Under the pieces are notes generated by a model. It did not search any database. It was not told the DNA's origin and worked only from the letters and a program-made list of their open reading frames with translations. Of a stretch of 64,000 bases of DNA, positions 1 to 64,000 are shown piece by piece. This stretch comes from Rubeoparvulum massiliense (lineage in GTDB: Bacteria; Bacillota; Bacilli; Rubeoparvulales; Rubeoparvulaceae), in NCBI RefSeq assembly GCF_001049895.1, contig NZ_CVPE01000005.1:1-64000 (forward strand). The letters are read 5' to 3'. Position 1 is the first letter of the stretch. Every line of letters starts with the position of its first letter. Both the position numbers and the translations under genes were made by a program.

Positions 1-66
1 TGAGCTTGATTGCTCAAAATAAATCAACTGGTCCGCTTCTTTTCCATTGTTCAGTTTTCAAAGAAC
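1..66 (-). other. Probable 16S rRNA leader / spacer fragment
   Basis: On the minus strand this stretch contains the CTTTGAAAACTGAAC-type sequence (49-66) that is typical of Bacillus rRNA leaders and spacers. It ends in a GAGC/GCTC mini-hairpin at the window edge. In Bacillales this arrangement lies just before a 16S gene, so an rRNA operon probably continues to the left, outside the window. No mature rRNA sequence is visible here; the rRNA gene itself is an inference. Confidence 0.5.
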
Positions 67-156
67 GACGGTTCGCATATATCATTTATTTATCTCGCGC
101 TCCTGCAACCGGAGGTTGCGGTGTCGCACTACGATAAAAGAAATGATATATTGCTC

Positions 157-189
157 ACAGAGCATAAAAACCTGTTGGTAATGCTCTGT
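157..189 (-). repeat. 9-bp inverted repeat between tRNA-Arg and the rRNA leader
   Basis: Arms ACAGAGCAT (157-165) and ATGCTCTGT (181-189) are perfectly complementary around a 15-nt loop. There is no downstream T-run on the minus strand, so it is not a clear terminator. It may be a processing or pausing structure between the tRNA cluster and the presumed rRNA operon. A smaller hairpin with arms gcaacc/ggttgc lies at about 106-121. Confidence 0.4.
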
Positions 190-262
190 AGTTTTCATCG
201 GTGTTGCAACAGGATGTTGCGACTTTAGCCGATGATTCTTAGTGTGAAACAATTTTAAAAGA

Positions 263-339
263 TGGCGCGCCCTGAGAGATTCGAACTCCCGACCTTTTGA
301 TTCGTAGTCAAACGCTCTATCCAGCTGAGCTAAGGGCGC
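263..339 (-). tRNA. tRNA-Arg(ACG)
   Basis: A full cloverleaf can be drawn. The acceptor GCGCCCT pairs with AGGGCGC, the T-arm contains GTTCGAATC, and the anticodon loop CTACGAA gives anticodon ACG. The 3' CCA is encoded. It is the last of five tandem tRNA genes read leftward. Confidence 0.95.
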
Positions 340-344
340 AAGTA

Positions 345-429
345 TGGTGCGGGTGAAGGGAGTCGAACCCCCACGCCGTGAGGCGCTAGATCCTAAGTCT
401 AGTGCGTCTGCCAATTCCGCCACACCCGC
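345..429 (-). tRNA. tRNA-Leu(TAG)
   Basis: This is an 85-nt class II tRNA with a long variable arm. The acceptor is GCGGGTG, the anticodon loop CTTAGGA gives anticodon TAG, the T-loop is GTTCGACTC, and CCA is encoded. Confidence 0.95.
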
Positions 430-441
430 ATATTTAGATAA

Positions 442-517
442 TGGTGAGCCATACAGGATTTGAACCTGTGACACCCTGATTAAAAGTCAGGTGCTCTACC
501 AACTGAGCTAATGGCTC
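442..517 (-). tRNA. tRNA-Lys(TTT)
   Basis: 76 nt with acceptor GAGCCAT, anticodon loop CTTTTAA (anticodon TTT), T-arm with GTTCAAATC, and encoded CCA. It is closely similar to the adjacent Lys(CTT) gene. Confidence 0.95.
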
Positions 518-558
518 GTAAATAGGTTCACCTTATCAAGGTGTTCGCATTGAAAATA

Positions 559-634
559 TGGTGGGTCATACAGGGTTCGAACCTGTGACACCCTGATTAA
601 GAGTCAGGTGCTCTACCAGCTGAGCTAATGACCC
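559..634 (-). tRNA. tRNA-Lys(CTT)
   Basis: 76 nt with acceptor GGGTCAT, anticodon loop CTCTTAA (anticodon CTT) and encoded CCA. It shares most of its body with the neighbouring Lys(TTT) tRNA, which suggests local duplication with an anticodon change. Confidence 0.95.
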
Positions 635-637
635 AAA

Positions 638-712
638 TGGCTGGGTAGGCTGGATTCGAACCAACGCATGACGGAGTCAAAGTCCGTTGCCTTACCGCTT
701 GGCTACTACCCA
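638..712 (-). tRNA. tRNA-Gln(TTG)
   Basis: 75 nt. It begins TGGGTAG as tRNA-Gln usually does, the anticodon loop CTTTGAC gives anticodon TTG, and CCA is encoded. It is promoter-proximal in the cluster. Confidence 0.95.
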
Positions 713-745
713 TTTAGTATTCCGTGTCGTTTGACGACAAGAGAT

Positions 746-775
746 ATCTTATCACATGAAAAGCATTTAAGTCAA
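746..775 (-). promoter_or_regulatory. sigma-A promoter of the tRNA cluster
   Basis: On the minus strand, -35 TTGACT (770-775) is followed by 18 nt and then -10 TAAGAT (746-751). The -10 is preceded by TG one base upstream (extended -10). The first tRNA starts about 33 nt downstream, so this is very probably the promoter for all five tRNAs and perhaps the rRNA operon. Confidence 0.75.
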
Positions 776-901
776 CAACTTTTTTGAAGAAAATATCCAA
801 GCTAACATCAAACTGTCTCAAGCAAAATTCATAGTACCACATGTTCCTTTGCCATTGCAAGCACAAAATATGCCAATCTATCTCTCGTATAATTTTATGA
901 T

Positions 902-990
902 GTAACTATCCCTACCAACAGCGGCAGGGGTAGCTACATTAAGTTTCAACCTAAAGAGGGCTTCCCTACTAAGTAAGGGAAGTTTCCTCC
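902..990 (-). repeat. Two adjacent stem-loops, possible IS200/IS605-type end remnant
   Basis: The gap from 713 to 1062 holds no gene beyond the tRNA promoter. It contains two stable stem-loops. One has arms at 902-916 and 923-937 that pair over 14 of 15 positions on the minus strand, counting G-U pairs. The other has arms at 961-967 and 976-982 with an outer GAGG/CCTC stem. The order of a hairpin, GGGAAGCCC, a TTTAGGTTG-like stretch and a second hairpin resembles right ends of IS200/IS605 (TnpB) elements. No transposase or TnpB gene is present. Confidence 0.3.
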
Positions 991-1062
991 TTGAATTGTT
1001 GGAAGTCGATAAATAGTTTGGACAGTAGTGCTGGTTGATAGGAGTTCAAAAGTGATAATCAA

Positions 1063-2136
1063 TTAATAAGCACGGATGGTTTCCACAGTAGTGCGATCCA
1101 TCGCCTTAACAAGTTGAACAAGTAATGCTGCGGCTGCATCATAGTCATCGGTATGAATGATTGAAGCATGGCTATGAATATAGCGTGAACAGATCCCGAT
1201 GACCGTGGAAGGCACACCCATACCAGATGTATGAATACGACCTGCATCGGTTCCACCTTGGGAAATAAAGAATTGATAAGGAATATTGTTACTTTCTGCA
1301 GTATCAAGGACAAAATCGCGAAGGCGCGGATGGGTTACCATGGTACGATCGTAAATCCGTAGAAGAACGCCATCGCCTAATTTTCCAAAGGCTTCAGGAC
1401 CCCCGCCAGGGATATCGCCTGCAGCACTTGCATCTAATGCAAAGAAGATGTCTGGTTGAATCATATTTGCTGCTGTTGCAGCTCCACGTAAGCCTACTTC
1501 TTCTTGGACATTTGCCCCTGCATATAAGACGTTAGGGAGGGTTTCATTCTGTATATCGCGGAGCAATTGAATAGCCAAACCACAGCCATATCGATTATCC
1601 CATGCTTTGGCCATCAATTTTTTAGGATTGACCATGGGTGTAAATGGACAGATTGGAACCACAGGCGTACCAGGCATAATTCCAGCCTGCTCTGCTTCCT
1701 CACGACTATCTGCACCCACATCAATAAACATATTCTTCATTTCCATTGGCTTTTGTCTTGCCTCTGGTGAAAGATTATGAGGAGGAATCGAGCCGATTAC
1801 CCCTTCAATAATTCCTTTTTTAGTCACCAGTTGAACACGTTGGGCGAGTAAAACCTGCTCCCACCAGCCTCCTAAGGCTTGAAAACGAATAAAGCCATGA
1901 TCATCGATTCTGGTGACCATGAAGCCTACTTCATCCATGTGTCCTGCTACCATCACAGTAGGTCCATCTGACTGGTCACGACGCACACCAAAAATACTTC
2001 CAAGGTGATCAGTAACAATCTCATGGGTATATTTTGATAATTCTTCACGCATAATCTGGCGAACTGGGTCTTCAAACCCAGCAGCACCTGGCGCTTCCGT
2101 TAATCGCCGAAATAGATCTTTCATCCCTTGATCCAT
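1063..2136 (-). CDS. ytoP: M42 family metallo-aminopeptidase (YtoP-like)
   Basis: A 357-residue cytosolic zinc/cobalt aminopeptidase of the M42 (glutamyl aminopeptidase/endoglucanase-M) family, expected to trim N-terminal residues from peptides. Metal-ligand motifs are in order: [15 protein letters not shown], the catalytic Glu pair in VQEEVGLRG, then ALDAS and QGGTDAG. The ATG at 2136 is preferred over the longer frame to 2202 because GGAGGG lies 8-9 nt upstream. It lies directly downstream of ytxJ on the same strand. The family is clear; the exact substrate is not. Confidence 0.9.
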
Positions 2137-2237
2137 ATGTAATTCCCTCCCGACTAAAAATCTCTCTTCACAAGTATAAACCAAGAAGGCATTCCTTGTC
2201 ATAGTGGTATTGACTTGTCATCACGTTATTGCAGCAC

Positions 2238-2582
2238 TTATAACTCTTTTTCATAGGCCTCTAGCATATTGGCGACTGTAATCTCAAAATGGGAAGCATG
2301 CCATTTGACCATGCCATTCTTGATCAGCATCACTTGAGGGGAAGCATGTTGAATTCCAGTAGCATCAGCAATAGCAAGTGACACAGGCCGATCTTCAATG
2401 ACCTTCACCATAAAAAAGCCAATCGATTGATCGGTCATCTCTTCACGACTTTGAAGAAATTGAGCATGGGCTTTAGCACTGATGGGACATTGTGTGCTGT
2501 GTTTAAGAAAGAAGATAGGATATTGATGAGACCGTTCTAGTAAGTTCTCCCAATCTGTCATGCTTAATACAGGTTGAATCAT
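2238..2582 (-). CDS. ytxJ: YtxJ-like bacillithiol-system redox protein
   Basis: A 114-residue thioredoxin-fold protein with the single-cysteine KHSTQCPIS motif near residue 30 and a thioredoxin-like QVMLIKNG strand. The YtxJ family is assigned to bacillithiol redox chemistry as a monothiol bacilliredoxin-like protein. The start MIQPV is chosen for its GAGGTG Shine-Dalgarno; two in-frame ATGs upstream (2603, 2627) lack a better one. It is co-directional with the downstream M42 peptidase. The role is inferred from family membership. Confidence 0.8.
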   Translation of the reverse strand: MIQPVLSMTDWENLLERSHQYPIFFLKHSTQCPISAKAHAQFLQSREEMTDQSIGFFMVKVIEDRPVSLAIADATGIQHASPQVMLIKNGMVKWHASHFEITVANMLEAYEKEL

Positions 2583-2742
2583 TCTCTTCACCTCTTTCTC
2601 CATCCGATTAATACTTTGCTTATCCATCTCAAGTAGATGCTGCTTAAAGCTTATTCATCCTGTTTGGAATATTGTATCATTGGATTTAGAGCGTAACAAT
2701 ATATAGGGCAAGCACGTCAAATTAAGATGGAGGTAATGATAG

Positions 2743-3990
2743 ATGGAACACTACCCACCACTCTTCTCACATCTACAGCAGGCTATTCTTAGCGAAAACG
2801 CTATATCCTTCCGAGACTTCATGAATATGGTCCTCTATGCTGAAGAAGAAGGATACTACCAGCAGTCACGTACCAAAGTTGGCGTACAAGGCGACTTCAT
2901 GACCAGTCCACACGCCCATCCTTTATTTAATCAATTGTTAGCAAATGGGGTCCTGCAATTATCCTCCATTTTTCATCGCATTCTTCATCCTGCTATCCCA
3001 TTTACTATCGTTGAAGTAGGTGCAGGTGAAGGTGAACTGGCTGCAGCTATTTTGTCTGCATGGCTAGAAGGTAAGGAATCTAAACATTTACCCTTACGAT
3101 ACACGCTGATCGAGAAGAGTCAGCATCATCGCAAGAAGCAGATGGAGAAGCTTCTTCCCTATGAAAACGAAGCGATCCAGATCTCATGGTTGGATAGCTG
3201 GGATTCCCTAATGGACGATCCGATTTCAGGGATTATTTTGAGTAATGAGCTCTTTGATGCCCTGCCCACCCATCTCGTTTCGTGGGAAGGTGGAGAGCCC
3301 TATGAACTGTATGTGGGTATCGCTGACGATGATGAGAATTTCCGCTGGATCAAAAAAGCACTGCCCCCGCCATTATCTCAACGATTACATGAGTGGAATA
3401 TCCATTCGCAGCCTAATGAACGACGCTTCTGTATCAGCCTCGATGCTGAAAAGATGCTAACCACCATGGCGCAGAGTCTTTCTCAAGGTTGGATTCTAAG
3501 TATTGACTATGGTGATGTGGTAGAAAATTTATTAGATTCAAAGCTCTATCCGCCACAATATAGCATCCGTTGTTATGAAGCGCATCGCCTTTATACCGAC
3601 CCGCTTCAACGAGTGGGCTATCGTGATCTAACAAGTGACGTTAATTTTACGCAACTAATTGATGCTGGCAGCCGAGCGAACCTCCAAAGCATCGCATATA
3701 CAACGCAAGCTTCCTTCCTCCTTCAACAGGGGATCGGAGAAATATATGCAGCCATGCAACAGGAAGCACTCTATGATCTTAAGGTTGATTTCGAGCTTCC
3801 AAAGGTTCGTTCACTTTTTGATTTAGATAGTAATGGAACTCGGTTCAAATTTTTATTACAAGGGAAAGGCTGGCCTACGCTAGATTGGGAATCCTTTTTA
3901 GACGTATGGAAGCCCTTATCCATGGGGGAGATGGAAGAACACATCCCCTTTATGCCCTGGGGTGGGAATGCCAATTTTTTAAAATTATAA
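2743..3990 (+). CDS. NDUFAF7/DUF185-type SAM-dependent methyltransferase
   Basis: 415 residues. The class I methyltransferase glycine motif VEVGAGEGELAAAIL lies near residue 91, followed by a NELFDALP motif typical of the DUF185/MidA (NDUFAF7) family, whose mitochondrial member methylates an arginine of complex I. The bacterial substrate is unknown. ATG follows ggaggtaatgat. It diverges from ytxJ across about 160 bp, and a coiled-coil gene follows on the same strand. Confidence 0.85.
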   Translation: MEHYPPLFSHLQQAILSENAISFRDFMNMVLYAEEEGYYQQSRTKVGVQGDFMTSPHAHPLFNQLLANGVLQLSSIFHRILHPAIPFTIVEVGAGEGELAAAILSAWLEGKESKHLPLRYTLIEKSQHHRKKQMEKLLPYENEAIQISWLDSWDSLMDDPISGIILSNELFDALPTHLVSWEGGEPYELYVGIADDDENFRWIKKALPPPLSQRLHEWNIHSQPNERRFCISLDAEKMLTTMAQSLSQGWILSIDYGDVVENLLDSKLYPPQYSIRCYEAHRLYTDPLQRVGYRDLTSDVNFTQLIDAGSRANLQSIAYTTQASFLLQQGIGEIYAAMQQEALYDLKVDFELPKVRSLFDLDSNGTRFKFLLQGKGWPTLDWESFLDVWKPLSMGEMEEHIPFMPWGGNANFLKL

Positions 3991-4051
3991 AATGATTCTA
4001 GATGACCTGATTCAGTAGAATCGGTTTTGGGTTAGAGGAGTGAGAGTAATA

Positions 4052-4519
4052 ATGTTAGAAACACCCCGTGAAGATGCGAAAGCAGAATCGCTAGAGCAGA
4101 CTCGAAAAGATCTGCGCAAACAAAGAAAAACATCAACCAATCAAAAACGGTATACAATCACAATTATCGCCCTATTATGCGTCGTTTGGAGCGGGCTCTT
4201 CTTTCTAGGCTTATACTCTGCTTATCAATTTAAACAGGAGACGCAGACCCACTTAAACCAACTGCAGCATAATCTTGATGAAGCGAAGCAAGTTAATGAA
4301 GAAAAGATCACTCAGCTAACAACACAGTTCAGTCAACTGCAAGATAATCTTGCATCCATCAGTAAATCTCTTGCCACGGCAGACGAAACACTTTCCCACA
4401 ATGCACAGGTTCGGGAATCCTTAAATCAGAAAATTGCTCAGCTCGATCAACAGCTGACCAAATTACAAAAAGCATTGGAGCAATTGAAGAAAGATGCGCT
4501 CATTACTCCCCATTCTTAA
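4052..4519 (+). CDS. Membrane-anchored coiled-coil protein of unknown function
   Basis: About 155 residues: a charged cytoplasmic N-terminus rich in E, K and R, one transmembrane helix (about residues 34-57, IIALLCVVWSGLFFLGLY) and a long extracytoplasmic coiled coil rich in Q, L, A and K. A GTG at 4040 abuts the Shine-Dalgarno, so the ATG at 4052 is preferred. Its end overlaps the next gene by 26 nt, suggesting translational coupling with the phosphodiester glycosidase. I recognise no family; a scaffold or partner of the downstream enzyme is only an inference. Confidence 0.7.
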   Translation: MLETPREDAKAESLEQTRKDLRKQRKTSTNQKRYTITIIALLCVVWSGLFFLGLYSAYQFKQETQTHLNQLQHNLDEAKQVNEEKITQLTTQFSQLQDNLASISKSLATADETLSHNAQVRESLNQKIAQLDQQLTKLQKALEQLKKDALITPHS

Positions 4520-5582
4520 TGCTTTCTTGCTGCTCTTAATCGCTCCCATCCTTGGGATCGTCTTAATCGTGGGTTTTGATGGACAAGAGATGCTGGCATT
4601 AGATCTTTCTAGCGCAAAGCTTCCTGTTGCTCCTCTAGAGCAGCAAATGAATGAAATGGAGACTGCCATTCATTCCATTCAACAATCATTGGACTCCTTT
4701 TCTCAGCAGGCCAACAGTGAAAAGGGCGACTTTGAAGCACAAAAAGCAGCTTTGGATACCTTGATTGTCAAAAGTCAAAAACAGACCGCTTCCCTTCCTT
4801 ACCTTGGCAAGCTGTTATACGAACAGAATTTCGCTCGAGCAATCGGCTCAGGGCCTACATATACACACCATTCAGAAACTGCCGATATCAAAATCTATCC
4901 TGTCCATCGTAACCAGTATCGCGGTTACCTGGCCAAGGTCAAGGCCTATAAAGGAAATGCCTTCTATGTATCCACTGCGAAGGATGGTCGTGGAACTCGT
5001 GAGACCACAAGCAGTGCAGCCAAGCGAAACAAAGCGATTCTAGCCATTAATGGAGGCGGCTTCTATCCTGCACGGGATCATGGTAGGACTGTATACTACC
5101 CACTGGGCAATACCATGGTGAATGGCGAACTGATCGGCTCCTTTATGCCAAGTTATTCGGAACTATTCTTTGCTGGTTTTGACCCCCATGGAAAGCTTGT
5201 AGGGGGCTACTATGAATCCTTCGATGCCTTCAAGCAGGACCAACCGCATAATGGTGTCAGCTTCCTTCCTGTCTTACTCAAGGATGGTAAGAAGCAGGAA
5301 ATACCAAGAAGCTGGCAGAACCGGCGACAGCCTCGTACCATTATGGGCGTTCTAAAAAATGGTGATGTGCTTTTTCTCGTCATTGATGGTCGCCAATCCA
5401 ATTGGAGTAAAGGGATCACCCTTGAAGAAACACAATCCTTCCTTCAGCAAATCGGCTGTATCGATGCATATAATCTAGATGGTGGTGGCTCAACCACCAT
5501 GGTTTATAATAATAAAATCATCAATCGACCTTCTGAGGGGAAAGAACGTCCCGTTACCACTCATATCATGGTTCGTCCTTAA
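4494..5582 (+). CDS. Exported phosphodiester glycosidase-family (NAGPA/DUF2233) protein
   Basis: 362 residues: an N-terminal membrane segment (residues 4-25), a short coiled coil to about residue 100, then the phosphodiester glycosidase domain. Family marks are AINGGGFYPA, GVLKNGDVLFLVIDGR and YNLDGGGSTTM near the C-terminus. Related domains (NAGPA, YomE-like, exopolysaccharide proteins) cleave phosphodiester-linked sugars, so a cell-wall or exopolysaccharide substrate is likely. The start overlaps the preceding coiled-coil gene. A strong terminator follows. Confidence 0.85.
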   Translation: MRSLLPILNAFLLLLIAPILGIVLIVGFDGQEMLALDLSSAKLPVAPLEQQMNEMETAIHSIQQSLDSFSQQANSEKGDFEAQKAALDTLIVKSQKQTASLPYLGKLLYEQNFARAIGSGPTYTHHSETADIKIYPVHRNQYRGYLAKVKAYKGNAFYVSTAKDGRGTRETTSSAAKRNKAILAINGGGFYPARDHGRTVYYPLGNTMVNGELIGSFMPSYSELFFAGFDPHGKLVGGYYESFDAFKQDQPHNGVSFLPVLLKDGKKQEIPRSWQNRRQPRTIMGVLKNGDVLFLVIDGRQSNWSKGITLEETQSFLQQIGCIDAYNLDGGGSTTMVYNNKIINRPSEGKERPVTTHIMVRP

Positions 5583-5596
5583 TCTTCAGGAATTTA

Positions 5597-5636
5597 AAAC
5601 CAGCAAGACAACTCATGGTTGCCTTGCTGGTTTTTC
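5597..5636 (+). terminator. Rho-independent terminator
   Basis: The arms ACCAGCAAG and CTTGCTGGT form a long stem with a small loop and are followed by TTTTTC. It ends the coiled-coil/glycosidase transcript. Confidence 0.9.
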
Positions 5637-5675
5637 TATTCTCAAATTGATGAACCTGTTGGATAAATCGCTTTA

Positions 5676-7109
5676 CTATTTAGCTAGCTCATAGATGGCT
5701 TGGGCATAAATGGCTGTGGCGCGAAGTAGATCATCAATTTCAATATATTCATCGCGCTGATGAGCTACATCCTCCCGTCCAGGAAAGACCGGACCATATG
5801 CAACTCCCCGTTTCAATACACGGGCATATGTACCGCCACCAATGGCGATCAACTTCGCTGGTTGACCAGTCTGTTCTTCATAAACCCGTTGTAGCGTAGT
5901 GACCAATTCATCATCCTCGTTGACATGATGCGGTGCTTGATCTGAAAGGAGCTCCACTTCAGCCCCTGCAGCCTGCAATACTTCTTGCACCTGTTGGAAA
6001 ATTGGCCCCCCTTGATAGGAGACAGGATAACGGAGATTGAGCTGTACTTCATTCTTACCTCCTTGCTCATAGGAGAGAACGCCAGCATTATTTGTGAGTG
6101 CACCAGAAATTTCATCTTCCCTAGCTACACCGAGCTTCGCACCCTTCGTATCCTCATAAAAGAATTGATCGATTAAGTTCACCCAACGGCTGGCCTCATC
6201 GTCAATATTCAAGCCTTTTAAGAAGTGAATCAGCATCACCCCTGCATTGATACCCAATTCAGGCATACTGCCATGGGCAGCCTTCCCTTCCAATTGAAGA
6301 TTGATCTGCTCCCCTGTGAGCTTGGCATGTCCTTCTAATTGGAACTGTTTACAGTAGTGTAGGAATCCCTCTTCTACCTCTTTCAACTGACCTGCGGATC
6401 CGTGTAGTTCAGCCATGGCCGTCTCCGGCACCATATTGCTTCGATATCCTGCCTGAAAGCGGGATAGAAGGATCTGCGACTCGTTTTGCTTCCCTACATT
6501 TTTTCCATGGTCAGTAGCGATTGGGAGATGAATACGAATACCCATAATCCCCTTCTCTGCATAAATGATGGGAAAGTCAGCGTCAGGAGCAAAACCTAAA
6601 GTAGGCATTTCCTCATGGGCAAAATAGTGTTCTACACATTTCCAGCCGGTTTCTTCATTAGCACCGAAGATTAAGCGAACACGGCGATTGAGAGGAAGAC
6701 CTAGATCTTTAACGATACGGGCGGCAAAAAGTGCAGCCATGGTTGGCCCTTTGTCGTCAACCGCTCCCCTTGCATAGATACGACCATTGCGAATGGTTGG
6801 TTGATATGGCGGAGTTGTCCAGCCTGTACCTTCAGGTACAACATCTACATGACAGAGGATGCCAATCAACTCTTCTCCTTCTCCCATCTCAGCGTGACCT
6901 GCAAAGCCATCTAGATTTTTGGTTTTAAAGCCTGCAGCCTTTGACTCATCAAGAATGAATTGAAGAGCTTGCGCAACACCTTTACCAAAAGGAGCTCCCT
7001 CCTCCTTACTCGCCTCCTCTTCAACGCTACGGATACTTAAGAACTCCTTCAATTTACTAAAGAGTTCCTCCTTTCGATTTTCCACTTCTTGTTGCCAGTT
7101 AATCATCAT
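5676..7109 (-). CDS. pepV: Dipeptidase PepV (M20 family)
   Basis: 477 residues. A cytosolic zinc dipeptidase of the M20 family, Xaa-His/PepV subgroup, that hydrolyses dipeptides. Zinc ligand motifs are GILCHVDVVPEG, ARGAVDDKGP (bridging Asp), GANEETGWKC (general base Glu and ligand), APDADFP, and a C-terminal His in the GREDVAHQ region. GTG (7112), ATG (7109) and ATG (7106) are all possible starts behind AAGGAAG. It begins only 18 nt after the cytochrome lipoprotein stop, suggesting one transcript. Confidence 0.9.
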   Translation of the reverse strand: MMINWQQEVENRKEELFSKLKEFLSIRSVEEEASKEEGAPFGKGVAQALQFILDESKAAGFKTKNLDGFAGHAEMGEGEELIGILCHVDVVPEGTGWTTPPYQPTIRNGRIYARGAVDDKGPTMAALFAARIVKDLGLPLNRRVRLIFGANEETGWKCVEHYFAHEEMPTLGFAPDADFPIIYAEKGIMGIRIHLPIATDHGKNVGKQNESQILLSRFQAGYRSNMVPETAMAELHGSAGQLKEVEEGFLHYCKQFQLEGHAKLTGEQINLQLEGKAAHGSMPELGINAGVMLIHFLKGLNIDDEASRWVNLIDQFFYEDTKGAKLGVAREDEISGALTNNAGVLSYEQGGKNEVQLNLRYPVSYQGGPIFQQVQEVLQAAGAEVELLSDQAPHHVNEDDELVTTLQRVYEEQTGQPAKLIAIGGGTYARVLKRGVAYGPVFPGREDVAHQRDEYIEIDDLLRATAIYAQAIYELAK

Positions 7110-7127
7110 CACATCTTCCTTCTTTCT

Positions 7128-8420
7128 CTATTTCTTCAACTCACGTAAATACTGCACTAGATTATTGAGTCCTTCCTCGGAAATATATTGTTCAAAGGAG
7201 GGCATTCCTTTTGATCCATTGCGGATTTGATTCAGTATCTCCTCATCACTCAGTTCATCCAAGCCCTCAATCATAAAACGTGGGGTACGACCTTCCACAG
7301 CATGGCAAGTGATACATTGTGTGTTTACAATGGCGGCTGGGTCTTCGCGAAGTAATGCCTCATCTAACATCTGCGCAGGTGGTCGATAATAATAGTGCCA
7401 TTCATCCTCACCCACTTGTACGACCACGGCAGAATAGAGGGCATTCAGCACCATGGAGTTGGATAGGGGATAAACCTTTGCACCAACAGGCAACACCGAA
7501 GCGTCACCATTCTTTACTTTCGTTAGTGGTGTGTCGGAAGGGACCTGCTCCTTCACCATACTCATCACACTTTCTCCACGAATGGCAGCCTGCATATATT
7601 CTGGTGAAACAACATGATCACCTTGAATATATAGGGCACCGTTGACCACTAGCCAATCTTGATGATTAGGGATCTCATCAAACACGGTCGCAAATAAAGT
7701 GAGCTCACGATTTTCAAAGGTTTGGGTAGTCAACTTTCCTTGTAAAGCGTAAACATCTCGATAAGTATACCGAGATGGAACTTCATATATGACATAGGCA
7801 TTCATCATCTCATTGGGAAGTGCATATCCTTGATACTTTTCTTCTTCTTCAATGGGAAGTTCCATCTGAGGTTTAAATAAAATGGTCTGGGCATCGAAGG
7901 TGAGAATTTCCTCATCTTCCGCGGCATCTTCTGCAACATCTTCAGTCTTTCCATTAATAACCACAGCGAGTTCATTTTTCATCTCTAGCCCGATATTCCA
8001 AAAGAAAGGTGCCGGTTCTGGACTGCGATTGAGAAAAGCAACATGAAGCATCCAGAACTGATTTCCTGGTTGAGGTTTAATCAGTGCTCCATCCTTCGTA
8101 TAAGCATTGATATGTTCCACTCCCTTTACCCACAAGTCATACTCCAGCTGGTACCAACGGGTCAATAGTGGATAAATATCTTGTGCTCCCCGCTCAATGG
8201 TAAAATGAGCTTCTTGTATAGAAGAAGAGGTTAAGTCATTAGCATAGAGTGAAGTAGCTTGATCCAATAACTCTTCTACGGGTTTTTCCGATGGAGCTTC
8301 CTCGATGATCTCATTCTCCTCTGGTGCTGCTGGCTGTGGATTCTTGGCTCCACCTTGGCAGGCTGTAGTCACAGCGAGTAGGAGCACAGAGAGGCTAAGT
8401 ATATATTTGCTGTACTTCAT
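7128..8420 (-). CDS. Lipoprotein with C-terminal cytochrome c domain
   Basis: 430 residues. A lipoprotein signal peptide with Cys21 (VTTAC) is followed by an acidic Pro/Glu linker and a large extracellular region containing GNQFWMLHVAFLNRSP, which recalls DUF4352-like beta-sandwich domains. A C-terminal class I cytochrome c domain follows, with heme-binding CITCH and a probable Met ligand in GSKGMPSF. It should carry one covalent heme c on the outer membrane face and take part in electron transfer; the partner is unknown. ATG at 8420 follows AAAGGAG. It is co-transcribed with pepV, an odd pairing. Confidence 0.8.
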   Translation of the reverse strand: MKYSKYILSLSVLLLAVTTACQGGAKNPQPAAPEENEIIEEAPSEKPVEELLDQATSLYANDLTSSSIQEAHFTIERGAQDIYPLLTRWYQLEYDLWVKGVEHINAYTKDGALIKPQPGNQFWMLHVAFLNRSPEPAPFFWNIGLEMKNELAVVINGKTEDVAEDAAEDEEILTFDAQTILFKPQMELPIEEEEKYQGYALPNEMMNAYVIYEVPSRYTYRDVYALQGKLTTQTFENRELTLFATVFDEIPNHQDWLVVNGALYIQGDHVVSPEYMQAAIRGESVMSMVKEQVPSDTPLTKVKNGDASVLPVGAKVYPLSNSMVLNALYSAVVVQVGEDEWHYYYRPPAQMLDEALLREDPAAIVNTQCITCHAVEGRTPRFMIEGLDELSDEEILNQIRNGSKGMPSFEQYISEEGLNNLVQYLRELKK

Positions 8421-8501
8421 AGATGTACTCCTTTCCATCACGCTACCCAATACGAGAGCATCTGATCTATTTTACCTCATTCCTCGGATCTTGTCTTGCC
8501 C

Positions 8502-9146
8502 CTACACTAAGTTATGTTTGTTAGCATAAATGGCCGCGTTGGTACGATCCTCCAGCTCCAATTTAGCAAGAATATTACTCACATGTGTTTTCACCGTTTT
8601 TAATCCAATGTGAAGTATTTCACCAATTTCTTTATTGTTCTTCCCTTGGCCTAATAGACCTAATACTTCGAGCTCGCGTTGTGTGAGTTGTTCATGCTTG
8701 GGATGAGCATTTCTCATATGCTGTAGCATCATGGTAGCGACCTGTCCCTCGATAACCGATTCGCCACCATAGCATCGCCGTATCGCTCTAGCGATCTCTT
8801 GTGCACTACTGGTTTTCAGAATATAACCTGAAGCTCCCGCCTCCAATACCGGAATGATCATTTCATGATCTAAGTAGCTAGTAAGTACCAAAACACGGAT
8901 ATTCTGGTTTTGTGCTTGTACCCATTGATGAATCTTCGCCGTCGCTTCAATTCCATTCTGTCCATCCATGACCAGATCCATAAGTACCACATCTGGCAGT
9001 AATTCCCGAACTAGTTCAAATGCTTCCTTACCATCCTTCGCTTCTCCTACTACCTCCAACCCCTCTTCGGTCATAAGAAAAGTATGGAGACCCATCCTTA
9101 CCATTTCGTGATCATCCACGATCAATATTCGAATCGACTCCGCCAT
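8502..9146 (-). CDS. liaR: LiaR-type response regulator
   Basis: 214 residues. A receiver domain comes first, with acidic pair D11/D12, phosphoacceptor D57 in LMDLVMDG and the conserved Lys in LKTSSAQE. A NarL/LuxR-type helix-turn-helix (LTQRELEVLGLLGQGKNNKEIG) follows. As the third gene of a liaF-liaS-liaR unit it should be the DNA-binding output of a cell-envelope stress system. The start overlaps the end of liaS by 35 nt and has GGAGGAG upstream. No liaIH target operon is seen in the window. Confidence 0.9.
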   Translation of the reverse strand: MAESIRILIVDDHEMVRMGLHTFLMTEEGLEVVGEAKDGKEAFELVRELLPDVVLMDLVMDGQNGIEATAKIHQWVQAQNQNIRVLVLTSYLDHEMIIPVLEAGASGYILKTSSAQEIARAIRRCYGGESVIEGQVATMMLQHMRNAHPKHEQLTQRELEVLGLLGQGKNNKEIGEILHIGLKTVKTHVSNILAKLELEDRTNAAIYANKHNLV

Positions 9147-10245
9147 CCTTATTCTCCTCCTTTCGCTGGATAGGAACAGTAATATCCAGCTTCGTACCCT
9201 TGTTAGGGAAGGTAAGAATATTTAACTTACCCCCAATCTCAGTAATCCGCTCCTGCATCATCAAAAGCCCATACGACGTTTGCTTCGTTTGATTAGGCTG
9301 AAATCCAACACCATTATCCTCGATATAGATCTTAAGACGGTGACCCTTGCACTCCATCTTAAAAACTGCTTTCGTCGCTTGAGAATGACGTAATAGATTG
9401 GCGATAGCTTCTTGAGTCACACGAAAAATCTGTTCTTCCACACCTCTACTAAGCTTAACATTCTCTTCAATCGTCCAATCCCAAGTGATATTGGGATGTT
9501 TCTGTGCAAGCTCTACAAAAAGCTGCTGCAATCCTTCTTGTAATGTTCCGTCAGCAAGCTGAATCGGTCGAAGATGCATGAGCAATGCTCGCAATTCCTG
9601 CTGCGCATGATGAATCATTCTCTCAATTTGGTATAACTGTGCTTTCGTTTCATCAGGATGCGTCTCAAATTGACGGAGAATTGCTGTCAACATCATCGAT
9701 GTGGCAAAAAGCTGTTGACTTACAGCATCATGAAGATCCCGTGCTAGCTTCCGACGTTCATCCAATACTGCAGCTTGTTTCGACTGATCAAGAAGATATA
9801 CATTTTCATCAACTAATCTCTGTAATGAAGCAACATGCTGTTCAGTACGTTTAGCGACCTCATTGAACTGGCGGGCCAATTCAGCAATTTCATCGGATCC
9901 TTCACTATGAACCCGCTTATTCAAACGTCCCATCGATACCGCCCGTGTGGCATCGATGAGGGAGAGCAAGCGATTTTTCAACAGCTTTCCACAGGGGTAA
10001 CCAATATAGCGGAGTGTAAGGAGAATGGCGATGAGCATACTAAGAATCAGCCAAATCAGGCTTGGTCCAGCATGGAATCCCAACTCGACAAACAGGTCTT
10101 TAAGCTGTGACCAATCCGACGGCTCATCCATGATTAAAAACAAGCCCGCTAGCATAAAGAGGAGCCATAATAAGAGTGCGATCATCGCTGAATAGAGACT
10201 AACACGCAGAATATTCCATTGGACTCCTTGCAAGCGTTTCAACAT
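9112..10245 (-). CDS. liaS: LiaS-type sensor histidine kinase
   Basis: 377 residues: two transmembrane helices (about 17-39 and 60-80) with a short extracytoplasmic loop, a HAMP linker, a coiled coil, the HisKA_3 box ERRKLARDLHDAVSQQ with the phosphorylated His, and a HATPase domain ending in the YGLLMMQERI motif. The small sensing loop fits the intramembrane-sensing kinases that detect lipid II-cycle antibiotics. It starts 1 nt after the liaF stop. Confidence 0.9.
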   Translation of the reverse strand: MLKRLQGVQWNILRVSLYSAMIALLLWLLFMLAGLFLIMDEPSDWSQLKDLFVELGFHAGPSLIWLILSMLIAILLTLRYIGYPCGKLLKNRLLSLIDATRAVSMGRLNKRVHSEGSDEIAELARQFNEVAKRTEQHVASLQRLVDENVYLLDQSKQAAVLDERRKLARDLHDAVSQQLFATSMMLTAILRQFETHPDETKAQLYQIERMIHHAQQELRALLMHLRPIQLADGTLQEGLQQLFVELAQKHPNITWDWTIEENVKLSRGVEEQIFRVTQEAIANLLRHSQATKAVFKMECKGHRLKIYIEDNGVGFQPNQTKQTSYGLLMMQERITEIGGKLNILTFPNKGTKLDITVPIQRKEENKDGGVDSNIDRG

Positions 10246-10246
10246 T

Positions 10247-11047
10247 TTAATCCACCCACCGAACTTTCACATCACCAATAAAGAAGGAGATGTCCAAATT
10301 GATCTTCTTATCTGCTTCTTCATATCCTTCACTGATGTATGAAAAATTTCGCAAGACTCCTTCCTGGGCATGATGGAAGATGATGGCATCGCCAATTTGA
10401 ATATTGGCATTGACTTTAATTGCCATGTCACTTGGAACCCAAACATTGACATCGCCGATCCAACCTGAGAGCTCAATATTGGTCTCTCCCTCTGATAGCA
10501 CGGCACGGCTCAAATCCAGGTCAATATCACCGATACCCACCCATTGATTCATATCTTGTAGCTGCCATGATGATCCACCCAGATTAATATCCCCTATCAA
10601 GCGGTGATCCTTCTGAATAAACTCACCATCCCTTCTAACTCTTTCAGCCCTTTTCCGATTATTAACATAAATAACCCGAGGACCCCCTGCGAAGATGATC
10701 AAATAACCGATATAAATCAAAAGTAATGGCCAAACCCAGCTCCAGAAGTCTCCCCAGCTCACATGAAAAATACCGAGACGATTGCCTTGAAGGATGATAC
10801 CAACAGATGCGATGAGTAATCCCCAGATCAAACGTTGAGCGCTTCCCCGTTGTCTCCGCTTCAACCCGCCAATGAACCGCGGTAGACCATAAATCACTTC
10901 TGTAAAACCCCAAACAATAATCAACATGGGCCAATAGGTAGCAAACAGTGACCCCAAACTAAGATCTACGGCAATGATGTCTAAATTGGAAAGTAGTAAT
11001 ATTATTCCAAGTAAAAGAATACCGAACCCCAAGAATATCTTAAACAT
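10247..11047 (-). CDS. liaF: LiaF-like membrane inhibitor protein
   Basis: 266 residues. Four hydrophobic helices occupy the first 130 residues, and a beta-rich C-terminal domain (DUF2154 type) carries repeated IGDxxVWVPS/IGDVKVRW strands. In B. subtilis LiaF holds the LiaS kinase inactive without envelope stress. First gene of the liaFSR unit; ATG follows GAAAGGAG. Confidence 0.85.
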   Translation of the reverse strand: MFKIFLGFGILLLGIILLLSNLDIIAVDLSLGSLFATYWPMLIIVWGFTEVIYGLPRFIGGLKRRQRGSAQRLIWGLLIASVGIILQGNRLGIFHVSWGDFWSWVWPLLLIYIGYLIIFAGGPRVIYVNNRKRAERVRRDGEFIQKDHRLIGDINLGGSSWQLQDMNQWVGIGDIDLDLSRAVLSEGETNIELSGWIGDVNVWVPSDMAIKVNANIQIGDAIIFHHAQEGVLRNFSYISEGYEEADKKINLDISFFIGDVKVRWVD

Positions 11048-11131
11048 GTTCCCGCTCCTTTCATTATCTTCTTTCTTTCCTCTCTGACTTTATTCTCTGA
11101 TTCCATCCTATCTTCCTTGCTATTCCTAGCA

Positions 11132-11163
11132 TAAAAAAAACGACCGCATTTTTAAACGGTCGC
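11132..11163 (-). terminator. Rho-independent terminator after relQ
   Basis: On the minus strand, GCGACCG and CGGTCG arms enclose an AU-rich loop and are followed by eight Ts. It separates the relQ transcript from liaFSR. Confidence 0.9.
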
Positions 11164-11201
11164 AAGGTTATAATCTGCTCCGACTCAAGACGGAGAATCG
11201 C

Positions 11202-11996
11202 TTATATTTGCTTAATCTCTTCGATTCGTTGGTTAAGATGTTGATACAGGATATAAATTGCTGTCATATCCTCTGCTACCCACAATTGCATAAACTGCTC
11301 TTGAATCGTTTGGGCTTCTTCAACATGACCTGATGCATATAATTCTTGAATCCGATTCAGGGTAGTCGCCATCAAATCAGACTTATTGGCAAACATCATT
11401 TGGGCATCCATGATCTCTTCGCGAATCGTTGACATTTCTCGATCAAGCTGGAAGGCTGCCTCTGCTGCTTTACGAAGCCGTTCTTGGATCGGTTCAGGTA
11501 GCTGCTGCTTATACTTATAATTAAGAGAATGCTCAATTGTTGCCCAGAAATTCATCGCCAGTGTACGGATCTGAATCTCAGCTAAGATCTCTTTCTCACC
11601 ATAGATGGTCTGAAGAGGATAGCGAATTACAATATGATAGCTACGGTAGCCACTGGTCTTCTGATGATTCACATAATCCTTCTCATAAGCGATGGTAAAG
11701 TCATTCCGTTGTCGGATATGATTCACCACACGTTCAATATCCTCCACAAATTGGCACATGATTCGAATACCTGCTATATCCTCCATCTCTTCTTCAAGAC
11801 GATCAAGAGGGATCGCTAATTTCTTGGATTTTTCTAGGATACTTGAAACCTGCTTCACTCTACCAGTAACAAATTCAATGGGAGAATACTCTGAGCGCTT
11901 CTTCAGTTCCTTACGAATGCTACGGAACTTCACTTTTAACTCCTCAACAGCCTGTTCATATGGAATTAAAAATTTATTCCAGTCTCGTCCATCCAT
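11202..11996 (-). CDS. relQ: Small alarmone synthetase RelQ (YjbM)
   Basis: 264 residues. A (p)ppGpp synthetase domain without a hydrolase domain makes the stringent-response alarmone from ATP and GTP/GDP. The family signature is strong: SPIEFVTGRVK, DIAGIRIMCQFV, SGYRSYHIVIRYPLQT and EIQIRTLAMNFWATIEHSLNYKY. B. subtilis YjbM has about 211 residues; this protein carries an extra 50-residue C-terminal tail (from about residue 212) predicted helical. The gene is monocistronic, with its own terminator. Confidence 0.9.
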   Translation of the reverse strand: MDGRDWNKFLIPYEQAVEELKVKFRSIRKELKKRSEYSPIEFVTGRVKQVSSILEKSKKLAIPLDRLEEEMEDIAGIRIMCQFVEDIERVVNHIRQRNDFTIAYEKDYVNHQKTSGYRSYHIVIRYPLQTIYGEKEILAEIQIRTLAMNFWATIEHSLNYKYKQQLPEPIQERLRKAAEAAFQLDREMSTIREEIMDAQMMFANKSDLMATTLNRIQELYASGHVEEAQTIQEQFMQLWVAEDMTAIYILYQHLNQRIEEIKQI

Positions 11997-12155
11997 GTTC
12001 TTCCTCCGTTAATCCACTATTTGTTCCATCCTTGCGTGTACGGATGAAGCTTACAACTCCATTATAACCCCTTTTCCTGTTGTGGCAATGAAAAATCCTC
12101 CTACATCACAAACAAGCGCTGTATAATACCCAATAGGTTCTCGTATTAGTATGTC

Positions 12156-12226
12156 ACATTGAAAGGATAAAAGCATATACTATATCACATTATTCCAATT
12201 GATGCATATTTATGAATTTTCAATGT
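12156..12226. repeat. Inverted repeat upstream of pckA
   Basis: The gap 11997-12352 holds no gene. It contains a 9-bp inverted repeat, ACATTGAAA (12156-12164) and TTTCAATGT (12218-12226). Partial complementarity continues inward (ATAAA/TTTAT and GCAT/ATGC). It could be a regulator site or the remnant of a small palindromic element. Confidence 0.35.
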
Positions 12227-12243
12227 CCCTTACCGCTTTTTAC

Positions 12244-12272
12244 TGTTTTTGAGATACAAAATGTGCTATACT
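12244..12272 (+). promoter_or_regulatory. Candidate extended -10 promoter of pckA
   Basis: TGCTATACT (12264-12272) is a good extended -10. The hexamer 17 bp upstream (TGTTTT) is a weak -35. It lies about 80 nt before the pckA start codon. Confidence 0.5.
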
Positions 12273-12352
12273 ATATTGCATTAAGACGATAGCAAAGTTG
12301 TTTACTACCATCCATACTAAAATTACTGTGTTGAGAAAGGAATTGACCCTCG

Positions 12353-13930
12353 ATGAATCCTTATGAACGTTCATTGCAACACCTGATGGAATCAAGTCGT
12401 GTCTCCTTTAATCTTCCTGTCTCTGCCCTGATTGAGAAATCTTTAGCTAGCAAAGAAGCTTCTCTAGCTGTTAATGGAGCGCTTCTCGCTACAACAGGCA
12501 AATATACCGGTCGTTCACCTCATGATAAATTTATTGTACAGGAAGCATCTACAGGTGAAAAAATCGCCTGGGGTGATGTAAATAAGCCATTTACTCAAGA
12601 AAAATTTGAGCAGCTTTTTCAACGGGTTATGGCTTACCTACAAAATCGCGACCTCTACGTTTTTGATGGATATGCCGGGGCTGATACAACTTATCGTCTC
12701 CCCATCCGTGTAATCAATGAATTTGCTTGGCAAAATCTCTTTGTGCATAACTTGTTTATTCGCCCAACAGCCGAAGAGTTAGCTGAACACCAACCCGAGT
12801 TTAGTGTTATCGCTGCACCAGGCTTCAAGGCGATTCCTGAAGTAGACGGAACCAACTCTGAAGCCTTTATCATCATTAATTTTGAACAACGAATTGTCCT
12901 CATCGGCGGCACAAGTTATGCAGGTGAGATGAAAAAGTCAATCTTTAGCGTGATGAATTTCCTATTACCACAGCGTGATGTTCTCTCCATGCATTGCTCC
13001 GCAAACATGGGGGAAGATGGCAATGTGGCACTCTTCTTTGGCCTTTCTGGGACTGGGAAAACCACGCTATCTGCTGATCCGGAGCGCCATCTCATTGGTG
13101 ATGATGAACATGGTTGGTCAGAACAAGGGGTCTTCAATATTGAAGGTGGTTGCTATGCAAAGTGTATCCAACTTTCAGCGGAGAAAGAACCACAAATTTT
13201 CAATGCCATTCGCTTTGGATCTGTGCTTGAGAATGTAGATATGGATCCTGTAACACGTCAATTGGATTATGATTCTAACCGCTATACTGAGAATACACGG
13301 ACTGCCTACCCCATCAATTATATTGATAACTGTGTTATACCTGGCGTTGGAGGTCACCCTACTGCTATACTTTTCCTAACAGCAGATGCATTCGGCGTCC
13401 TACCACCGATTGCACGCCTAACGAAAGAACAGGCTATGTACCACTTCATGTCTGGTTATACGAGCAAGCTGGCAGGGACGGAACGAGGCATTACAGAACC
13501 TCAAGCGACGTTCTCAACCTGCTTTGGTGCTCCCTTCCTTCCCCTTGATCCCAGCATCTACGCCAAGATGCTCGGGGATAAGATGGAGAAACACCAAGTA
13601 GAAGTCTTCCTTGTCAATACAGGATGGACTGGTGGTCCATACGGTGTGGGCAAACGGATGAATTTAGCCTATACAAGAGCAATGGTACGTGCGGCTATTC
13701 AAGGCAAACTACGTAATGTTGCTTATGAGACAGACCCCATCTTTGGTCTGCATATTCCTACAACATGTCCTGATGTTCCTAGTGAAATTTTACAACCTCG
13801 TAATACCTGGCAGGATAAATCCGAGTATGACAAATATGCTCGTATGTTAGCCAATAAGTTCCAAGAGAACTTTAAGCATTTTGCTCATGCTCCAGCAGCT
13901 GTCCGATTAGCTGGTCCCCAATTTGATTAA
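12353..13930 (+). CDS. pckA: Phosphoenolpyruvate carboxykinase (ATP)
   Basis: 525 residues, normal for the bacterial ATP-dependent enzyme that converts oxaloacetate plus ATP to phosphoenolpyruvate in gluconeogenesis. Motifs: [13 protein letters not shown] near the N-terminus, the P-loop GLSGTGKTT, the metal-site stretch IGDDEHGW and the C-terminal [18 protein letters not shown] follows GAAAGGA at a slightly long spacing. Monocistronic, with a strong terminator after it. Confidence 0.97.
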
Positions 13931-13945
13931 CACTTGCAAAAATTT

Positions 13946-13979
13946 AAGGATGTACCTCGAAGGAGGTACATCCTTTTTC
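13946..13979 (+). terminator. Rho-independent terminator after pckA
   Basis: Perfect 11-bp arms GGATGTACCTC and GAGGTACATCC with a GAAG loop, followed by TTTTTC. Confidence 0.95.
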
Positions 13980-14014
13980 TTTGGCTAGACTTATCAAGCT
14001 CGTCAACGATTAAA

Positions 14015-15433
14015 CTATTTCGTGCTATGATCATTCGTGTCCTTCGATTCATCCGCCTCAGCAATAATCCTTTGTAATGCTTCATCTAACTGAACTTGGG
14101 TCTGTTGAAGTGCAGTATCCCCATCCACTTCACCATTGTACATCTGCATAAAATTCTTCTGATAAATATCCATCAGATTCCACCCAGCTTGATACTTCTC
14201 CGTTAACTCTGTTGGCAGTGGATTCATATTCTCAATGGGCTCCAGCTTATAGAAGGCTTCGTAATTCAGTTCTAGTCCCTGCTGCTTCACGTAATCTGCA
14301 CGTGGGATAAAAGCATACGTATTGCTCTCTGCCTTTACTTTAGCCACTTCATCACTGGAAATATAGTTCACAAAATCCTTCGCGGTCTCTAAGTTTGGCG
14401 TATTCTTGTTAATAACAACAATCTCATTCACATAGATCATCCCACCTGCATTAGGTCGGTCAGCTTGAACAGGGATGGTCACAATATCCCAGTTAAATGG
14501 TCTTTCCTTTACACCTAACATCATCATCATTGATTCATCAAGATTCATGATCTGAAAAGAACTTTTAATTGACATCGCCGCTTTACCAGCCATGAATGGA
14601 TCATCCGCATATGGTTCTGGCTCCACGCCTTCCTGCATTGCTGCCTCCCAATCAAAAGCAGGAGAGAACACATCAGCGTCTTTTAATGCCTTGATCTTTT
14701 GCCAAAGTGCTTTCCACTCAGGAGTATTCACTGTAACCGTTTGTAAATCTTCCCCTACAAGCATTAAACCTTTTTGTGCTGCCTGTATGCCTAAGAGTTC
14801 TAATGCTTTTCCTTCTCCACCTACTTCAAGACCATAGATACGCTCCTCACCGTCACCGCTACTCATGCTCTCAGCGAGCTGAAAGATCTCGTCCCAAGTC
14901 ATATTATCAGTGGGATAGGGCATATTGGCTGCATCAAACAAATCTTTGTTATAGCAAAGTGCAGTACTACCGAAACTTAAAGGAAGACCATACAATGAGC
15001 TATCGCTTTTTAATTTTAAGGTATCTAATACCGTAGGAATCAAGTCTTTTAGACTACTTTTACTCTCTTTGATTATACTATCCATTGGCTGGAGATAACC
15101 ATCTTGTGCCAAACGCTCCATCGTCTCCAAATCCACAATCATCACATCCGGAGCATCTTCTTGATCCAGTTTCGATTTAATGATCTCATAAAATGGTCTC
15201 TCATCATCTTTACTAACTTGATCCATGTAGGCACTGGTTTTAATCTCTACATTCTTATGTGTTAATTCGTAGTAGTTCACATACTCTTCCTGTAACGACT
15301 CTACATTATAACTAGCGATATGCAATTGCCTTGGTTCCTTGGAAGTATTCACTTCATTACTTGACGAACAACCTGCTACTACCACAGAAAATAGTAAAAT
15401 GAGACTTAGAACAGACAGCGTTGCCTTCTTCAT
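14015..15433 (-). CDS. Extracellular solute-binding lipoprotein, copy 4
   Basis: 472 residues. Signal peptide with lipobox VAGC (Cys22), then a family 1-type periplasmic-binding fold: SYNVESLQEEYVNYYELTH near the N-terminus, APDVMIVDLETMERLAQDGYLQPMD, and YPTDNMTWDEIFQLAESM in the hinge region. It is the last of four tandem paralogs (14015-19903) that share the TDNMTWD/SW block, GTLYG(I/L)PLSF and the end-domain EALYKLEP-type motif. There is no MalF/MalG-type permease nearby; upstream lie MacB/FtsX-type ABC genes. Ligand unknown. Confidence 0.85.
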   Translation of the reverse strand: MKKATLSVLSLILLFSVVVAGCSSSNEVNTSKEPRQLHIASYNVESLQEEYVNYYELTHKNVEIKTSAYMDQVSKDDERPFYEIIKSKLDQEDAPDVMIVDLETMERLAQDGYLQPMDSIIKESKSSLKDLIPTVLDTLKLKSDSSLYGLPLSFGSTALCYNKDLFDAANMPYPTDNMTWDEIFQLAESMSSGDGEERIYGLEVGGEGKALELLGIQAAQKGLMLVGEDLQTVTVNTPEWKALWQKIKALKDADVFSPAFDWEAAMQEGVEPEPYADDPFMAGKAAMSIKSSFQIMNLDESMMMMLGVKERPFNWDIVTIPVQADRPNAGGMIYVNEIVVINKNTPNLETAKDFVNYISSDEVAKVKAESNTYAFIPRADYVKQQGLELNYEAFYKLEPIENMNPLPTELTEKYQAGWNLMDIYQKNFMQMYNGEVDGDTALQQTQVQLDEALQRIIAEADESKDTNDHSTK

Positions 15434-15502
15434 GATTTACCGCACCTCAGCTCTTTGGATGAATATTGTCCTCATGATGTTTTATCTTTTCAAGCTTCTA
15501 CA

Positions 15503-16924
15503 TTACGGTGTCGTTTCTGCTGGTACTTCACGATCTTCAGGTGTTTCACCTTCGTTAGTTTGCTTCTCCTTTTGCTCAAGAGCTCGTTCTAGACCTTCTT
15601 GCATCTGTTTCTGTGCAGTTTCTAAGCCTTTATCCACATCGATCTTACCATCCATCACTTGATTATAATTGTCCGAGAGGGGGCTCATTACTTCCCAGGC
15701 ACCTTCATAGTTATAAAGAAAGTCCATGGGGATAGGTAAGATCGTATCAACAGGCTCCAATTTATAGAGCGCTTCGTAGTTAATTTCTTTATCAGTTTTT
15801 TTAACATACTTTATTCGTGCAGATGTATCATAATTGGACTTCGTTAAGACCTTGGCCAGCTCATCGCCAGATACATAGCTTACAAAATCCCAAGCTAAAT
15901 CTAAGTTAGAGCTATTCTTATTGATGGCAATTACACTATTAACAAAGATGATACCGCCATAACCAGGACGATCTGCCTGCACGGGTACTGTGACAATATC
16001 CCAGTTAAATGGTTGGACATTCTCATCCTCCATTTGGAAGCGCTCATCGATAAAATTGATTTCAAACGAATCTAGTAATGCCATAGCCGCTTTACCACCC
16101 ATAAATGGATTATCCGCAAATGGACCAGGTTCTACCCCAGATTCCATCGCTTCTTCCCAATTAAAGGTTGGTGCAATAATGCCATCAGCAATGAGTTCTT
16201 GACCTTTTGCCCAGATTTCACGCCATTCTGGTGTGTTTAATGAGACATTCTTTAACTCATCATCTATAAGCATTAATCCACGTTGTGCAGCTTGAAGATA
16301 AAGGTAATTTTCATATCCATAACCTAGGGATAATCCATAGGTACGATCTGCACCTTCGCCTTCACTAAAATTACGTGCAAGATCATAGACTTCATCCCAG
16401 GTCATATTATCGGTAGGATAGGGAATGCCAGCTGCATCAAACATATCCTTATTATAGAAGAGGGCTGTTGAGCTAAAGGAGAGCGGGATTCCATAAAGTG
16501 TACCATTCCCCTTCTTCTTCAGATAATCGATGACACCTGGCACGTACTCATCTAAATTATACTTTTTATTTTTGGCTAAACTATCAATCGGTTGGAGATA
16601 ACCATCAGCAGCTAAGCGTTCCATTATTTCTGGTTCAAGAAATAAAACATCTGGTGCATTCTCGTTATCTAGTAATTTTTTAACTGCAACATATCGATCT
16701 TCTTGATTCTCTGAATTAGGGTCTTGGTATGCGACCATGTTTACTTTCTTCTCTTGATGGGAAATTTCATAGTAATCTGCATACTGTTGATAGGCATCTG
16801 GATAATCACTTGCAACGATGATCTCACCAGGTCCTTCTACCGCTCCACTGCTTGAAGAGCAGCCGGTAAGTACCACGGTGAATAGGAATACAATACTTAA
16901 TAAAGTTAGCATTAACTTTTTCAT
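15503..16924 (-). CDS. Extracellular solute-binding lipoprotein, copy 3
   Basis: 474 residues. MKK-type signal peptide with lipobox LTGC (Cys22), then a family 1 solute-binding fold. It is closest to copy 2: the two share YYEISHxxKxV, ENAPDVLFL, LAKNKKY(N/D)LD, KKKGNGTLYGIPLSF and MFDAAGIxYPTD. The ATG at 16924 has TGGGAG upstream and is preferred over the longer frame to 16966. The C-terminus is highly charged (EQKEKQTNEGETPEDRE). The close likeness to copy 2 suggests fairly recent duplication. Confidence 0.85.
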   Translation of the reverse strand: MKKLMLTLLSIVFLFTVVLTGCSSSSGAVEGPGEIIVASDYPDAYQQYADYYEISHQEKKVNMVAYQDPNSENQEDRYVAVKKLLDNENAPDVLFLEPEIMERLAADGYLQPIDSLAKNKKYNLDEYVPGVIDYLKKKGNGTLYGIPLSFSSTALFYNKDMFDAAGIPYPTDNMTWDEVYDLARNFSEGEGADRTYGLSLGYGYENYLYLQAAQRGLMLIDDELKNVSLNTPEWREIWAKGQELIADGIIAPTFNWEEAMESGVEPGPFADNPFMGGKAAMALLDSFEINFIDERFQMEDENVQPFNWDIVTVPVQADRPGYGGIIFVNSVIAINKNSSNLDLAWDFVSYVSGDELAKVLTKSNYDTSARIKYVKKTDKEINYEALYKLEPVDTILPIPMDFLYNYEGAWEVMSPLSDNYNQVMDGKIDVDKGLETAQKQMQEGLERALEQKEKQTNEGETPEDREVPAETTP

Positions 16925-16956
16925 GATGACACTCCCATAGTTGATTAAATTATTTT

Positions 16957-16985
16957 CTCCCTCCAAGTATCCTACTCGGAGGGAG
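16957..16985 (-). promoter_or_regulatory. Stable intercistronic stem-loop between solute-binding copies 2 and 3
   Basis: CTCCCTCC and GGAGGGAG arms, with additional AGTA/TACT pairing, form a strong hairpin. It lies 33 nt before copy 3 and is followed by AAAATAATTT rather than a clean U-run. It may partially terminate transcription or protect mRNA, giving unequal expression of the lipoproteins. Confidence 0.5.
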
Positions 16986-17022
16986 AAACAGGTTGACTCT
17001 TCTAATCCTTGAATCAGCTTGA

Positions 17023-18426
17023 TCAGGATCCAGGTTGTGTGGATCCTTCTTCCTCTGCCTTTTTCTCATGCTCTTCAATAACTCGATCTAAGGCCTCTTG
17101 CATCTTATTATGGGTCTCTTCTAAGCCCTTATCTAGATCCGTCTTACCCTCCATTATGGGTGTCAAATTCGAACTAAGTGGATCTAAAACGCCCCACCAA
17201 GCATCATATTTTTGCATAAACTCTTCAGGAATAGGGAAATAAGAGTCAACAGGCTCTAGCTTATAAAGTGCCTCATAATTGATATTTTTCCCTTCCTTTT
17301 GAACATATTTCGTCCGTGTAGGTGTTGCATAATTTGATTTGGATAGAATTTTTGTTAATTCATCTCCTGTGATATAGCTCACAAAATCCCATGCAAGATC
17401 TAGATTGGATGCATTTTTGTTGATTACAACAATATCACTAATCCCCATCATTCCACCATAACCAGGAGTATCTGCTTGTCTTGGTATTGTAACAATATCC
17501 CAGTTAAATGGTTTGGCTTCTTCCCCAGCCCATTGGAACTGCTCATCGAGATAGCTCACTTCATAAGAGCTCAGAATCGCCATGGCTGCTTTCCCGCCTA
17601 GGAAGGGATTATCAGCAAATGGGCCAGGTTCAATCCCTTGCTTCATCGCTTCCTCCCAATTAAAGGTGGGAGCAGCGATGCCCTCCTCAATCGCTTTTCT
17701 TCCTTCCTCAAAAATACTCCGCCACTCTGGTGTATTGATGGAGATCGTCTTCATATCATCATTCATGAAGGTGACCCCTCTTTGTGCAGCTTGGAGGAAA
17801 ACGAATTGTTCATAGCTATAGCCAAGGTGGAGACCGTAGGTACTGTCTAGTCCTTCGCCTTCGCTAAAGTTGCGCCCTAAATCATAAACTTCCTCCCAAC
17901 TCATATCATCTGTAGGATAGGAAATACCAGCTGCATCAAACATATCCTTGTTATAGAAGAGAGCATTACTATAAAAAGAGAGTGGAATCCCATATAGCGT
18001 TCCATTACCCTTTTTCTTTACGTAATCCATAATACTTGGAATAAAGCTATCTAGATCATACTTCTTATTCTTTGCTAATGTATCAATGGGCTGTAGATAA
18101 CCATCATCAGCTAAGCGAGATAGCGTATCCACATCTAGAAAGAGCACATCGGGAGCATTCTCACCATCTAAGAGTCTCTTTACTGCAGTATAGCTATCTT
18201 CCCGTTCTTGCTCTGGGTCATCACTCTGAAAAGAGACGACCTCCACTTCTTTCCCTTCATGGGAAATCTCATAATAGGTTTTATATTGTTCGATTCCTTC
18301 TTTATACTGTCCAGCGATCACAATCTTGCCTGGCCCATCGATGCTGGTATTACTAGATGAGCAGCCACCTAATACTAGTGTTGCTAGTAAAATACCTGTC
18401 AATATGGTCAGTGTAAGCTTTTTCAT
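17023..18426 (-). CDS. Extracellular solute-binding lipoprotein, copy 2
   Basis: 467 residues. Lipobox LGGC with Cys22, followed by the same two-domain binding fold as its neighbours. Motifs: YYEISHEGKEVEVV, LLDGENAPDVLFLDVDTLSRLADDGYLQPID, GTLYGIPLSFYSNALFYNKDMFDAAGISYPTDDMSW (key residues in the D-M-S-W block) and YEALYKLEPVDS near the C-terminus. The ATG at 18426 follows GGAGATGGAAC. The C-terminal tail is acidic and may be a flexible linker. Ligand unknown. Confidence 0.85.
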   Translation of the reverse strand: MKKLTLTILTGILLATLVLGGCSSSNTSIDGPGKIVIAGQYKEGIEQYKTYYEISHEGKEVEVVSFQSDDPEQEREDSYTAVKRLLDGENAPDVLFLDVDTLSRLADDGYLQPIDTLAKNKKYDLDSFIPSIMDYVKKKGNGTLYGIPLSFYSNALFYNKDMFDAAGISYPTDDMSWEEVYDLGRNFSEGEGLDSTYGLHLGYSYEQFVFLQAAQRGVTFMNDDMKTISINTPEWRSIFEEGRKAIEEGIAAPTFNWEEAMKQGIEPGPFADNPFLGGKAAMAILSSYEVSYLDEQFQWAGEEAKPFNWDIVTIPRQADTPGYGGMMGISDIVVINKNASNLDLAWDFVSYITGDELTKILSKSNYATPTRTKYVQKEGKNINYEALYKLEPVDSYFPIPEEFMQKYDAWWGVLDPLSSNLTPIMEGKTDLDKGLEETHNKMQEALDRVIEEHEKKAEEEGSTQPGS

Positions 18427-18478
18427 GTTCCATCTCCTCTCCATCATTAAGCAAGATCTTTTGCTTGAAGCAAAGTAG

Positions 18479-19903
18479 CTATTGATCCTGATCCTCCGCT
18501 TCTAAATTGGCTAGAGTGCGCTCAGCATCTTCCTGATATTTTTCCAAGGCCTCATCCACAGTGAGCATACCTTCGATTACTTGGTTAAAATACATCTCAC
18601 CATTCCACGCAATCTCTCGAACCTTATCCAAAGTCGGATCATAGGAGGAATAATCAAAGATTCGATTTAATTCTGGGGTTTCTGTACGTGTAGTAAAGGC
18701 TTGCTTGTTTAACTCCATGCTGGTTGGAATCATATACTCTTCAACCGTACCTAACATACCACGGGAGCGTCCTTTAACCTCCATCATCTTGGCAGACATG
18801 TTGAAGCTAATAAAATCCCATGCAGTGGAAGCATTACTTGAATTTGTAGGAACAGCGAAAAACCATTCTAAGCGAATCGGTGCCCCCATATTGGTATTGG
18901 ATGATGGACTAGGGAAAGCAACAATGTCATAGGCGAATTTCTTCGCATTACGATCATATTTGAATGTATCCTCTAGGCGGCTAACATCCTGAAGAGTCAT
19001 GACGCCCATCGCGGCTAAATTGCCATGAAAAGGTGTACGCGACCAAGGAATCTGATCTTCGCTATATCCAGCATCGATATAATCTTCATATCTTACTGGG
19101 CGGGCAATCTTTTTCTGCTCATATGCATCAGCAAACATGGACCAAAGCTCTCGCCATTCTGGCGTATTCAGATAAGCCGTCTTGGTGTCTAAATCCACGG
19201 GATTGAGTCCCAACTGCGCTGCATAAATGTTAATATATTGGGAAATCTCCCAGCTATCACCTAAGCTTACGCCATAAGTAGCTTCAATCCCTTCGCCTTC
19301 ATTAAAGTTCTCACCAAGGGTAAACAGGTCATCCCAGGTCATGTTATCTGTAGGATAAGGTTGATTAAAGCGATCAAACATCTCTTTGTTATAGGCGAGC
19401 ACATAGGTATCAAATGTGGGAGAAATGGTGTATAGTGTTCCATTCCCCATCCCTTGTAATTTATCTCTCACAGCGGGAACCATTTGGTCTAGATTAAATC
19501 CTTGATCTTGTTTCATAAAAGTATCCAATGGTTGGACGATTCCATTATCAATCAAGGCTTGCATCATCGACTGATTATTCAAAATGACTAGGTCTACTGG
19601 ATGATCCTCAAGCTCTTTGATAACTTCCTGCACTGGGTCAGGTCTTTCCTCGTTTGTAGAGCTCCATCGACCTCGATGATTACGATAAGGATCGATATCG
19701 ACAAATTCTACCTCTACATTGGGATTGGCCACCTGAAAATAGGTCACCCACTCATTGCGAATCCAATCCTCTCCTTCACCTGCTACACGCAAGACCTTCG
19801 GTTCCTTCGTGTTCGTCTCCTGGTTAGTTCCACTGGAGCATCCTGCTAACACCGCCGATAGACCAACAACAACCACCATCATTAAGGCGAACCACTTTTT
19901 CAA
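18479..19903 (-). CDS. Extracellular solute-binding lipoprotein, copy 1
   Basis: 474 residues. Signal peptide with lipobox LAGC (Cys22). It is the most divergent of the four paralogs but keeps YPTDNMTWDDLF, GNGTLYTISPTFDTYVLAYNKEMFDRF and the acidic C-terminus. It is the first solute-binding gene after the ABC transporter genes, 65 nt downstream of the AbrB-fused ATPase. A sugar or peptide ligand would be usual for the family, but the transporter type next to it does not support simple import. Confidence 0.85.
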   Translation of the reverse strand: MKKWFALMMVVVVGLSAVLAGCSSGTNQETNTKEPKVLRVAGEGEDWIRNEWVTYFQVANPNVEVEFVDIDPYRNHRGRWSSTNEERPDPVQEVIKELEDHPVDLVILNNQSMMQALIDNGIVQPLDTFMKQDQGFNLDQMVPAVRDKLQGMGNGTLYTISPTFDTYVLAYNKEMFDRFNQPYPTDNMTWDDLFTLGENFNEGEGIEATYGVSLGDSWEISQYINIYAAQLGLNPVDLDTKTAYLNTPEWRELWSMFADAYEQKKIARPVRYEDYIDAGYSEDQIPWSRTPFHGNLAAMGVMTLQDVSRLEDTFKYDRNAKKFAYDIVAFPSPSSNTNMGAPIRLEWFFAVPTNSSNASTAWDFISFNMSAKMMEVKGRSRGMLGTVEEYMIPTSMELNKQAFTTRTETPELNRIFDYSSYDPTLDKVREIAWNGEMYFNQVIEGMLTVDEALEKYQEDAERTLANLEAEDQDQ

Positions 19904-19968
19904 CTCTTCTCTCCCCTTCGCTATTTCGTTCTACAATACTAGATGAGACATATCCCTACTTCGTTACG

Positions 19969-20859
19969 TTAACTTACGGTCTCCTCAGCTTTTCCATGGA
20001 GAGCATGGGGAGGATGGATCACTATTTTTTCTCCATCGAACTCTAGTGACACCTTATTATCGATGTGCAATGCTCGCAGATACTCCTCAGGGATTTGAAG
20101 GCGACCTACTTTATCCACAACGGCATACTGTTCATGACCTGCTCCTACTCCATCAGATGATTGCTCCCCATCTTCTCTACGTAGGAATTCCGTACTGGTA
20201 AGTCCATCACGGATGGCTACAACACGATCAACCTTATATGCCAAGCTCTGATCGTGGGTAACAATCACCACAGTAACCCCCATCTCTTGATTCACGTGGC
20301 GGAATACATTCATCACCTGGTCAGAGGTAGTCGTGTCCAATGAACCTGTAGGTTCATCAGCCAATAACAGTTGTGGGTCATTCGCTAATGCGATCGCGAT
20401 AGCTACCCGCTGTTGTTCACCACCAGATAGCTGATTTAGTTTGCTATGCAACCGTTCGCCTAGTCCAACAATTTCTAGTAGGTGAATGGCTTTTGCTCGA
20501 TCATGTTTGCCATTGAGCATCATCGGTACTTCCACATTTTCTAGCGCGGTTAAGTAGGGGATGAGATTACGGGCATTGTTTTGCCAAATGAAGCCGACAG
20601 TATTTCGTTTATACTCCACAAGCTGTTCCTCTGTAACCTTGAGGAGATCCCACTCCCCCACCTGTACCTTTCCAGCAGAAGGGTGATCCAATCCGCCAAG
20701 CATATTAAGCAGTGTCGACTTCCCACTACCACTGGTACCGATAATCGCCATCATTTCACCCTTCTTCACCTCAAGATTGAGCCCTTGAAGGGCGACGACT
20801 TCAATATCTTCGGTTTTATAGATTTTTACGAGTCCTTCGCAGTGAATCATATTCTCCAT
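19969..20859 (-). CDS. ABC ATPase (LolD/MacB type) with C-terminal AbrB-like domain
   Basis: 296 residues. ABC domain at 1-225: Walker A GTSGSGKST, signature LSGGEQQR, Walker B LLLADEPTGSLD and the switch His in VIVTHDQS. From about residue 250 there is a SpoVT/AbrB-type swapped-hairpin signature, DKVGRLQIPEEYLRALHIDNKV...IVIHPP. That domain usually binds DNA or mediates dimerisation and is not part of standard ABC ATPases. It follows the permease stop by 1 nt and is surely co-translated with it. Confidence 0.85.
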   Translation of the reverse strand: MENMIHCEGLVKIYKTEDIEVVALQGLNLEVKKGEMMAIIGTSGSGKSTLLNMLGGLDHPSAGKVQVGEWDLLKVTEEQLVEYKRNTVGFIWQNNARNLIPYLTALENVEVPMMLNGKHDRAKAIHLLEIVGLGERLHSKLNQLSGGEQQRVAIAIALANDPQLLLADEPTGSLDTTTSDQVMNVFRHVNQEMGVTVVIVTHDQSLAYKVDRVVAIRDGLTSTEFLRREDGEQSSDGVGAGHEQYAVVDKVGRLQIPEEYLRALHIDNKVSLEFDGEKIVIHPPHALHGKAEETVS

Positions 20860-20860
20860 A

Positions 20861-23743
20861 TTATCGCTCCTCGCCTAGTTTCACCGCTTGGTGAATTCGT
20901 AAGCTACGCATTCTCATCACCAGTAGACCCACGCCAATCGCCATCATGATCAGTACGACCACAAACATATTGGTCAGATCTCCTTGCTCAAAGACCACGC
21001 GGAACGGTGGTACCTGTGTAGCGGACCCCTCTGCACTCTGTAAGAATGGTAGAAAAGCGTAACTTGCAACACGACCAGCAACAATCCCTAAGAAGATGGA
21101 GAGCCCCGCTGTAAGCAATTGCTCCACCATCAGGGTGGTGGTTAACTGTCGCCTTGTCAAACCAATGGCACGCAATACCCCAAACTGCAGGGTTCGTGCT
21201 CGCAGGCTAAAGAACCAGAATAGTACATAGCCAAGCAAGGAGATGAGAATCGAGATTAAAAATCCGAGACTAAGAATTCCATAAACACCACCACGAGATG
21301 GATGCTTATTCTGAATAATTTGGTCCGTTCTCGTATCAACCACCTTGGAGAGATAGATCCCTTTATCAGCTAAACCATATACAAGGTCGCGAACACTTCC
21401 ACCATCTTGCATCTTAAACCAAACCTCATAAGGACGCATCGGTAATTCCTCATGAATATAGCTGAGGTTGGTAATAAAGAATGGCTTATCATTGGGGTTT
21501 AAGGTAGGCCAGTATGGAACTGTCGCTACCACTACGAACTCTACAGGCTGTTGCTGAATAATCAAATTGACTTGATGCCCTGGTTCAATCCCATTCTCCT
21601 TGGCAAACTTATCAGAAATAATCACACCCTGTGCATATACTCCAAGGCCATTTAAGTATTTATCAGATGTTGCAGGGTTAAGACCATCACGGAATTGGGC
21701 CACCTTATAGAACGAGTCATTATCAATAGCCATCATATTCCCCTTGCCAAGACTCCGCTTCGCCACAGAGAGGGTGACTTCATCCTTATAAACCCGTGTT
21801 GCTTCTTCAACCCCCTCCATATTACGATAAATTTCAAAGGGAGGTTCTACATATCGAATAGGAATACGACTATAGTCAATTCCACCTTGACCAGGCATGC
21901 TCCCTGGTCGTCCGCCTGGTGCTCTTGAACCACCAGAATTGTTATTGCCTCCTTGTTGCTTCTCTAACTCCTTCTGTAATGCTTCTTGATCCGCATGACC
22001 TTCCCAAATAGCTTGAAGTACCACATCAGCACCATTTTGATACCAGAGGCGATCATTGGAGTTCATATCGATGGTTCGAGCTGCTGACGAATTATAGACA
22101 CCCAAGCCAAGGGTAAGGACAAGGAGTAACATGATGGGATGATATTGTCGTGCAGACCGCGCCAACTGTGTCATTCCCAAATAGACAGAGGTAGGCGCAT
22201 ACTTCTTACTAAGAAAGAGTAAAGACTTTAACAAAAATGGAAAAAGTCGTAAAAACAAAAGTCCTACAGCAAATAAGGAAAGGGCAGGAACAAAGAATGT
22301 TAAAGGATGTACCTGCAGTTGGTCAGCTGTTAGTCCTGTCTGAACCAACGTAAGCTCTCGCTGTTTAAAGAGGTACCAGCCATACCCAGCCACTCCTAAT
22401 AGGATGAAGTCAAAGCCGAAGCGATACCAGAATGGTTTCTTCGATTTACGTGCCATCTCTTGCTTGTGGTTAACAATGCTTTGCTTCGCATATTGAATAG
22501 CAGGAATAACACTAGCTAATACTGCAAATAAGACTGCAGCTAAACCATATAAAATAGCCGTTAATGATACTTCGATTGGAATGGTTTTTCGACTGACAAA
22601 TTCTAGAAAACCGCTGGAACTCCCGATACTCTTCGCCATTATAAAGCCGAGAATTCCACCGACAAAGAGTGCGACCAAACCGAGGATGATCCCTTCCAAT
22701 AAATAGAGCCAAAAGATCTGCTTGGTACTCCCACCACGACTTCGCAGTGTAGCGATATCCTGTTGCTGTCTTTCTAGGGCTTGTCGAGAGTTCATGGAAA
22801 CATAGTAAAAGACTAGCACAAGAATGGGAGCAACCAGTGTAAAGAGTAGTGTCTTCATCTGTTGGTTCTGTACTCGGAAGTACTCTAAGGTATCATAAAA
22901 GCTAATCTCAACTTTGGTGTAAGGTAATACTTGATTCAGCTGATAATCTAGACCTTTCAACCATTTAGCAGTCTGGGCAATCTGCTTGGTCTTCATCTCA
23001 CCGAGATTATATTTTAGATACCAAGAAGCTTCACCGAGGGGAACCTCTTGCTTCTGGAGGATCTCATCAAGAAAGACAGTTTCAGAAACCAGAAACTGAT
23101 TGTTTAATCGATCAGTTCCTTGGAACCAGAACGTATCATCAGGATTTTTTACCTGATAGGCTCCAACCACTTCAATGACTAATGGCTTCTTACCTTGTAC
23201 AGGATAACGAAATTGTGTGCCCACACTAAAGTTCTTAATATGCAGAGCATCCTCCGGCACGATGGCTTCAATGACACCGTTGGGAGCCTTGTCAGAATAC
23301 ATTCGTCCTTGGACAATCTCAATCTGTTTTTCCACTTCTGAGGCCACACCTACGCCCATCTCACGGCGACGGCTGGGATCTACAGCATCAGGATCCACGG
23401 GGGTGATCCGTTCGTTCCGTAATCCCATGGTTTCATAGAGCGTCTCATTAGGAAAGCCAGCCTGCATTGTCACTTCTTCAGCAACATACTTGCGCATGGC
23501 ATTGAATTTATCTAGTTCTGCCTTCTCACTACCCATCCGTTGATAACGGAGGACCATGGAACCAGCTGGTAAGCCTTCACTCTGCGCTTCCAGTTCTTTA
23601 TTAACGAATCGTTGCATCGAACCATCAGTATACATGGGAATGCTCGTCGTGAGTGCGACGGCAATGATCAAGCCCAGTAACGAGCTTCCCGTCAACCAAC
23701 GGTTACTCCACATTTTCCTAAAAAGAAAACGAAAGATTTGCAT
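20861..23743 (-). CDS. Large FtsX/MacB-type ABC permease
   Basis: 960 residues. An N-terminal membrane helix (about 17-38) is followed by a long extracellular domain, then several helices (about 295-425), a short middle helix pair, a second large extracellular part containing a Gly/Ser/Pro-rich linker (GGNNNSGGSRAPGGRPG), and a C-terminal FtsX helical bundle with LRAIGLTRRQL. Such permeases extrude or mechanically act on envelope substrates rather than import sugars. It lies between the adaptor gene (2-nt gap) and the AbrB-fused ATPase (1-nt gap). Confidence 0.88.
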   Translation of the reverse strand: MQIFRFLFRKMWSNRWLTGSSLLGLIIAVALTTSIPMYTDGSMQRFVNKELEAQSEGLPAGSMVLRYQRMGSEKAELDKFNAMRKYVAEEVTMQAGFPNETLYETMGLRNERITPVDPDAVDPSRRREMGVGVASEVEKQIEIVQGRMYSDKAPNGVIEAIVPEDALHIKNFSVGTQFRYPVQGKKPLVIEVVGAYQVKNPDDTFWFQGTDRLNNQFLVSETVFLDEILQKQEVPLGEASWYLKYNLGEMKTKQIAQTAKWLKGLDYQLNQVLPYTKVEISFYDTLEYFRVQNQQMKTLLFTLVAPILVLVFYYVSMNSRQALERQQQDIATLRSRGGSTKQIFWLYLLEGIILGLVALFVGGILGFIMAKSIGSSSGFLEFVSRKTIPIEVSLTAILYGLAAVLFAVLASVIPAIQYAKQSIVNHKQEMARKSKKPFWYRFGFDFILLGVAGYGWYLFKQRELTLVQTGLTADQLQVHPLTFFVPALSLFAVGLLFLRLFPFLLKSLLFLSKKYAPTSVYLGMTQLARSARQYHPIMLLLVLTLGLGVYNSSAARTIDMNSNDRLWYQNGADVVLQAIWEGHADQEALQKELEKQQGGNNNSGGSRAPGGRPGSMPGQGGIDYSRIPIRYVEPPFEIYRNMEGVEEATRVYKDEVTLSVAKRSLGKGNMMAIDNDSFYKVAQFRDGLNPATSDKYLNGLGVYAQGVIISDKFAKENGIEPGHQVNLIIQQQPVEFVVVATVPYWPTLNPNDKPFFITNLSYIHEELPMRPYEVWFKMQDGGSVRDLVYGLADKGIYLSKVVDTRTDQIIQNKHPSRGGVYGILSLGFLISILISLLGYVLFWFFSLRARTLQFGVLRAIGLTRRQLTTTLMVEQLLTAGLSIFLGIVAGRVASYAFLPFLQSAEGSATQVPPFRVVFEQGDLTNMFVVVLIMMAIGVGLLVMRMRSLRIHQAVKLGEER

Positions 23744-23745
23744 GA

Positions 23746-24885
23746 CTATCGCCCTTCGACAATCTGACCTTCTTCAAGGCCTGAGATTATTTCCACCTTG
23801 GTTGCCGTCTGCATTCCTACTTCAACATCCACTTCGCGCTTGTTACCCTCTTTATCAATCACTTTCACGTAATTACGTCCTCCATAGGTACGTAATGAAG
23901 CAGGAGGAATATAAAGTACATTCACCTTTTCCTGCAGGAGAACAGAGACACTGGCTCTCATTCCTCTTGTTGCAGAATCCGGTACCTTCGGTAACTCAAT
24001 GAGTACATATTCTTTAATCTTCTCTTCAGGTTTCTTCTCTTGACTGTCATAACGACCGCCATAATAATTATTGTTATTATTTTGATTATCATCAGTTATC
24101 GGAAGACGCATAATTTTACCTGTGATGGCTGCCGCTCCACTGATTTCAACTTTTACTTCTTGACCAATATACATGTCCTTCCACTTGTCTTCTGTGGTTT
24201 TAAAACCAACCACTAGCTGATTCGTATCAGCAACAAAAATTACGGACTGGTTCTTTATTGAGGTGTCCCCTTCTTGGCGATACACATTGATCACTTCGCC
24301 AGCAAAAGGAGCAGTGATTTTTGCATCGTTAGCCTGCCCAATGAGATCCTCATATTCTTGCTTCTTAATTTCGTAAAGTAATTTTGCTTCTTCAACTTGA
24401 ATCTCGCGGTTTAACTCTGCGGTGTTATCATCTTCCTGTTCATTGCTTACATCTTCCCCACGGAGAACCTTGACGAGATTATTTTTAGCATCTTCCACCT
24501 CTAACTTTTTTTGAAGGATTCGTAATTCAATTGATTTTTCATCCTTCTCTTTCATCTCTAACTCCGCTAAAAGCTGGCCCTCAGTAACTTTATCGCCAGC
24601 CTTCACATGAATCTTTTTAATCTCTTTTCCTTCAATTTTAAATGATAAGGACTGCTCGCGAAGAGAGACCATCTCTCCCTTCCCTTTGAAGTATTCCTGA
24701 ATATTGCCCCGCTCCACTTTGTACTCTGGTTTTTTCGAAATGGGCGGAGGTGCAATAACCGGAATCACTTCTTCCTCTTCCTCCTTAGGAAAAAGAGAAC
24801 ATCCTGGTAAGATGGTAAAAATCAATGCAACGACCAGGAGAAGTTTACTGAACTTGTAAGCGCCCGTCGACCATTTCATAAACAT
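23746..24885 (-). CDS. HlyD/YknX-like efflux adaptor, lipid anchored
   Basis: 379 residues. Lipobox LPGC (Cys29), then an acidic stretch and the biotinyl-lipoyl-like half motif IHVKAGDKVTEGQLLAELE. A coiled-coil hairpin (about 135-190), a second lipoyl half (ITAPFAGEVINVYRQEGD) and beta-barrel and membrane-proximal domains follow. It matches membrane-fusion adaptors of MacAB/YknXYZ systems. The ATG at 24885 has GGAGG 9 nt upstream and overlaps the ATPase gene by 41 nt. A run of Asn codons (NQNNNNNYYGG) sits in the beta-barrel region. Confidence 0.87.
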   Translation of the reverse strand: MFMKWSTGAYKFSKLLLVVALIFTILPGCSLFPKEEEEEVIPVIAPPPISKKPEYKVERGNIQEYFKGKGEMVSLREQSLSFKIEGKEIKKIHVKAGDKVTEGQLLAELEMKEKDEKSIELRILQKKLEVEDAKNNLVKVLRGEDVSNEQEDDNTAELNREIQVEEAKLLYEIKKQEYEDLIGQANDAKITAPFAGEVINVYRQEGDTSIKNQSVIFVADTNQLVVGFKTTEDKWKDMYIGQEVKVEISGAAAITGKIMRLPITDDNQNNNNNYYGGRYDSQEKKPEEKIKEYVLIELPKVPDSATRGMRASVSVLLQEKVNVLYIPPASLRTYGGRNYVKVIDKEGNKREVDVEVGMQTATKVEIISGLEEGQIVEGR

Positions 24886-25531
24886 GATCTGCAACCTCCA
24901 TTATGGTGGGATCATGGGTAGTCATACAAATCGTGATCCCTTCTTCTTTAACTAATTGGCGAAAAATATCCATGACATGATGAGCCGTCTTCGAATCCAA
25001 CTCTGCTGTAGGCTCATCAGCAAGAATAAATGTAGGATGATGAACGATTGCTCTTGCGATGGCGACCCGTTGTTGTTCACCACCACTCATCTCAAACGGA
25101 CGGTGTTTTGCCCGCTTCGTCAATCCTACCAATTCCAAGCATGTTGCCACTCGTTCTTTCCATTCACTGCGTGGTACATGGGCTAGGCGGCAGCCTAACT
25201 CCACATTCTCCTCTGCGGAAAGAAGAGGCATCAAGGCGAAGGATTGAAAGATAAATCCGTAATTTTTTTGTCTTAATCGTGTTCGTTCATCATCGCTCAG
25301 TTCATTCAGGTTCTGATCACTAAACCAGACCTCTCCAGATGAGGGAGTATCTAATCCACCTATAATATTTAATAGTGTCGTCTTCCCTGAACCTGAGCGA
25401 CCCTTTAGTATAACCAGCTCACCCTTGTCAATCTCCATCTCAATATCCTTGAGAACATGCAGCTCCCGGTTCCCAGCTGGGAACTTGCGTTGCACATGAT
25501 TGACGCGGATTAGGACCTGATTCTCCTCCAT
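24845..25531 (-). CDS. ABC transporter ATP-binding protein (LolD/YknY type)
   Basis: 228 residues of ABC ATPase: Walker A GRSGSGKTT, Q-loop FIFQSFAL, signature MSGGEQQR, Walker B FILADEPTAELD and switch His in MTTHDPT. It is the first gene of the probable eight-gene operon 25531-14015. As a second ATPase beside a single permease gene, it may form a heterodimer with the AbrB-fused ATPase. ATG follows AAAGGGAGAGAGCGTC. Confidence 0.9.
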   Translation of the reverse strand: MEENQVLIRVNHVQRKFPAGNRELHVLKDIEMEIDKGELVILKGRSGSGKTTLLNIIGGLDTPSSGEVWFSDQNLNELSDDERTRLRQKNYGFIFQSFALMPLLSAEENVELGCRLAHVPRSEWKERVATCLELVGLTKRAKHRPFEMSGGEQQRVAIARAIVHHPTFILADEPTAELDSKTAHHVMDIFRQLVKEEGITICMTTHDPTIMEVADHVYEMVDGRLQVQ

Positions 25532-25660
25532 GACGCTCTCTCCCTTTCTCCTTTCAAAAATCTTCTACTCCCTTTTATAGACGAACGAGGTGGGCAATAA
25601 GTTACAACAATTTCTTTATGATCACATAGCGAAGATAATGCGTAGAAAATTGGCTAAACA

Positions 25661-25683
25661 AAAAACCTGCTAAGTATAGCAGG
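25661..25683 (-). terminator. Rho-independent terminator after the 3-methyladenine glycosylase
   Basis: On the minus strand, CCTGCTA and TAGCAGG arms with a TACT loop are followed by TTTTTTG, just past the glycosylase stop. Confidence 0.92.
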
Positions 25684-25688
25684 CTCCC

Positions 25689-26306
25689 TTACTTTTTTTT
25701 CGATGGTTTCACGGAAATACACGGATGGCCCTGAATAAAATAACGCCAAGGTCGGCCTACAAATTCTTCGGCATACGCAATATTGACCCGCGCCCCACTA
25801 CTAATAATAAAAGGTTCTGTCTCACTTCCATGACGAAGGTAGAGTGACTCGCCAGCCACTAGATCATAGCCATAAAAGGCTTTATCAATGGCCAACGATT
25901 GACACAGCTTACCTGGGCCATTGGTGAGATTACAGAGATTGGGACGGGTGATCTTGCGATTATTTTTCATCGCTTCAATTCCCTCAAGAGGTTCAAGTGC
26001 ACGGATCAGGACACCTTCAGGTTTTCCTGGTTGATTGGTAATCACATTGAAGTTATAATACATTCCATAAATGAAGTAAACATAGGCAAACCCGGCTGGG
26101 CCGAACATCACTTCTGTACGTGGAGTACGCCGATTGCCAAAGGAGTGAGCTGCTTTATCTTCTGGACCAAGGTAGGCTTCTGTTTCCACAATTCGCCCCA
26201 CGAGCAATTGCTTATTTTGCTTTCGTACCAATTCCTTACCCAATAACTCCTGGGCCACCACGCGAGCATCACGATTAAAGAAGTCGTAGGAGAGTCTCCT
26301 TGTCAC
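25689..26306 (-). CDS. 3-methyladenine DNA glycosylase (AAG/Mpg family)
   Basis: 205 residues. A monofunctional base-excision glycosylase that removes alkylated purines. Family motifs: LGKELVRK, VGRIVETEAYLGPEDKAAHSFGNRRTPRTEVMFG (catalytic Glu in ETEAY), YVYFIYGMYYNFNV and LTNGPGKLCQSLAI. The GTG at 26306 sits behind GGAGGGAAGG; ATGs at 26321 and 26324 are alternatives. The start lies inside the end of the HD-GYP gene, so the two are co-transcribed. Confidence 0.9.
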   Translation of the reverse strand: MTRRLSYDFFNRDARVVAQELLGKELVRKQNKQLLVGRIVETEAYLGPEDKAAHSFGNRRTPRTEVMFGPAGFAYVYFIYGMYYNFNVITNQPGKPEGVLIRALEPLEGIEAMKNNRKITRPNLCNLTNGPGKLCQSLAIDKAFYGYDLVAGESLYLRHGSETEPFIISSGARVNIAYAEEFVGRPWRYFIQGHPCISVKPSKKK

Positions 26307-27276
26307 ATTCCTTCCCTCCATCAATCAGGATCGTCGGTTCATCTTCTAGCGAGATTTCCTGCATATTACCTTTACGAACAATGGGACGTTGCATTAAATT
26401 ACGAATCCCTGTAACCACCACTTCTTCACCTGACATTAAATGTACGGTTGTCCCTGGGGGATATGGTGGAACAGAACGAATAAATGCGCTTATGATCTCC
26501 GGCGCAAAAACCGTATCACTAAGTGCCATAATCGTTTCCATCACAAGATGTGGTTTATTTCCTCGCGATATCGCCTTTTCATAAAAATTGGCGATACTTA
26601 CAATCTGTGCGTAGGGAATGATCTGCATCCCTCGGATCTCCCGAGGATAACCCTTACCATTCCAACGTTCATGGTGCTGATAGGACACGTGAGCACACAT
26701 GAGGTTTAACTCATGAATATGACGAAGAAATTGAAAGCCTGCTTTGGGGTGCTCCTTTACTTCTTCAATAAGCACTTTCCCAATATCATGGAGCAGCGCC
26801 CCAAGAATCAAGTCACGCAACTGTATGTTATTGTATCCCATTTGGCGACCGATCTCCAAACTAAGAATGGCCACATTGACAGAGTGCGTGTAGAGCAGCA
26901 GATCCTTCGCCATGGTGGTAGAGGGAATTAATGCGAGGATTTTACGACGCTGAACTTCGATGATCAATTGTCCCGCAAGCTCCTGTAAAGCAATTAAGTT
27001 CAATTTCTCTTCCTTTTTCACTTGATTAAATGTCTGATGAACTATTTTCACTGCATCCATCCACGTAGGCATATCGAACATTTCATCCATGGTGATATCA
27101 TGAGAGATTGCATCTTCAACAAAGAGATAACGAATCCCTAGTTCCTTTAATGTGGTTAAATATTTATCATGTATGGTCGCACCTTGGTTGAGTAGAACAC
27201 GATGGTATTGATCATGGATCGGCTTCGCCAATTGCATCGTCTCTCGTTCATACTCATCAATCTCTATTAGCCGCAC
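26275..27276 (-). CDS. HD-GYP domain protein (probable c-di-GMP phosphodiesterase)
   Basis: 333 residues. An N-terminal region of about 130 residues resembles the DUF3391-like start of HD-GYP proteins. It is followed by an HD domain (LLHDIGK) and the variant GYP motif HHERWNGKGYP, with Asn where most active enzymes have Asp. There is no receiver or membrane domain, so it is cytosolic. The GTG start follows AGGAGGAGTAGGCA. It overlaps the downstream glycosylase by 32 nt. c-di-GMP hydrolysis is likely but the N for D change leaves some doubt. Confidence 0.85.
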   Translation of the reverse strand: MRLIEIDEYERETMQLAKPIHDQYHRVLLNQGATIHDKYLTTLKELGIRYLFVEDAISHDITMDEMFDMPTWMDAVKIVHQTFNQVKKEEKLNLIALQELAGQLIIEVQRRKILALIPSTTMAKDLLLYTHSVNVAILSLEIGRQMGYNNIQLRDLILGALLHDIGKVLIEEVKEHPKAGFQFLRHIHELNLMCAHVSYQHHERWNGKGYPREIRGMQIIPYAQIVSIANFYEKAISRGNKPHLVMETIMALSDTVFAPEIISAFIRSVPPYPPGTTVHLMSGEEVVVTGIRNLMQRPIVRKGNMQEISLEDEPTILIDGGKECDKETLLRLL

Positions 27277-27310
27277 TGCCTACTCCTCCTAACAAGTTAC
27301 AAAGCTGACA

Positions 27311-27332
27311 TATATACCTTATAGGGTATATA
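27311..27332. repeat. Palindrome upstream of the HD-GYP gene
   Basis: TATATACC (27311-27318) and GGTATATA (27325-27332) form a perfect 8-bp inverted repeat with a 6-bp spacer. It lies about 35 bp before the HD-GYP start codon, within the likely promoter, so it may be an operator. Confidence 0.4.
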
Positions 27333-27341
27333 TTTGTCTGC

Positions 27342-27366
27342 AAAAAAAGCAGTGCCATGCACTGCC
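27342..27366 (-). terminator. Rho-independent terminator after the GDYXXLXY gene
   Basis: On the minus strand, GCAGTGC and GCACTGC arms with an ATG loop are followed by TTTTTTT. Confidence 0.92.
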
Positions 27367-27406
27367 TTGCTCTTTCAAGTTGGTTCTGATCGAAATGCCG
27401 ATTCTT

Positions 27407-27931
27407 TTATTTTATCACGATTTCTTTCACTCTGGCATATCCATTGGGAGTTACAAGTAATTCGATCTGAGCATTCTTTGTTGGATAGTGCCAATCCATT
27501 CGTTCATTTTCACTCACGTAGAAGCGATTTAGGTCATAATTCACCCAAAGCACAGGGCTTCTTAGATCATAGGTTCTACCTATAAGCATCACTTCGTCAT
27601 CTGCAAGCGTAGGCTTGCTCCATGTAACACGGCTCACATCATATTTCTCTTCCGCTTTTGCAAGTACAACATAGACGATGATGCTATCGCGTGGCCATCC
27701 ATCTACATTAGCCGGAGCTGGTTTTTCTACAAGATCCCAGCTAATATCACGAATGTCTAGACCAAACGAGTAATAAGTACCTGCCCAAGAACGAGAAGTC
27801 CCATACACTTCACCATCCAGAACTACAGCCTGACCGCCCCGTTCCATCCACAAGGTGGATAGAGGAAAGAGGGCGAGGATGAACATTTGAATCAGCATCA
27901 CAATGATCAAGCGAGCACGGAATGATTTCAT
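27407..27931 (-). CDS. GDYXXLXY-like membrane-anchored protein
   Basis: 174 residues. One N-terminal membrane helix (about 8-28) and an extracytoplasmic beta-rich domain. It resembles GDYXXLXY proteins, although the signature here is the weaker GTYYSFGLDI. A YVVLAKAEEKYDVSRV segment and the GRTYDLRS/INYDLNRFYVSE-type C-terminal block fit that family. It shares the ATGA overlap with the upstream DUF2157 gene, the usual genomic partner. Function unknown. Confidence 0.75.
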   Translation of the reverse strand: MKSFRARLIIVMLIQMFILALFPLSTLWMERGGQAVVLDGEVYGTSRSWAGTYYSFGLDIRDISWDLVEKPAPANVDGWPRDSIIVYVVLAKAEEKYDVSRVTWSKPTLADDEVMLIGRTYDLRSPVLWVNYDLNRFYVSENERMDWHYPTKNAQIELLVTPNGYARVKEIVIK

Positions 27932-29127
27932 TCTTCATCCCCTCCTTTCCTCATCCAGTCATCTTTTTTCTTCTGCATCAGGTAGCTGATAGCAAAGAGA
28001 AGAAGACCACCAATCAGGAAGAAGAGAGACTTATTCATCATCTTCCAAGTAAAGAGCGAATAGCCTTGTAAGGTAGCAACAAGGAAGAGAATGAATCCGG
28101 TGTAATATTCCGCTTCATCATGTTGGCGAATTCCTACAGTAATAAAGTAGAAGGAAGCGATATAGAGCATAAGAATGTAAAACCATTCTACCTCCACCAC
28201 ACAACCTAAGAAAAGCGGAGTGAACAGAACAAGATCAAGAAAACGGATGGTTTTGCCTTGATGCCGGAGAAGCAGGAGATAGCCAATAGCAAGTAGACCG
28301 CCAATGCCTACAAGTGGAATGGAGCCAGCTGCTGTTTCTGGCAAACCAGTATCAATCCCAAATGCAAAGGTAAACAGAAATGCAATCAACAATCCGATAT
28401 AGCGAAAGAAACGGTGAATGACAATCCTCTCTTGCCACAAGCTGACCAGTAGTAAGATCATGGCATAGATTAGCATCCAAAGACTACCTACTTGCGCTGA
28501 AAGGATCAGATACCATACATTGACGGAGAATGAGAGTAAAGCGACCAATTGTAATAACCCTGTCCCATAACGATAAAGATACGGAAGAAAGAGCAGTATA
28601 AAGACAAGCAAGTAATACCAATCAGATGAGCCATCCCAACCTCCACTCACCTGAGCAATATTGAGAACGATCAAACCAAAAATGGGGAACCACTGCATCT
28701 TATAGACATACCCCACAAGAAAAATCCCAATGCTCCATAAATAAAGGGCATTCTCTGATAAGAAAGGTGGATGGAAAAGCTGCTCAAACAAGAGTAGACC
28801 AACACCAAAAAGGAGGGTGCCCAGAAGTCCAAAAGATAAGGACCATGCCTTTAGACCACGGCGATCCATCTCATACCCCATATGATAAGAGAGTGACATC
28901 ACCACATAAATAAGGATTACCTTCCACCATAAATCCATCCCCTGCCAATTTGCTGCAACAAAGCTTAGGGCAGCAAACCCGATAAGGATCGCGCCTAAAA
29001 TCGTAAAAATCTGAATGGCAGAGATTCGCTTCTTATATAATTGAAGAATATTCTCACGTTGTTCTGCAGTAATGATTCCTTCTTCAACCCACATAGCAGA
29101 ATGTTGTTGTAACCACCGATATCTCAC
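27928..29127 (-). CDS. DUF2157 polytopic membrane protein
   Basis: 399 residues. A soluble N-terminal helix pair (WLQQHSAMWVEEGIITAEQRENIL) is typical of DUF2157, followed by about 12 hydrophobic helices. GTG is the likely start. It is translationally coupled to the GDYXXLXY gene through a 4-nt overlap. Function is not known; the conserved pairing suggests a two-protein membrane complex. Confidence 0.8.
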   Translation of the reverse strand: MRYRWLQQHSAMWVEEGIITAEQRENILQLYKKRISAIQIFTILGAILIGFAALSFVAANWQGMDLWWKVILIYVVMSLSYHMGYEMDRRGLKAWSLSFGLLGTLLFGVGLLLFEQLFHPPFLSENALYLWSIGIFLVGYVYKMQWFPIFGLIVLNIAQVSGGWDGSSDWYYLLVFILLFLPYLYRYGTGLLQLVALLSFSVNVWYLILSAQVGSLWMLIYAMILLLVSLWQERIVIHRFFRYIGLLIAFLFTFAFGIDTGLPETAAGSIPLVGIGGLLAIGYLLLLRHQGKTIRFLDLVLFTPLFLGCVVEVEWFYILMLYIASFYFITVGIRQHDEAEYYTGFILFLVATLQGYSLFTWKMMNKSLFFLIGGLLLFAISYLMQKKKDDWMRKGGDEE

Positions 29128-29310
29128 GGCTTCATCACTTCCCTTCAGATCAAACCAATTCCATTATAGCTAGAATTGGCATCGTATGCTACGCTACAGA
29201 TCAAATAGATCCTTCTTCCATAGTCTGTACTTAATTCGAATACATTAATCTAGGAACCGATCATTCACTCCATCCTTATACCTTTTTTTCGCTCCGACAA
29301 GGGGCGTGTA

Positions 29311-29348
29311 AAAAATCAACCGGAAGACTGATTTTTATGTTTTTTTCA
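29311..29348. terminator. Weak AU-rich hairpin with T-run in the 29128-29441 gap
   Basis: AAAAATCA and TGATTTTT arms (29311-29336) are followed by ATGTTTTTTTC. It lies between the divergent DUF2157 and MFS genes. It could attenuate transcription into the MFS gene. A second small repeat (GTTATGCT and AGCATGAC) sits just downstream. Nothing else is seen in this 314-bp gap. Confidence 0.35.
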
Positions 29349-29441
29349 AGTGTTATGCTAAAAGCATGACAAGTAGATCGAACCTTCTATGAAAGAGCAG
29401 CGTATGGACATGTATAGAAAAATGATAAAGGTGTGAGCGAG

Positions 29442-30794
29442 ATGAGTGAACACAAATCGGTATTTGAAGTTTTTAAAAATCTGAATTACCGCAAACTATT
29501 CTTCGCCATGTTTACGCAGCAATTTGGCAGTGTTGTGGGGATGATGGCCTTTACGTTTTATCTTTTAGACCATTTTGCCGAACAGCCTCGCTATGTAACC
29601 ATAACAGAACTGATGTTTTCCATACCTACACTCTTACTTTTCTTCATCGTTGGTGTTGTGGCAGACCGCTTCGACCGTCTGAAAATCGCCTATAGCTCAG
29701 ACTGGATTCGCGCTGGAATTACACTTCTTATGATACTAGCTATCTATCTTCAATCGATTCCATTCTTTATCTTCTTACTCTTTCTCCGTAGCTCGGTGGC
29801 AAAATTCTTTATCCCTGCTGAGGCCGCATTAGTTCAAGGGATCCTCAAGGATGATGAATTCACGTCTGCTGCTGGTTTGAATCAAATGATGGGATCGATC
29901 TTCAACATCTTTGGGATCGGGATTGCTGCTTTGCTCTATCGAAGTGTGGGAATATACGGTACCATTATTTTGGATGCCCTTTGCTTCTGTATATCAGGAA
30001 TTTTAATTCATTCCTGCAGAATTCCTAAAGAAGTTCGTCTGCCTAACGGTAAATCCAGTTGGAATGAATTTAACGTCAAAAGCGTACTTCATGACTTTAA
30101 GAATGGACTACAGTACATTCTTCATTATCCCTTACTTCGCAATTTGATGATCGGCTTCTTCTTCTTAGGTATCGTCAATGGTGGCTTTAGTGTGGCACCG
30201 CAGTTCTATCTTCGCTATGAAATTGCTAATGAGGATACCTATCAACAGTTCATGGCAATTTTAGGAATTATCTTTGGGATTGGTATTTTAATAGGAAGCA
30301 TTATCGCATCCAAAGTTGCCCAGCGAGTTCAGCTACACATCATGCTAATTGGCGGACTAATTGGAAGTGGTCTGGCAGTATTTATCATGTCCATCGCGAG
30401 CTGGCTCACGAATTCAGATCATATTCTTTTTAGCCTTGGTGGTCTCCAGTTCTCGACTACACACCTCTTCTTCTTTTCCGGTACTGTGCTTCTTGCCCTT
30501 TGTCTCGCTTTTTGTAATGTAGGATTGGGAGGCTGGTTGCCCCGTGTTGTGGATAAGAATATGATGGGCCGTGTCCAAGGATGGATCGATCCTCTCATCA
30601 TGCTTGCCCATACCGCTACCTTAGGCGTGATTCTCTTAATCTATCCCCTATGGGTTCCTACCGTAGCACTCTTCTATATTATTAGCGGTGCCTTACTCCT
30701 ATCGGGTATCTTCTACTTAATCAAATTGCCACATCTTGTAAAATATAGTGAAAAAACTCCTGAGATTGCCGAGGAAAGCGCTCCAGTCAACTAA
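29442..30794 (+). CDS. MFS transporter, macrolide/drug-efflux-like
   Basis: 450 residues with about 12 hydrophobic helices. The motif GVVADRFDRLKIAY between helices 2 and 3 is the major-facilitator loop signature, and the layout resembles MefA/enterobactin-exporter-like MFS_3 proteins. The ATG at 29442 has AAAGGTG 8 nt upstream and is preferred to the GTG at 29433. Substrate unknown; multidrug efflux is the usual guess. Monocistronic, ended by a good terminator. Confidence 0.85.
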   Translation: MSEHKSVFEVFKNLNYRKLFFAMFTQQFGSVVGMMAFTFYLLDHFAEQPRYVTITELMFSIPTLLLFFIVGVVADRFDRLKIAYSSDWIRAGITLLMILAIYLQSIPFFIFLLFLRSSVAKFFIPAEAALVQGILKDDEFTSAAGLNQMMGSIFNIFGIGIAALLYRSVGIYGTIILDALCFCISGILIHSCRIPKEVRLPNGKSSWNEFNVKSVLHDFKNGLQYILHYPLLRNLMIGFFFLGIVNGGFSVAPQFYLRYEIANEDTYQQFMAILGIIFGIGILIGSIIASKVAQRVQLHIMLIGGLIGSGLAVFIMSIASWLTNSDHILFSLGGLQFSTTHLFFFSGTVLLALCLAFCNVGLGGWLPRVVDKNMMGRVQGWIDPLIMLAHTATLGVILLIYPLWVPTVALFYIISGALLLSGIFYLIKLPHLVKYSEKTPEIAEESAPVN

Positions 30795-30806
30795 AAAGTG
30801 AAGCAA

Positions 30807-30835
30807 AAAGCTATCCTAATTGGATAGCTTTTTTT
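30807..30835 (+). terminator. Rho-independent terminator after the MFS gene
   Basis: AAGCTATCC and GGATAGCTT arms with a TAATT loop are followed by TTTTT. Confidence 0.92.
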
Positions 30836-30935
30836 GTATTTTTGTTAATTTCTTTGCCACATTCTACTGCCATTGTGGTATCCTATCATTATATAATTTT
30901 TGAAATACAATGATATAGAAGGGATGCAAGCAAAA

Positions 30936-31979
30936 ATGGAGGTAAGGATCGATCTACGAAGCGATACAGTTACACAACAAACAGAGGTAATGCGAAGAGC
31001 AATGTATGAGGCCAAAGTGGGAGATGATGTCTATGGTGAAGACCCTACGATGCGCCGCTTAGAAGAGCTAGCATGCGAAATGACAGGTAAAGAAGCTGCA
31101 CTCTTTGCGACGAGTGGTACACAGGGAAACCAATTAGCCATCCTCTCCCATTGCTCTATTGGACAAGAGGTGATCGCTGAAGAATTGAGCCATATCTATA
31201 CATTAGAGGGCGCTGCTCCAGCTGCACTTGCCGGTGTTCAGGTGAAACCCATTGCAGGGTTTCACGGCGCATTAACAGCCGAAGCAGTAGAAAGGGCCAT
31301 TCATCCTCATGACATCCATAAGGGAGATATTGGTTTAATCTGTATGGAGAATACCCACAATCAAGCAGGTGGACGTGTTATTCCTCTCTCCAAAATGAAA
31401 GAAGTTTATCAGGTTGGTCAGAAATATAACATTCCAGTCCATGTTGATGGGGCGCGGATCTTTAATGCCATGGTTGCTAGTGGTACATCATTAAAAGAGT
31501 ACGCTGCTACCTGTGATTCAATGCAATTCTGTCTATCCAAAGGCTTAGCTGCTCCTGTTGGCTCTCTCCTTGTTGGTAGTCGTCCCTTCATTGAACGAGC
31601 ACGCCATTGGCGAAAACGAATGGGTGGTGGCCTGCGTCAATCTGGTTTCCTCGCTGCAGCAGGGATCGTCGCATTAACAGAAATGGTAGACCGTCTTGCT
31701 GAAGACCATATGAATGCGAAGCGTCTTGCCGAAGGATTACAAGAGATTCCTGGCTTCCAAGTTAATCCTGCTGATATTGAAACCAATATTTTGCTCTGCG
31801 ACATTACTGGAACTGGGATGACCAGTACTCAACTCATTGATCAGCTACATGATGTTGGAATTATTGCTTCCGCATTTAATTCGAACTCGATTCGCTTTGT
31901 TACCCACCATGGAATTACCGCTGAGATGATCGATGAAGCATTACTTCGTATTAAGCATCTCATGACGATTACAGCCTAA
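30936..31979 (+). CDS. Low-specificity L-threonine aldolase (GntG-type PLP enzyme)
   Basis: 347 residues. A fold-type I PLP enzyme that cleaves L-threonine/allo-threonine to glycine and acetaldehyde. Motifs: IDLRSDTVT at the start, GDDVYGEDPT, ATSGTQGNQLA, VHVDGARIFNA (PLP Asp) and the Schiff-base Lys in LSKGLAAPVGS. ATGs at 30924 and 30936 are both possible; MEVRIDLRSD matches the family N-terminus best. It converges with the formate dehydrogenase operon over a shared terminator. Confidence 0.92.
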   Translation: MEVRIDLRSDTVTQQTEVMRRAMYEAKVGDDVYGEDPTMRRLEELACEMTGKEAALFATSGTQGNQLAILSHCSIGQEVIAEELSHIYTLEGAAPAALAGVQVKPIAGFHGALTAEAVERAIHPHDIHKGDIGLICMENTHNQAGGRVIPLSKMKEVYQVGQKYNIPVHVDGARIFNAMVASGTSLKEYAATCDSMQFCLSKGLAAPVGSLLVGSRPFIERARHWRKRMGGGLRQSGFLAAAGIVALTEMVDRLAEDHMNAKRLAEGLQEIPGFQVNPADIETNILLCDITGTGMTSTQLIDQLHDVGIIASAFNSNSIRFVTHHGITAEMIDEALLRIKHLMTITA

Positions 31980-31999
31980 AGAGAATATAAAGTCAGCAT

Positions 32000-32040
32000 A
32001 AAGCCCACGAAAAACTCTTTTCCGTGGGCTTTGCTCTTTT
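32000..32040. terminator. Bidirectional terminator between threonine aldolase and the fdh operon
   Basis: AAAGCCCACG and CGTGGGCTTT arms enclose an A/T-rich loop. T-rich tracts flank it, so it can serve the convergent threonine aldolase and moeA-PBP transcripts. Confidence 0.85.
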
Positions 32041-32048
32041 ATTTAACA

Positions 32049-34004
32049 TTAATCCCTTGATGTTGTGGTAGTTGTAGTTGCATCATCAAAGTAAATGGGT
32101 TCTGGATGATCCACTACTTTATAGCCCCCAAGACGGTTCACTTCCTCCACGAATTGCGGTGAACTAATCACTTTGTAAAGGAGCCTTCCACCAGCACTTT
32201 CAAAGAATTCCTGAGTCATTAACAGATCATAAGACTCATCAGCTAGATAAATAAAATCCAACCCCATGGCCTTCGCTGCTGAGTAGATTCCTAATCCAAC
32301 CGAATGAGGTCGTTCCTTTACTTCTGCAGCCACACTGAGATGGGTAAACATCTCGCGATTGTAGCCCTCAATCTGTTCAGGAGAAATCCCTGCTTTTCGC
32401 AACAGATGATCAAACAGCACCCTTGTGCCTGCTCCCTTTTGTCGATTCACAAATTGAATCTCTTTTTTGACTAAGTCTGACACCTCATGAATTCCATCTG
32501 GATTCCCCTTGGGAACAAACCAACCTTGTGCTCGCTTTAAAAAGGGGAGCAAAACCACAGCCTTTCCTGTAGCAAAGCGTTGTACAAACGAGCGGTTATA
32601 CTCACCGGTCTCTGTATCGAGGAGATGAATACCTGCGAGGTGAGCTTCTCCCTTACGAATGGCTAAGATTCCAGCCATGCTTCCAGTATGAGCTGCGATA
32701 ATCTGCCGTTCCACATCACGAGTCCGCATATGGGAAGAGAGTAGATCGATGGTTAAATCATGACTTCCCGAGAATAGAATCGACTTATCGATGGCTGCTT
32801 GTGACTGATAAAGTTGAATCTCCACCTCTTCACCCTGTTCTAATCCTAAACTATCTGGAGGAACCACTAATAAGCCATCAGCACGTACCATGGACATGGT
32901 TACACCTGCTGCTCTAGTTAGAGGGAGAGCAATATACTGACCATCTACCTGCCCTACATTGACACGGACAAAGTCTTCTGCTCCCATATTAGATACCACA
33001 CGTCTTCCCAAACGTGCCTTCAAGGTGGAGCGCTGCGGTTCAGGAATTCCAAGATAATGACAGATTAAGGGACGCACAAACCACTCCATGGCTAGATATG
33101 CCGAGACTGGATAACCCGGTAAGCCAATGACAGGTTTACCATCGATCATGCCTAGAATAACTGGCTTACCTGGGCGCGTTGCTACACCATGGGTAAAGAC
33201 TTCACCGAGTTCATTGAGGATATGTACGGTATAATCTTCCGAGCCTGCTGATGAGCCTGCATTGACAATGACCAGATCAGCGGCTTGTACCTGTTCCCGT
33301 AGTGTTCTACGAAGTAAATCAGGATCATCCTTCGTAATGGGCTGAAGGAAAGGATCTCCTCCCCACTCTTCTACATAGCTAGCAAAAACCGTCCCATTAA
33401 ATTCAATAATATCCCCTGGATGCACCTCAGTCGTAGGTTGTACAAGCTCACTTCCAGTAGGAAGAATGGCTACCCGTGGTCGCTGTACTACAGGTACTTG
33501 TAAAATACCACCTGCTAATAGTGCACCGAGATCAACAGGGCGTAAGCGATGCCCCTGCGGAAGGATCATCTCACCATGCACCATATCCTCACCGATGGGG
33601 CGAATATCCTGCCATGGTGTAATCGGCTCAATAATTTCTACTGTATCATCATCCAATTGATGTATTTTTTCGATCATAATTACTGCATCCAATGGTGCTG
33701 GAATGGGGTCACCTGTATCCACAAAGATAAAATCCCGTCCCTTTTTCAAGGTGAGGGGATTCATCTCATGGGCTCCATAAGTGGTTTCTGCTCGCACTGC
33801 AATTCCATCCATAGCAGAAGCATGATAGTGAGGGGCAGACAGCTCAGCAAAAATAGGAGATGCAGTAATCCGCCCCAACGCTTGCTTCGTTGGCAACCAC
33901 TCTGTCTCTCGCTTCAAATTCCAAGCATTCAATAGCTCATCCCTTGCCACAATCCGAGGCTTATCCTCTAAATAAATCTGCCGTTGAAAATCCCCTGTTT
34001 TCAC
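32049..34004 (-). CDS. MoeA-type molybdopterin protein fused to a periplasmic-binding-like domain
   Basis: 651 residues. Residues 1-400 are MoeA-like: SAMDGIAVRAETT, the GDPIPAPLDAVIMIE region and the MoCF_BD motif VNAGSSAGSEDYTV with PGKPVILG and GLPGYPVSA. Residues 430-640 form a LysR-substrate/PBP-like domain (SHDLTIDLLSSH, RKGEAHLAGIHLLD, NRQKGAGTRVLFD, SVGLGIYSAAKA), which may sense molybdate or tungstate or a cofactor form. The GTG start follows GGAG. It is the last gene of the operon, 11 nt after the standalone moeA. This fusion is known in Bacillota. Confidence 0.88.
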   Translation of the reverse strand: MKTGDFQRQIYLEDKPRIVARDELLNAWNLKRETEWLPTKQALGRITASPIFAELSAPHYHASAMDGIAVRAETTYGAHEMNPLTLKKGRDFIFVDTGDPIPAPLDAVIMIEKIHQLDDDTVEIIEPITPWQDIRPIGEDMVHGEMILPQGHRLRPVDLGALLAGGILQVPVVQRPRVAILPTGSELVQPTTEVHPGDIIEFNGTVFASYVEEWGGDPFLQPITKDDPDLLRRTLREQVQAADLVIVNAGSSAGSEDYTVHILNELGEVFTHGVATRPGKPVILGMIDGKPVIGLPGYPVSAYLAMEWFVRPLICHYLGIPEPQRSTLKARLGRRVVSNMGAEDFVRVNVGQVDGQYIALPLTRAAGVTMSMVRADGLLVVPPDSLGLEQGEEVEIQLYQSQAAIDKSILFSGSHDLTIDLLSSHMRTRDVERQIIAAHTGSMAGILAIRKGEAHLAGIHLLDTETGEYNRSFVQRFATGKAVVLLPFLKRAQGWFVPKGNPDGIHEVSDLVKKEIQFVNRQKGAGTRVLFDHLLRKAGISPEQIEGYNREMFTHLSVAAEVKERPHSVGLGIYSAAKAMGLDFIYLADESYDLLMTQEFFESAGGRLLYKVISSPQFVEEVNRLGGYKVVDHPEPIYFDDATTTTTTSRD

Positions 34005-34015
34005 CTCGTCATCTC

Positions 34016-35245
34016 CTATCGTAATCGTATTACTGGAGCAAGTTCCCCTTGCAAGACGCCCTCTTTTTCTGCTGCAATCTCCAGTAAACCATCACTTTGT
34101 ACCAGGGTTGAGATTAACCCTGATTTGCCAATAATCGGTTCAGCCCACCACTCTCCCTCTTTCTCAAGCAGGCGTACTCGAATATAATCCGAACGACCTG
34201 CTGCGGAGTGAAGGTTTCTTGTGGATCGGGCGAACATATAAGGAGCAGTCTCCAGCTTCTCACCGCTAAGGCGTTGGAAGGCACGCTTCCCGAATCGTTG
34301 AAAAATCACCATGGCTGAGGCAGGATGTCCTGGTAAGCCGATTACCGGTTTTCCATTGGCATTGGCTATGATTGTTGGTTTTCCTGGTTTGATCGAGATC
34401 CCATGGACATAAACCCCTGGCTCCCCTAATTCTTGAATCACTTCTGTGGTGTAATCCTTTGCTCCCACAGAACTACCTCCAGACATAACCAACATATCAG
34501 CTTGCTTCAATAACTCTTCAGCTCTCTGCTTTAACGCCTCACGATTATCATGAACAATCCCACCATCAATATACTCGCCACCCCATTGACGAACCAATCC
34601 ACCAACGGTCATGCTATTAATATCCCGAATCTGGCCAGGCCTTAATTCCTTTTGAGCAGCAGGAACAATCTCGTCTCCAGAGGAAAAGTAGGCAATGCGA
34701 AGGGGACGATAGACATCCACATGGGTAATGCCTAAGGAAGCTAATGCACCTAGCTCTTGTGGGCGTAGGCGCGTTCCTTGCTCCATAATGATTGAACCCA
34801 GTTGCACATCCTCGCCTGTTCGGATCACATTCTCCCATGGTGCTACCTGATGGTACACATTAAGTAATCCATCCAAGTTCTCACAATGCTCTATCATAAC
34901 CACACTATCGGCACCAGATGGTAGCATACCACCTGTTGGAATGGAGATTGCTTCTCCAGCATGAAGTGGGGTCTCTGCCTGTTCCCCCATCTTCACTGAA
35001 CCTACTACCTGTAAAAAGCCTGGCATGGTTTCAGAGGAGCCAAATGTGTCACTGGCTCGTACTGCAAAGCCGTCTACCGTGGAACGAGAAAAGGGAGGAA
35101 CATGCTCTGGTGCCACGATGTCCGCCGCTAACACACGGCCAAGTGCCTCTAATAAAGGAAGTGTTTCCTTCTCCGTACAGGGTTTTACCTGTTGATCAAT
35201 TAAGCTTGTTGTCTCTTCCACACTTTTTACTGAAAAAAACTGCAC
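34016..35245 (-). CDS. moeA: Molybdopterin molybdenumtransferase MoeA
   Basis: 409 residues. It inserts molybdenum into adenylylated molybdopterin. Motifs: STVDGFAVRASDT, GGMLPSGADSVVMIEHCE, RTGEDVQLGS, the MoCF_BD core VMSGGSSVGAKDYT, and KPGKPTIIANANGKPVIGLPGHPASA (key residues PGKP and GLPGHP). The GTG start follows GGGAGGG. It is one of two MoeA-type proteins in tandem; possibly one serves Mo and the other W, but this cannot be read from sequence. Confidence 0.93.
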   Translation of the reverse strand: MQFFSVKSVEETTSLIDQQVKPCTEKETLPLLEALGRVLAADIVAPEHVPPFSRSTVDGFAVRASDTFGSSETMPGFLQVVGSVKMGEQAETPLHAGEAISIPTGGMLPSGADSVVMIEHCENLDGLLNVYHQVAPWENVIRTGEDVQLGSIIMEQGTRLRPQELGALASLGITHVDVYRPLRIAYFSSGDEIVPAAQKELRPGQIRDINSMTVGGLVRQWGGEYIDGGIVHDNREALKQRAEELLKQADMLVMSGGSSVGAKDYTTEVIQELGEPGVYVHGISIKPGKPTIIANANGKPVIGLPGHPASAMVIFQRFGKRAFQRLSGEKLETAPYMFARSTRNLHSAAGRSDYIRVRLLEKEGEWWAEPIIGKSGLISTLVQSDGLLEIAAEKEGVLQGELAPVIRLR

Positions 35246-35283
35246 GGATGATCCCTCCCTTGTTCATCGAGTTGTAGTTATCT

Positions 35284-35880
35284 TTATTCTTGTTCAGCAA
35301 TCTGCTGTGCCCGCTCATACTCTTCTGGACGATTCATATTGTAAAATGCTTCACCGATGGTGAGCTTCGCATTCTCCAGCTCTTTCTCATCAATATAACG
35401 AACCTTTACTTGTTCGAGGAGATCATTCATCCGAAGCTGATCACTCTTTAAGCATTCCTCAATCACCGGTACAAGTGCGCTTCGATAAACCGCAAACAAA
35501 GGATGTAATTGCCCCTCGATCCGAGGAACAACTGCATCAAAACCCTCTGCTTGTTCAACCAGATAGTGGGCAATTTCTTGGGAAATAAACGGCATATCAC
35601 AGGCAATTACTAGGGCATAAGGATTAGAGGACAAATCTAGTCCTGCATGAATCCCTGCCAGTGGTCCCTGACCAGGGTAACGATCGGTTGTGATCGGAAT
35701 CTGTAAGAATTGATAGGTTTCTGGATCATTGGTAACGAGAAGCACTTCGGGAAAGAGAAGCTGTAATCGATTACGTAAACGTGTAATATTCTGTTCTCCA
35801 CCTACAGGCAGAAGCGCTTTATTTGTTCCCATTCTACTTGACTTTCCACCAGCTAGGATAATTGCTGTCGCATTTAACAT
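35284..35880 (-). CDS. mobA: Molybdenum cofactor guanylyltransferase MobA
   Basis: 198 residues. It attaches GMP to molybdopterin to make the bis-MGD used by formate dehydrogenases. The nucleotidyltransferase signature ILAGGKSSRMGTNKALL is at residues 8-24, with GPLAGIHAGL and ACDMPFIS (metal-binding Asp). It sits between fdhE and moeA, so bis-MGD synthesis is tied to this enzyme. Confidence 0.93.
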   Translation of the reverse strand: MLNATAIILAGGKSSRMGTNKALLPVGGEQNITRLRNRLQLLFPEVLLVTNDPETYQFLQIPITTDRYPGQGPLAGIHAGLDLSSNPYALVIACDMPFISQEIAHYLVEQAEGFDAVVPRIEGQLHPLFAVYRSALVPVIEECLKSDQLRMNDLLEQVKVRYIDEKELENAKLTIGEAFYNMNRPEEYERAQQIAEQE

Positions 35881-35910
35881 CGTCTCAACACCTCTGATGA
35901 GTGATATAAC

Positions 35911-36726
35911 TCAATTCTCCTGCTTTTTATCAGAAGGGTCAACTCCATAGCCGCGATTTTGCGCTACCAAATCCATGTGTAGTGTTTGAACATCCAATAA
36001 TGCAGGACGCGTTTTCTTGATCCGCTTCCGATCATCCACTACCTTCAAATACCCATGGCACTCTTCACATACATGGAGCTGGATGGTATCCTCCTCTTCC
36101 ACAGTGAAATATTTCATTGTTTTCGGATTTTGATTACCGCAATGTGAGCAGACGACACGGTTCTCATGCCATTCCCCTTCACAGCGTGGACAAACTAATG
36201 CCTTCCGACCGAGACGTTCCATTTTCGCCATACGGATCGGCTCACCACAGATCGGGCAGCCAGTGCCCTTCACATGCTGGTCGATCTTCGCCAACTCCTC
36301 CTGATAAACATGAGCTAACTCACGTAGAAAAGGTCTAATAGCATGCTCTGCCAAAAAGTGAGGTAACCAGCTCGCTACCCCTTCCTCCTCAGCTACCTGT
36401 TGAAAGTAATAAGTATTGCAGGCCACCGCTTCCTGCTGCCAACGTTCTGGATCTGCTCCAACTACTTTTAGCAAACGCTCAACATCCGGTTGCCAGCGTT
36501 GATCATATTCGCTGATCGCTGCAGCCAGTTGGGATATCCAATCTTGAAATAGCTTTAGATCTATATGGAATGGAATCTTCGTTACATGTGGGATCCCATC
36601 TGTTTTCAGGGGCCAGTTTGTTGGTAGAGAGTCATCGATTTGAACCTTTTTTTGCCATTCACTCTGCAACGCAACAATTTTCTCTTGCAACGCTAAATAT
36701 TGTTCTGGAACGACGTTGACACTCAT
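35911..36726 (-). CDS. fdhE: Formate dehydrogenase accessory protein FdhE
   Basis: 271 residues. Four CxxC pairs form zinc-ribbon/rubredoxin-like units: CPICGEP, CPRCEGEW, CSHCGNQ and CEECHGY. The ordering and the KALVCPRCEGEWHENR block fit FdhE, needed for maturation of respiratory formate dehydrogenases. The ATG at 36726 follows GAGGTGG. It lies downstream of the cytochrome b subunit gene after a strong hairpin. Confidence 0.9.
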   Translation of the reverse strand: MSVNVVPEQYLALQEKIVALQSEWQKKVQIDDSLPTNWPLKTDGIPHVTKIPFHIDLKLFQDWISQLAAAISEYDQRWQPDVERLLKVVGADPERWQQEAVACNTYYFQQVAEEEGVASWLPHFLAEHAIRPFLRELAHVYQEELAKIDQHVKGTGCPICGEPIRMAKMERLGRKALVCPRCEGEWHENRVVCSHCGNQNPKTMKYFTVEEEDTIQLHVCEECHGYLKVVDDRKRIKKTRPALLDVQTLHMDLVAQNRGYGVDPSDKKQEN

Positions 36727-36751
36727 GGTTGCCACCTCATTTCATCAAAGA

Positions 36752-36786
36752 GGAAGGGCTGCCTGTCCCCCAGGCAGCTCTCTTCC
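36752..36786 (-). promoter_or_regulatory. Intercistronic stem-loop between fdhI and fdhE
   Basis: GCTGCCT and AGGCAGC arms with outer GGAAG/CTTCC pairing form a stable hairpin in the 74-bp gap. It is not followed by a T-run, so mRNA stabilisation or partial termination, lowering expression of the accessory genes, is more likely than full termination. Confidence 0.5.
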
Positions 36787-36800
36787 TATTTATAATCCAA

Positions 36801-37475
36801 TTATGCTTGTTTCTTTTCTTTTTCAAGCTCTTCAACCCAAAGGGGATAGTGTTCCTTTGCAAAATCGATAGTCACATCGCCCTTTGTCATTCCATGTAAA
36901 GAACCCTTTGCTTGGAAAACACTCATATAAACATGACCAACAACAACACCCACAGCTAATCCGACACCGATATCATGCATTGGATAAGCCCAGTTGACTA
37001 ATCCAGCTGGGAAGAGATGGGGGAACCACATCACGATCCCAGAAGTAATAATGAAGATCGCCATGAGAATCTGAAGAAGTGAATTCACTTTTTCCCCAGC
37101 GTTATAATACCCTTGAGGTGGAACTTCGGACTTCCCGCCAAAGAACTCTTTGGCAAATGGAAGGAAGAAGCCCACATCATTTTTCCGCCATGTAAAGATC
37201 TGCTTGATCCAGTGGAAGAAGCTCTTCGGATCAAAGAGAATAGCGATGAAGGTTGGCATGATAAACATCACAGCAAAGATACGATGTAGCAACCTTGCAC
37301 TAGCAGGACCACCAAAGACGGGATAGAGAAAATCGAAAGTTTCTGTGTACAATGGTAGCCCCGTTAGAAAGAGGGCAAAGAAGGCTGTAGCATTGAGCCA
37401 GTGCACAAAGATAATGGGCTTCGTAAAGCGTTTCACCATCTTGGGCTGGCTTGTGTTGACCGTCGTATTACTCAT
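36801..37475 (-). CDS. fdhI: Formate dehydrogenase cytochrome b556 (gamma) subunit
   Basis: 224 residues with four transmembrane helices. Likely heme-b His residues are in IIFVHWLNATAFF, RLLHRIFAVMF and AYPMHDIGVGLAVGVVVGHVYM. It anchors the enzyme and passes electrons to menaquinone. The ATG at 37475 overlaps the fdhB stop (ATGAGTAA, 8 nt) and has AAGGAG upstream; the longer frame to 37541 lies within fdhB. Confidence 0.9.
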   Translation of the reverse strand: MSNTTVNTSQPKMVKRFTKPIIFVHWLNATAFFALFLTGLPLYTETFDFLYPVFGGPASARLLHRIFAVMFIMPTFIAILFDPKSFFHWIKQIFTWRKNDVGFFLPFAKEFFGGKSEVPPQGYYNAGEKVNSLLQILMAIFIITSGIVMWFPHLFPAGLVNWAYPMHDIGVGLAVGVVVGHVYMSVFQAKGSLHGMTKGDVTIDFAKEHYPLWVEELEKEKKQA

Positions 37476-38292
37476 GACGCTCATCTCCTTCCCCTTCATG
37501 CTCTTCTTTCTTACTAAACAATTTGGATGCGACGAAGGCACTCACTACCCCAAATGTGGTAGCACCCATAAACAGCTTGCCAAGAGGCTGTGCATAATCC
37601 TTCCAAACCGTTGCAGTTACTGGAACCTTTGGATTGGATGGTAAATCATAGACTTCTGGCTCATCTGCTAATACATAGACCGTATGGGTTCCATTGATGC
37701 TCTGAGGATTGTAAATATTGGCTTTTGGGAAGCGTTTCTTTGCTACTTCAAGACGTTCAGCGGCCAAAGCTAGCATTTCATCCTCTTCACCAAAGACGAG
37801 ACAGTCGGTATGACAAGCTTGTACACATGCTGGTTGTAACCCATTTTCGAGACGATCGGTACAGAGGGTACATTTTTGTGCACGACGATACTTCTTCCCA
37901 CTTTCATCCACATGATTAGCCAGTTGGATGACATCGAAGGGACAAGCTTGTGTACAGTAACCGCATCCTACACATTTGTCATAGTCGACAACAACAGAAC
38001 CAAACTCCGTATGACCGAGTGCATCCTCTGGACATACCTTCACGCAAGCCGCATCAGTACAGTGAAGACAGGCAGCATGACGGAAAAGGAACTCATATCC
38101 ACCATCAGCAGTCTCTTGCTCCTTAAAGGTAATCAAATTCCAGACATTCGCGGTTAGATGCTCGTGGGATTGGTAACTTCCCTGAAATTTCTCCGGCTCA
38201 GCTGGGAGGTCATTCCAGTTCTTGCACGCTACCATACAGGCACGACAGCCATCACAACGAGTTACGTCAACCAGTTTAATATATTTTGCCAT
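37468..38292 (-). CDS. fdhB: Formate dehydrogenase iron-sulfur (beta) subunit
   Basis: 274 residues. Four ferredoxin-type 4Fe-4S cluster motifs: CDGCRACMVACKNWN, CLHCTDAACVKVCP, CVGCGYCTQACP and CTLCTDR...CVQACHTDC. A C-terminal membrane helix (about 243-262, LFMGATTFGVVSAFVASKLF) anchors it to the outer membrane face. It relays electrons from FdhA to cytochrome b. ATG overlaps the fdhA stop as TAATG. Confidence 0.93.
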   Translation of the reverse strand: MAKYIKLVDVTRCDGCRACMVACKNWNDLPAEPEKFQGSYQSHEHLTANVWNLITFKEQETADGGYEFLFRHAACLHCTDAACVKVCPEDALGHTEFGSVVVDYDKCVGCGYCTQACPFDVIQLANHVDESGKKYRRAQKCTLCTDRLENGLQPACVQACHTDCLVFGEEDEMLALAAERLEVAKKRFPKANIYNPQSINGTHTVYVLADEPEVYDLPSNPKVPVTATVWKDYAQPLGKLFMGATTFGVVSAFVASKLFSKKEEHEGEGDERHE

Positions 38293-41264
38293 TAGTCAGC
38301 CCTCCTTATATCACAGAGGAATGCTTTATACTCTGGAATTTTTGCATTGGGGTCTGCTACGTGCGGTGTTAAGCGGTTTGCATTATCCCCAGTAGCGATT
38401 CCTTGGAAGCCATATTGCCATGGCATACCAAGCTGGTGTACCTTCTTCCCTCTGATTGTAAAGGCAGCAAGACGCTTGGTTACAAGGGCATAGGCCTCAA
38501 TGTTACCACGGGCTGATTCGACGATTACACGATCTTTATTCTTGATGCCCTTCTCCTGGGCTAAATCTTCACCAATCTCTACGAACATATGAGGCATCAG
38601 TTCTGATAGCCACTCTTGATTCCGTGTCATGGAACCAGATTGCCAGTGTTCTGATACACGATAGGTGGTGGCGACAATGGGATAGCGTTCTGCATCCCCC
38701 TTAGGATTATGGTCACCTGTGTACACCTTCGCAGTTGGGCTAAAGTTAATGGATGAGAATGCATTGGGCACTGGGCTTTCAAAAGGCTCATAATGCTCTG
38801 GGAATGGTCCATCACTCACTGGTCCAAAGATGGCGCCTTTTCCATCCTTCTGCATGATAAAGGCATCTGTTCCACCAGGGCCATCAGGCGCTTTGGTTCC
38901 GCCAAAGTCTGGAATATCATAGCCAACCCATTTTCCTTGAGCTGCATCCCACCAAATATTCTTCTTATTCTCGCTCCATGGTTTTCCGCTTGGATCACAG
39001 GAAGCACGATTGTAGAGAATCCGCCGATTCATCGGCCAAGCATAGCCCCAGCCTTGGAAGTTACCCATCCCTTCGTCAGTATTATCCTGACTCATGGAAA
39101 GATCCTTGCCTTCTTCAGGATAGAACCCACTGTAAATCCAGTTACCACAGATGGTAGAACCATCATCAGCGAGCTTCGTGAAGTTCTTTAGTAATTTACC
39201 TGTGGCTGTCTCATAGCCATTGATCTCACGGTGAACTAGATCCATATCGGGATGGTCACTTTCACCATAATTCCAGAAGAGTGATTGGATTGGCTTATCC
39301 TTTGGATCGGTGCTGGTTTTATAAAGATCTTGAATTCTCCGGGCCAGCATATGGACGATTTCTAAGTCAGCCTTTGATTCACCCTTCGGTGGAATCGCTT
39401 GCCAACGATATTGCATCCAACGACCACTATTGGTAACTGTTCCTTCTTTTTCATAGGAGGAACATGCTGGTAAGAAGAAGACTTCTGTTTGGATTTCTGC
39501 TGGATTGCTACCAGCTTTCTCCTTCCAGAAGACAGATGTTTCTGTTTCCCAGAGGTCCACAGCCACCATCCATTTTAGGTTTGCTAACGCTTTATGTTCC
39601 TTCGTTGCATTAGGTCCACCGACAATGGGGTTCTGTCCAAAGAGTAGAGCGCCTTCAATCTCCCCACGAAGCATCGATTCAAAGAGTGCAATATGAGAAC
39701 AATCCTTGTTGTGCTTAGGTAGATAATGGTAGCCGAACTCATTCTCAGGTGTCGCATTAGGACCATAGAAAGCCTTGAGCATACTTATTAACCATTTTGG
39801 TGTATTGGTTTTAAAGCCACTCGGTGGTGTTTCTGTTTTTAAATAATCTTCAAGGGTTGCATGCTTCGGTGCTGCAAAAGGTGCATTCATGTAACCTGTG
39901 ATCTGGTGATACAAGAGACCGAAGTCAGTGGACCCTTGCACATTGGACTCTCCGCGGAGAGCATTGACCCCTCCACCAGGGCGGCCAATATTACCAAGTA
40001 GCAATTGAAGCATGGCGTAGACTCGGACATTTTGCGTACCCTTCGAGTGTTGCGTTGCACCCATGGCGTAGAGCAATGTACCCGTCTTGTCTACGGCACT
40101 AGTACTACAGAATGTTTTTGCAACTTCTAAGTAAACATCCTTCGGTGTACCTGTAACAGCGGTTACTGTGTCTACATCATAGCGTGCATAGTGTTTCTTT
40201 AATAATTGGAATACAGAGCGGGGATGTTGAAGTGTTTCATCCTTTAGAATGTTTCCTTCTTCATCCTTTTGGAAAGTCCATGTACTCTTATCATAGTCAC
40301 GAGCTAGTTCATCATAGCCACTGAATAGACCATCCTCAAAGTTGAATCCTTCGTCAACAAGGAACGAAGCGTTCGTATAGTTGACTACGTAGTCATGATG
40401 ATAGAGATTGTTTTGGAGAGCGTAATTAATTATGCCACCGATAAAGGCAATATCTGTACCTGAACGTAGAGGTGCGTAGAGATCTGCTTGTGTTGACGTC
40501 CGTGTATATCGCGGGTCAACAGAGATAACTTTCGCTCCCCGTTCTTTTGCTTTATGAATCCATTTAAAGCTAATTGGATGGTTCTCTGCTGGGTTACATC
40601 CAATGATTAAAATCACATCAGAATGTTGTAAATCGTTCCAGTGATTTGTCATTGCTCCACGACCAAATGAAGGTGCCAGACCGGCAACCGTGGAGCTGTG
40701 TCATATCCGGGCTTGGTGCTCAATATGCGTGAGCCCCAAGGAGCGCATTAACTTCACGATGAGGTAGGTCTCTTCGTTATCGAGAGCAGCCCCACCAAAA
40801 CAAGCCATGGCATCAGTTTTGTTTACCGTGATTCCATTCTCTTCTTGGACAAATGTACGTGCACGAGTCTCTTTAATCCGTTGAGCAATGGTTTGCAGCA
40901 TCCATTCCCAATCTTTTTCTTCCCATTTATCACTACCTGGTGCACGGTATAATGGTTTCATAATTCGGCGGTCTGATGTATAGACCTGGCGAATAGTGGT
41001 TCCTTTACTACAGAGAGTTCCCTCATTAATTGGACTATCAGGATTTCCTTCTGTATAGATCACATCATTATCTTTGGTGTGGACTAAAATACCACAGCCA
41101 ACTGCACAATATGGACAAACCGTAGGGGTTACTTTCGCATCAGCGATTTTTAGCTTGGATGCTTGAGCATGGGCATCTTGAAGATTGAAGCCAAGCTCAG
41201 TTACAGCTAGTGTAACCGCTGTGGCGCCGGACAATTTAAGAAACTGTCGACGATTCAAATCCAT
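38292..41264 (-). CDS. fdhA: Formate dehydrogenase catalytic subunit, selenocysteine-containing
   Basis: 990 residues when the in-frame TGA at 40701-40703 is read as selenocysteine (residue 188). The N-terminus is a Tat signal (RR at 5-6, RRQFLKLSG), then the 4Fe-4S motif C50-x2-C53-x3-C57-x27-C85. The Sec sits in HQARI-U-HSSTVAGLAPSFGRGAMTNHW (U replacing Cys), exactly where FdnG/FdhF-type enzymes have it. The rest has bis-MGD domain motifs such as YTRTSTQADLYAPLRSGTDIAF and ALRGESNVQGSTDFGLL. It oxidises formate to CO2 outside the membrane and pairs with FdhB/FdhI. Length matches FdnG/FdoG. The frame is open on both sides of the TGA with no other interruption. Confidence 0.95.
40655..40703 (-). 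promoter_or_regulatory. UGA selenocysteine codon and bacterial SECIS element
   Basis: Directly after the UGA (40701-40703), minus-strand GGU-U-GCC (40683-40689) pairs with GGC-ACC (40672-40677), leaving a bulged U and the apical loop GGUCU. An outer stem CUCCAC/GUGGAG (40690-40695 with 40655-40660) extends it. The loop starts 18 nt after the UGA, the same spacing as I recall for E. coli fdhF. The bulged U and GGUC loop are the known SelB-binding determinants. Confidence 0.92.
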
Positions 41265-41333
41265 ATTCCTTCTCCTCCCTTTCTGAACAATCTTGTTGCC
41301 CTTTCGTGGCTCTTTACCTCTTAACCCCCTTCC

Positions 41334-42101
41334 CTAATTGGTGCTCTCCCCAGCAACCATCTCAGTGACATCATCGAGGATTCTTCCACAGGATGTGTAG
41401 ACCAATGCCATTTTGCCACGGACATAGCCAACCACTTCGATATGGAGAAAATTGGCTAATTGGATCGCCTGCTTCGTTGCTGCCGTCCGTGAGCCAACGA
41501 TTCCAAAACCAAAGCGGGCAGCTTTGGCCAGCATTTCGTACGAGACCCGACCCGTTGTTAGCAGAATTAAATCTGCAGGATCTAAGCCTTCGCGCAATGC
41601 ATGACCGATCACTTTATCTACTGCATTATGGCGGCCGATATCCTCTCGAACCGTAATTACTCCCTGACGATCCACAATACAAGCTCCGTGCATACCACCT
41701 GTAGCGAGATATAATGGAGATTGTAATGCAAATTCGTGCCTTTTCTTTAAGAGATAGGTCATGGAGGCGGTTCGATTGGAGTTCACCTTACGGAATTTTT
41801 TCACATCTGTCATGGAGAAAAATGTGATTCCTTTGCCACATCCAGCAGTAAAGTGCTTGCGACCTTGAGCAAAATGTTCTGCGTCAAAGTTCCTCCCCAG
41901 CTCAGCAAAGATTCTTCCTTGCTCTGCATCTATGATCAAACCTTTTAGGTCACTGGGCGTATCAATAATTCCTTCCGTAAACAGATAGCCAATTGCCCAA
42001 TCTTCTAAATCTAGATTGGTTAACTGGTAGGTGGCCAACTCCACTCCGTTCAAGTATAAGGTGATAGGATACTCATCAGGACAGGATTTACGTGGATTCA
42101 C
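41334..42101 (-). CDS. fdhD: Formate dehydrogenase sulfurtransferase FdhD
   Basis: 255 residues. It transfers sulfur to the molybdenum of bis-MGD before insertion into FdhA. Motifs: LAIGYLFTEGII, the catalytic-loop cysteine in TAGCGKG, TGGMHGACIV, VREDIGRHNAVDKVIG and TGRVSYEMLAKAARFG. Many FdhDs have two catalytic cysteines (CxxC); only one is visible in this loop. The GTG start follows AGGGTGG. It is the first gene of the operon reading leftward, 69 nt before fdhA. Confidence 0.93.
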   Translation of the reverse strand: MNPRKSCPDEYPITLYLNGVELATYQLTNLDLEDWAIGYLFTEGIIDTPSDLKGLIIDAEQGRIFAELGRNFDAEHFAQGRKHFTAGCGKGITFFSMTDVKKFRKVNSNRTASMTYLLKKRHEFALQSPLYLATGGMHGACIVDRQGVITVREDIGRHNAVDKVIGHALREGLDPADLILLTTGRVSYEMLAKAARFGFGIVGSRTAATKQAIQLANFLHIEVVGYVRGKMALVYTSCGRILDDVTEMVAGESTN

Positions 42102-42308
42102 TCTTTACCACCCTTTCATCATGCATTTTGAAATCGTTTGCATAATTAGACTAGAGTTATTTCACAAGAAACAGTTGTAAGACAGAATCCAAATTTCATT
42201 TGCTGTTATCCAACTGTTACATTTCTGTGAAGGCTCTATCTGGCTTTAGATTAGCACTTCCCCCCTATGCACTTCTATCGTTTATGCCATTGTTCAGTTT
42301 TTGTTCAC

Positions 42309-42320
42309 ATTTACGTAAAT
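42309..42320. repeat. Perfect 12-bp palindrome in the fdhD upstream region
   Basis: ATTTACGTAAAT is its own reverse complement. It lies about 210 bp upstream of fdhD in a gene-free interval. It could be an operator site. Confidence 0.3.
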
Positions 42321-42439
42321 AATTGTCCATGATTCGTTCAAATTTTCATAGGTTATTCCAATAATTAGCATTAATATAGTGTTTTCAGCTAAATGTCGTT
42401 ATGCCGCTATGATTAGTCGAAACAACGATTTTGATATAT

Positions 42440-42455
42440 TGTGAAAAATATCTCA
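42440..42455. promoter_or_regulatory. Candidate FNR- or Rex-like site
   Basis: TGTGA-N6-TCTCA differs from the Crp/FNR consensus TGTGA-N6-TCACA at one position; with flanks it also approaches a Rex site (TTGTGAA-N4-half site 5 of 7). It sits between the fdh operon and the divergent symporter. The gap 42102-42797 otherwise holds only the palindrome at 42309 and a hairpin at 42596. Confidence 0.35.
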
Positions 42456-42595
42456 AATAAATAGGTGCAGGGGTATATTTTGGAATTCTATCTAGGGTAT
42501 TTATCCTATCATTTCTTTGCTTAAAATGTATCTCTTTTCGATTGTTTTCTTTCAAAAAAAATTAATAGTTTGAGAGGAATCACATAATAATGAAA

Positions 42596-42642
42596 AAGCT
42601 GTCCTCAAAAGGTCATCGATTGATGATCCATTGGAACAGCTT
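42596..42642. repeat. Long imperfect hairpin in the fdhD/symporter gap
   Basis: Arms beginning AAGCTGT (42596) and ending ACAGCTT (42642) pair imperfectly over about 20 bp, with an inner GTCATC/GATGAT stem. On the minus strand it is followed by TTTTCATTATT, so it may be a leftward terminator, although no leftward gene is seen upstream of it. Confidence 0.4.
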
Positions 42643-42797
42643 CATAATTTATAAGACTACCACATATACCATTTAAAATTTCATTTTTTTACATTTTTAT
42701 AAATTTATTTAATATTGTGACATTACATATTAAATGTTGTATACTAATTTTTATCATACATTTTTTTGATAGTTATAAAATGAGAGGAGTTGAGTGT

Positions 42798-43958
42798 ATG
42801 AAATTGATTCTGAAATTGATAGCTGGGATCATCATCGGGATCTTGCTGGGACTCTACGCCCCCCTTCCAATCGCCCGCGCCATGGTCACAGTTAAAGTGC
42901 TTCTTGGTGAATTGATTTTCTTTGTCGTTCCCCTGATTATTCTCTTCTTCATTACGAGTGGGATCGCAGCCTTAGGTAAGGATTCTGGAAAGATGGTAGG
43001 TGTAACAACAGGTCTTGCTTATACCTCTACAATCATTGCCGGTCATCTAGCTCTGCTTGTTGCATTCATTGTTATTCCTTTTATTTCAGCTGGAGGATCA
43101 ACAGAAGGAACTGCTACAGAAGGGCTTAAATCCTATATGGATTTTGGCGTCGACCCAATCTTCAGTGTCATGACCGCTTTAATACTTGCCTTCATCTTAG
43201 GAATTGGAATCGCAAAAACAGGAAGTTCCACATTGCAACGTTTCTTCGATGAAGGGAAGAACATCATCGAATTGATGATCGCCAAAGTGATTATCCCGAT
43301 TCTTCCATTCTATATTGCCGGTATCTTTGTTGAGGTTGCTCATGATGGCGGTGTCTACCAGACCCTAACCACATTTGGAATCGTTCTACTCGTTGCTGTC
43401 CTAACCCACTGGGTATGGCTCATTATCCTTTACAGCAGTGTTGGTGCCATGACGAAGCAAAACCCATTTAAGGCATTGAAGACAATGCTTCCTGCATACT
43501 TCACTGCCATTGGTACCATGTCTAGTGCTGCTACCATTCCTGTTACTCTTCGCCAGACGAAGGAGAACAAGGTGAGTGATAAAGCAGCTGACTTTGTCAT
43601 CCCACTCTGTGCTAACATCCACTTATCAGGAAGCATCATCACTCTCGTACTCGCTTCAACTGCAGTGATGGTCATCCAGAATCATGCTGGACTTCCATCC
43701 TATCTTGATATGCTCTCATTTATTCTATTATTGGGTGTAGTGATGATCGCCGCTCCTGGCGTACCTGGTGGTGCTGTAATGGCATCCCTCGGTATCCTTA
43801 GCTCCGTTCTTGGCTTCGATGAAGCTGCTCTTGGTCTGATGATCGCCTTATACACAGCGCAAGATAGCTTTGGTACTGCTACCAATGTTACTGGTGATGG
43901 TGCAATCGCTATGCTTGTTGATAAATGGTCTGGGCGCAGCGCTAAATCGAACGATTAA
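42798..43958 (+). CDS. Dicarboxylate/amino acid:cation symporter (DAACS family)
   Basis: 386 residues with about eight long hydrophobic helices and re-entrant loops. Motifs: VVPLIILFFITSGIAALG, the serine-rich stretch AIGTMSSAATIPVTLR that lines the substrate path, and TAQDSFGTATNVTGDGA near the C-terminus. It probably imports glutamate, aspartate or C4-dicarboxylates with H+ or Na+. The ATG at 42798 follows GAGAGGAGT. A very strong terminator follows. Confidence 0.9.
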   Translation: MKLILKLIAGIIIGILLGLYAPLPIARAMVTVKVLLGELIFFVVPLIILFFITSGIAALGKDSGKMVGVTTGLAYTSTIIAGHLALLVAFIVIPFISAGGSTEGTATEGLKSYMDFGVDPIFSVMTALILAFILGIGIAKTGSSTLQRFFDEGKNIIELMIAKVIIPILPFYIAGIFVEVAHDGGVYQTLTTFGIVLLVAVLTHWVWLIILYSSVGAMTKQNPFKALKTMLPAYFTAIGTMSSAATIPVTLRQTKENKVSDKAADFVIPLCANIHLSGSIITLVLASTAVMVIQNHAGLPSYLDMLSFILLLGVVMIAAPGVPGGAVMASLGILSSVLGFDEAALGLMIALYTAQDSFGTATNVTGDGAIAMLVDKWSGRSAKSND

Positions 43959-44002
43959 ACTTTAATCAATGTTTGTCCGATCATTAATATTACGAATATC
44001 AA

Positions 44003-44053
44003 AAAGGGTTTCCCATCCATTCAGCTTCACTGATGGATGGGAAACCCTTTTAT
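44003..44053 (+). terminator. Strong terminator after the symporter
   Basis: AAAGGGTTTCCCATCCAT and ATGGATGGGAAACCCTTT form an 18-bp perfect stem followed by T-rich sequence. Confidence 0.92.
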
Positions 44054-44064
44054 TCTGAACAATA

Positions 44065-44107
44065 ATAAAACCCAAGGAACAGGTGATGGCACTCTGCTCC
44101 CTGGGTT
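44065..44107 (-). terminator. Terminator after pepA
   Basis: On the minus strand, AACCCAGGGAGCAG and CTGTTCCTTGGGTT pair with small mismatches and are followed by TTATTATT. Confidence 0.65.
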
Positions 44108-44168
44108 GGACGATAGTTAATACTATAGCACGTTTTATGAGCTTTTTCAACAGATTTGTCCAAATTTT

Positions 44169-45668
44169 TTAATCTGTTTCTTCCTGACTAAAGTGTTGTG
44201 CTAATGTTACAAGAGTGCGTACCATCGCGCCTGTAGCTCCCTTAGGTTGGATTTCATTCTCCTTATTGGTGGTAGCTGTACCAGCAATATCAAGATGAAT
44301 CCATGGGGTCTCACCGACAAATGATTCGATAAATGCCCCTGCAGTAATTGGATGGGCTAAACGACCTGCAGAATTCACAAGATCTGCCTGCGAAGACTTG
44401 AGCATGTCCCGATGCACCGGAAAGATTGGGAGACGCCATGCGTATTCATCGGCTTCATGGGCTGCTTCCAATAATTCTTCTACCCAAGCTTCATCATTGC
44501 TCATCACGCCCGTAACCTGATCACCTAAAGCGACAAGGATGCCCCCAGTCAAAGTAGCCATATCAACTAAATAAGAAGCGCCTAACTGGCGAGCATAGGT
44601 GACACAATCAGCGAGAACAAGACGCCCTTCCGCATCGGTGTTATTAATTTCAATGCTTTTACCTGCTAAGGATGAGATGACATCCCCTGGTTTAAACGCA
44701 TTGCCGTCGATCATGTTTTCCACTGCGCCGATAACGCCTACAACATTAATCGGTAATTGCTGACGAGCAATCACTTCCATGGTACCTAGTACAGTTGCCG
44801 CTCCTCCCATGTCTGTATACATATCCGCCATGCTATTTCCTGGTTTCAACGAATAGCCACCGGTGTCTATACATACGCCTTTACCTACAAGGCCTAAGAC
44901 ATTGTCCCATTCAGTACATCCCCGATATTTTAGAACAACACAATAGGATGGTTCTGTACTACCGCGCCCTACAGATAGCAGTGCATCCATTCCCATCTCT
45001 TCCATCTTACTCTCTTCTAGGATCTCTAATTCCATGCCATATCGCTTGGCTAATGCTTCTGCCTCTTGAACGAGATGCTTTGGTCTCATATAGTTGGCAG
45101 GCGTATTGACAAGCCGACGTGTAAGATTGATCCCTTCCGCTAATACTTGTCCAAAGCTAAGAGCCTCTTGAACATCATGAGCATCATCCTCCGATACCTG
45201 AAAAAGGATCTGTGCTTCCGTACGTTCTGGCTGAGCACTGGTCTTCAAACCATGATGGACATAGGTGGCCAGTTCAAGACCCTCTGCCATCCATTGGGCA
45301 ATCTCTTCTGTAGAGTATGGATCCTGTTTAAAGGTAGAGAGTGCTACCATTACCTTTTCACTATTCTTACGTTGCTTCTCAATTTTCCCACCCAAGAGTC
45401 GATAAGTACGAGGCTGAGCTGTTCCCCGTTTTCCCAACCCTAGTAAAAGGATACGCTCAGCAGCATAATGACCATATGTAGGTAGCCATTGGCTTTCTCT
45501 TTCTTTTCCTGTAAACTCCTTCTTCCCTAGCATCTGCGAGAGAATCCCGTGTAGTGCCTCATCGATCTCCTTATGTATTCCTTGTAGATAGAGATCATCT
45601 TCGAACATACCAAGCACAAGAAGTTCAGTTTCCTGCTTCTGATCTGCTTGGATCACTTCTAAATTCAT
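44169..45668 (-). CDS. pepA: Leucyl aminopeptidase (M17)
   Basis: 499 residues, usual length. A hexameric bimetal aminopeptidase. Active-site motifs are intact: VGKGVCIDTGGYSLKP (Lys, Asp and catalytic Lys), TDMGGAATVLG and NTDAEGRLVLADC. It corresponds to B. subtilis YuiE in position. It starts within an ATGA overlap with the upstream DUF309 gene. A leftward terminator follows. Confidence 0.95.
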   Translation of the reverse strand: MNLEVIQADQKQETELLVLGMFEDDLYLQGIHKEIDEALHGILSQMLGKKEFTGKERESQWLPTYGHYAAERILLLGLGKRGTAQPRTYRLLGGKIEKQRKNSEKVMVALSTFKQDPYSTEEIAQWMAEGLELATYVHHGLKTSAQPERTEAQILFQVSEDDAHDVQEALSFGQVLAEGINLTRRLVNTPANYMRPKHLVQEAEALAKRYGMELEILEESKMEEMGMDALLSVGRGSTEPSYCVVLKYRGCTEWDNVLGLVGKGVCIDTGGYSLKPGNSMADMYTDMGGAATVLGTMEVIARQQLPINVVGVIGAVENMIDGNAFKPGDVISSLAGKSIEINNTDAEGRLVLADCVTYARQLGASYLVDMATLTGGILVALGDQVTGVMSNDEAWVEELLEAAHEADEYAWRLPIFPVHRDMLKSSQADLVNSAGRLAHPITAGAFIESFVGETPWIHLDIAGTATTNKENEIQPKGATGAMVRTLVTLAQHFSQEETD

Positions 45669-46063
45669 GCCAATTCCTCCTCACCATTTTGAGTATCCCC
45701 AGTAAGCTGTAATGTCAGTGTGGGAATCTGTAGACGCCGTATCTGACTCGCATCAACACGGTCTTCCACAGGTAGGCATCTTGCAACCTGTTTGATATAT
45801 TGTAGCACATCATGCACCTGAATGCCCCAATAGATGGGCTCATATGGCGTTAGATAAGCCTGAGATGAATCGAGAAGAAGCCGTGCTCCTGCCACATTAC
45901 CATAGGAGAGATGATGAAGAGCCACTGCCAATTGGAGCATTCCTTTAAGAAAGTGGTTGTGACGATCTCCCAACCAAATTTCTTCTAACAGATCGTGACA
46001 CTCATAATAATTCCCCTGATTGAACTGTCGAATAAACGCTAAATACTCTTCAGGATATTCCAT
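45665..46063 (-). CDS. DUF309 family protein
   Basis: 132 residues. The signature NYYECHDLLEEIWLGDRHNHFLKGMLQLAVALHH (key residues H, E and W) is diagnostic of DUF309, a small helical family of unknown biochemical function. The ATG at 46063 follows GGGGAGAG. It is coupled to pepA through a 4-nt overlap. Confidence 0.85.
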   Translation of the reverse strand: MEYPEEYLAFIRQFNQGNYYECHDLLEEIWLGDRHNHFLKGMLQLAVALHHLSYGNVAGARLLLDSSQAYLTPYEPIYWGIQVHDVLQYIKQVARCLPVEDRVDASQIRRLQIPTLTLQLTGDTQNGEEELA

Positions 46064-46115
46064 CGCCACTCTCCCCTTTAGTCCTATCTTACTCATCCTA
46101 AAAACTTGAGGCAAG

Positions 46116-46142
46116 AAAAAGGCTCATCCCTATGGATGAGCC
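46116..46142 (-). terminator. Terminator overlapping the end of yuiC
   Basis: On the minus strand, GGCTCATCC and GGATGAGCC with an ATAG loop are followed by TTTTTCTT. The stop codon of yuiC lies inside the stem. Confidence 0.9.
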
Positions 46143-46804
46143 ATGACGAGGCGTTGCATCTCCGCAAGCATCTCATGATTTAGATGACCTTCTCCCTTTT
46201 TTAATACAAAGACTTCTACCGTCTTCTTTCCCCATTCCTTAAAGACATCCTCTACGGTCTCATAGTAGAGATCAATTTTATTACCCTTAATAGCACTACC
46301 CGTGTCTGCTACTACACCATACCCATAGTCAGGAATATAGAGCAGTGTCCCTAAAGGAAAGATTTCAATGTCTGCAGCAATGGTTGAGATGACATCGCGT
46401 TGGACAGGTACACCAGAGAATGTGATGCCATATTGAGGATGACCTGGCTCTTTTCCAGTAGATTCAACCCCTGCTGTATAGCCTGTAGCAACAACCTGAT
46501 AGGTTGGGAACTGCTCTAATTGGTCCAACGCATATAGATTAGAAGGAGAAAATTCCTTTTCTCCTATCAGCTCTTTCTTTTGACGATTCACTGCTAGTTT
46601 TTTGAATGAATCCATGACCAAAGGCTGTAGTTGGTGAATGACCACCCCTACACGATTCTCTTTGTATTGATGTGCATATTGCAGCGGGGCCATGGTTTTC
46701 ATTGCTGGTGCTGTCTCCCCACTGATGGAATGTGCTGTAACAAGGATAACTAGAATCAGCATGAGAAAGCTTCCTCGTGGCAATAATCTAGTAATCTTCT
46801 TCAT
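46130..46804 (-). CDS. yuiC: 3D-domain protein (YuiC-like)
   Basis: 224 residues. N-terminal membrane or signal segment (about 10-28), then a C-terminal 3D domain, a double-psi barrel related to lytic transglycosylases. Motifs: [40 protein letters not shown] (key Asp in the final VADTG) and GNKIDLYY. It probably cleaves or binds peptidoglycan outside the cell. The ATG at 46804 follows GAGGAGG. Gene order with yuiB and yumB is as in B. subtilis. Confidence 0.85.
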
Positions 46805-46858
46805 TACCATCCTCCTCTAGTTATCAGCATGTCCGCCTCCTTTCAAAAATATACACAT

Positions 46859-46889
46859 GAAAAAAGCAGACATATTGAATGTCTGCTTC
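46859..46889 (-). terminator. Terminator after yuiB
   Basis: On the minus strand, AGCAGACAT and ATGTCTGCT with a TCAAT loop are followed by TTTTTTC. Confidence 0.93.
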
Positions 46890-46906
46890 CTACCCTCTTT
46901 ATTGTT

Positions 46907-47167
46907 TTAAAACATGGAGTATCCTCTTCGCCTGAGAAAACGTATTGTAAAGACACTTAACAGTGTACCAGCTAAGCCAGAGAAAAAGACCACATACTCA
47001 GCTAAGAAGAAATGTCCACCTGTCTTATAGAGCATCCAGAGAACGATGCCTGCGTAGATGAATAAGGGTAACCAGGTAGTTTTTATGAGCATATTAAGAA
47101 TAAATCCAATCATATAACAAAGCACGAGAAAAAGCGGAATAGAAATAATTAATTGAGCCAATTTCAT
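46907..47167 (-). CDS. yuiB: YuiB-like small membrane protein
   Basis: 86 residues with three hydrophobic helices (about 5-25, 33-45 and 53-75) and a basic C-terminus (RFLRRRGYSM). Position between yumB and yuiC and overall features match B. subtilis YuiB. Function unknown. ATG follows AAGGGAG. Confidence 0.7.
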   Translation of the reverse strand: MKLAQLIISIPLFLVLCYMIGFILNMLIKTTWLPLFIYAGIVLWMLYKTGGHFFLAEYVVFFSGLAGTLLSVFTIRFLRRRGYSMF

Positions 47168-47213
47168 CGTAAAAACACTCCCTTAGCTTGCACCTATCGA
47201 ATGGAATGGTAGA

Positions 47214-48416
47214 TTACGGACGTTTCCGCATGACCAAGGAGAGTCCCCCAATCATATATAGGTAGCGAGCATCAATCAATTTCTTCATCAAGGCTGCAGT
47301 AGAACCAAAGAACTTACGTTTACCCATAAAACCAATGCCTTCGCCCTTCCCTAGTGAAGCAACTGTACCTTTAAAATGATATTTGAACGCTTCTAGGGTG
47401 GCATCATTGCGTACTAATTTAGCGAGATTAAGGGCTACAGTCTCACCTTGCTGTACAGCAATCTGTGCGGTCGGTGGATAGGGGCGACCAGACTCTTCGT
47501 TAATAATCAAGGCATTATCTCCCACTACAAATACTTCTTCATGTCCAGGGATTCGTAGATACTCATCCACCTTGACACGGCCACGCATCACTTCAAACCC
47601 AGCTGCTTCAATAAGATGGTTGCCTCTTACGCCAAGGGTAGATACGATGGTACCCGCTTTGATCTCCTGCCCATTGGCCAAGACAACACCATCTGCAAAG
47701 CATTGCTTAATTGGAGTATTGGTAATAAAGGTAACACCTTTTTTCTCCAGTACATCCTTTGCATAATCAACCAATTCCTGATCAAAGCCAGGCATGATCG
47801 TTGGCGCTGCTTCAATATCATAGATTTTAACCAAGTGGGGATCCACATCATATTGCTTGCAAAGCTTTGGAATACGGTCAGCTAATTCTCCAACAAACTC
47901 AATACCAGTAAAGCCTGCTCCACCAATGACAAATGTTAAGTATTCAGGATGATCCGGCTCATTATTATAGCGGGAAAACATGTATTCTATATGTTGTCGT
48001 AGCTTACGGACACTGTTAATACTACGAATTAGGAAGGCATGCTCCAGCATTCCTGGAATACCAAATGTTTCTGCTTCCGATCCTAGTCCAATCACGAGAT
48101 AATCATAAGGAACTTCGGTTCCATCTTCTAAATGAACAACTTTCTCTTCCTTATTAATATCTGAAACAGTGCCACGAATAAAGTTGGTTCGATTCGTATT
48201 GATCAGTGTTTCAACATCCACTCTCACTTGGTCATGATGGCCTGTACCTGCTGCTGGTACATGCAAGTGCGTGGTGATATAATGATACTCATGCTTGTTA
48301 ATTAATGTAACCTCAGCTTCGTGATAGTGAAGCTGTTTCTCCAAACGAAGTGCAGTCATTAGTCCACCATACCCAGCGCCTAAAATGACAATTTTACTTG
48401 TGTTATTCATCTCCAT
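47214..48416 (-). CDS. yumB: Type II NADH dehydrogenase / NAD(P)/FAD oxidoreductase (YumB-like)
   Basis: 400 residues. An N-terminal FAD dinucleotide fold (VILGAGYGGLMTALRLE), an NAD fold with FVIGGAGFTGIEFVGEL, and EVFVVGDNALI followed by the PPTAQIAVQQGE motif typical of NDH-2. It probably passes electrons from NADH to menaquinone at the inner membrane surface, with the C-terminal helix binding the membrane. The ATG at 48416 follows GGAGAG. It is divergent from yumC. Confidence 0.88.
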   Translation of the reverse strand: MEMNNTSKIVILGAGYGGLMTALRLEKQLHYHEAEVTLINKHEYHYITTHLHVPAAGTGHHDQVRVDVETLINTNRTNFIRGTVSDINKEEKVVHLEDGTEVPYDYLVIGLGSEAETFGIPGMLEHAFLIRSINSVRKLRQHIEYMFSRYNNEPDHPEYLTFVIGGAGFTGIEFVGELADRIPKLCKQYDVDPHLVKIYDIEAAPTIMPGFDQELVDYAKDVLEKKGVTFITNTPIKQCFADGVVLANGQEIKAGTIVSTLGVRGNHLIEAAGFEVMRGRVKVDEYLRIPGHEEVFVVGDNALIINEESGRPYPPTAQIAVQQGETVALNLAKLVRNDATLEAFKYHFKGTVASLGKGEGIGFMGKRKFFGSTAALMKKLIDARYLYMIGGLSLVMRKRP

Positions 48417-48670
48417 CACCCATCTCTCCATAATTTATATACCTAGAATAGCACTAGATGCCAGTAAAACGTCACGATTTTGTAACAATCTATTTATCTT
48501 TATAATATGTCTTTTTAGATCTTTTTTCAATTGCAAACGCTCACATTTCAGCATTTCCAATCTATTTTAGCATCTTTGAGAAATTTAAACTCTTCCTTTT
48601 CATTTTTAGATATGTGATAATGTTAGTTGGATATTTAGACACAAATAGACGCGACTACGGAGGTGCGGAG

Positions 48671-49669
48671 ATGAATCGTAGAACGGATGAAACATTATAT
48701 GATATTACCATCATTGGCGGAGGACCCACCGGAATGTTTGCTGCTTATTATGGTGGTATGCGGAAAGCAAGTGTAAAAATCATCGAGAGTCTACCCCAGC
48801 TCGGTGGACAGCTAGCTGCATTATACCCAGAGAAGTTTATCTATGATGTAGCAGGATTCCCTAAAGTACGGGCCATTGAACTTGTCAATCGATTGAAGGA
48901 ACAGTTGGATCGTTTTAGCCCCACTCTTTGTTTAGATGAAATGGTGATTAAGATTGAAAAAGAAGAAGAACGTCGTTTCATGATCACTACAAACAAAGGG
49001 GTACACTATTCCAAGTCAGTGATTATTACCGCTGGGTCTGGTGCATTTGAGCCACGGAAATTAACCTTAGAAGAAGCAGAGAAGTTTGAAAAGAGTAATC
49101 TACATTACTTTGTTACCAATATGGAAGAGTTCAAGGATAAGCGTGTCTTAATCTCTGGCGGTGGTGATTCTGCTGTAGACTGGGCGAATATGTTAGAACC
49201 TATTGCAGCTAAAGTGATGCTCGTACACCGCCGTGATAAATTTAGAGCTCATGAGCATAGTGTCGAAGTGCTGGAAGCCTCTTCTGTAGAAGTTAAAACT
49301 CCCTATCACATTACAGCATTACGTGGAGAAGATTCAATCACACAGGTGGTTTTAACCAATACAAAGACTGAAGAAGAAGAGCTTGTAGATGTGGATTCTG
49401 TCATTGTCAATTACGGGTTCATCTCATCCCTTGGTCCCATTCAAGAATGGGGTCTAGAAATTGAGAAAGGATCTGTGGTTGTCAATTCTAAGATGGAGAC
49501 CACGATTCCAGGTATCTATGCTGCAGGTGACATCTGTACATATCCTGGTAAAGTGAAATTAATTGCTGTAGGACTAGGAGAAGCTCCTACTGCAATCAAT
49601 AATGCCATGTCCTATGTTGACCCTGATGCCAAAGTTCAACCACTACATTCAAGTAGCATGAATCTATAG
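48671..49669 (+). CDS. yumC: Ferredoxin/flavodoxin-NADP+ reductase, type 2 (YumC)
   Basis: 332 residues, the exact usual length. A thioredoxin-reductase-like flavoprotein without the redox CxxC: FAD motif [21 protein letters not shown] motif [15 protein letters not shown], and [31 protein letters not shown] at the C-terminus. It reduces ferredoxin or flavodoxin, supplying low-potential electrons to Fe-S assembly and radical SAM enzymes. The ATG at 48671 follows GGAGGTGCGGAG. Confidence 0.95.
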
Positions 49670-49702
49670 ATCTGTAGTAAGTAATTTATTCACACTCTTT
49701 TC

Positions 49703-49738
49703 GCATCCTAGGCTATCGTTGCCTAGGATGCTTTTTTA
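49703..49738 (+). terminator. Terminator after yumC
   Basis: GCATCCTAGG and CCTAGGATGC arms are followed by TTTTTT. Confidence 0.95.
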
Positions 49739-49814
49739 AATTGTCACACCTTGAAGATCAGTGCATAGTTTAGAAATGAATAGGCCGTAGTACCAAATGA
49801 AAGGAGCGTTTCCA

Positions 49815-50408
49815 TTGAGTATGAATCAACCCTATCACATACCCCCAATGCAGATTCCCATGATGCCCATGCCTGGAATGCCTGTACCCGGAAGGATGCC
49901 AGGACCAGGGATGCCGGGATTGCCAGGCATGCCCTTCCCCGGTATGCCAGGTCCCGGGCAACCAACCTCCCCTGTCAATCCTTTGCCTCCTCGCTGTGAT
50001 ACGCAGCTAGCATTGCGCATTATCTTTGAGAGTATTCGTGGCGAACGGAACGATGAGCTCTTTTATGATTACTTAATTAGCGTCGCCCCAACACAACAGG
50101 ATAAGGAAGTGATCACTTCCATCCGTAATGATGAGCGTAAGCATCGTCAAATGTTCCGCACCATCTATTTTCAGTTAACCGGTCAAATTCCACCTACACT
50201 TGAAGAGAACATCCCATTCCAGCGTCCAAGGAGCTATGTAGATGGTTTAGAACAGGCACTACAAGGAGAATTACATGCATTTGAACGCTATCGTACTGCA
50301 TATCTGAACCTCTGTCAGCCTGTTTACCGCGATGCCCTTTTTGAGATTATGACCGATGAAATAAAGCATGCCAGTTATTATAACTGGCTCTATGCGAAAA
50401 ACAAATAG
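49815..50408 (+). CDS. Ferritin-like protein with N-terminal Pro-Gly-Met repeats
   Basis: About 197 residues. The first 55 are low-complexity Pro/Gly/Met (repeats of PGMP, PGPG). A ferritin-like four-helix domain follows, with ExxH-type iron motifs: IRNDERKHRQMF in helix 2 and MTDEIKHASYYNWLY at the end, plus paired Glu in helices 1 and 3 (ESIRGERND, GELHAFERY). The TTG at 49815 has GGAG 8 nt upstream; an ATG at 49821 is possible. Similar proteins are found in spore-formers, so a spore-coat or envelope place is possible but unproven. Confidence 0.7.
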   Translation: MSMNQPYHIPPMQIPMMPMPGMPVPGRMPGPGMPGLPGMPFPGMPGPGQPTSPVNPLPPRCDTQLALRIIFESIRGERNDELFYDYLISVAPTQQDKEVITSIRNDERKHRQMFRTIYFQLTGQIPPTLEENIPFQRPRSYVDGLEQALQGELHAFERYRTAYLNLCQPVYRDALFEIMTDEIKHASYYNWLYAKNK

Positions 50409-50414
50409 ATATCC

Positions 50415-50448
50415 TAAAAAAGCTCCCTATGGTAAGGGAGCTCTCTTT
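50415..50448. terminator. Bidirectional terminator
   Basis: AGCTCCCT and AGGGAGCT arms with a 6-nt loop. T-tracts on both sides serve the ferritin-like gene and the convergent IscA-like gene. Confidence 0.88.
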
Positions 50449-50458
50449 GTATACTTTC

Positions 50459-50815
50459 TTAACATTGACCAGGTTGGCCTGCATCATTTGCAGTACGGAA
50501 GGATGAACCGCATCCACATGAAGAAACAGCATTAGGATTATGAATGGTAAAGCCACCGCCCATAAGGGATTCCTTGTAATCGATCTCCACACCCTTTAAG
50601 AGAGGGGCACTTGCATCATCAATTAATACGGACAGGCCATTTAGGTCTATTCGCGTGTCATTGGGATGTACTTGATCCTCAAATCCCATACCATAGGAAT
50701 ATCCGCTACATCCACCTGGCTGTACAGCGACCCGAAGATGAAGCTGCTCATGATTCTCTTCGGCATGCATCATCTCTTTAATTTTTTCAATAGCGTGTTC
50801 TGTAATATGAATCAT
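50459..50815 (-). CDS. yutM: HesB/IscA-type Fe-S carrier (YutM-like)
   Basis: 118 residues. A-type Fe-S carrier fold with the conserved cysteines in QPGGCSGYSYGM and SCGCGSSF and the YKESLMGGGFTIHNPNA stretch. It delivers Fe-S clusters to apo-proteins. Its Fe-S neighbours in the window (NifU-like YutI, YumC, radical SAM MqnE proteins, formate dehydrogenase) are logical clients or partners. The RBS is weak. Confidence 0.9.
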   Translation of the reverse strand: MIHITEHAIEKIKEMMHAEENHEQLHLRVAVQPGGCSGYSYGMGFEDQVHPNDTRIDLNGLSVLIDDASAPLLKGVEIDYKESLMGGGFTIHNPNAVSSCGCGSSFRTANDAGQPGQC

Positions 50816-50892
50816 CTATCTCATCTCACTTTCTATTACTCCCATAGAAGTAAAGTTTATTACGCTGTAAACAGTATACATGAATTCCTTTA

Positions 50893-51123
50893 TTACGCCA
50901 ATGCATAATGTGCTACTGGTTCTTTCACATGACCATCACGATGCTTTTTCGCATCCAGTTCAAGCAAATGATTGTATTGATTGATTAAGCGATCTAAGGA
51001 CTGGCTATAACAGATGACAAGTGGATGATCCATGCCATACTTCTGAGCATTCTCCTCCATCCGTCTTCGCTTTAATTCAATTTGGTAAATCAGGTGTTGT
51101 AGCTCTGCAGACTGCATCACCAT
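50893..51123 (-). CDS. Spo0E-like aspartyl-phosphate phosphatase
   Basis: 76 residues of two helices with the Spo0E signature SQSLDRLINQY near residue 43. Such proteins dephosphorylate Spo0A-P and delay sporulation. ATG follows AAAGGGGATC. Its presence supports an endospore-former. Confidence 0.85.
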   Translation of the reverse strand: MVMQSAELQHLIYQIELKRRRMEENAQKYGMDHPLVICYSQSLDRLINQYNHLLELDAKKHRDGHVKEPVAHYALA

Positions 51124-51289
51124 GATCCCCTTTCATTATCATAATTCCAATCCATCATATCTCCCAGCCTTTTCCACCTTTTTTCTTATTGTACCACGAA
51201 AGTATGGTAAAAAATTACACAAGTTTTGTAATGAATTGAGGGTTTTTGTCGAATGTGTGCTGGAAATCTCTCTTTTCTACTCCTTTACC

Positions 51290-51319
51290 TTGCCCTTTGG
51301 GCGAAAAGAATTCTATAAT
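51290..51319 (+). promoter_or_regulatory. sigma-A promoter of the mqnE pair
   Basis: -35 TTGCCC (51290-51295), an 18-bp spacer and a consensus -10 TATAAT (51314-51319). It lies about 90 nt upstream of the first mqnE-like gene. Confidence 0.7.
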
Positions 51320-51408
51320 GAAAAAAGATCAATGGAATTTAAAACACTTTGGACCCACAGAAAAGCGCTTAAAACTTCATCATGTTGTTAGAGAAAAGGA
51401 GGGTAATC

Positions 51409-52518
51409 ATGACCGTTCAAATGCGGAATGATCTATCTGATATTGAGGCTAAGGTAGAACGAGGGGAACGTCTAACCATGGATGATGGCCTTCGCCTTTA
51501 TCAATCAACGGACTTGCCACGAATCGGTAGGATGGCAGATCTGGTTCGACAAAGAAAAAATGGTAATCAAGTTTATTTTATTTCCAATACACATCTTAAC
51601 TATACCAATGTCTGCTATTTAGATTGTAAATTATGTGCCTTTGGGTTAAAGCCAGACCATCCCCATGCATACGCCCTCTCCCTCGAACAATTAGAGGAAA
51701 AGTTTAAAGGCATGGTAGGTAAAGGCTTCTCCGAATTGCATATTGTGGGCGGCGTCAACCCTCGGTTACCCTTCACTTACTATGAAGATATGATGCGACT
51801 GGCAAAAAGGTACCTTCCCACCATTCATATTCAAGCCTTTACCGCAGTGGAGATCGATTATATTGCCCGTGTTGCAAAGCTGGATGTGGAGGAAGCCATC
51901 GTGCGTCTTCGTGATGCAGGATTAGGAAGTATTCTTGGTGGTGGAGCTGAGATTTTTGATCCTGAAGTACGCCAAATCATCTCTGGGCACAAGACCACAA
52001 CAGAACGATGGTTTGAAATCCACCGTATTTGCCATCGTTTGGGAATGAAGTCTAATGCCTCCATCCTATATGGTCATATTGAAAAACCAGAACATATTAT
52101 CGATCACTTGATCCGTTTACGGGAATTGCAAGATGAGACCGAAGGATTCCTCGCTTTCTTCCCTTTCACCTTCCATCCTGAAAATACACAGCTAGCTGAT
52201 GAATACCAATTGCATAACCATGAAACTACCGGTATTTATGATTTCAAAATGCTAGCCATCGCTCGCTTAATGTTGGACAATTTCCCACATATCCGCGCAT
52301 TTTGGATGATGATCGGATTGAAGATGGCGCAACTCTCCTTGTACTACGGTGTCGATGATTTAGACGGAACCGTGATGGAGGAACAGATCGTCCACGCTGC
52401 TGGTTCCACCTCCTCCCACATGACACCAAAGGAAAGCTTCATCGCCATGATCCGTGAGGCAGGTCGTATCCCTGTAGAACGGGATACACTCTATCGAGAA
52501 CTACGCCGCTTTGAATAG
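51409..52518 (+). CDS. mqnE: Aminofutalosine synthase MqnE (radical SAM)
   Basis: 369 residues. Radical SAM enzyme of the futalosine menaquinone pathway that joins the chorismate-derived enolpyruvyl compound to adenosine. The CxxxCxxC motif is in YLDCKLCAFG, followed by LHIVGGVNP, GGGAEIFDPEVR, SNASILYGHIE and the ending AGRIPVERDTLYRELRRF typical of MqnE. The ATG at 51409 follows AAAAGGAGGG. A second MqnE-like gene follows 45 nt downstream. Confidence 0.88.
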   Translation: MTVQMRNDLSDIEAKVERGERLTMDDGLRLYQSTDLPRIGRMADLVRQRKNGNQVYFISNTHLNYTNVCYLDCKLCAFGLKPDHPHAYALSLEQLEEKFKGMVGKGFSELHIVGGVNPRLPFTYYEDMMRLAKRYLPTIHIQAFTAVEIDYIARVAKLDVEEAIVRLRDAGLGSILGGGAEIFDPEVRQIISGHKTTTERWFEIHRICHRLGMKSNASILYGHIEKPEHIIDHLIRLRELQDETEGFLAFFPFTFHPENTQLADEYQLHNHETTGIYDFKMLAIARLMLDNFPHIRAFWMMIGLKMAQLSLYYGVDDLDGTVMEEQIVHAAGSTSSHMTPKESFIAMIREAGRIPVERDTLYRELRRFE

Positions 52519-52563
52519 TCACAGAAATCCAAAGTTAGATTGGGATAAAGGAGCGATAAGAAG

Positions 52564-53667
52564 ATGTTTGACCTCATCGACTCAAAAATGAAAGAGATTT
52601 ATGAAAAAGTTAGCGCAGGGGAGCGTCTCTCTATTGAAGATGGTCTCTACCTTTATGAATCCAACGATCTCCTAAGCATTGGTCAGATGGCCAATCTCGT
52701 TAATCTCCGCAGGAATGGTAACCGTGTCTACTTTATTCAGAACATGTATATCAATCCTACCAATGTATGCGAAGCCCATTGCCGATTCTGTAATTATCGT
52801 CGTAGCCCTGGGGAAGAAGGCGCTTATACCATGGATAAGGACGACCTCCTTCGTTATGTAAGTGAACGGATGCATCCTGGTATTCGTGAGTTTCACATTG
52901 TTGGTGGTCATAATAATACCGTGGACTTTTCCTACTATCTAGAGACGATCAGCACGTTGAAAAAAGCCTATCCCCACATTACGATCAAGGCCTATACGGC
53001 TGCCGAAATTGAATTCTTCTCACGACTTGCCGGCATCTCTCCAGAGCAGGTTCTCGATGAGCTGATTGCAGCTGGCTTGGACACCATGCCTGGTGGTGGT
53101 GCAGAAATTTTAACAGAAGAGTATCGGATGAAGATGAGTCCAGAGAAAGCCAGTACCGATGATTGGCTCGCCATCCATCGTTTGGCTCATCAAAAAGGGT
53201 TAAGAACCCATGTGACGATGCTATATGGCTCCATCGAAAGTAAGGAGGAGCGCTTAATTCATATGGACCGAGTTCGCCGTCTTCAGGATGAAACCAATGG
53301 CTTCATGGTCTTTATCCCACTAGCCGTGCAACCAAAAAGTAAAAATGCGGGGATTAAGCGACGTACCTCTGCTATCGATGATCTGAAAACCATCGCCATC
53401 AGTCGCTTAATGCTAGATAACTTCCCCCATATCAAGGCTTACTTTATCAATATTGGTACACAATTAACACAGGTTTCCTTAAATATGGGTGCGTCTGATG
53501 TACATGGAACGTTAGTTGAAGAGCGTATTAGCCATGCAGCTGGCGCCCTAACCCAGCAAGGTCTTACCATTGATGAGCTAATCTGGCTTATCCATGGAGC
53601 TGGCAAGGATGCCATCGAACGTGATACCTTCTATCAAACCATTCAGGCTTATCCCTTTAAGGCTTAG
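52564..53667 (+). CDS. Second MqnE-like radical SAM enzyme
   Basis: 367 residues. The same fold as the gene before it, with CEAHCRFCNY as the CxxxCxxC cluster motif, FHIVGGHNNTVDFSYYL, MPGGGAEILTEEYR, THVTMLYGSIE and DAIERDTFYQ. It differs in the active-site region (IPLAVQPKSKNAG instead of the usual FHPENT block) and has NTVD in place of a typical Pro-containing stretch. It may be the true MqnE with the first gene diverged, or have an MqnC-like or new role. RBS AAGGAG is good. Confidence 0.8.
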   Translation: MFDLIDSKMKEIYEKVSAGERLSIEDGLYLYESNDLLSIGQMANLVNLRRNGNRVYFIQNMYINPTNVCEAHCRFCNYRRSPGEEGAYTMDKDDLLRYVSERMHPGIREFHIVGGHNNTVDFSYYLETISTLKKAYPHITIKAYTAAEIEFFSRLAGISPEQVLDELIAAGLDTMPGGGAEILTEEYRMKMSPEKASTDDWLAIHRLAHQKGLRTHVTMLYGSIESKEERLIHMDRVRRLQDETNGFMVFIPLAVQPKSKNAGIKRRTSAIDDLKTIAISRLMLDNFPHIKAYFINIGTQLTQVSLNMGASDVHGTLVEERISHAAGALTQQGLTIDELIWLIHGAGKDAIERDTFYQTIQAYPFKA

Positions 53668-53726
53668 TGAGTTCCATAGCCATATAAGAAAAGACAGAGA
53701 TGAGAACTTCACCCTGCCTCGATGAT

Positions 53727-53993
53727 CTACACATCATGGGAGAGCTCTTGTAATAGCTCTTCCATCTTCCTCTGTCTACCGATCTCCTCTAGCGTACGCT
53801 GAAGAAGGATTGGTACTGTTTCACCAGTAATTCGCTCTCCCTCTACATAGAGAAAGAGCTGACGAGCACATGCTTCACACTCATCCAGACAGCTTTCCGT
53901 TAACACCTCAATCTCTTCTTGTTCCTGCAGCTGACGGATCACATCAACTGTTCCATAGGAGAGATTGGTTTCACAGCATTGAATAAAGATCAT
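53727..53993 (-). CDS. yuzB: DUF1450 protein (YuzB-like)
   Basis: 88 residues. Cysteines in MIFIQCCETNL and ESCLDECEACARQLF match DUF1450/UPF0349, a small thioredoxin-fold-like family. It may bind metal or act in redox chemistry; function unproven. ATG follows GAGGTGACTGGCTG. It lies near yutI, as in B. subtilis. Confidence 0.85.
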   Translation of the reverse strand: MIFIQCCETNLSYGTVDVIRQLQEQEEIEVLTESCLDECEACARQLFLYVEGERITGETVPILLQRTLEEIGRQRKMEELLQELSHDV

Positions 53994-54136
53994 CAGCCAG
54001 TCACCTCATTGCAAAAAGGATGGGGATGGTTTACACTATCTGTATAGTAGCAATCATGATCATCACCGTCAATAACAAGGATTGATGGAGGATACCAAAG
54101 TGGGATATGATAAAGAATAAGGAAGGAGTAGAAGCG

Positions 54137-54361
54137 ATGAGAGAACAAGTTCAAGAAGTACTGGATAAATTACGCCCTTATCTCCAAAGAGATGGTGGCG
54201 ATGTAGAGCTAGTAGATGTAGATGAAGATGGCGTTGTTAAGCTGCGTTTAATGGGTGCATGTGGTAGTTGTCCAAGCTCTACCATCACCTTAAAAGCAGG
54301 GATTGAACGGGCCCTCCTCGAAGAAGTACCTGGCGTTAAAGAAGTTGAACAAGTCCTTTAA
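54137..54361 (+). CDS. yutI: NifU-like Fe-S scaffold/carrier (YutI)
   Basis: 74 residues, a stand-alone NifU C-terminal domain. The cluster-binding CxxC is in [20 protein letters not shown]. It acts with SufBCD/SufU-type assembly and IscA-like carriers. The ATG at 54137 has GGAG 8 nt upstream and is preferred to 54107. Confidence 0.93.
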
Positions 54362-54380
54362 TAACAAGGCTTAGCCTATG

Positions 54381-54412
54381 AAATAACCACCCCAATGGGT
54401 GGTTATTTTTTA
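54381..54412. terminator. Bidirectional terminator between yutI and the Nudix gene
   Basis: AATAACCACCC and GGGTGGTTATT arms with a CAAT loop are followed by TTTT. It lies between convergent genes and overlaps the last codons of the Nudix gene. Confidence 0.9.
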
Positions 54413-54927
54413 ACTGAATGGGAGATGCTACCTGAGCGTTGTGCAAAGTTCGTTGGGACAAGTTTTCGATGGATCAAATGTGCCTTAACAAGATAAAAAT
54501 TAAGATCCCGCATAATCCGACTATACCGCTCGTCATAGAAAGGATCAGGCCACTCTCTCAGCAGTACTTTGCCTTCCGTCTCAAAGCCTGGTGGTAGGCT
54601 CTCTTCACTCTGAATTCGTGCATACCAGATACTCTTCGTAAATTTTTTTGTACCATTCACAGTATACTGACCTATCCAAAGGGGTTGAGTGATACGTACC
54701 CCTGTCTCCTCCCATGCTTCACGAATCACCGCCTCTTCCTCTTCTTCACCCAGTTCCCGTTTCCCGCCAGGCAGTTCGATGCCCCTTCTCCGATGACGAG
54801 TCAGTAATATTTCTTCATCAGAAAATGCATAGAGCAGTACATGATCGGCATTCATCCTTTGCTTTGGATTAAAAGTAGTAAAGACGGTTGCACCATCTGC
54901 ATCTGTAAACCAATACTCATTGATCAT
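54403..54927 (-). CDS. Nudix hydrolase (YtkD/8-oxo-dGTPase-like)
   Basis: 174 residues. A perfect Nudix box (G-x5-E-x7-REAWEE-x-GV) lies in ELPGGKRELGEEEEE...REAWEETGV. Flanking sequence (RRRGIELPGGK, GQYTVNGTKKFTKSIWYA) is like YtkD, which sanitises oxidised nucleotides. The ATG at 54927 follows AAGGAGCGGAG; the longer frame to 55086 lies inside the upstream flavoprotein gene and is rejected. An 11-nt overlap couples it to that gene. Confidence 0.87.
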   Translation of the reverse strand: MINEYWFTDADGATVFTTFNPKQRMNADHVLLYAFSDEEILLTRHRRRGIELPGGKRELGEEEEEAVIREAWEETGVRITQPLWIGQYTVNGTKKFTKSIWYARIQSEESLPPGFETEGKVLLREWPDPFYDERYSRIMRDLNFYLVKAHLIHRKLVPTNFAQRSGSISHSVKK

Positions 54928-55882
54928 GGTACGATCTCCGCTCCTTCTCTTCACTCTCTTCCTTCTGGAGGAGAATATGTTTTGCTGTAACCATGCCTTG
55001 CCCAACACTATGAGCAATAGCAGAGAAAGCAGGTTGATTAACAAGGTCACCAATGGCATAGACCCATGGAACCGTAGTCTGACCAAACTGGTTGATAATC
55101 AACTGACCTTTACCATCCGTTCGCAGCTCTGGAAGTGCTAGCGGAAGATATGGCTCTACACCAATTCGAATGAGAACAAAATCATAGACCTCCTTACTAA
55201 TCCCCTGAGGTCCTTCAATCCAGACGATTTTCTCTTCACCAGCCTGTTCAATTTTTACACATTGATGGTTGAGACGGAGTAACACATCTTGATGTTGTAG
55301 AACCGGCTCGACATACTCTGCCCTTGCTCGTAGCCATTCACTACGATGAATGATCTGGATGGACTTGGCTACATTTAATAAACGGTAAGCTCCTTCAAAG
55401 GCGCGATCGCCACCACCTACAATTAAGATCCGCTTTCCTGTAAACCTCTCCAACTGCTCTGAGGTAGAATATGTCTCTTCCCTTGCATAGAGCACCTCTT
55501 CTCCTGGTATGCCTAGTCGACGGGGACGAGCACCTGTAGCCAATACAAGATAGTTCGTCCGAACTTCTCCCTTATTGGTTTGTACCAGGTGCTTGGTCGT
55601 ATCCAATCCTTCCACCTCAGTATTCAAGGAATAAAGAACCTGAAGGTATTGAAGGTTTTGGAAAAAGTGCTGATAGCATTCTTCTCCTCCCTGGCATATT
55701 ACACCTGGATAATCATAGATCAGATTTTTGATCTGCCAGAGCTGTCCACCTAACCGTGGTTGAGCTTCCAGTAACATCGTGCGTAGGTGTAAGCGTTGGC
55801 TCCAGATGGCACATGCCATCCCTGCAACACCTCCTCCAACAATCACAACATCAACATTACCTTGAATTTGTTCAGCGTTCAT
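54917..55882 (-). CDS. Thioredoxin-reductase-like flavoprotein without CxxC
   Basis: 321 residues. FAD fold VVIVGGGVAGMACAIWSQ, GQLWQIKNLIYDYPG, NAD(P) fold ILIVGGGDRAFEGAYRLL and WVYAIGDLVN. The usual active-site CxxC of thioredoxin reductase is absent, so it is more like the ferredoxin-NADP reductase/YumC branch or an uncharacterised oxidoreductase. ATG follows AAAGGACGGGTATC. Coupled to a Nudix hydrolase gene. Confidence 0.8.
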   Translation of the reverse strand: MNAEQIQGNVDVVIVGGGVAGMACAIWSQRLHLRTMLLEAQPRLGGQLWQIKNLIYDYPGVICQGGEECYQHFFQNLQYLQVLYSLNTEVEGLDTTKHLVQTNKGEVRTNYLVLATGARPRRLGIPGEEVLYAREETYSTSEQLERFTGKRILIVGGGDRAFEGAYRLLNVAKSIQIIHRSEWLRARAEYVEPVLQHQDVLLRLNHQCVKIEQAGEEKIVWIEGPQGISKEVYDFVLIRIGVEPYLPLALPELRTDGKGQLIINQFGQTTVPWVYAIGDLVNQPAFSAIAHSVGQGMVTAKHILLQKEESEEKERRSYHDQ

Positions 55883-56038
55883 GATACCCGTCCTTTATCT
55901 TCCACATGTTCATATTCATAGCATATCACGCTTCTCCTTTTCCTTAAAAGAGTAGAAGCTCACATCATCAACTTAGCACAGGTGGTTCAAGGATAAAAAA
56001 GTCTCAACTTGAAGAAAGTAAGAGGAGGAGGTGACCCG

Positions 56039-56536
56039 ATGGAAAATGTAGTGGATGTAATCCACCAACATGCCTTACAGGTATTAAGAGAACGCGGCGT
56101 ACACTTAGAGGATATTGCCCAACTAGTCTATGATCTACAGAGTGACTATCAGGATGAGTTAAGTATGCAGGAATGTCGATTTCATGTTGACAAGGTGCTC
56201 GAGAAAAGAGAAATTCATAATGCCATCATCACGGGCATCGAAATTGATCGTCTTGCTGAAGAAGGACACATACGCTCCCCATTATTGGAGATGATCAGGA
56301 GCGATGAGGGATTATATGGGGTCGATGAGGTCTTAGCCTTTTCTATTACCAATGTCTACGGAAGTATTGGCTTAACCAATTTCGGATACCTGGATAAACT
56401 AAAGCCAGGGATACTCAAGGAGATTAACGCGCACTTAGGAGGTCAAGTCAATACCTTTCTTGATGATATTGTTGCTGCAATTGCAGCTGCTGCTTCAAGT
56501 CGTCTCGCCCATAACAAGGCAGGAACACGGGCATAA
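56039..56536 (+). CDS. yutG: Phosphatidylglycerophosphatase A-like protein (YutG)
   Basis: 165 residues. The C-terminal part of PgpA: ELSMQECRFHVDKVLEKREIHNAIITGIEIDRLAE and DEGLYGVDEVLAFSITNVYGSIGLTNFGYLDK (D and GSIG motifs). The short YutG form lacks the membrane anchor of E. coli PgpA. The ATG at 56039 has GGAGG 7 nt upstream. Phosphatase role is inferred from family. Confidence 0.85.
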   Translation: MENVVDVIHQHALQVLRERGVHLEDIAQLVYDLQSDYQDELSMQECRFHVDKVLEKREIHNAIITGIEIDRLAEEGHIRSPLLEMIRSDEGLYGVDEVLAFSITNVYGSIGLTNFGYLDKLKPGILKEINAHLGGQVNTFLDDIVAAIAAAASSRLAHNKAGTRA

Positions 56537-56553
56537 TCCCAGATTGCAAATCA

Positions 56554-56592
56554 AAAAAAGACTTCTTCAATGATGAAGAAAGTCTTCTTTTG
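56554..56592. terminator. Bidirectional terminator
   Basis: AAGACTT-CTTCA and TGAAG-AAAGTCTT arms with an ATGA loop lie between convergent yutG and the SufR-like gene. They are followed by TCTTTT on the plus strand and TTTTTTTG on the minus strand. Confidence 0.88.
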
Positions 56593-56606
56593 TCTGTCTT
56601 GCCTGC

Positions 56607-57248
56607 TTATTGCTCTTCTACTGTATAGACGCAATGTTCTCCTGTACCTAATGCCATGCACTGTGTTCGCTCCACTCGCGCTTGGAGTACATTGGTAAAG
56701 AGCTGTAGTTCACAATGGCACGCTTTCTCAAATTGTCGAGCAACATCGGCGATGGGACAATGAAGCTCACGGACAATATAACGACCGTCAGCATCCTGGT
56801 CCCACTCCGCCATATATCCACGTTCATTCTGAAATTGCACGAGTCGTTCTACTCTTTGTGGGAGGGATAAATCAGTTGAAATCACTTTTTGCATCTCATT
56901 ATGTAGGCGCTGCTCCCGCCGTTCAAAGAAGCGATCCACCTTCTCCTTGCCAGCAACTGCCTCCATATCCTGCAAGATTTCAACAACCAGTTCTGCGTAA
57001 TTATTGGGGAAATGGGCTTCCGCTTCCTCAGTCAATGAATACACATGAGAGGGGCGTCCCATCGCTTGGCGAACGAGCGTTGAATGGATGAGCATATCCC
57101 GTTCCAATGTGTGAAGGTGACGACGAACAGCCATTTCCGTAATGTCCAAGCTTTTTGCTAGGTCACCTACGGACATAGAGCCCTCCCGCTTTAAGAGAAG
57201 TACGATTTGATCGCGCGTTGAGCCTGTTTTATCATCGACCACTTGCAT
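56607..57248 (-). CDS. SufR-like helix-turn-helix transcriptional regulator
   Basis: 213 residues. An N-terminal winged helix (TRDQIVLLLKREGSMSVGDLAKSLDITEMAVRRHLHTLER) and a C-terminal region with clustered cysteines (LHCPIADVARQFEKACHCEL and RTQCMALGTGEHC) fit Fe-S-sensing SufR/DeoR-like regulators. Its location among Fe-S and flavin genes agrees. The ATG at 57248 is close to its Shine-Dalgarno; a GTG at 57239 is an alternative. Target genes unknown. Confidence 0.8.
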   Translation of the reverse strand: MQVVDDKTGSTRDQIVLLLKREGSMSVGDLAKSLDITEMAVRRHLHTLERDMLIHSTLVRQAMGRPSHVYSLTEEAEAHFPNNYAELVVEILQDMEAVAGKEKVDRFFERREQRLHNEMQKVISTDLSLPQRVERLVQFQNERGYMAEWDQDADGRYIVRELHCPIADVARQFEKACHCELQLFTNVLQARVERTQCMALGTGEHCVYTVEEQ

Positions 57249-57384
57249 CACCTCGTTTTCCCCATTGTACCCTATTATCAAGCTTTCCACAATTATTAAA
57301 CTGTTTTGTTGGTAAAGTAGGCGAGGCTCAGAAGGAGTGTTTACTACACCTGAGCCCTAGTCCTCCTTATTTCGAAGCTTGCTG

Positions 57385-57804
57385 CTAAAATAGCTCTCTA
57401 GCTAAGTAGCTACGAACCTGTTCACAAAAGGCTGGGATGATCTGTTCTGCAACATGGGCCATCTCATATACTTTCTCTTGACCCAACTCATAATATTGTT
57501 GGACCAATTCCTTCCGCATCATTACCAATGGCTTCATTTGTTCTGCTAATGGGGAAGAAAGAACCGATTGATCACACAGGATATCAATAATGTCTGAGTA
57601 GCTCCCAGGATCGCGCATAATAAATCCATCAATCAAGGCATTGCCCACATCGGTAATCGACTCGATGGTTACATGGACGATACGTTCTACGGCTAAAATA
57701 TGAAGTGAGTCTGTTTCCTTCACCAACTGAGGGATCAGGGTCGCAAGTTCCTCAATAAAATGCAGGCGCTTTTCAATTCCTTTCGTATCAACATCGTACA
57801 TCAT
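57385..57804 (-). CDS. yutE: DUF86/HepT-like protein (YutE)
   Basis: 139 residues, all helical. It resembles YutE/HepT, the RNase-like partner of MNT antitoxins, but the catalytic R-x4-6-H motif is altered to RKELVQQYYEL with no His. No nucleotidyltransferase antitoxin gene lies beside it, so a toxin role is doubtful. ATG at 57804 follows AAGGAG. Confidence 0.75.
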   Translation of the reverse strand: MMYDVDTKGIEKRLHFIEELATLIPQLVKETDSLHILAVERIVHVTIESITDVGNALIDGFIMRDPGSYSDIIDILCDQSVLSSPLAEQMKPLVMMRKELVQQYYELGQEKVYEMAHVAEQIIPAFCEQVRSYLARELF

Positions 57805-57892
57805 GGTCACTCCTTGTATTGTAGACTTTTGTGCATTGATTCACATACCATTTACGATTATACCATCATTTCCCGCCATTAAACATGTAAAG

Positions 57893-57922
57893 AAAAGGCT
57901 ACTGCTAAAGCAGTGGCCTTTT
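57893..57922 (-). terminator. Terminator after the EAL-domain gene
   Basis: On the minus strand, AGGCCACTGC and GCAGTAGCCT arms (one mismatch) with a TTTA loop are followed by TTTCTTT. Confidence 0.85.
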
Positions 57923-57935
57923 GATGGTTCGATTA

Positions 57936-59270
57936 CTACGCATGATTTCTCGCTTCTTCCACTTGGGAGAGACAGGCATTAAAATCAGCAGAGGGATGTG
58001 CAAAGAGGTATCCCTGCGCAAAATGAATGCCATTTTGCCGTAGAGTAAGGAGCTCCTCCTCTCGTTCGATTCCTTCTGCAACAATCTTTGCGCCAATTTG
58101 CTGCGCAACATGCACCAATGCTTGTAAGATGGAGACCTTCACTTCGTCTTGATCAATATTGGTGATAATAGAGCGATCTACCTTGATGATATCAGGTATA
58201 ACCTGCTGAATCATATGAAATCCAGAATAGCCCACTCCGACATCATCAATGGCAATGCGAAATCCGTGCTGACGAATCTGCTTCAAGGTTTCTTGAAGAT
58301 CAGGATAATGATCGATGGATTCCCGTTCTGTGATCTCAAAAATGAACTGATCTGCCCGAAGTCCAGGATGATGCTCTAGCATATTCAAAACATCCTTCAA
58401 CAATCTCCGTTGATTGAATGTAGAGGCTGTTAGATTAACAAAAATATTCCCATCCACATGATTCCGTTCTAATTCATCAAGTGCTCGCTGTAATACGATC
58501 TGTTCCAAATCATAAACCAGATGACATTGCTCAGCAAAGCTAAATAAGGATAGGGGAGAATAGTATGGTGAATCGAGGGGACCACGTGTTAGGATCTCCC
58601 AGCCATAAATTTGATTCTGCTGGATATCCACAATGGGCTGCGCCAAAATGGAGATCAGTTGATCATGTAGAATCCGCCCCATATCTTGCTGGATTTGATA
58701 ATACTCCTCATTCACCTGCTTCTTAGCTATAGCATGGGCAAATGAGTAGGCTACATGAACTTCATCATCAATATTGGCTTTGGGCTTGATCAATGAGTAG
58801 CCCATATGAAATTGTAATTTACGGCAAAGAATCGGCTTTAGGGTTTCATTCGCTTCCTGTTCAATCGCTATCTTCACAGTCTCTAATTGCTTTTGGATTC
58901 GAGGATGATTGACCTCATTCATCGCAATTAAGGCTGCGTACTCATCACCATGAAAGCGATTGACGAGTAATAGCTCTTTATCTTCAAAGCTACTGGTTAA
59001 TACTTTGCGAAATAAAATCGCTAGAGTCCTATGTATTGTATCTAGCTCCATTACAGCTTGATTCGCTTCAAATTCTCCATATTGTACAATGTCAAAGAGC
59101 AGGATGGCTACCTGTTTACCCTTTTTTTGCTCTTTTTTCACAGCAGCAAGAAGTGGATTCCGGATGGTGAATGTAGGAGGAAAAAATCGGATAAGCCTTC
59201 CTGGTACTGGTAAATATATGAAGGAACGAAGTATATTGCCAATGTTTTTGATCACTCGATATTTTTCCAA
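57936..59270 (-). CDS. EAL-domain protein with degenerate GGDEF
   Basis: 444 residues. A diguanylate-cyclase-like domain (about 50-180) has the motif RFHGDEY in place of GGDEF and is surely inactive as a cyclase. An EAL domain (about 205-435) keeps its key residues: EIL in GWEILTRG, NLTAST, EITERE, DDVGVGYSG, IIKVDRS and VAEGIERE. It probably hydrolyses c-di-GMP. The TTG at 59270 is chosen: AAGGA lies 6 nt upstream, and a consensus promoter follows upstream at 59362-59370. The longer frame would run into the divergent DUF3055 gene. Confidence 0.82.
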   Translation of the reverse strand: MEKYRVIKNIGNILRSFIYLPVPGRLIRFFPPTFTIRNPLLAAVKKEQKKGKQVAILLFDIVQYGEFEANQAVMELDTIHRTLAILFRKVLTSSFEDKELLLVNRFHGDEYAALIAMNEVNHPRIQKQLETVKIAIEQEANETLKPILCRKLQFHMGYSLIKPKANIDDEVHVAYSFAHAIAKKQVNEEYYQIQQDMGRILHDQLISILAQPIVDIQQNQIYGWEILTRGPLDSPYYSPLSLFSFAEQCHLVYDLEQIVLQRALDELERNHVDGNIFVNLTASTFNQRRLLKDVLNMLEHHPGLRADQFIFEITERESIDHYPDLQETLKQIRQHGFRIAIDDVGVGYSGFHMIQQVIPDIIKVDRSIITNIDQDEVKVSILQALVHVAQQIGAKIVAEGIEREEELLTLRQNGIHFAQGYLFAHPSADFNACLSQVEEARNHA

Positions 59271-59361
59271 AACAGTTCCTTCCTCTCCTAGAAATACAAA
59301 TGCTCCAACTCTTACTGTGAATATAGGTAAACTGTGAATACGGGAAAAACTGTATAAACTT

Positions 59362-59370
59362 ATTATAGCA
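59362..59370 (-). promoter_or_regulatory. Extended -10 promoter of the EAL gene
   Basis: On the minus strand TGCTATAAT is a perfect extended -10. It lies about 90 nt before the chosen TTG start and supports the shorter gene model. Confidence 0.6.
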
Positions 59371-59496
59371 TCGAAATAGCCCAGAAGAAAAGATACCCAA
59401 ATAATACGTAAAGTATCCTTACTACCCAATCCTTTCCCTTTACGTATATAATAACAATAAGCATAGTAAAAAAACAAAGCAAAGGAAGGGTCCACC

Positions 59497-59772
59497 ATGA
59501 TCTCTGACGAAATGGATTTTTTATATGACGACGTAGAAGAGACCAGAACCCGTTTTGTCTCTTTCATCGGAAAGAGTAAACGTTTTGATCTGGCCATTCT
59601 CTATACAGATCGTTTTTTTGGAAAGGTAATGGTCATCGATATCCAATCCGGTCGCTCCGCTTTGATTGGCGATGATGACCTCAATGAAGAAGGCTACCTG
59701 CAACATGCGTTTGCACTAAATGATGAAGAGGCTCAGCTATTACACCATTTCTTATTTCAAGTAATTCAATAA
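59497..59772 (+). CDS. DUF3055 family protein
   Basis: 91 residues. LYDDVEETRTRFVSFIG, RFDLAILYTDRFFGK and GYLQHAFALNDEEAQLL are characteristic of DUF3055, a small conserved Bacillales family of unknown function. ATG has AAGGAAGGG at good spacing. A TATAAT at 59447-59452 may be its -10. It is divergent from the EAL gene. Confidence 0.88.
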   Translation: MISDEMDFLYDDVEETRTRFVSFIGKSKRFDLAILYTDRFFGKVMVIDIQSGRSALIGDDDLNEEGYLQHAFALNDEEAQLLHHFLFQVIQ

Positions 59773-59793
59773 AGAAACGCTAAGATAGAACAA

Positions 59794-59841
59794 ATGACCA
59801 AGCAGAGGAAATACAAGCCCTCCGCTATGGTCACTTTTTTT
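59794..59841 (+). terminator. Terminator after DUF3055
   Basis: TGACCA-AGC-GAGG pairs with CCTC-CGCT-TGGTCA and is followed by TTTTTTTC. Confidence 0.85.
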
Positions 59842-59845
59842 CAGC

Positions 59846-60313
59846 TCAATGAATTTCTTTAGTTGGAATTACTGTTACATCTTTCTGTGAAGAATTACTA
59901 CTAGTTCTTCGCCTTGAACGATGATGATTGCGAGAACGCCGATTAGAAATTGAATTTTTTCTCCCCGCTGGTTTGTCCTGCCTTTGCTCTTTATCCTCAT
60001 TCCCATCAACTTGTTGAGGTTGATGCTCCCCATCCTCTAATTCCTGATGTCTTTGAAGGACAAAATATGAACAACCAAAATTGCAGAACTCCTTAATATA
60101 CTCATCAAGAAAACTGATCTTCATATCAAAAGGAACGTTTTTTCGATGATCATGGTAGAATCCCTTTAAACGTAATTGCCCATAGCCCCAGTCACCGACA
60201 ATGAAATCAAATTTATCGAGTATATCCATGTAACGTTCACGGAATGCCTCTACATTCCAACCATCTTTAAAATCCTCTACCAGTTCATAGGCGTGATTGT
60301 CGAGACGGATCAC
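59846..60313 (-). CDS. yutD: YutD family protein (DUF1027)
   Basis: 155 residues. DGWNVEAFRERYMDILDKFDFIVGDWGYGQLRLKGFY and CNFGCSYFVLQ match YutD. The last 60 residues are a disordered, strongly basic Arg/Ser-rich tail (RRSRNHHRSRRRTSS), which could bind nucleic acid. The start is GTG behind GAGGTG. Function unknown. Confidence 0.85.
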   Translation of the reverse strand: MIRLDNHAYELVEDFKDGWNVEAFRERYMDILDKFDFIVGDWGYGQLRLKGFYHDHRKNVPFDMKISFLDEYIKEFCNFGCSYFVLQRHQELEDGEHQPQQVDGNEDKEQRQDKPAGRKNSISNRRSRNHHRSRRRTSSNSSQKDVTVIPTKEIH

Positions 60314-60542
60314 ATCAGCACCTCATTCTCTAAATATTGTCTGAGCCACGTAAAGATGGCCGCTTCCTTCTCTATCATTATACCCAATTTTAGCAATGGG
60401 TGAAGTATTCCCTTCTTTTAACGCTGCAATATGAGTAATAATATAGTACTTCTTATCTCGTGACAAGGGTCGTAGCTTATCAGCAGATCGTTCTAATTAT
60501 TATTAACCCTTCAATGATAGATTATTGAGAGGAGTGGTTCAC

Positions 60543-61760
60543 ATCGAACGAACAGTGAAGCTGCAAGGTCATATTATTCAAGAGCGTTGGTTTGATCAAC
60601 TGGAGCGCGTGATGAAGCTCCATCAAGGAAGTTATACGGTCCTGGAATTTCATGTAGGAAAAGAAGAGAAGGATCTCTCTTCCCTTACATTACTCATCCA
60701 CCTTCCCCAGCAAGAGTGGGATCCACTATTGGAGCAATTAAGACACCCTCAGCTTGAACTCACCGTCGTGGAAGAAGCGATCCAACTTCAAAGATGTACA
60801 AAGGATCAAACCGCCCCCCGTGATTTTTATTCCACCACCAATCATCCTACAGAAGTCTACTGGGAAGGTCAATGGATCCCTGTCAGCTATCAACGTATGG
60901 ATGCATCCATTGTGATACGTGACGGAAAAGCAATCTGTACAAAACTTCGTGATCTACGAGCAGGCGATTTGGTGGTATGTGGGGAACATGGTATTCGAAT
61001 TCATCCCCCTCAGCAAGAAGATCGTCATGACCACTTTGCCTTTATGACCACGGAGGTGAGCTCTGAGCGTTATGTGGAACGTCAGGTACGCCACCTTGCA
61101 GAGACCATGCTAGAAATTCAGCAACGTCAGGGACGAATCATCTTTGTTGCTGGACCGGTGGTTGTTCATACCGGTGGTGTTCAACCGATGGTAGAACTGA
61201 TCGAAAAAGGCTATGTCCAAGGTTTTCTAAGCGGTAATGCCCTGGCTGTCCATGATATTGAACACGCCCTTTACGGTACATCATTGGGCGTTCATTTAGA
61301 GAGCGGTGAACTAGCTCCTAGTGGACATAAACATCATATGATGGCCATTAATGAGATCAATCATGCTGGTAGCATTGTCGAAGCCGTACAAAAAGGCGTT
61401 CTGCAATCAGGAATTATGCATGCCTTAGTCCAATATCAGATTCCCTTCTCCCTGGCTGGTTCCATCCGTGATGATGGACCCCTTCCTGATACGGAGATGG
61501 ATCTCATTCAGGCGCAAGCGCAGTATGCCACCATTATCGAAGGCTGTGAGATAGTCATCATGCTCTCTAGTATGCTTCATGCCATTGGTACTGGTAACAT
61601 GCTACCTAGCACCGTAAAAACCATCTGTGTTGATATTAATCCTGCGGTGGTAGCCAAGCTAGCTGATCGAGGCTCAGCACAGGCAGAAGGACTTGTAACC
61701 GATGTTGGCTTATTCCTCACTTTACTCAATCAATATTGTCGCCCTATTATCTCAACCTAG
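60543..61760 (+). CDS. LOR/SDH-domain (TIGR00300) protein, ornithine cyclodeaminase-like
   Basis: About 405 residues. The N-terminus ERTVKLQGHIIQE and a nucleotide-binding C-terminal half (IIFVAGPVVVHTGGVQPMVELIEKGYVQGFLSGNALAVHDIE; SGHKHHMMAINEINHAGSI; TICVDINPAVVAKLADRG) are those of the TIGR00300 family. Its archaeal member is an NAD-dependent ornithine cyclodeaminase. The start is uncertain: GAGAGGAG fits best to an ATC codon at 60543, while TTG 60525 and GTG 60534 are badly placed. It is 15 nt ahead of larE, so it is probably part of the lar operon. Substrate unknown. Confidence 0.8.
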   Translation: MERTVKLQGHIIQERWFDQLERVMKLHQGSYTVLEFHVGKEEKDLSSLTLLIHLPQQEWDPLLEQLRHPQLELTVVEEAIQLQRCTKDQTAPRDFYSTTNHPTEVYWEGQWIPVSYQRMDASIVIRDGKAICTKLRDLRAGDLVVCGEHGIRIHPPQQEDRHDHFAFMTTEVSSERYVERQVRHLAETMLEIQQRQGRIIFVAGPVVVHTGGVQPMVELIEKGYVQGFLSGNALAVHDIEHALYGTSLGVHLESGELAPSGHKHHMMAINEINHAGSIVEAVQKGVLQSGIMHALVQYQIPFSLAGSIRDDGPLPDTEMDLIQAQAQYATIIEGCEIVIMLSSMLHAIGTGNMLPSTVKTICVDINPAVVAKLADRGSAQAEGLVTDVGLFLTLLNQYCRPIIST

Positions 61761-61762
61761 AA

Positions 61763-61774
61763 GGAGGTACCTCC
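61763..61774 (+). repeat. Palindrome covering the larE Shine-Dalgarno
   Basis: GGAGGTACCTCC is a perfect 12-bp palindrome that contains the ribosome-binding site of larE, 1 nt before the ATG. It could pair within or between transcripts and hide the site. Confidence 0.45.
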
Positions 61775-61775
61775 C

Positions 61776-62588
61776 ATGGATCTTTATGAAAAAAACCAAG
61801 TACTGGGTCAACTGTTATCTTCCCTGGAGCGCTGCTTAGTCGCCTTTTCAGGAGGAGTTGACAGCACATTTCTCCTCGCCCGTGCATACGAACAACTAGG
61901 TGACCAAGTGAGTGCCGTAATCGCTGCGTCAGAAACCTTCCCCGTTAGAGAGTATGACGCTGCCATGCAGCTCGCCCTACAATTACATGTTCCAGTGATC
62001 GAAACCTCCGTCTCAGAATTGACCAACCCCCATTTTGTCAATAATCAAAAGGATCGTTGCTATCATTGTAAGCATGGGCTATATTCCCATCTCAATCAAT
62101 TGGCGAAGAAGCTGAATTTTCCTTATATTCTCGATGGAACCAATCACGATGATTTGGGTGATTATCGTCCAGGCTTAGAAGCAAAAGAGGAGCAAGGGAT
62201 TCGTAGTCCCCTCCTTGAGGTAGGACTTACCAAGGCAGAGATTCGGCAGCTTTCAAAAGAGATGAATCTTCCCACTTGGAATAAACCATCCTTTGCCTGT
62301 CTCTCCTCACGAATTCCTTATGGTCAAGTAATCACCCAAACAAAAATTGATCAGTTGGATGCTGCAGAGCATTTTTTATTAGAGCTGGGATTTTATCAAG
62401 TACGGGTTCGCCATCATGGGGAGATGGCACGAATTGAAGTATTGCCAGCAGAGATGGAGAGGGTGGTACAATCCCATGAGCGTATCCTTCCCTATTTCCA
62501 AGCCCTTGGTTTTACCTATGTCACATTAGATCTTCAAGGCTACCGAACAGGGAGCATGAATGAAGTCCTCCAATTGAAGGAAGGGTAA
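61776..62588 (+). CDS. larE: Sacrificial sulfur transferase LarE
   Basis: 270 residues. ATP-pyrophosphatase fold with PP-loop SGGVDSTFLLA (about residues 25-35), CYHCKHGLY, LDGTNHDDLGDYRPG and the KPSFACLSSRIPYG motif whose Cys is the donor sulfur in lactate racemase cofactor synthesis. It puts sulfur on pyridinium biscarboxylate mononucleotide to make the nickel-pincer nucleotide. RBS AAGGAGG. larB starts directly after its stop. Confidence 0.95.
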   Translation: MDLYEKNQVLGQLLSSLERCLVAFSGGVDSTFLLARAYEQLGDQVSAVIAASETFPVREYDAAMQLALQLHVPVIETSVSELTNPHFVNNQKDRCYHCKHGLYSHLNQLAKKLNFPYILDGTNHDDLGDYRPGLEAKEEQGIRSPLLEVGLTKAEIRQLSKEMNLPTWNKPSFACLSSRIPYGQVITQTKIDQLDAAEHFLLELGFYQVRVRHHGEMARIEVLPAEMERVVQSHERILPYFQALGFTYVTLDLQGYRTGSMNEVLQLKEG

Positions 62589-63404
62589 ATGATGAATTCA
62601 AATGAATTAATGCAACTTCTACAAGCGGTTCGTGATAAAAAGCGTGATATTCATGAAGTAGCAAGAGAATTGACCCAATACAGCAAACAGGTGGAGCAGC
62701 TAGGCTTCTCCACCTTGGACATTCAGCGTGAAAGCAGAAAGGGATTTCCTGAAGTGATCTACGGAGAAGGCAAAACCGTGCCTCAGCTCCGATCCATCAT
62801 GGAACGTTTGATGGTTCACCACCATACCGTCTTTGCTACAAGAGTCTCCATGAAAAAAGCAGAAGAATTACAAAAGCAACTATCCAGTATCCAATATGAC
62901 CCCACATCACGTATCCTCTACTGGCAACGAAAAGGGCAGAGCAATGCTCAACACGCTGGTACAGTTGCCATCCTCTGTGCAGGAACCTCCGACCTACCTG
63001 TGGCTGAAGAAGCTGCACTATCAGCTGAATTGCTTAATCAACAGGCATTGCGTATCTATGATGTAGGCGTCGCTGGATTGCATCGCCTAATTAATCGTCT
63101 TCCTCAGATTATGACCGCTGATGTTGTGGTAGTCGTAGCAGGAATGGAAGGCGCACTCCCTAGTGTGATGGCAGGATTGATCGATAAGCCTGTCATCGCA
63201 GTTCCAACCAGCATTGGGTATGGTACCAGCTTTCATGGAGTAACTGCATTGTTGTCCATGTTAAATAGTTGCTCATCAGGTATCTCTGTGGTCAATATCG
63301 ATAATGGCTTCGGTGCTGCCTATCAAGCTGCCTTAATTACGAAAGGTATAAGAGATTATCAGAATCGACGGGAGGTGGACGACCATGAATCATCTTCACT
63401 TTGA
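62589..63404 (+). CDS. larB: Nickel-pincer cofactor carboxylase LarB
   Basis: 271 residues. PurE/AIR-carboxylase-like C-terminal domain: LCAGTSDLPVAEEAALSAEL, VAGMEGALPSVMAGLIDKPVIAVPTSIGYGTSF and NIDNGFGAAYQAAL. LarB carboxylates and hydrolyses nicotinic acid adenine dinucleotide, the first step of the cofactor pathway. ATG ATG at 62589/62592; RBS AAGGAAGG lies inside the larE end. It overlaps larC by 20 nt. Confidence 0.95.
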   Translation: MMNSNELMQLLQAVRDKKRDIHEVARELTQYSKQVEQLGFSTLDIQRESRKGFPEVIYGEGKTVPQLRSIMERLMVHHHTVFATRVSMKKAEELQKQLSSIQYDPTSRILYWQRKGQSNAQHAGTVAILCAGTSDLPVAEEAALSAELLNQQALRIYDVGVAGLHRLINRLPQIMTADVVVVVAGMEGALPSVMAGLIDKPVIAVPTSIGYGTSFHGVTALLSMLNSCSSGISVVNIDNGFGAAYQAALITKGIRDYQNRREVDDHESSSL

Positions 63405-64000
63405 TTGTTTCAATGGAATTAGTGGCGATATGACCCTTGCTGCACTTGTAGATGCAGGTGCCTCTGCAGAATATATTGAGTCCCAGCTCCAATCGTTAAG
63501 ATTGAATCACCCCTTTCAATTACACTGGAAGTATGTTCAGCAGCATGGTATCCGCGCACTCTCTCTTACAGTTGAGGAAGAAAAGCAAGAGACGAGCCTT
63601 CAAGCTCCTCAGCATCATTGTCATTTTTCAGAGATCGTTCAGATCATTGAGGATAGTGCTCTCTCCCATCGTGTGAAGGAGTTAGCACTGGCTATCTTTA
63701 CACCCATTGCTCATGCAGAGGCCAAAATTCATCAAACGACCATCGAGAAGGTCCACTTCCACGAAGTTGGGGCACTGGATTCCATCATTGATATTGTAGG
63801 GATCGCCATCGCTCTGGATCACCTTCAGATCACCAGCCTCTCCTCATCTCCTGTTCCTGTAGGACAAGGTAAGATAAAGATCCAGCATGGCATTTATCCT
63901 GTTCCCGCTCCAGCTACCATGGAGCTATTAAAAGGAATTCCCCTCCAAGCTAGCCCATTGGATGCAGAATTAACTACACCTACAGGAGCAGCACTCCTCA
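63385..64000 (+). CDS. larC: Nickel insertion protein LarC (5' part)
   Basis: The gene runs off the right edge; about 205 codons are present. It starts MNHLHFDCFNGISGDMTLAALVDAG, with EKVHFHEVGALDSIIDIVGIAIALD and GIYPVPAPATMELLKGIPL, matching the LarC/DUF111 N-terminal domain that inserts nickel with CTP. ATG follows GGGAGGTGGACGACC and lies inside the larB end. In some species LarC is made through a -1 ribosomal frameshift; the relevant region is outside the window. Confidence 0.93.
   Translation, partial: MNHLHFDCFNGISGDMTLAALVDAGASAEYIESQLQSLRLNHPFQLHWKYVQQHGIRALSLTVEEEKQETSLQAPQHHCHFSEIVQIIEDSALSHRVKELALAIFTPIAHAEAKIHQTTIEKVHFHEVGALDSIIDIVGIAIALDHLQITSLSSSPVPVGQGKIKIQHGIYPVPAPATMELLKGIPLQASPLDAELTTPTGAALL

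Follow-up and report, generated by a model that had tools for sequence, protein, structure and literature searches.

Closest described systems

The most common selenoprotein of bacteria is selenocysteine (Sec)-containing FdhA, with 822 organisms (PMC5029168, see also PMC1794560). Among the closest known systems are FdnGHI and FdoGHI of Escherichia coli, whose catalytic subunit has a Tat-type leader and carries Sec beside His in the motif QAR-[IV]-U-H. Their SECIS element, with a bulged U and a G-U loop, lies directly after the UGA, and fdoGHI is also linked to fdhD and fdhE. All these features, and the same subunits, recur in the window, i.e., the whole stretch of 64,000 nucleotides of Rubeoparvulum massiliense analyzed here. 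The window differs from E. coli in that its apical stem closes with a C-G pair under a GGUCU loop (AGUCU in E. coli), in that the proteins are only about 44% identical, and in that the run of genes continues past fdhE with cofactor genes. Among solved structures, the best match is to the Sec formate dehydrogenases of Desulfovibrio (1h0h and related chains), with Sec aligned at the same site. The closest relatives of known structure are Sec formate dehydrogenases: the D. gigas enzyme (1h0h), a series of chains, among them 6sdr, that bear the name "selenocysteine-containing formate dehydrogenase alpha subunit", and FdnG of E. coli (1kqf).

The FdnG proteins of Neobacillus, Mesobacillus, Cytobacillus, Schinkia, Ammoniphilus, and others share 63-71% full-length identity with that of the window and have the same TGA and the same apical hairpin; no functional difference from them was found. 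A literature search for Sec formate dehydrogenases in the relevant Bacillales genera yielded nothing specific. FdnG-type Sec genes have long been known, and the copy in the window is one more member of this group, ordinary and expected.

An FdnG-type gene with an in-frame TGA

Translated, fdnG is a single 990-residue frame whose only internal stop is the TGA at residue 188. The sequence-only reading had described two open frames joined in phase by this TGA, which is indeed what we find, and we add that they lie on the minus strand. It had also assigned the product to the FdnG-type Sec formate dehydrogenases. This assignment stands: the match to TIGR01553 (1293.8 bits, curated cut-off 814.2) covers residues 3-987, i.e., the full length of the protein, and runs across the TGA, and the context of residue 188 is HIEHQARI-U-HSSTVAGLAPSF. 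Domain matches cover Fe4S4, molybdopterin, and dinucleotide binding (PF04879, PF00384, and PF01568). The protein also has a twin-arginine leader (RRQFLK), which scores 22.6 bits for TAT_signal, just below the cut-off of 22.7. In the homologs L100, L125, L126, and L130 the column of residue 188 is occupied by Cys, and the UGA falls at a conserved Cys/Sec position, as expected of a selenoprotein.

That the frame holds a stop could also be accounted for by a pseudogene, or by a sequencing error in which TGC or TGT was misread as TGA. Yet, TGA is found in all 70 Bacilli sequences, a SECIS follows it, the sel genes are present in the genome, and the remaining frame is intact. The conservation of the TGA refutes this explanation, to which we give next to no weight. 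A chance in-phase join is ruled out by the homology spanning the TGA, by the SECIS_3 match, and by the conservation of the TGA. The join alone would be no proof, because the one other such join within the window, at position 35913 between fdhE and mobA, lies at an operon junction. We considered this second TGA as a further Sec site and rejected it, since it is a plain junction between operon genes. Hence, the gene almost certainly encodes a selenium-using FdnG-type formate dehydrogenase with Sec at residue 188, where homology is the basis for the predicted insertion. Gene prediction that treats TGA purely as a stop would cut fdnG in two.

The SECIS element

A SECIS with a bulged U and a GGUCU loop 18 nt past the UGA had been proposed, and the SECIS_3 match falls at that very site (Table 1). 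The apical hairpin reads GGU-U-GCC-[GGUCU]-GGC-ACC, and its loop corresponds to nucleotides 19-23 after the UGA, leaving 18 nt between. The free energy of the hairpin (-15.3 kcal/mol, z -0.85) is unexceptional by itself, and the SECIS fold is about 1.7 kcal/mol costlier than the minimum free energy fold of the same stretch, which is slightly different.

The patterns of conservation are far more informative. The hairpin codons ACG GTT GCC GGT CTG are the same, wobble bases included, in 70 of 70 Bacilli sequences, and the next codon is GCA in 66 of the 70. At other fourfold-degenerate conserved codons nearby, the commonest wobble base averages 58%, whereas the five in the hairpin never vary; therefore, the RNA itself is under selection. 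We also compared 66 distinct sequences, some of them from Clostridia, Desulfuromonadota, and Proteobacteria. All 66 share U14, G20, and U23, and U21 varies once. The pair 15-27 is found as U-A, U-G, C-G, G-C, and A-U, and this covariation supports the stem. The apical hairpin is thus near-invariant across Bacillota and recognizable in Proteobacteria. Conservation, and not thermodynamics, is what confirms the predicted element as a real SECIS.

Table 1. Features of the fdn locus, in window coordinates.
Feature	Position	Strand	Evidence
fdhD, formate dehydrogenase sulfurtransferase	41334..42101	-	TIGR00129 161.5 bits, over cut-off 140.9
fdnG, catalytic subunit of formate dehydrogenase-N, 990 aa, predicted Sec188	38292..41264	-	TIGR01553, Pfam, translation
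In-frame TGA, read as Sec188	40701..40703	-	Translation; TGA in 70/70 Bacilli sequences (window's included)
SECIS element, Rfam SECIS_3	40648..40706	-	63.6 bits, gathering score 63, E 1.7e-12
Apical SECIS hairpin GGUUGCCGGUCUGGCACC, bulged U and GGUCU loop	40672..40689	-	Sequence
fdnH, iron-sulphur beta subunit	37468..38292	-	TIGR01582 220.7 bits, E 2e-65, below equivalog cut-off 334.7; 4Fe-4S domains
fdnI, cytochrome b gamma subunit	36801..37541	-	TIGR01583 111.8 bits (cut-off 115.85); PF01292 73.8 bits
fdhE-like accessory protein	35911..36735	-	TIGR01562 61.3 bits, below cut-off; FdhE_C above cut-off
mobA, molybdenum cofactor guanylyltransferase	35284..35880	-	NF011056 E 1.9e-59, TIGR02665 E 5.9e-34, both below cut-off
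moeA, molybdopterin molybdotransferase	34016..35245	-	NF007960 E 5.6e-94, below cut-off
moeA and PBP-like domain fusion, molybdopterin biosynthesis	32049..34004	-	NF011068 740.6 bits, cut-off 534; PF12727

Operon and proposed function

The closely spaced minus-strand genes follow the order fdhD, fdnG, fdnH, fdnI, fdhE, mobA, moeA, and the moeA-PBP fusion, which is a complete FDH-N set together with sulfuration and cofactor genes. As in FDH-N enzymes, the beta and gamma subunits directly follow fdnG, which has the Tat leader; the matches of fdnH and fdnI are significant and sub-equivalog. That some subunits score below the equivalog cut-offs is expected, since the lineage is divergent. The translation of fdnH has a hydrophobic segment at its C terminus. 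FdnG, FdnH, and FdnI almost certainly make up a respiratory, membrane-bound formate dehydrogenase of the standard FdnGHI type.

By homology, SelB loaded with Sec-tRNA(Sec) would bind the hairpin just past the UGA and allow the insertion of Sec at residue 188, next to His189. FdhD, FdhE, and the products of the adjacent mobA and moeA genes would help to fit the bis-MGD cofactor. The formate dehydrogenase of D. gigas uses tungsten and is not known to have a cytochrome b subunit, unlike the operon of the window. Either Mo or W could serve as the metal here, because the best solved matches include the D. gigas enzyme and other Sec formate dehydrogenases as well as E. coli FdnG. The folded enzyme would then be exported by the Tat pathway and probably oxidize formate outside the membrane. 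If the analogy with E. coli holds, the electrons would pass through the iron-sulphur clusters of FdnH to the cytochrome b FdnI and then to menaquinone.

The selenocysteine machinery of the genome

The use of this UGA implies a host with selA, selB, selC, and selD, as had been surmised from the window, and the 2.84-Mb genome (97% complete, in 6 contigs) carries all four. The selB gene (contig C6, 408097-409980; 370.6 bits) encodes the GTPase, SelB beta-barrel, and winged-helix domains. The tRNA-Sec gene selC (C6:414170) scores 62.6 bits in Rfam and was given the anticodon TCA (UCA in the RNA) by ARAGORN. The selA gene (C6:225986, 579 bits) adjoins selD (390 bits).

Two further genes with an in-frame UGA were observed. 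The selD gene has its own TGA, in the context SSKSG-U-GCKIGP (C6 ~224820-225902, plus strand; L022:5821-6903), and the hairpin downstream of it is without the GGUCU loop. The other gene encodes a second, FdhF-like formate dehydrogenase of 693 aa with U139 (C5 ~527167-529248, minus strand; L113:9168-11249). It stands alone and matches TIGR01591 with 787.2 bits (cut-off 666.25). Its core, UGA-15nt-GCCGGTCTGGC, is identical to that of fdnG, and its U14 can pair with A28. Searching the genome with the UGA-plus-core pattern for more FdnG-like SECIS elements gave exact matches only at the two formate dehydrogenases.

The pairable U14 in a second gene with identical core and spacing, together with the selD hairpin lacking GGUCU, hints that the SelB of this genome may accept SECIS elements without an obligatory bulged U. 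We regard this as a doubtful but conceivable reading; if true, this SelB would follow recognition rules other than those of the E. coli protein. Sampling of the order gave the genome of the window alone, and for this isolated lineage, at the rank of order within Bacilli, the data document a complete Sec-decoding trait and at least three selenoprotein genes with a UGA.

Distribution in Bacilli

The Sec trait had been thought uncommon in Bacillales. This is not what we observe: among 399 sampled Bacilli genomes, selA was over the cut-off in 85, and the genome collection holds about 70 Bacilli loci with the same TGA gene. The Sec trait is thus a recurrent minority trait in Bacilli and no oddity. 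FdnG was over the cut-off in 19 of the 399 genomes. The 16 genomes with a TGA-containing FdnG all have selA over the cut-off, and the 3 with a stop-free Cys-FdnG, from family f25, gave no selA match in this survey. These three loci (L125, L126, and L130, in genomes G058, G024, and G087, respectively) present a Cys-FdnG in a family in which no sampled genome gave a selA match, so that the Sec/Cys swap goes along with the Sec trait.

Origin of the operon

The resemblance of the SECIS to that of E. coli had raised the possibility that the operon was acquired. An origin in an enteric or another proteobacterium would explain why the apical hairpin and GGUCU loop are E. coli-like, with 42 of 57 nt over the SECIS the same as in E. 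coli fdnG. The GC content of the operon, 0.459 against 0.436 for the window and at the top end of its 10-kb stretches, also goes in this direction. However, the FdnG tree places the protein of the window within a Bacilli clade, next to Clostridia (Syntrophomonadaceae and Thermincola) and far from E. coli and Ensifer, and not with Proteobacteria as such an acquisition would entail. The AU test rejects a constrained grouping with E. coli, Plesiomonas, and Ensifer (p-AU 8.4e-67). Its identity is 71% to Bacilli and about 44% to E. coli, and essentially all Bacilli homologs have the same hairpin. The tree and the AU test refute a donor near the sampled Proteobacteria, and we find transfer from any proteobacterium extremely improbable. 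Given these two results, the E. coli-like geometry stems from shared SelB recognition. It is a deeply conserved SelB-binding feature and no mark of transfer.

A different possibility is that the gene, the Sec trait, or both moved between lineages within Bacillota, and were not strictly vertically inherited. The patchy spread of FdnG and selA across the class (19 and 85 of 399 genomes) is consistent with this. Furthermore, the FdnG of Ammoniphilus (Paenibacillaceae) sits among Bacillaceae sequences, and that of the window is placed beside G012 with an SH-aLRT of only 93. Horizontal transfer of selenium traits has been documented (PMC1794560 and PMC5029168), which also counts in favor of such movements. 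Repeated loss would nevertheless give the same pattern. We consider transfer within Bacillota plausible, at somewhat less than an even chance.

Other features of the window

Two minor observations concern regions of the window outside the operon. The minus-strand gene at 47214-48431 encodes a flavoprotein oxidoreductase akin to two families, Nterm_to_SelD and type III sulfide:quinone reductase, with scores below the cut-offs of both. At 185-244, also on the minus strand, a Bacillaceae-1 RNA (Rfam RF01690, 41.4 bits) lies beside a cluster of five tRNAs.
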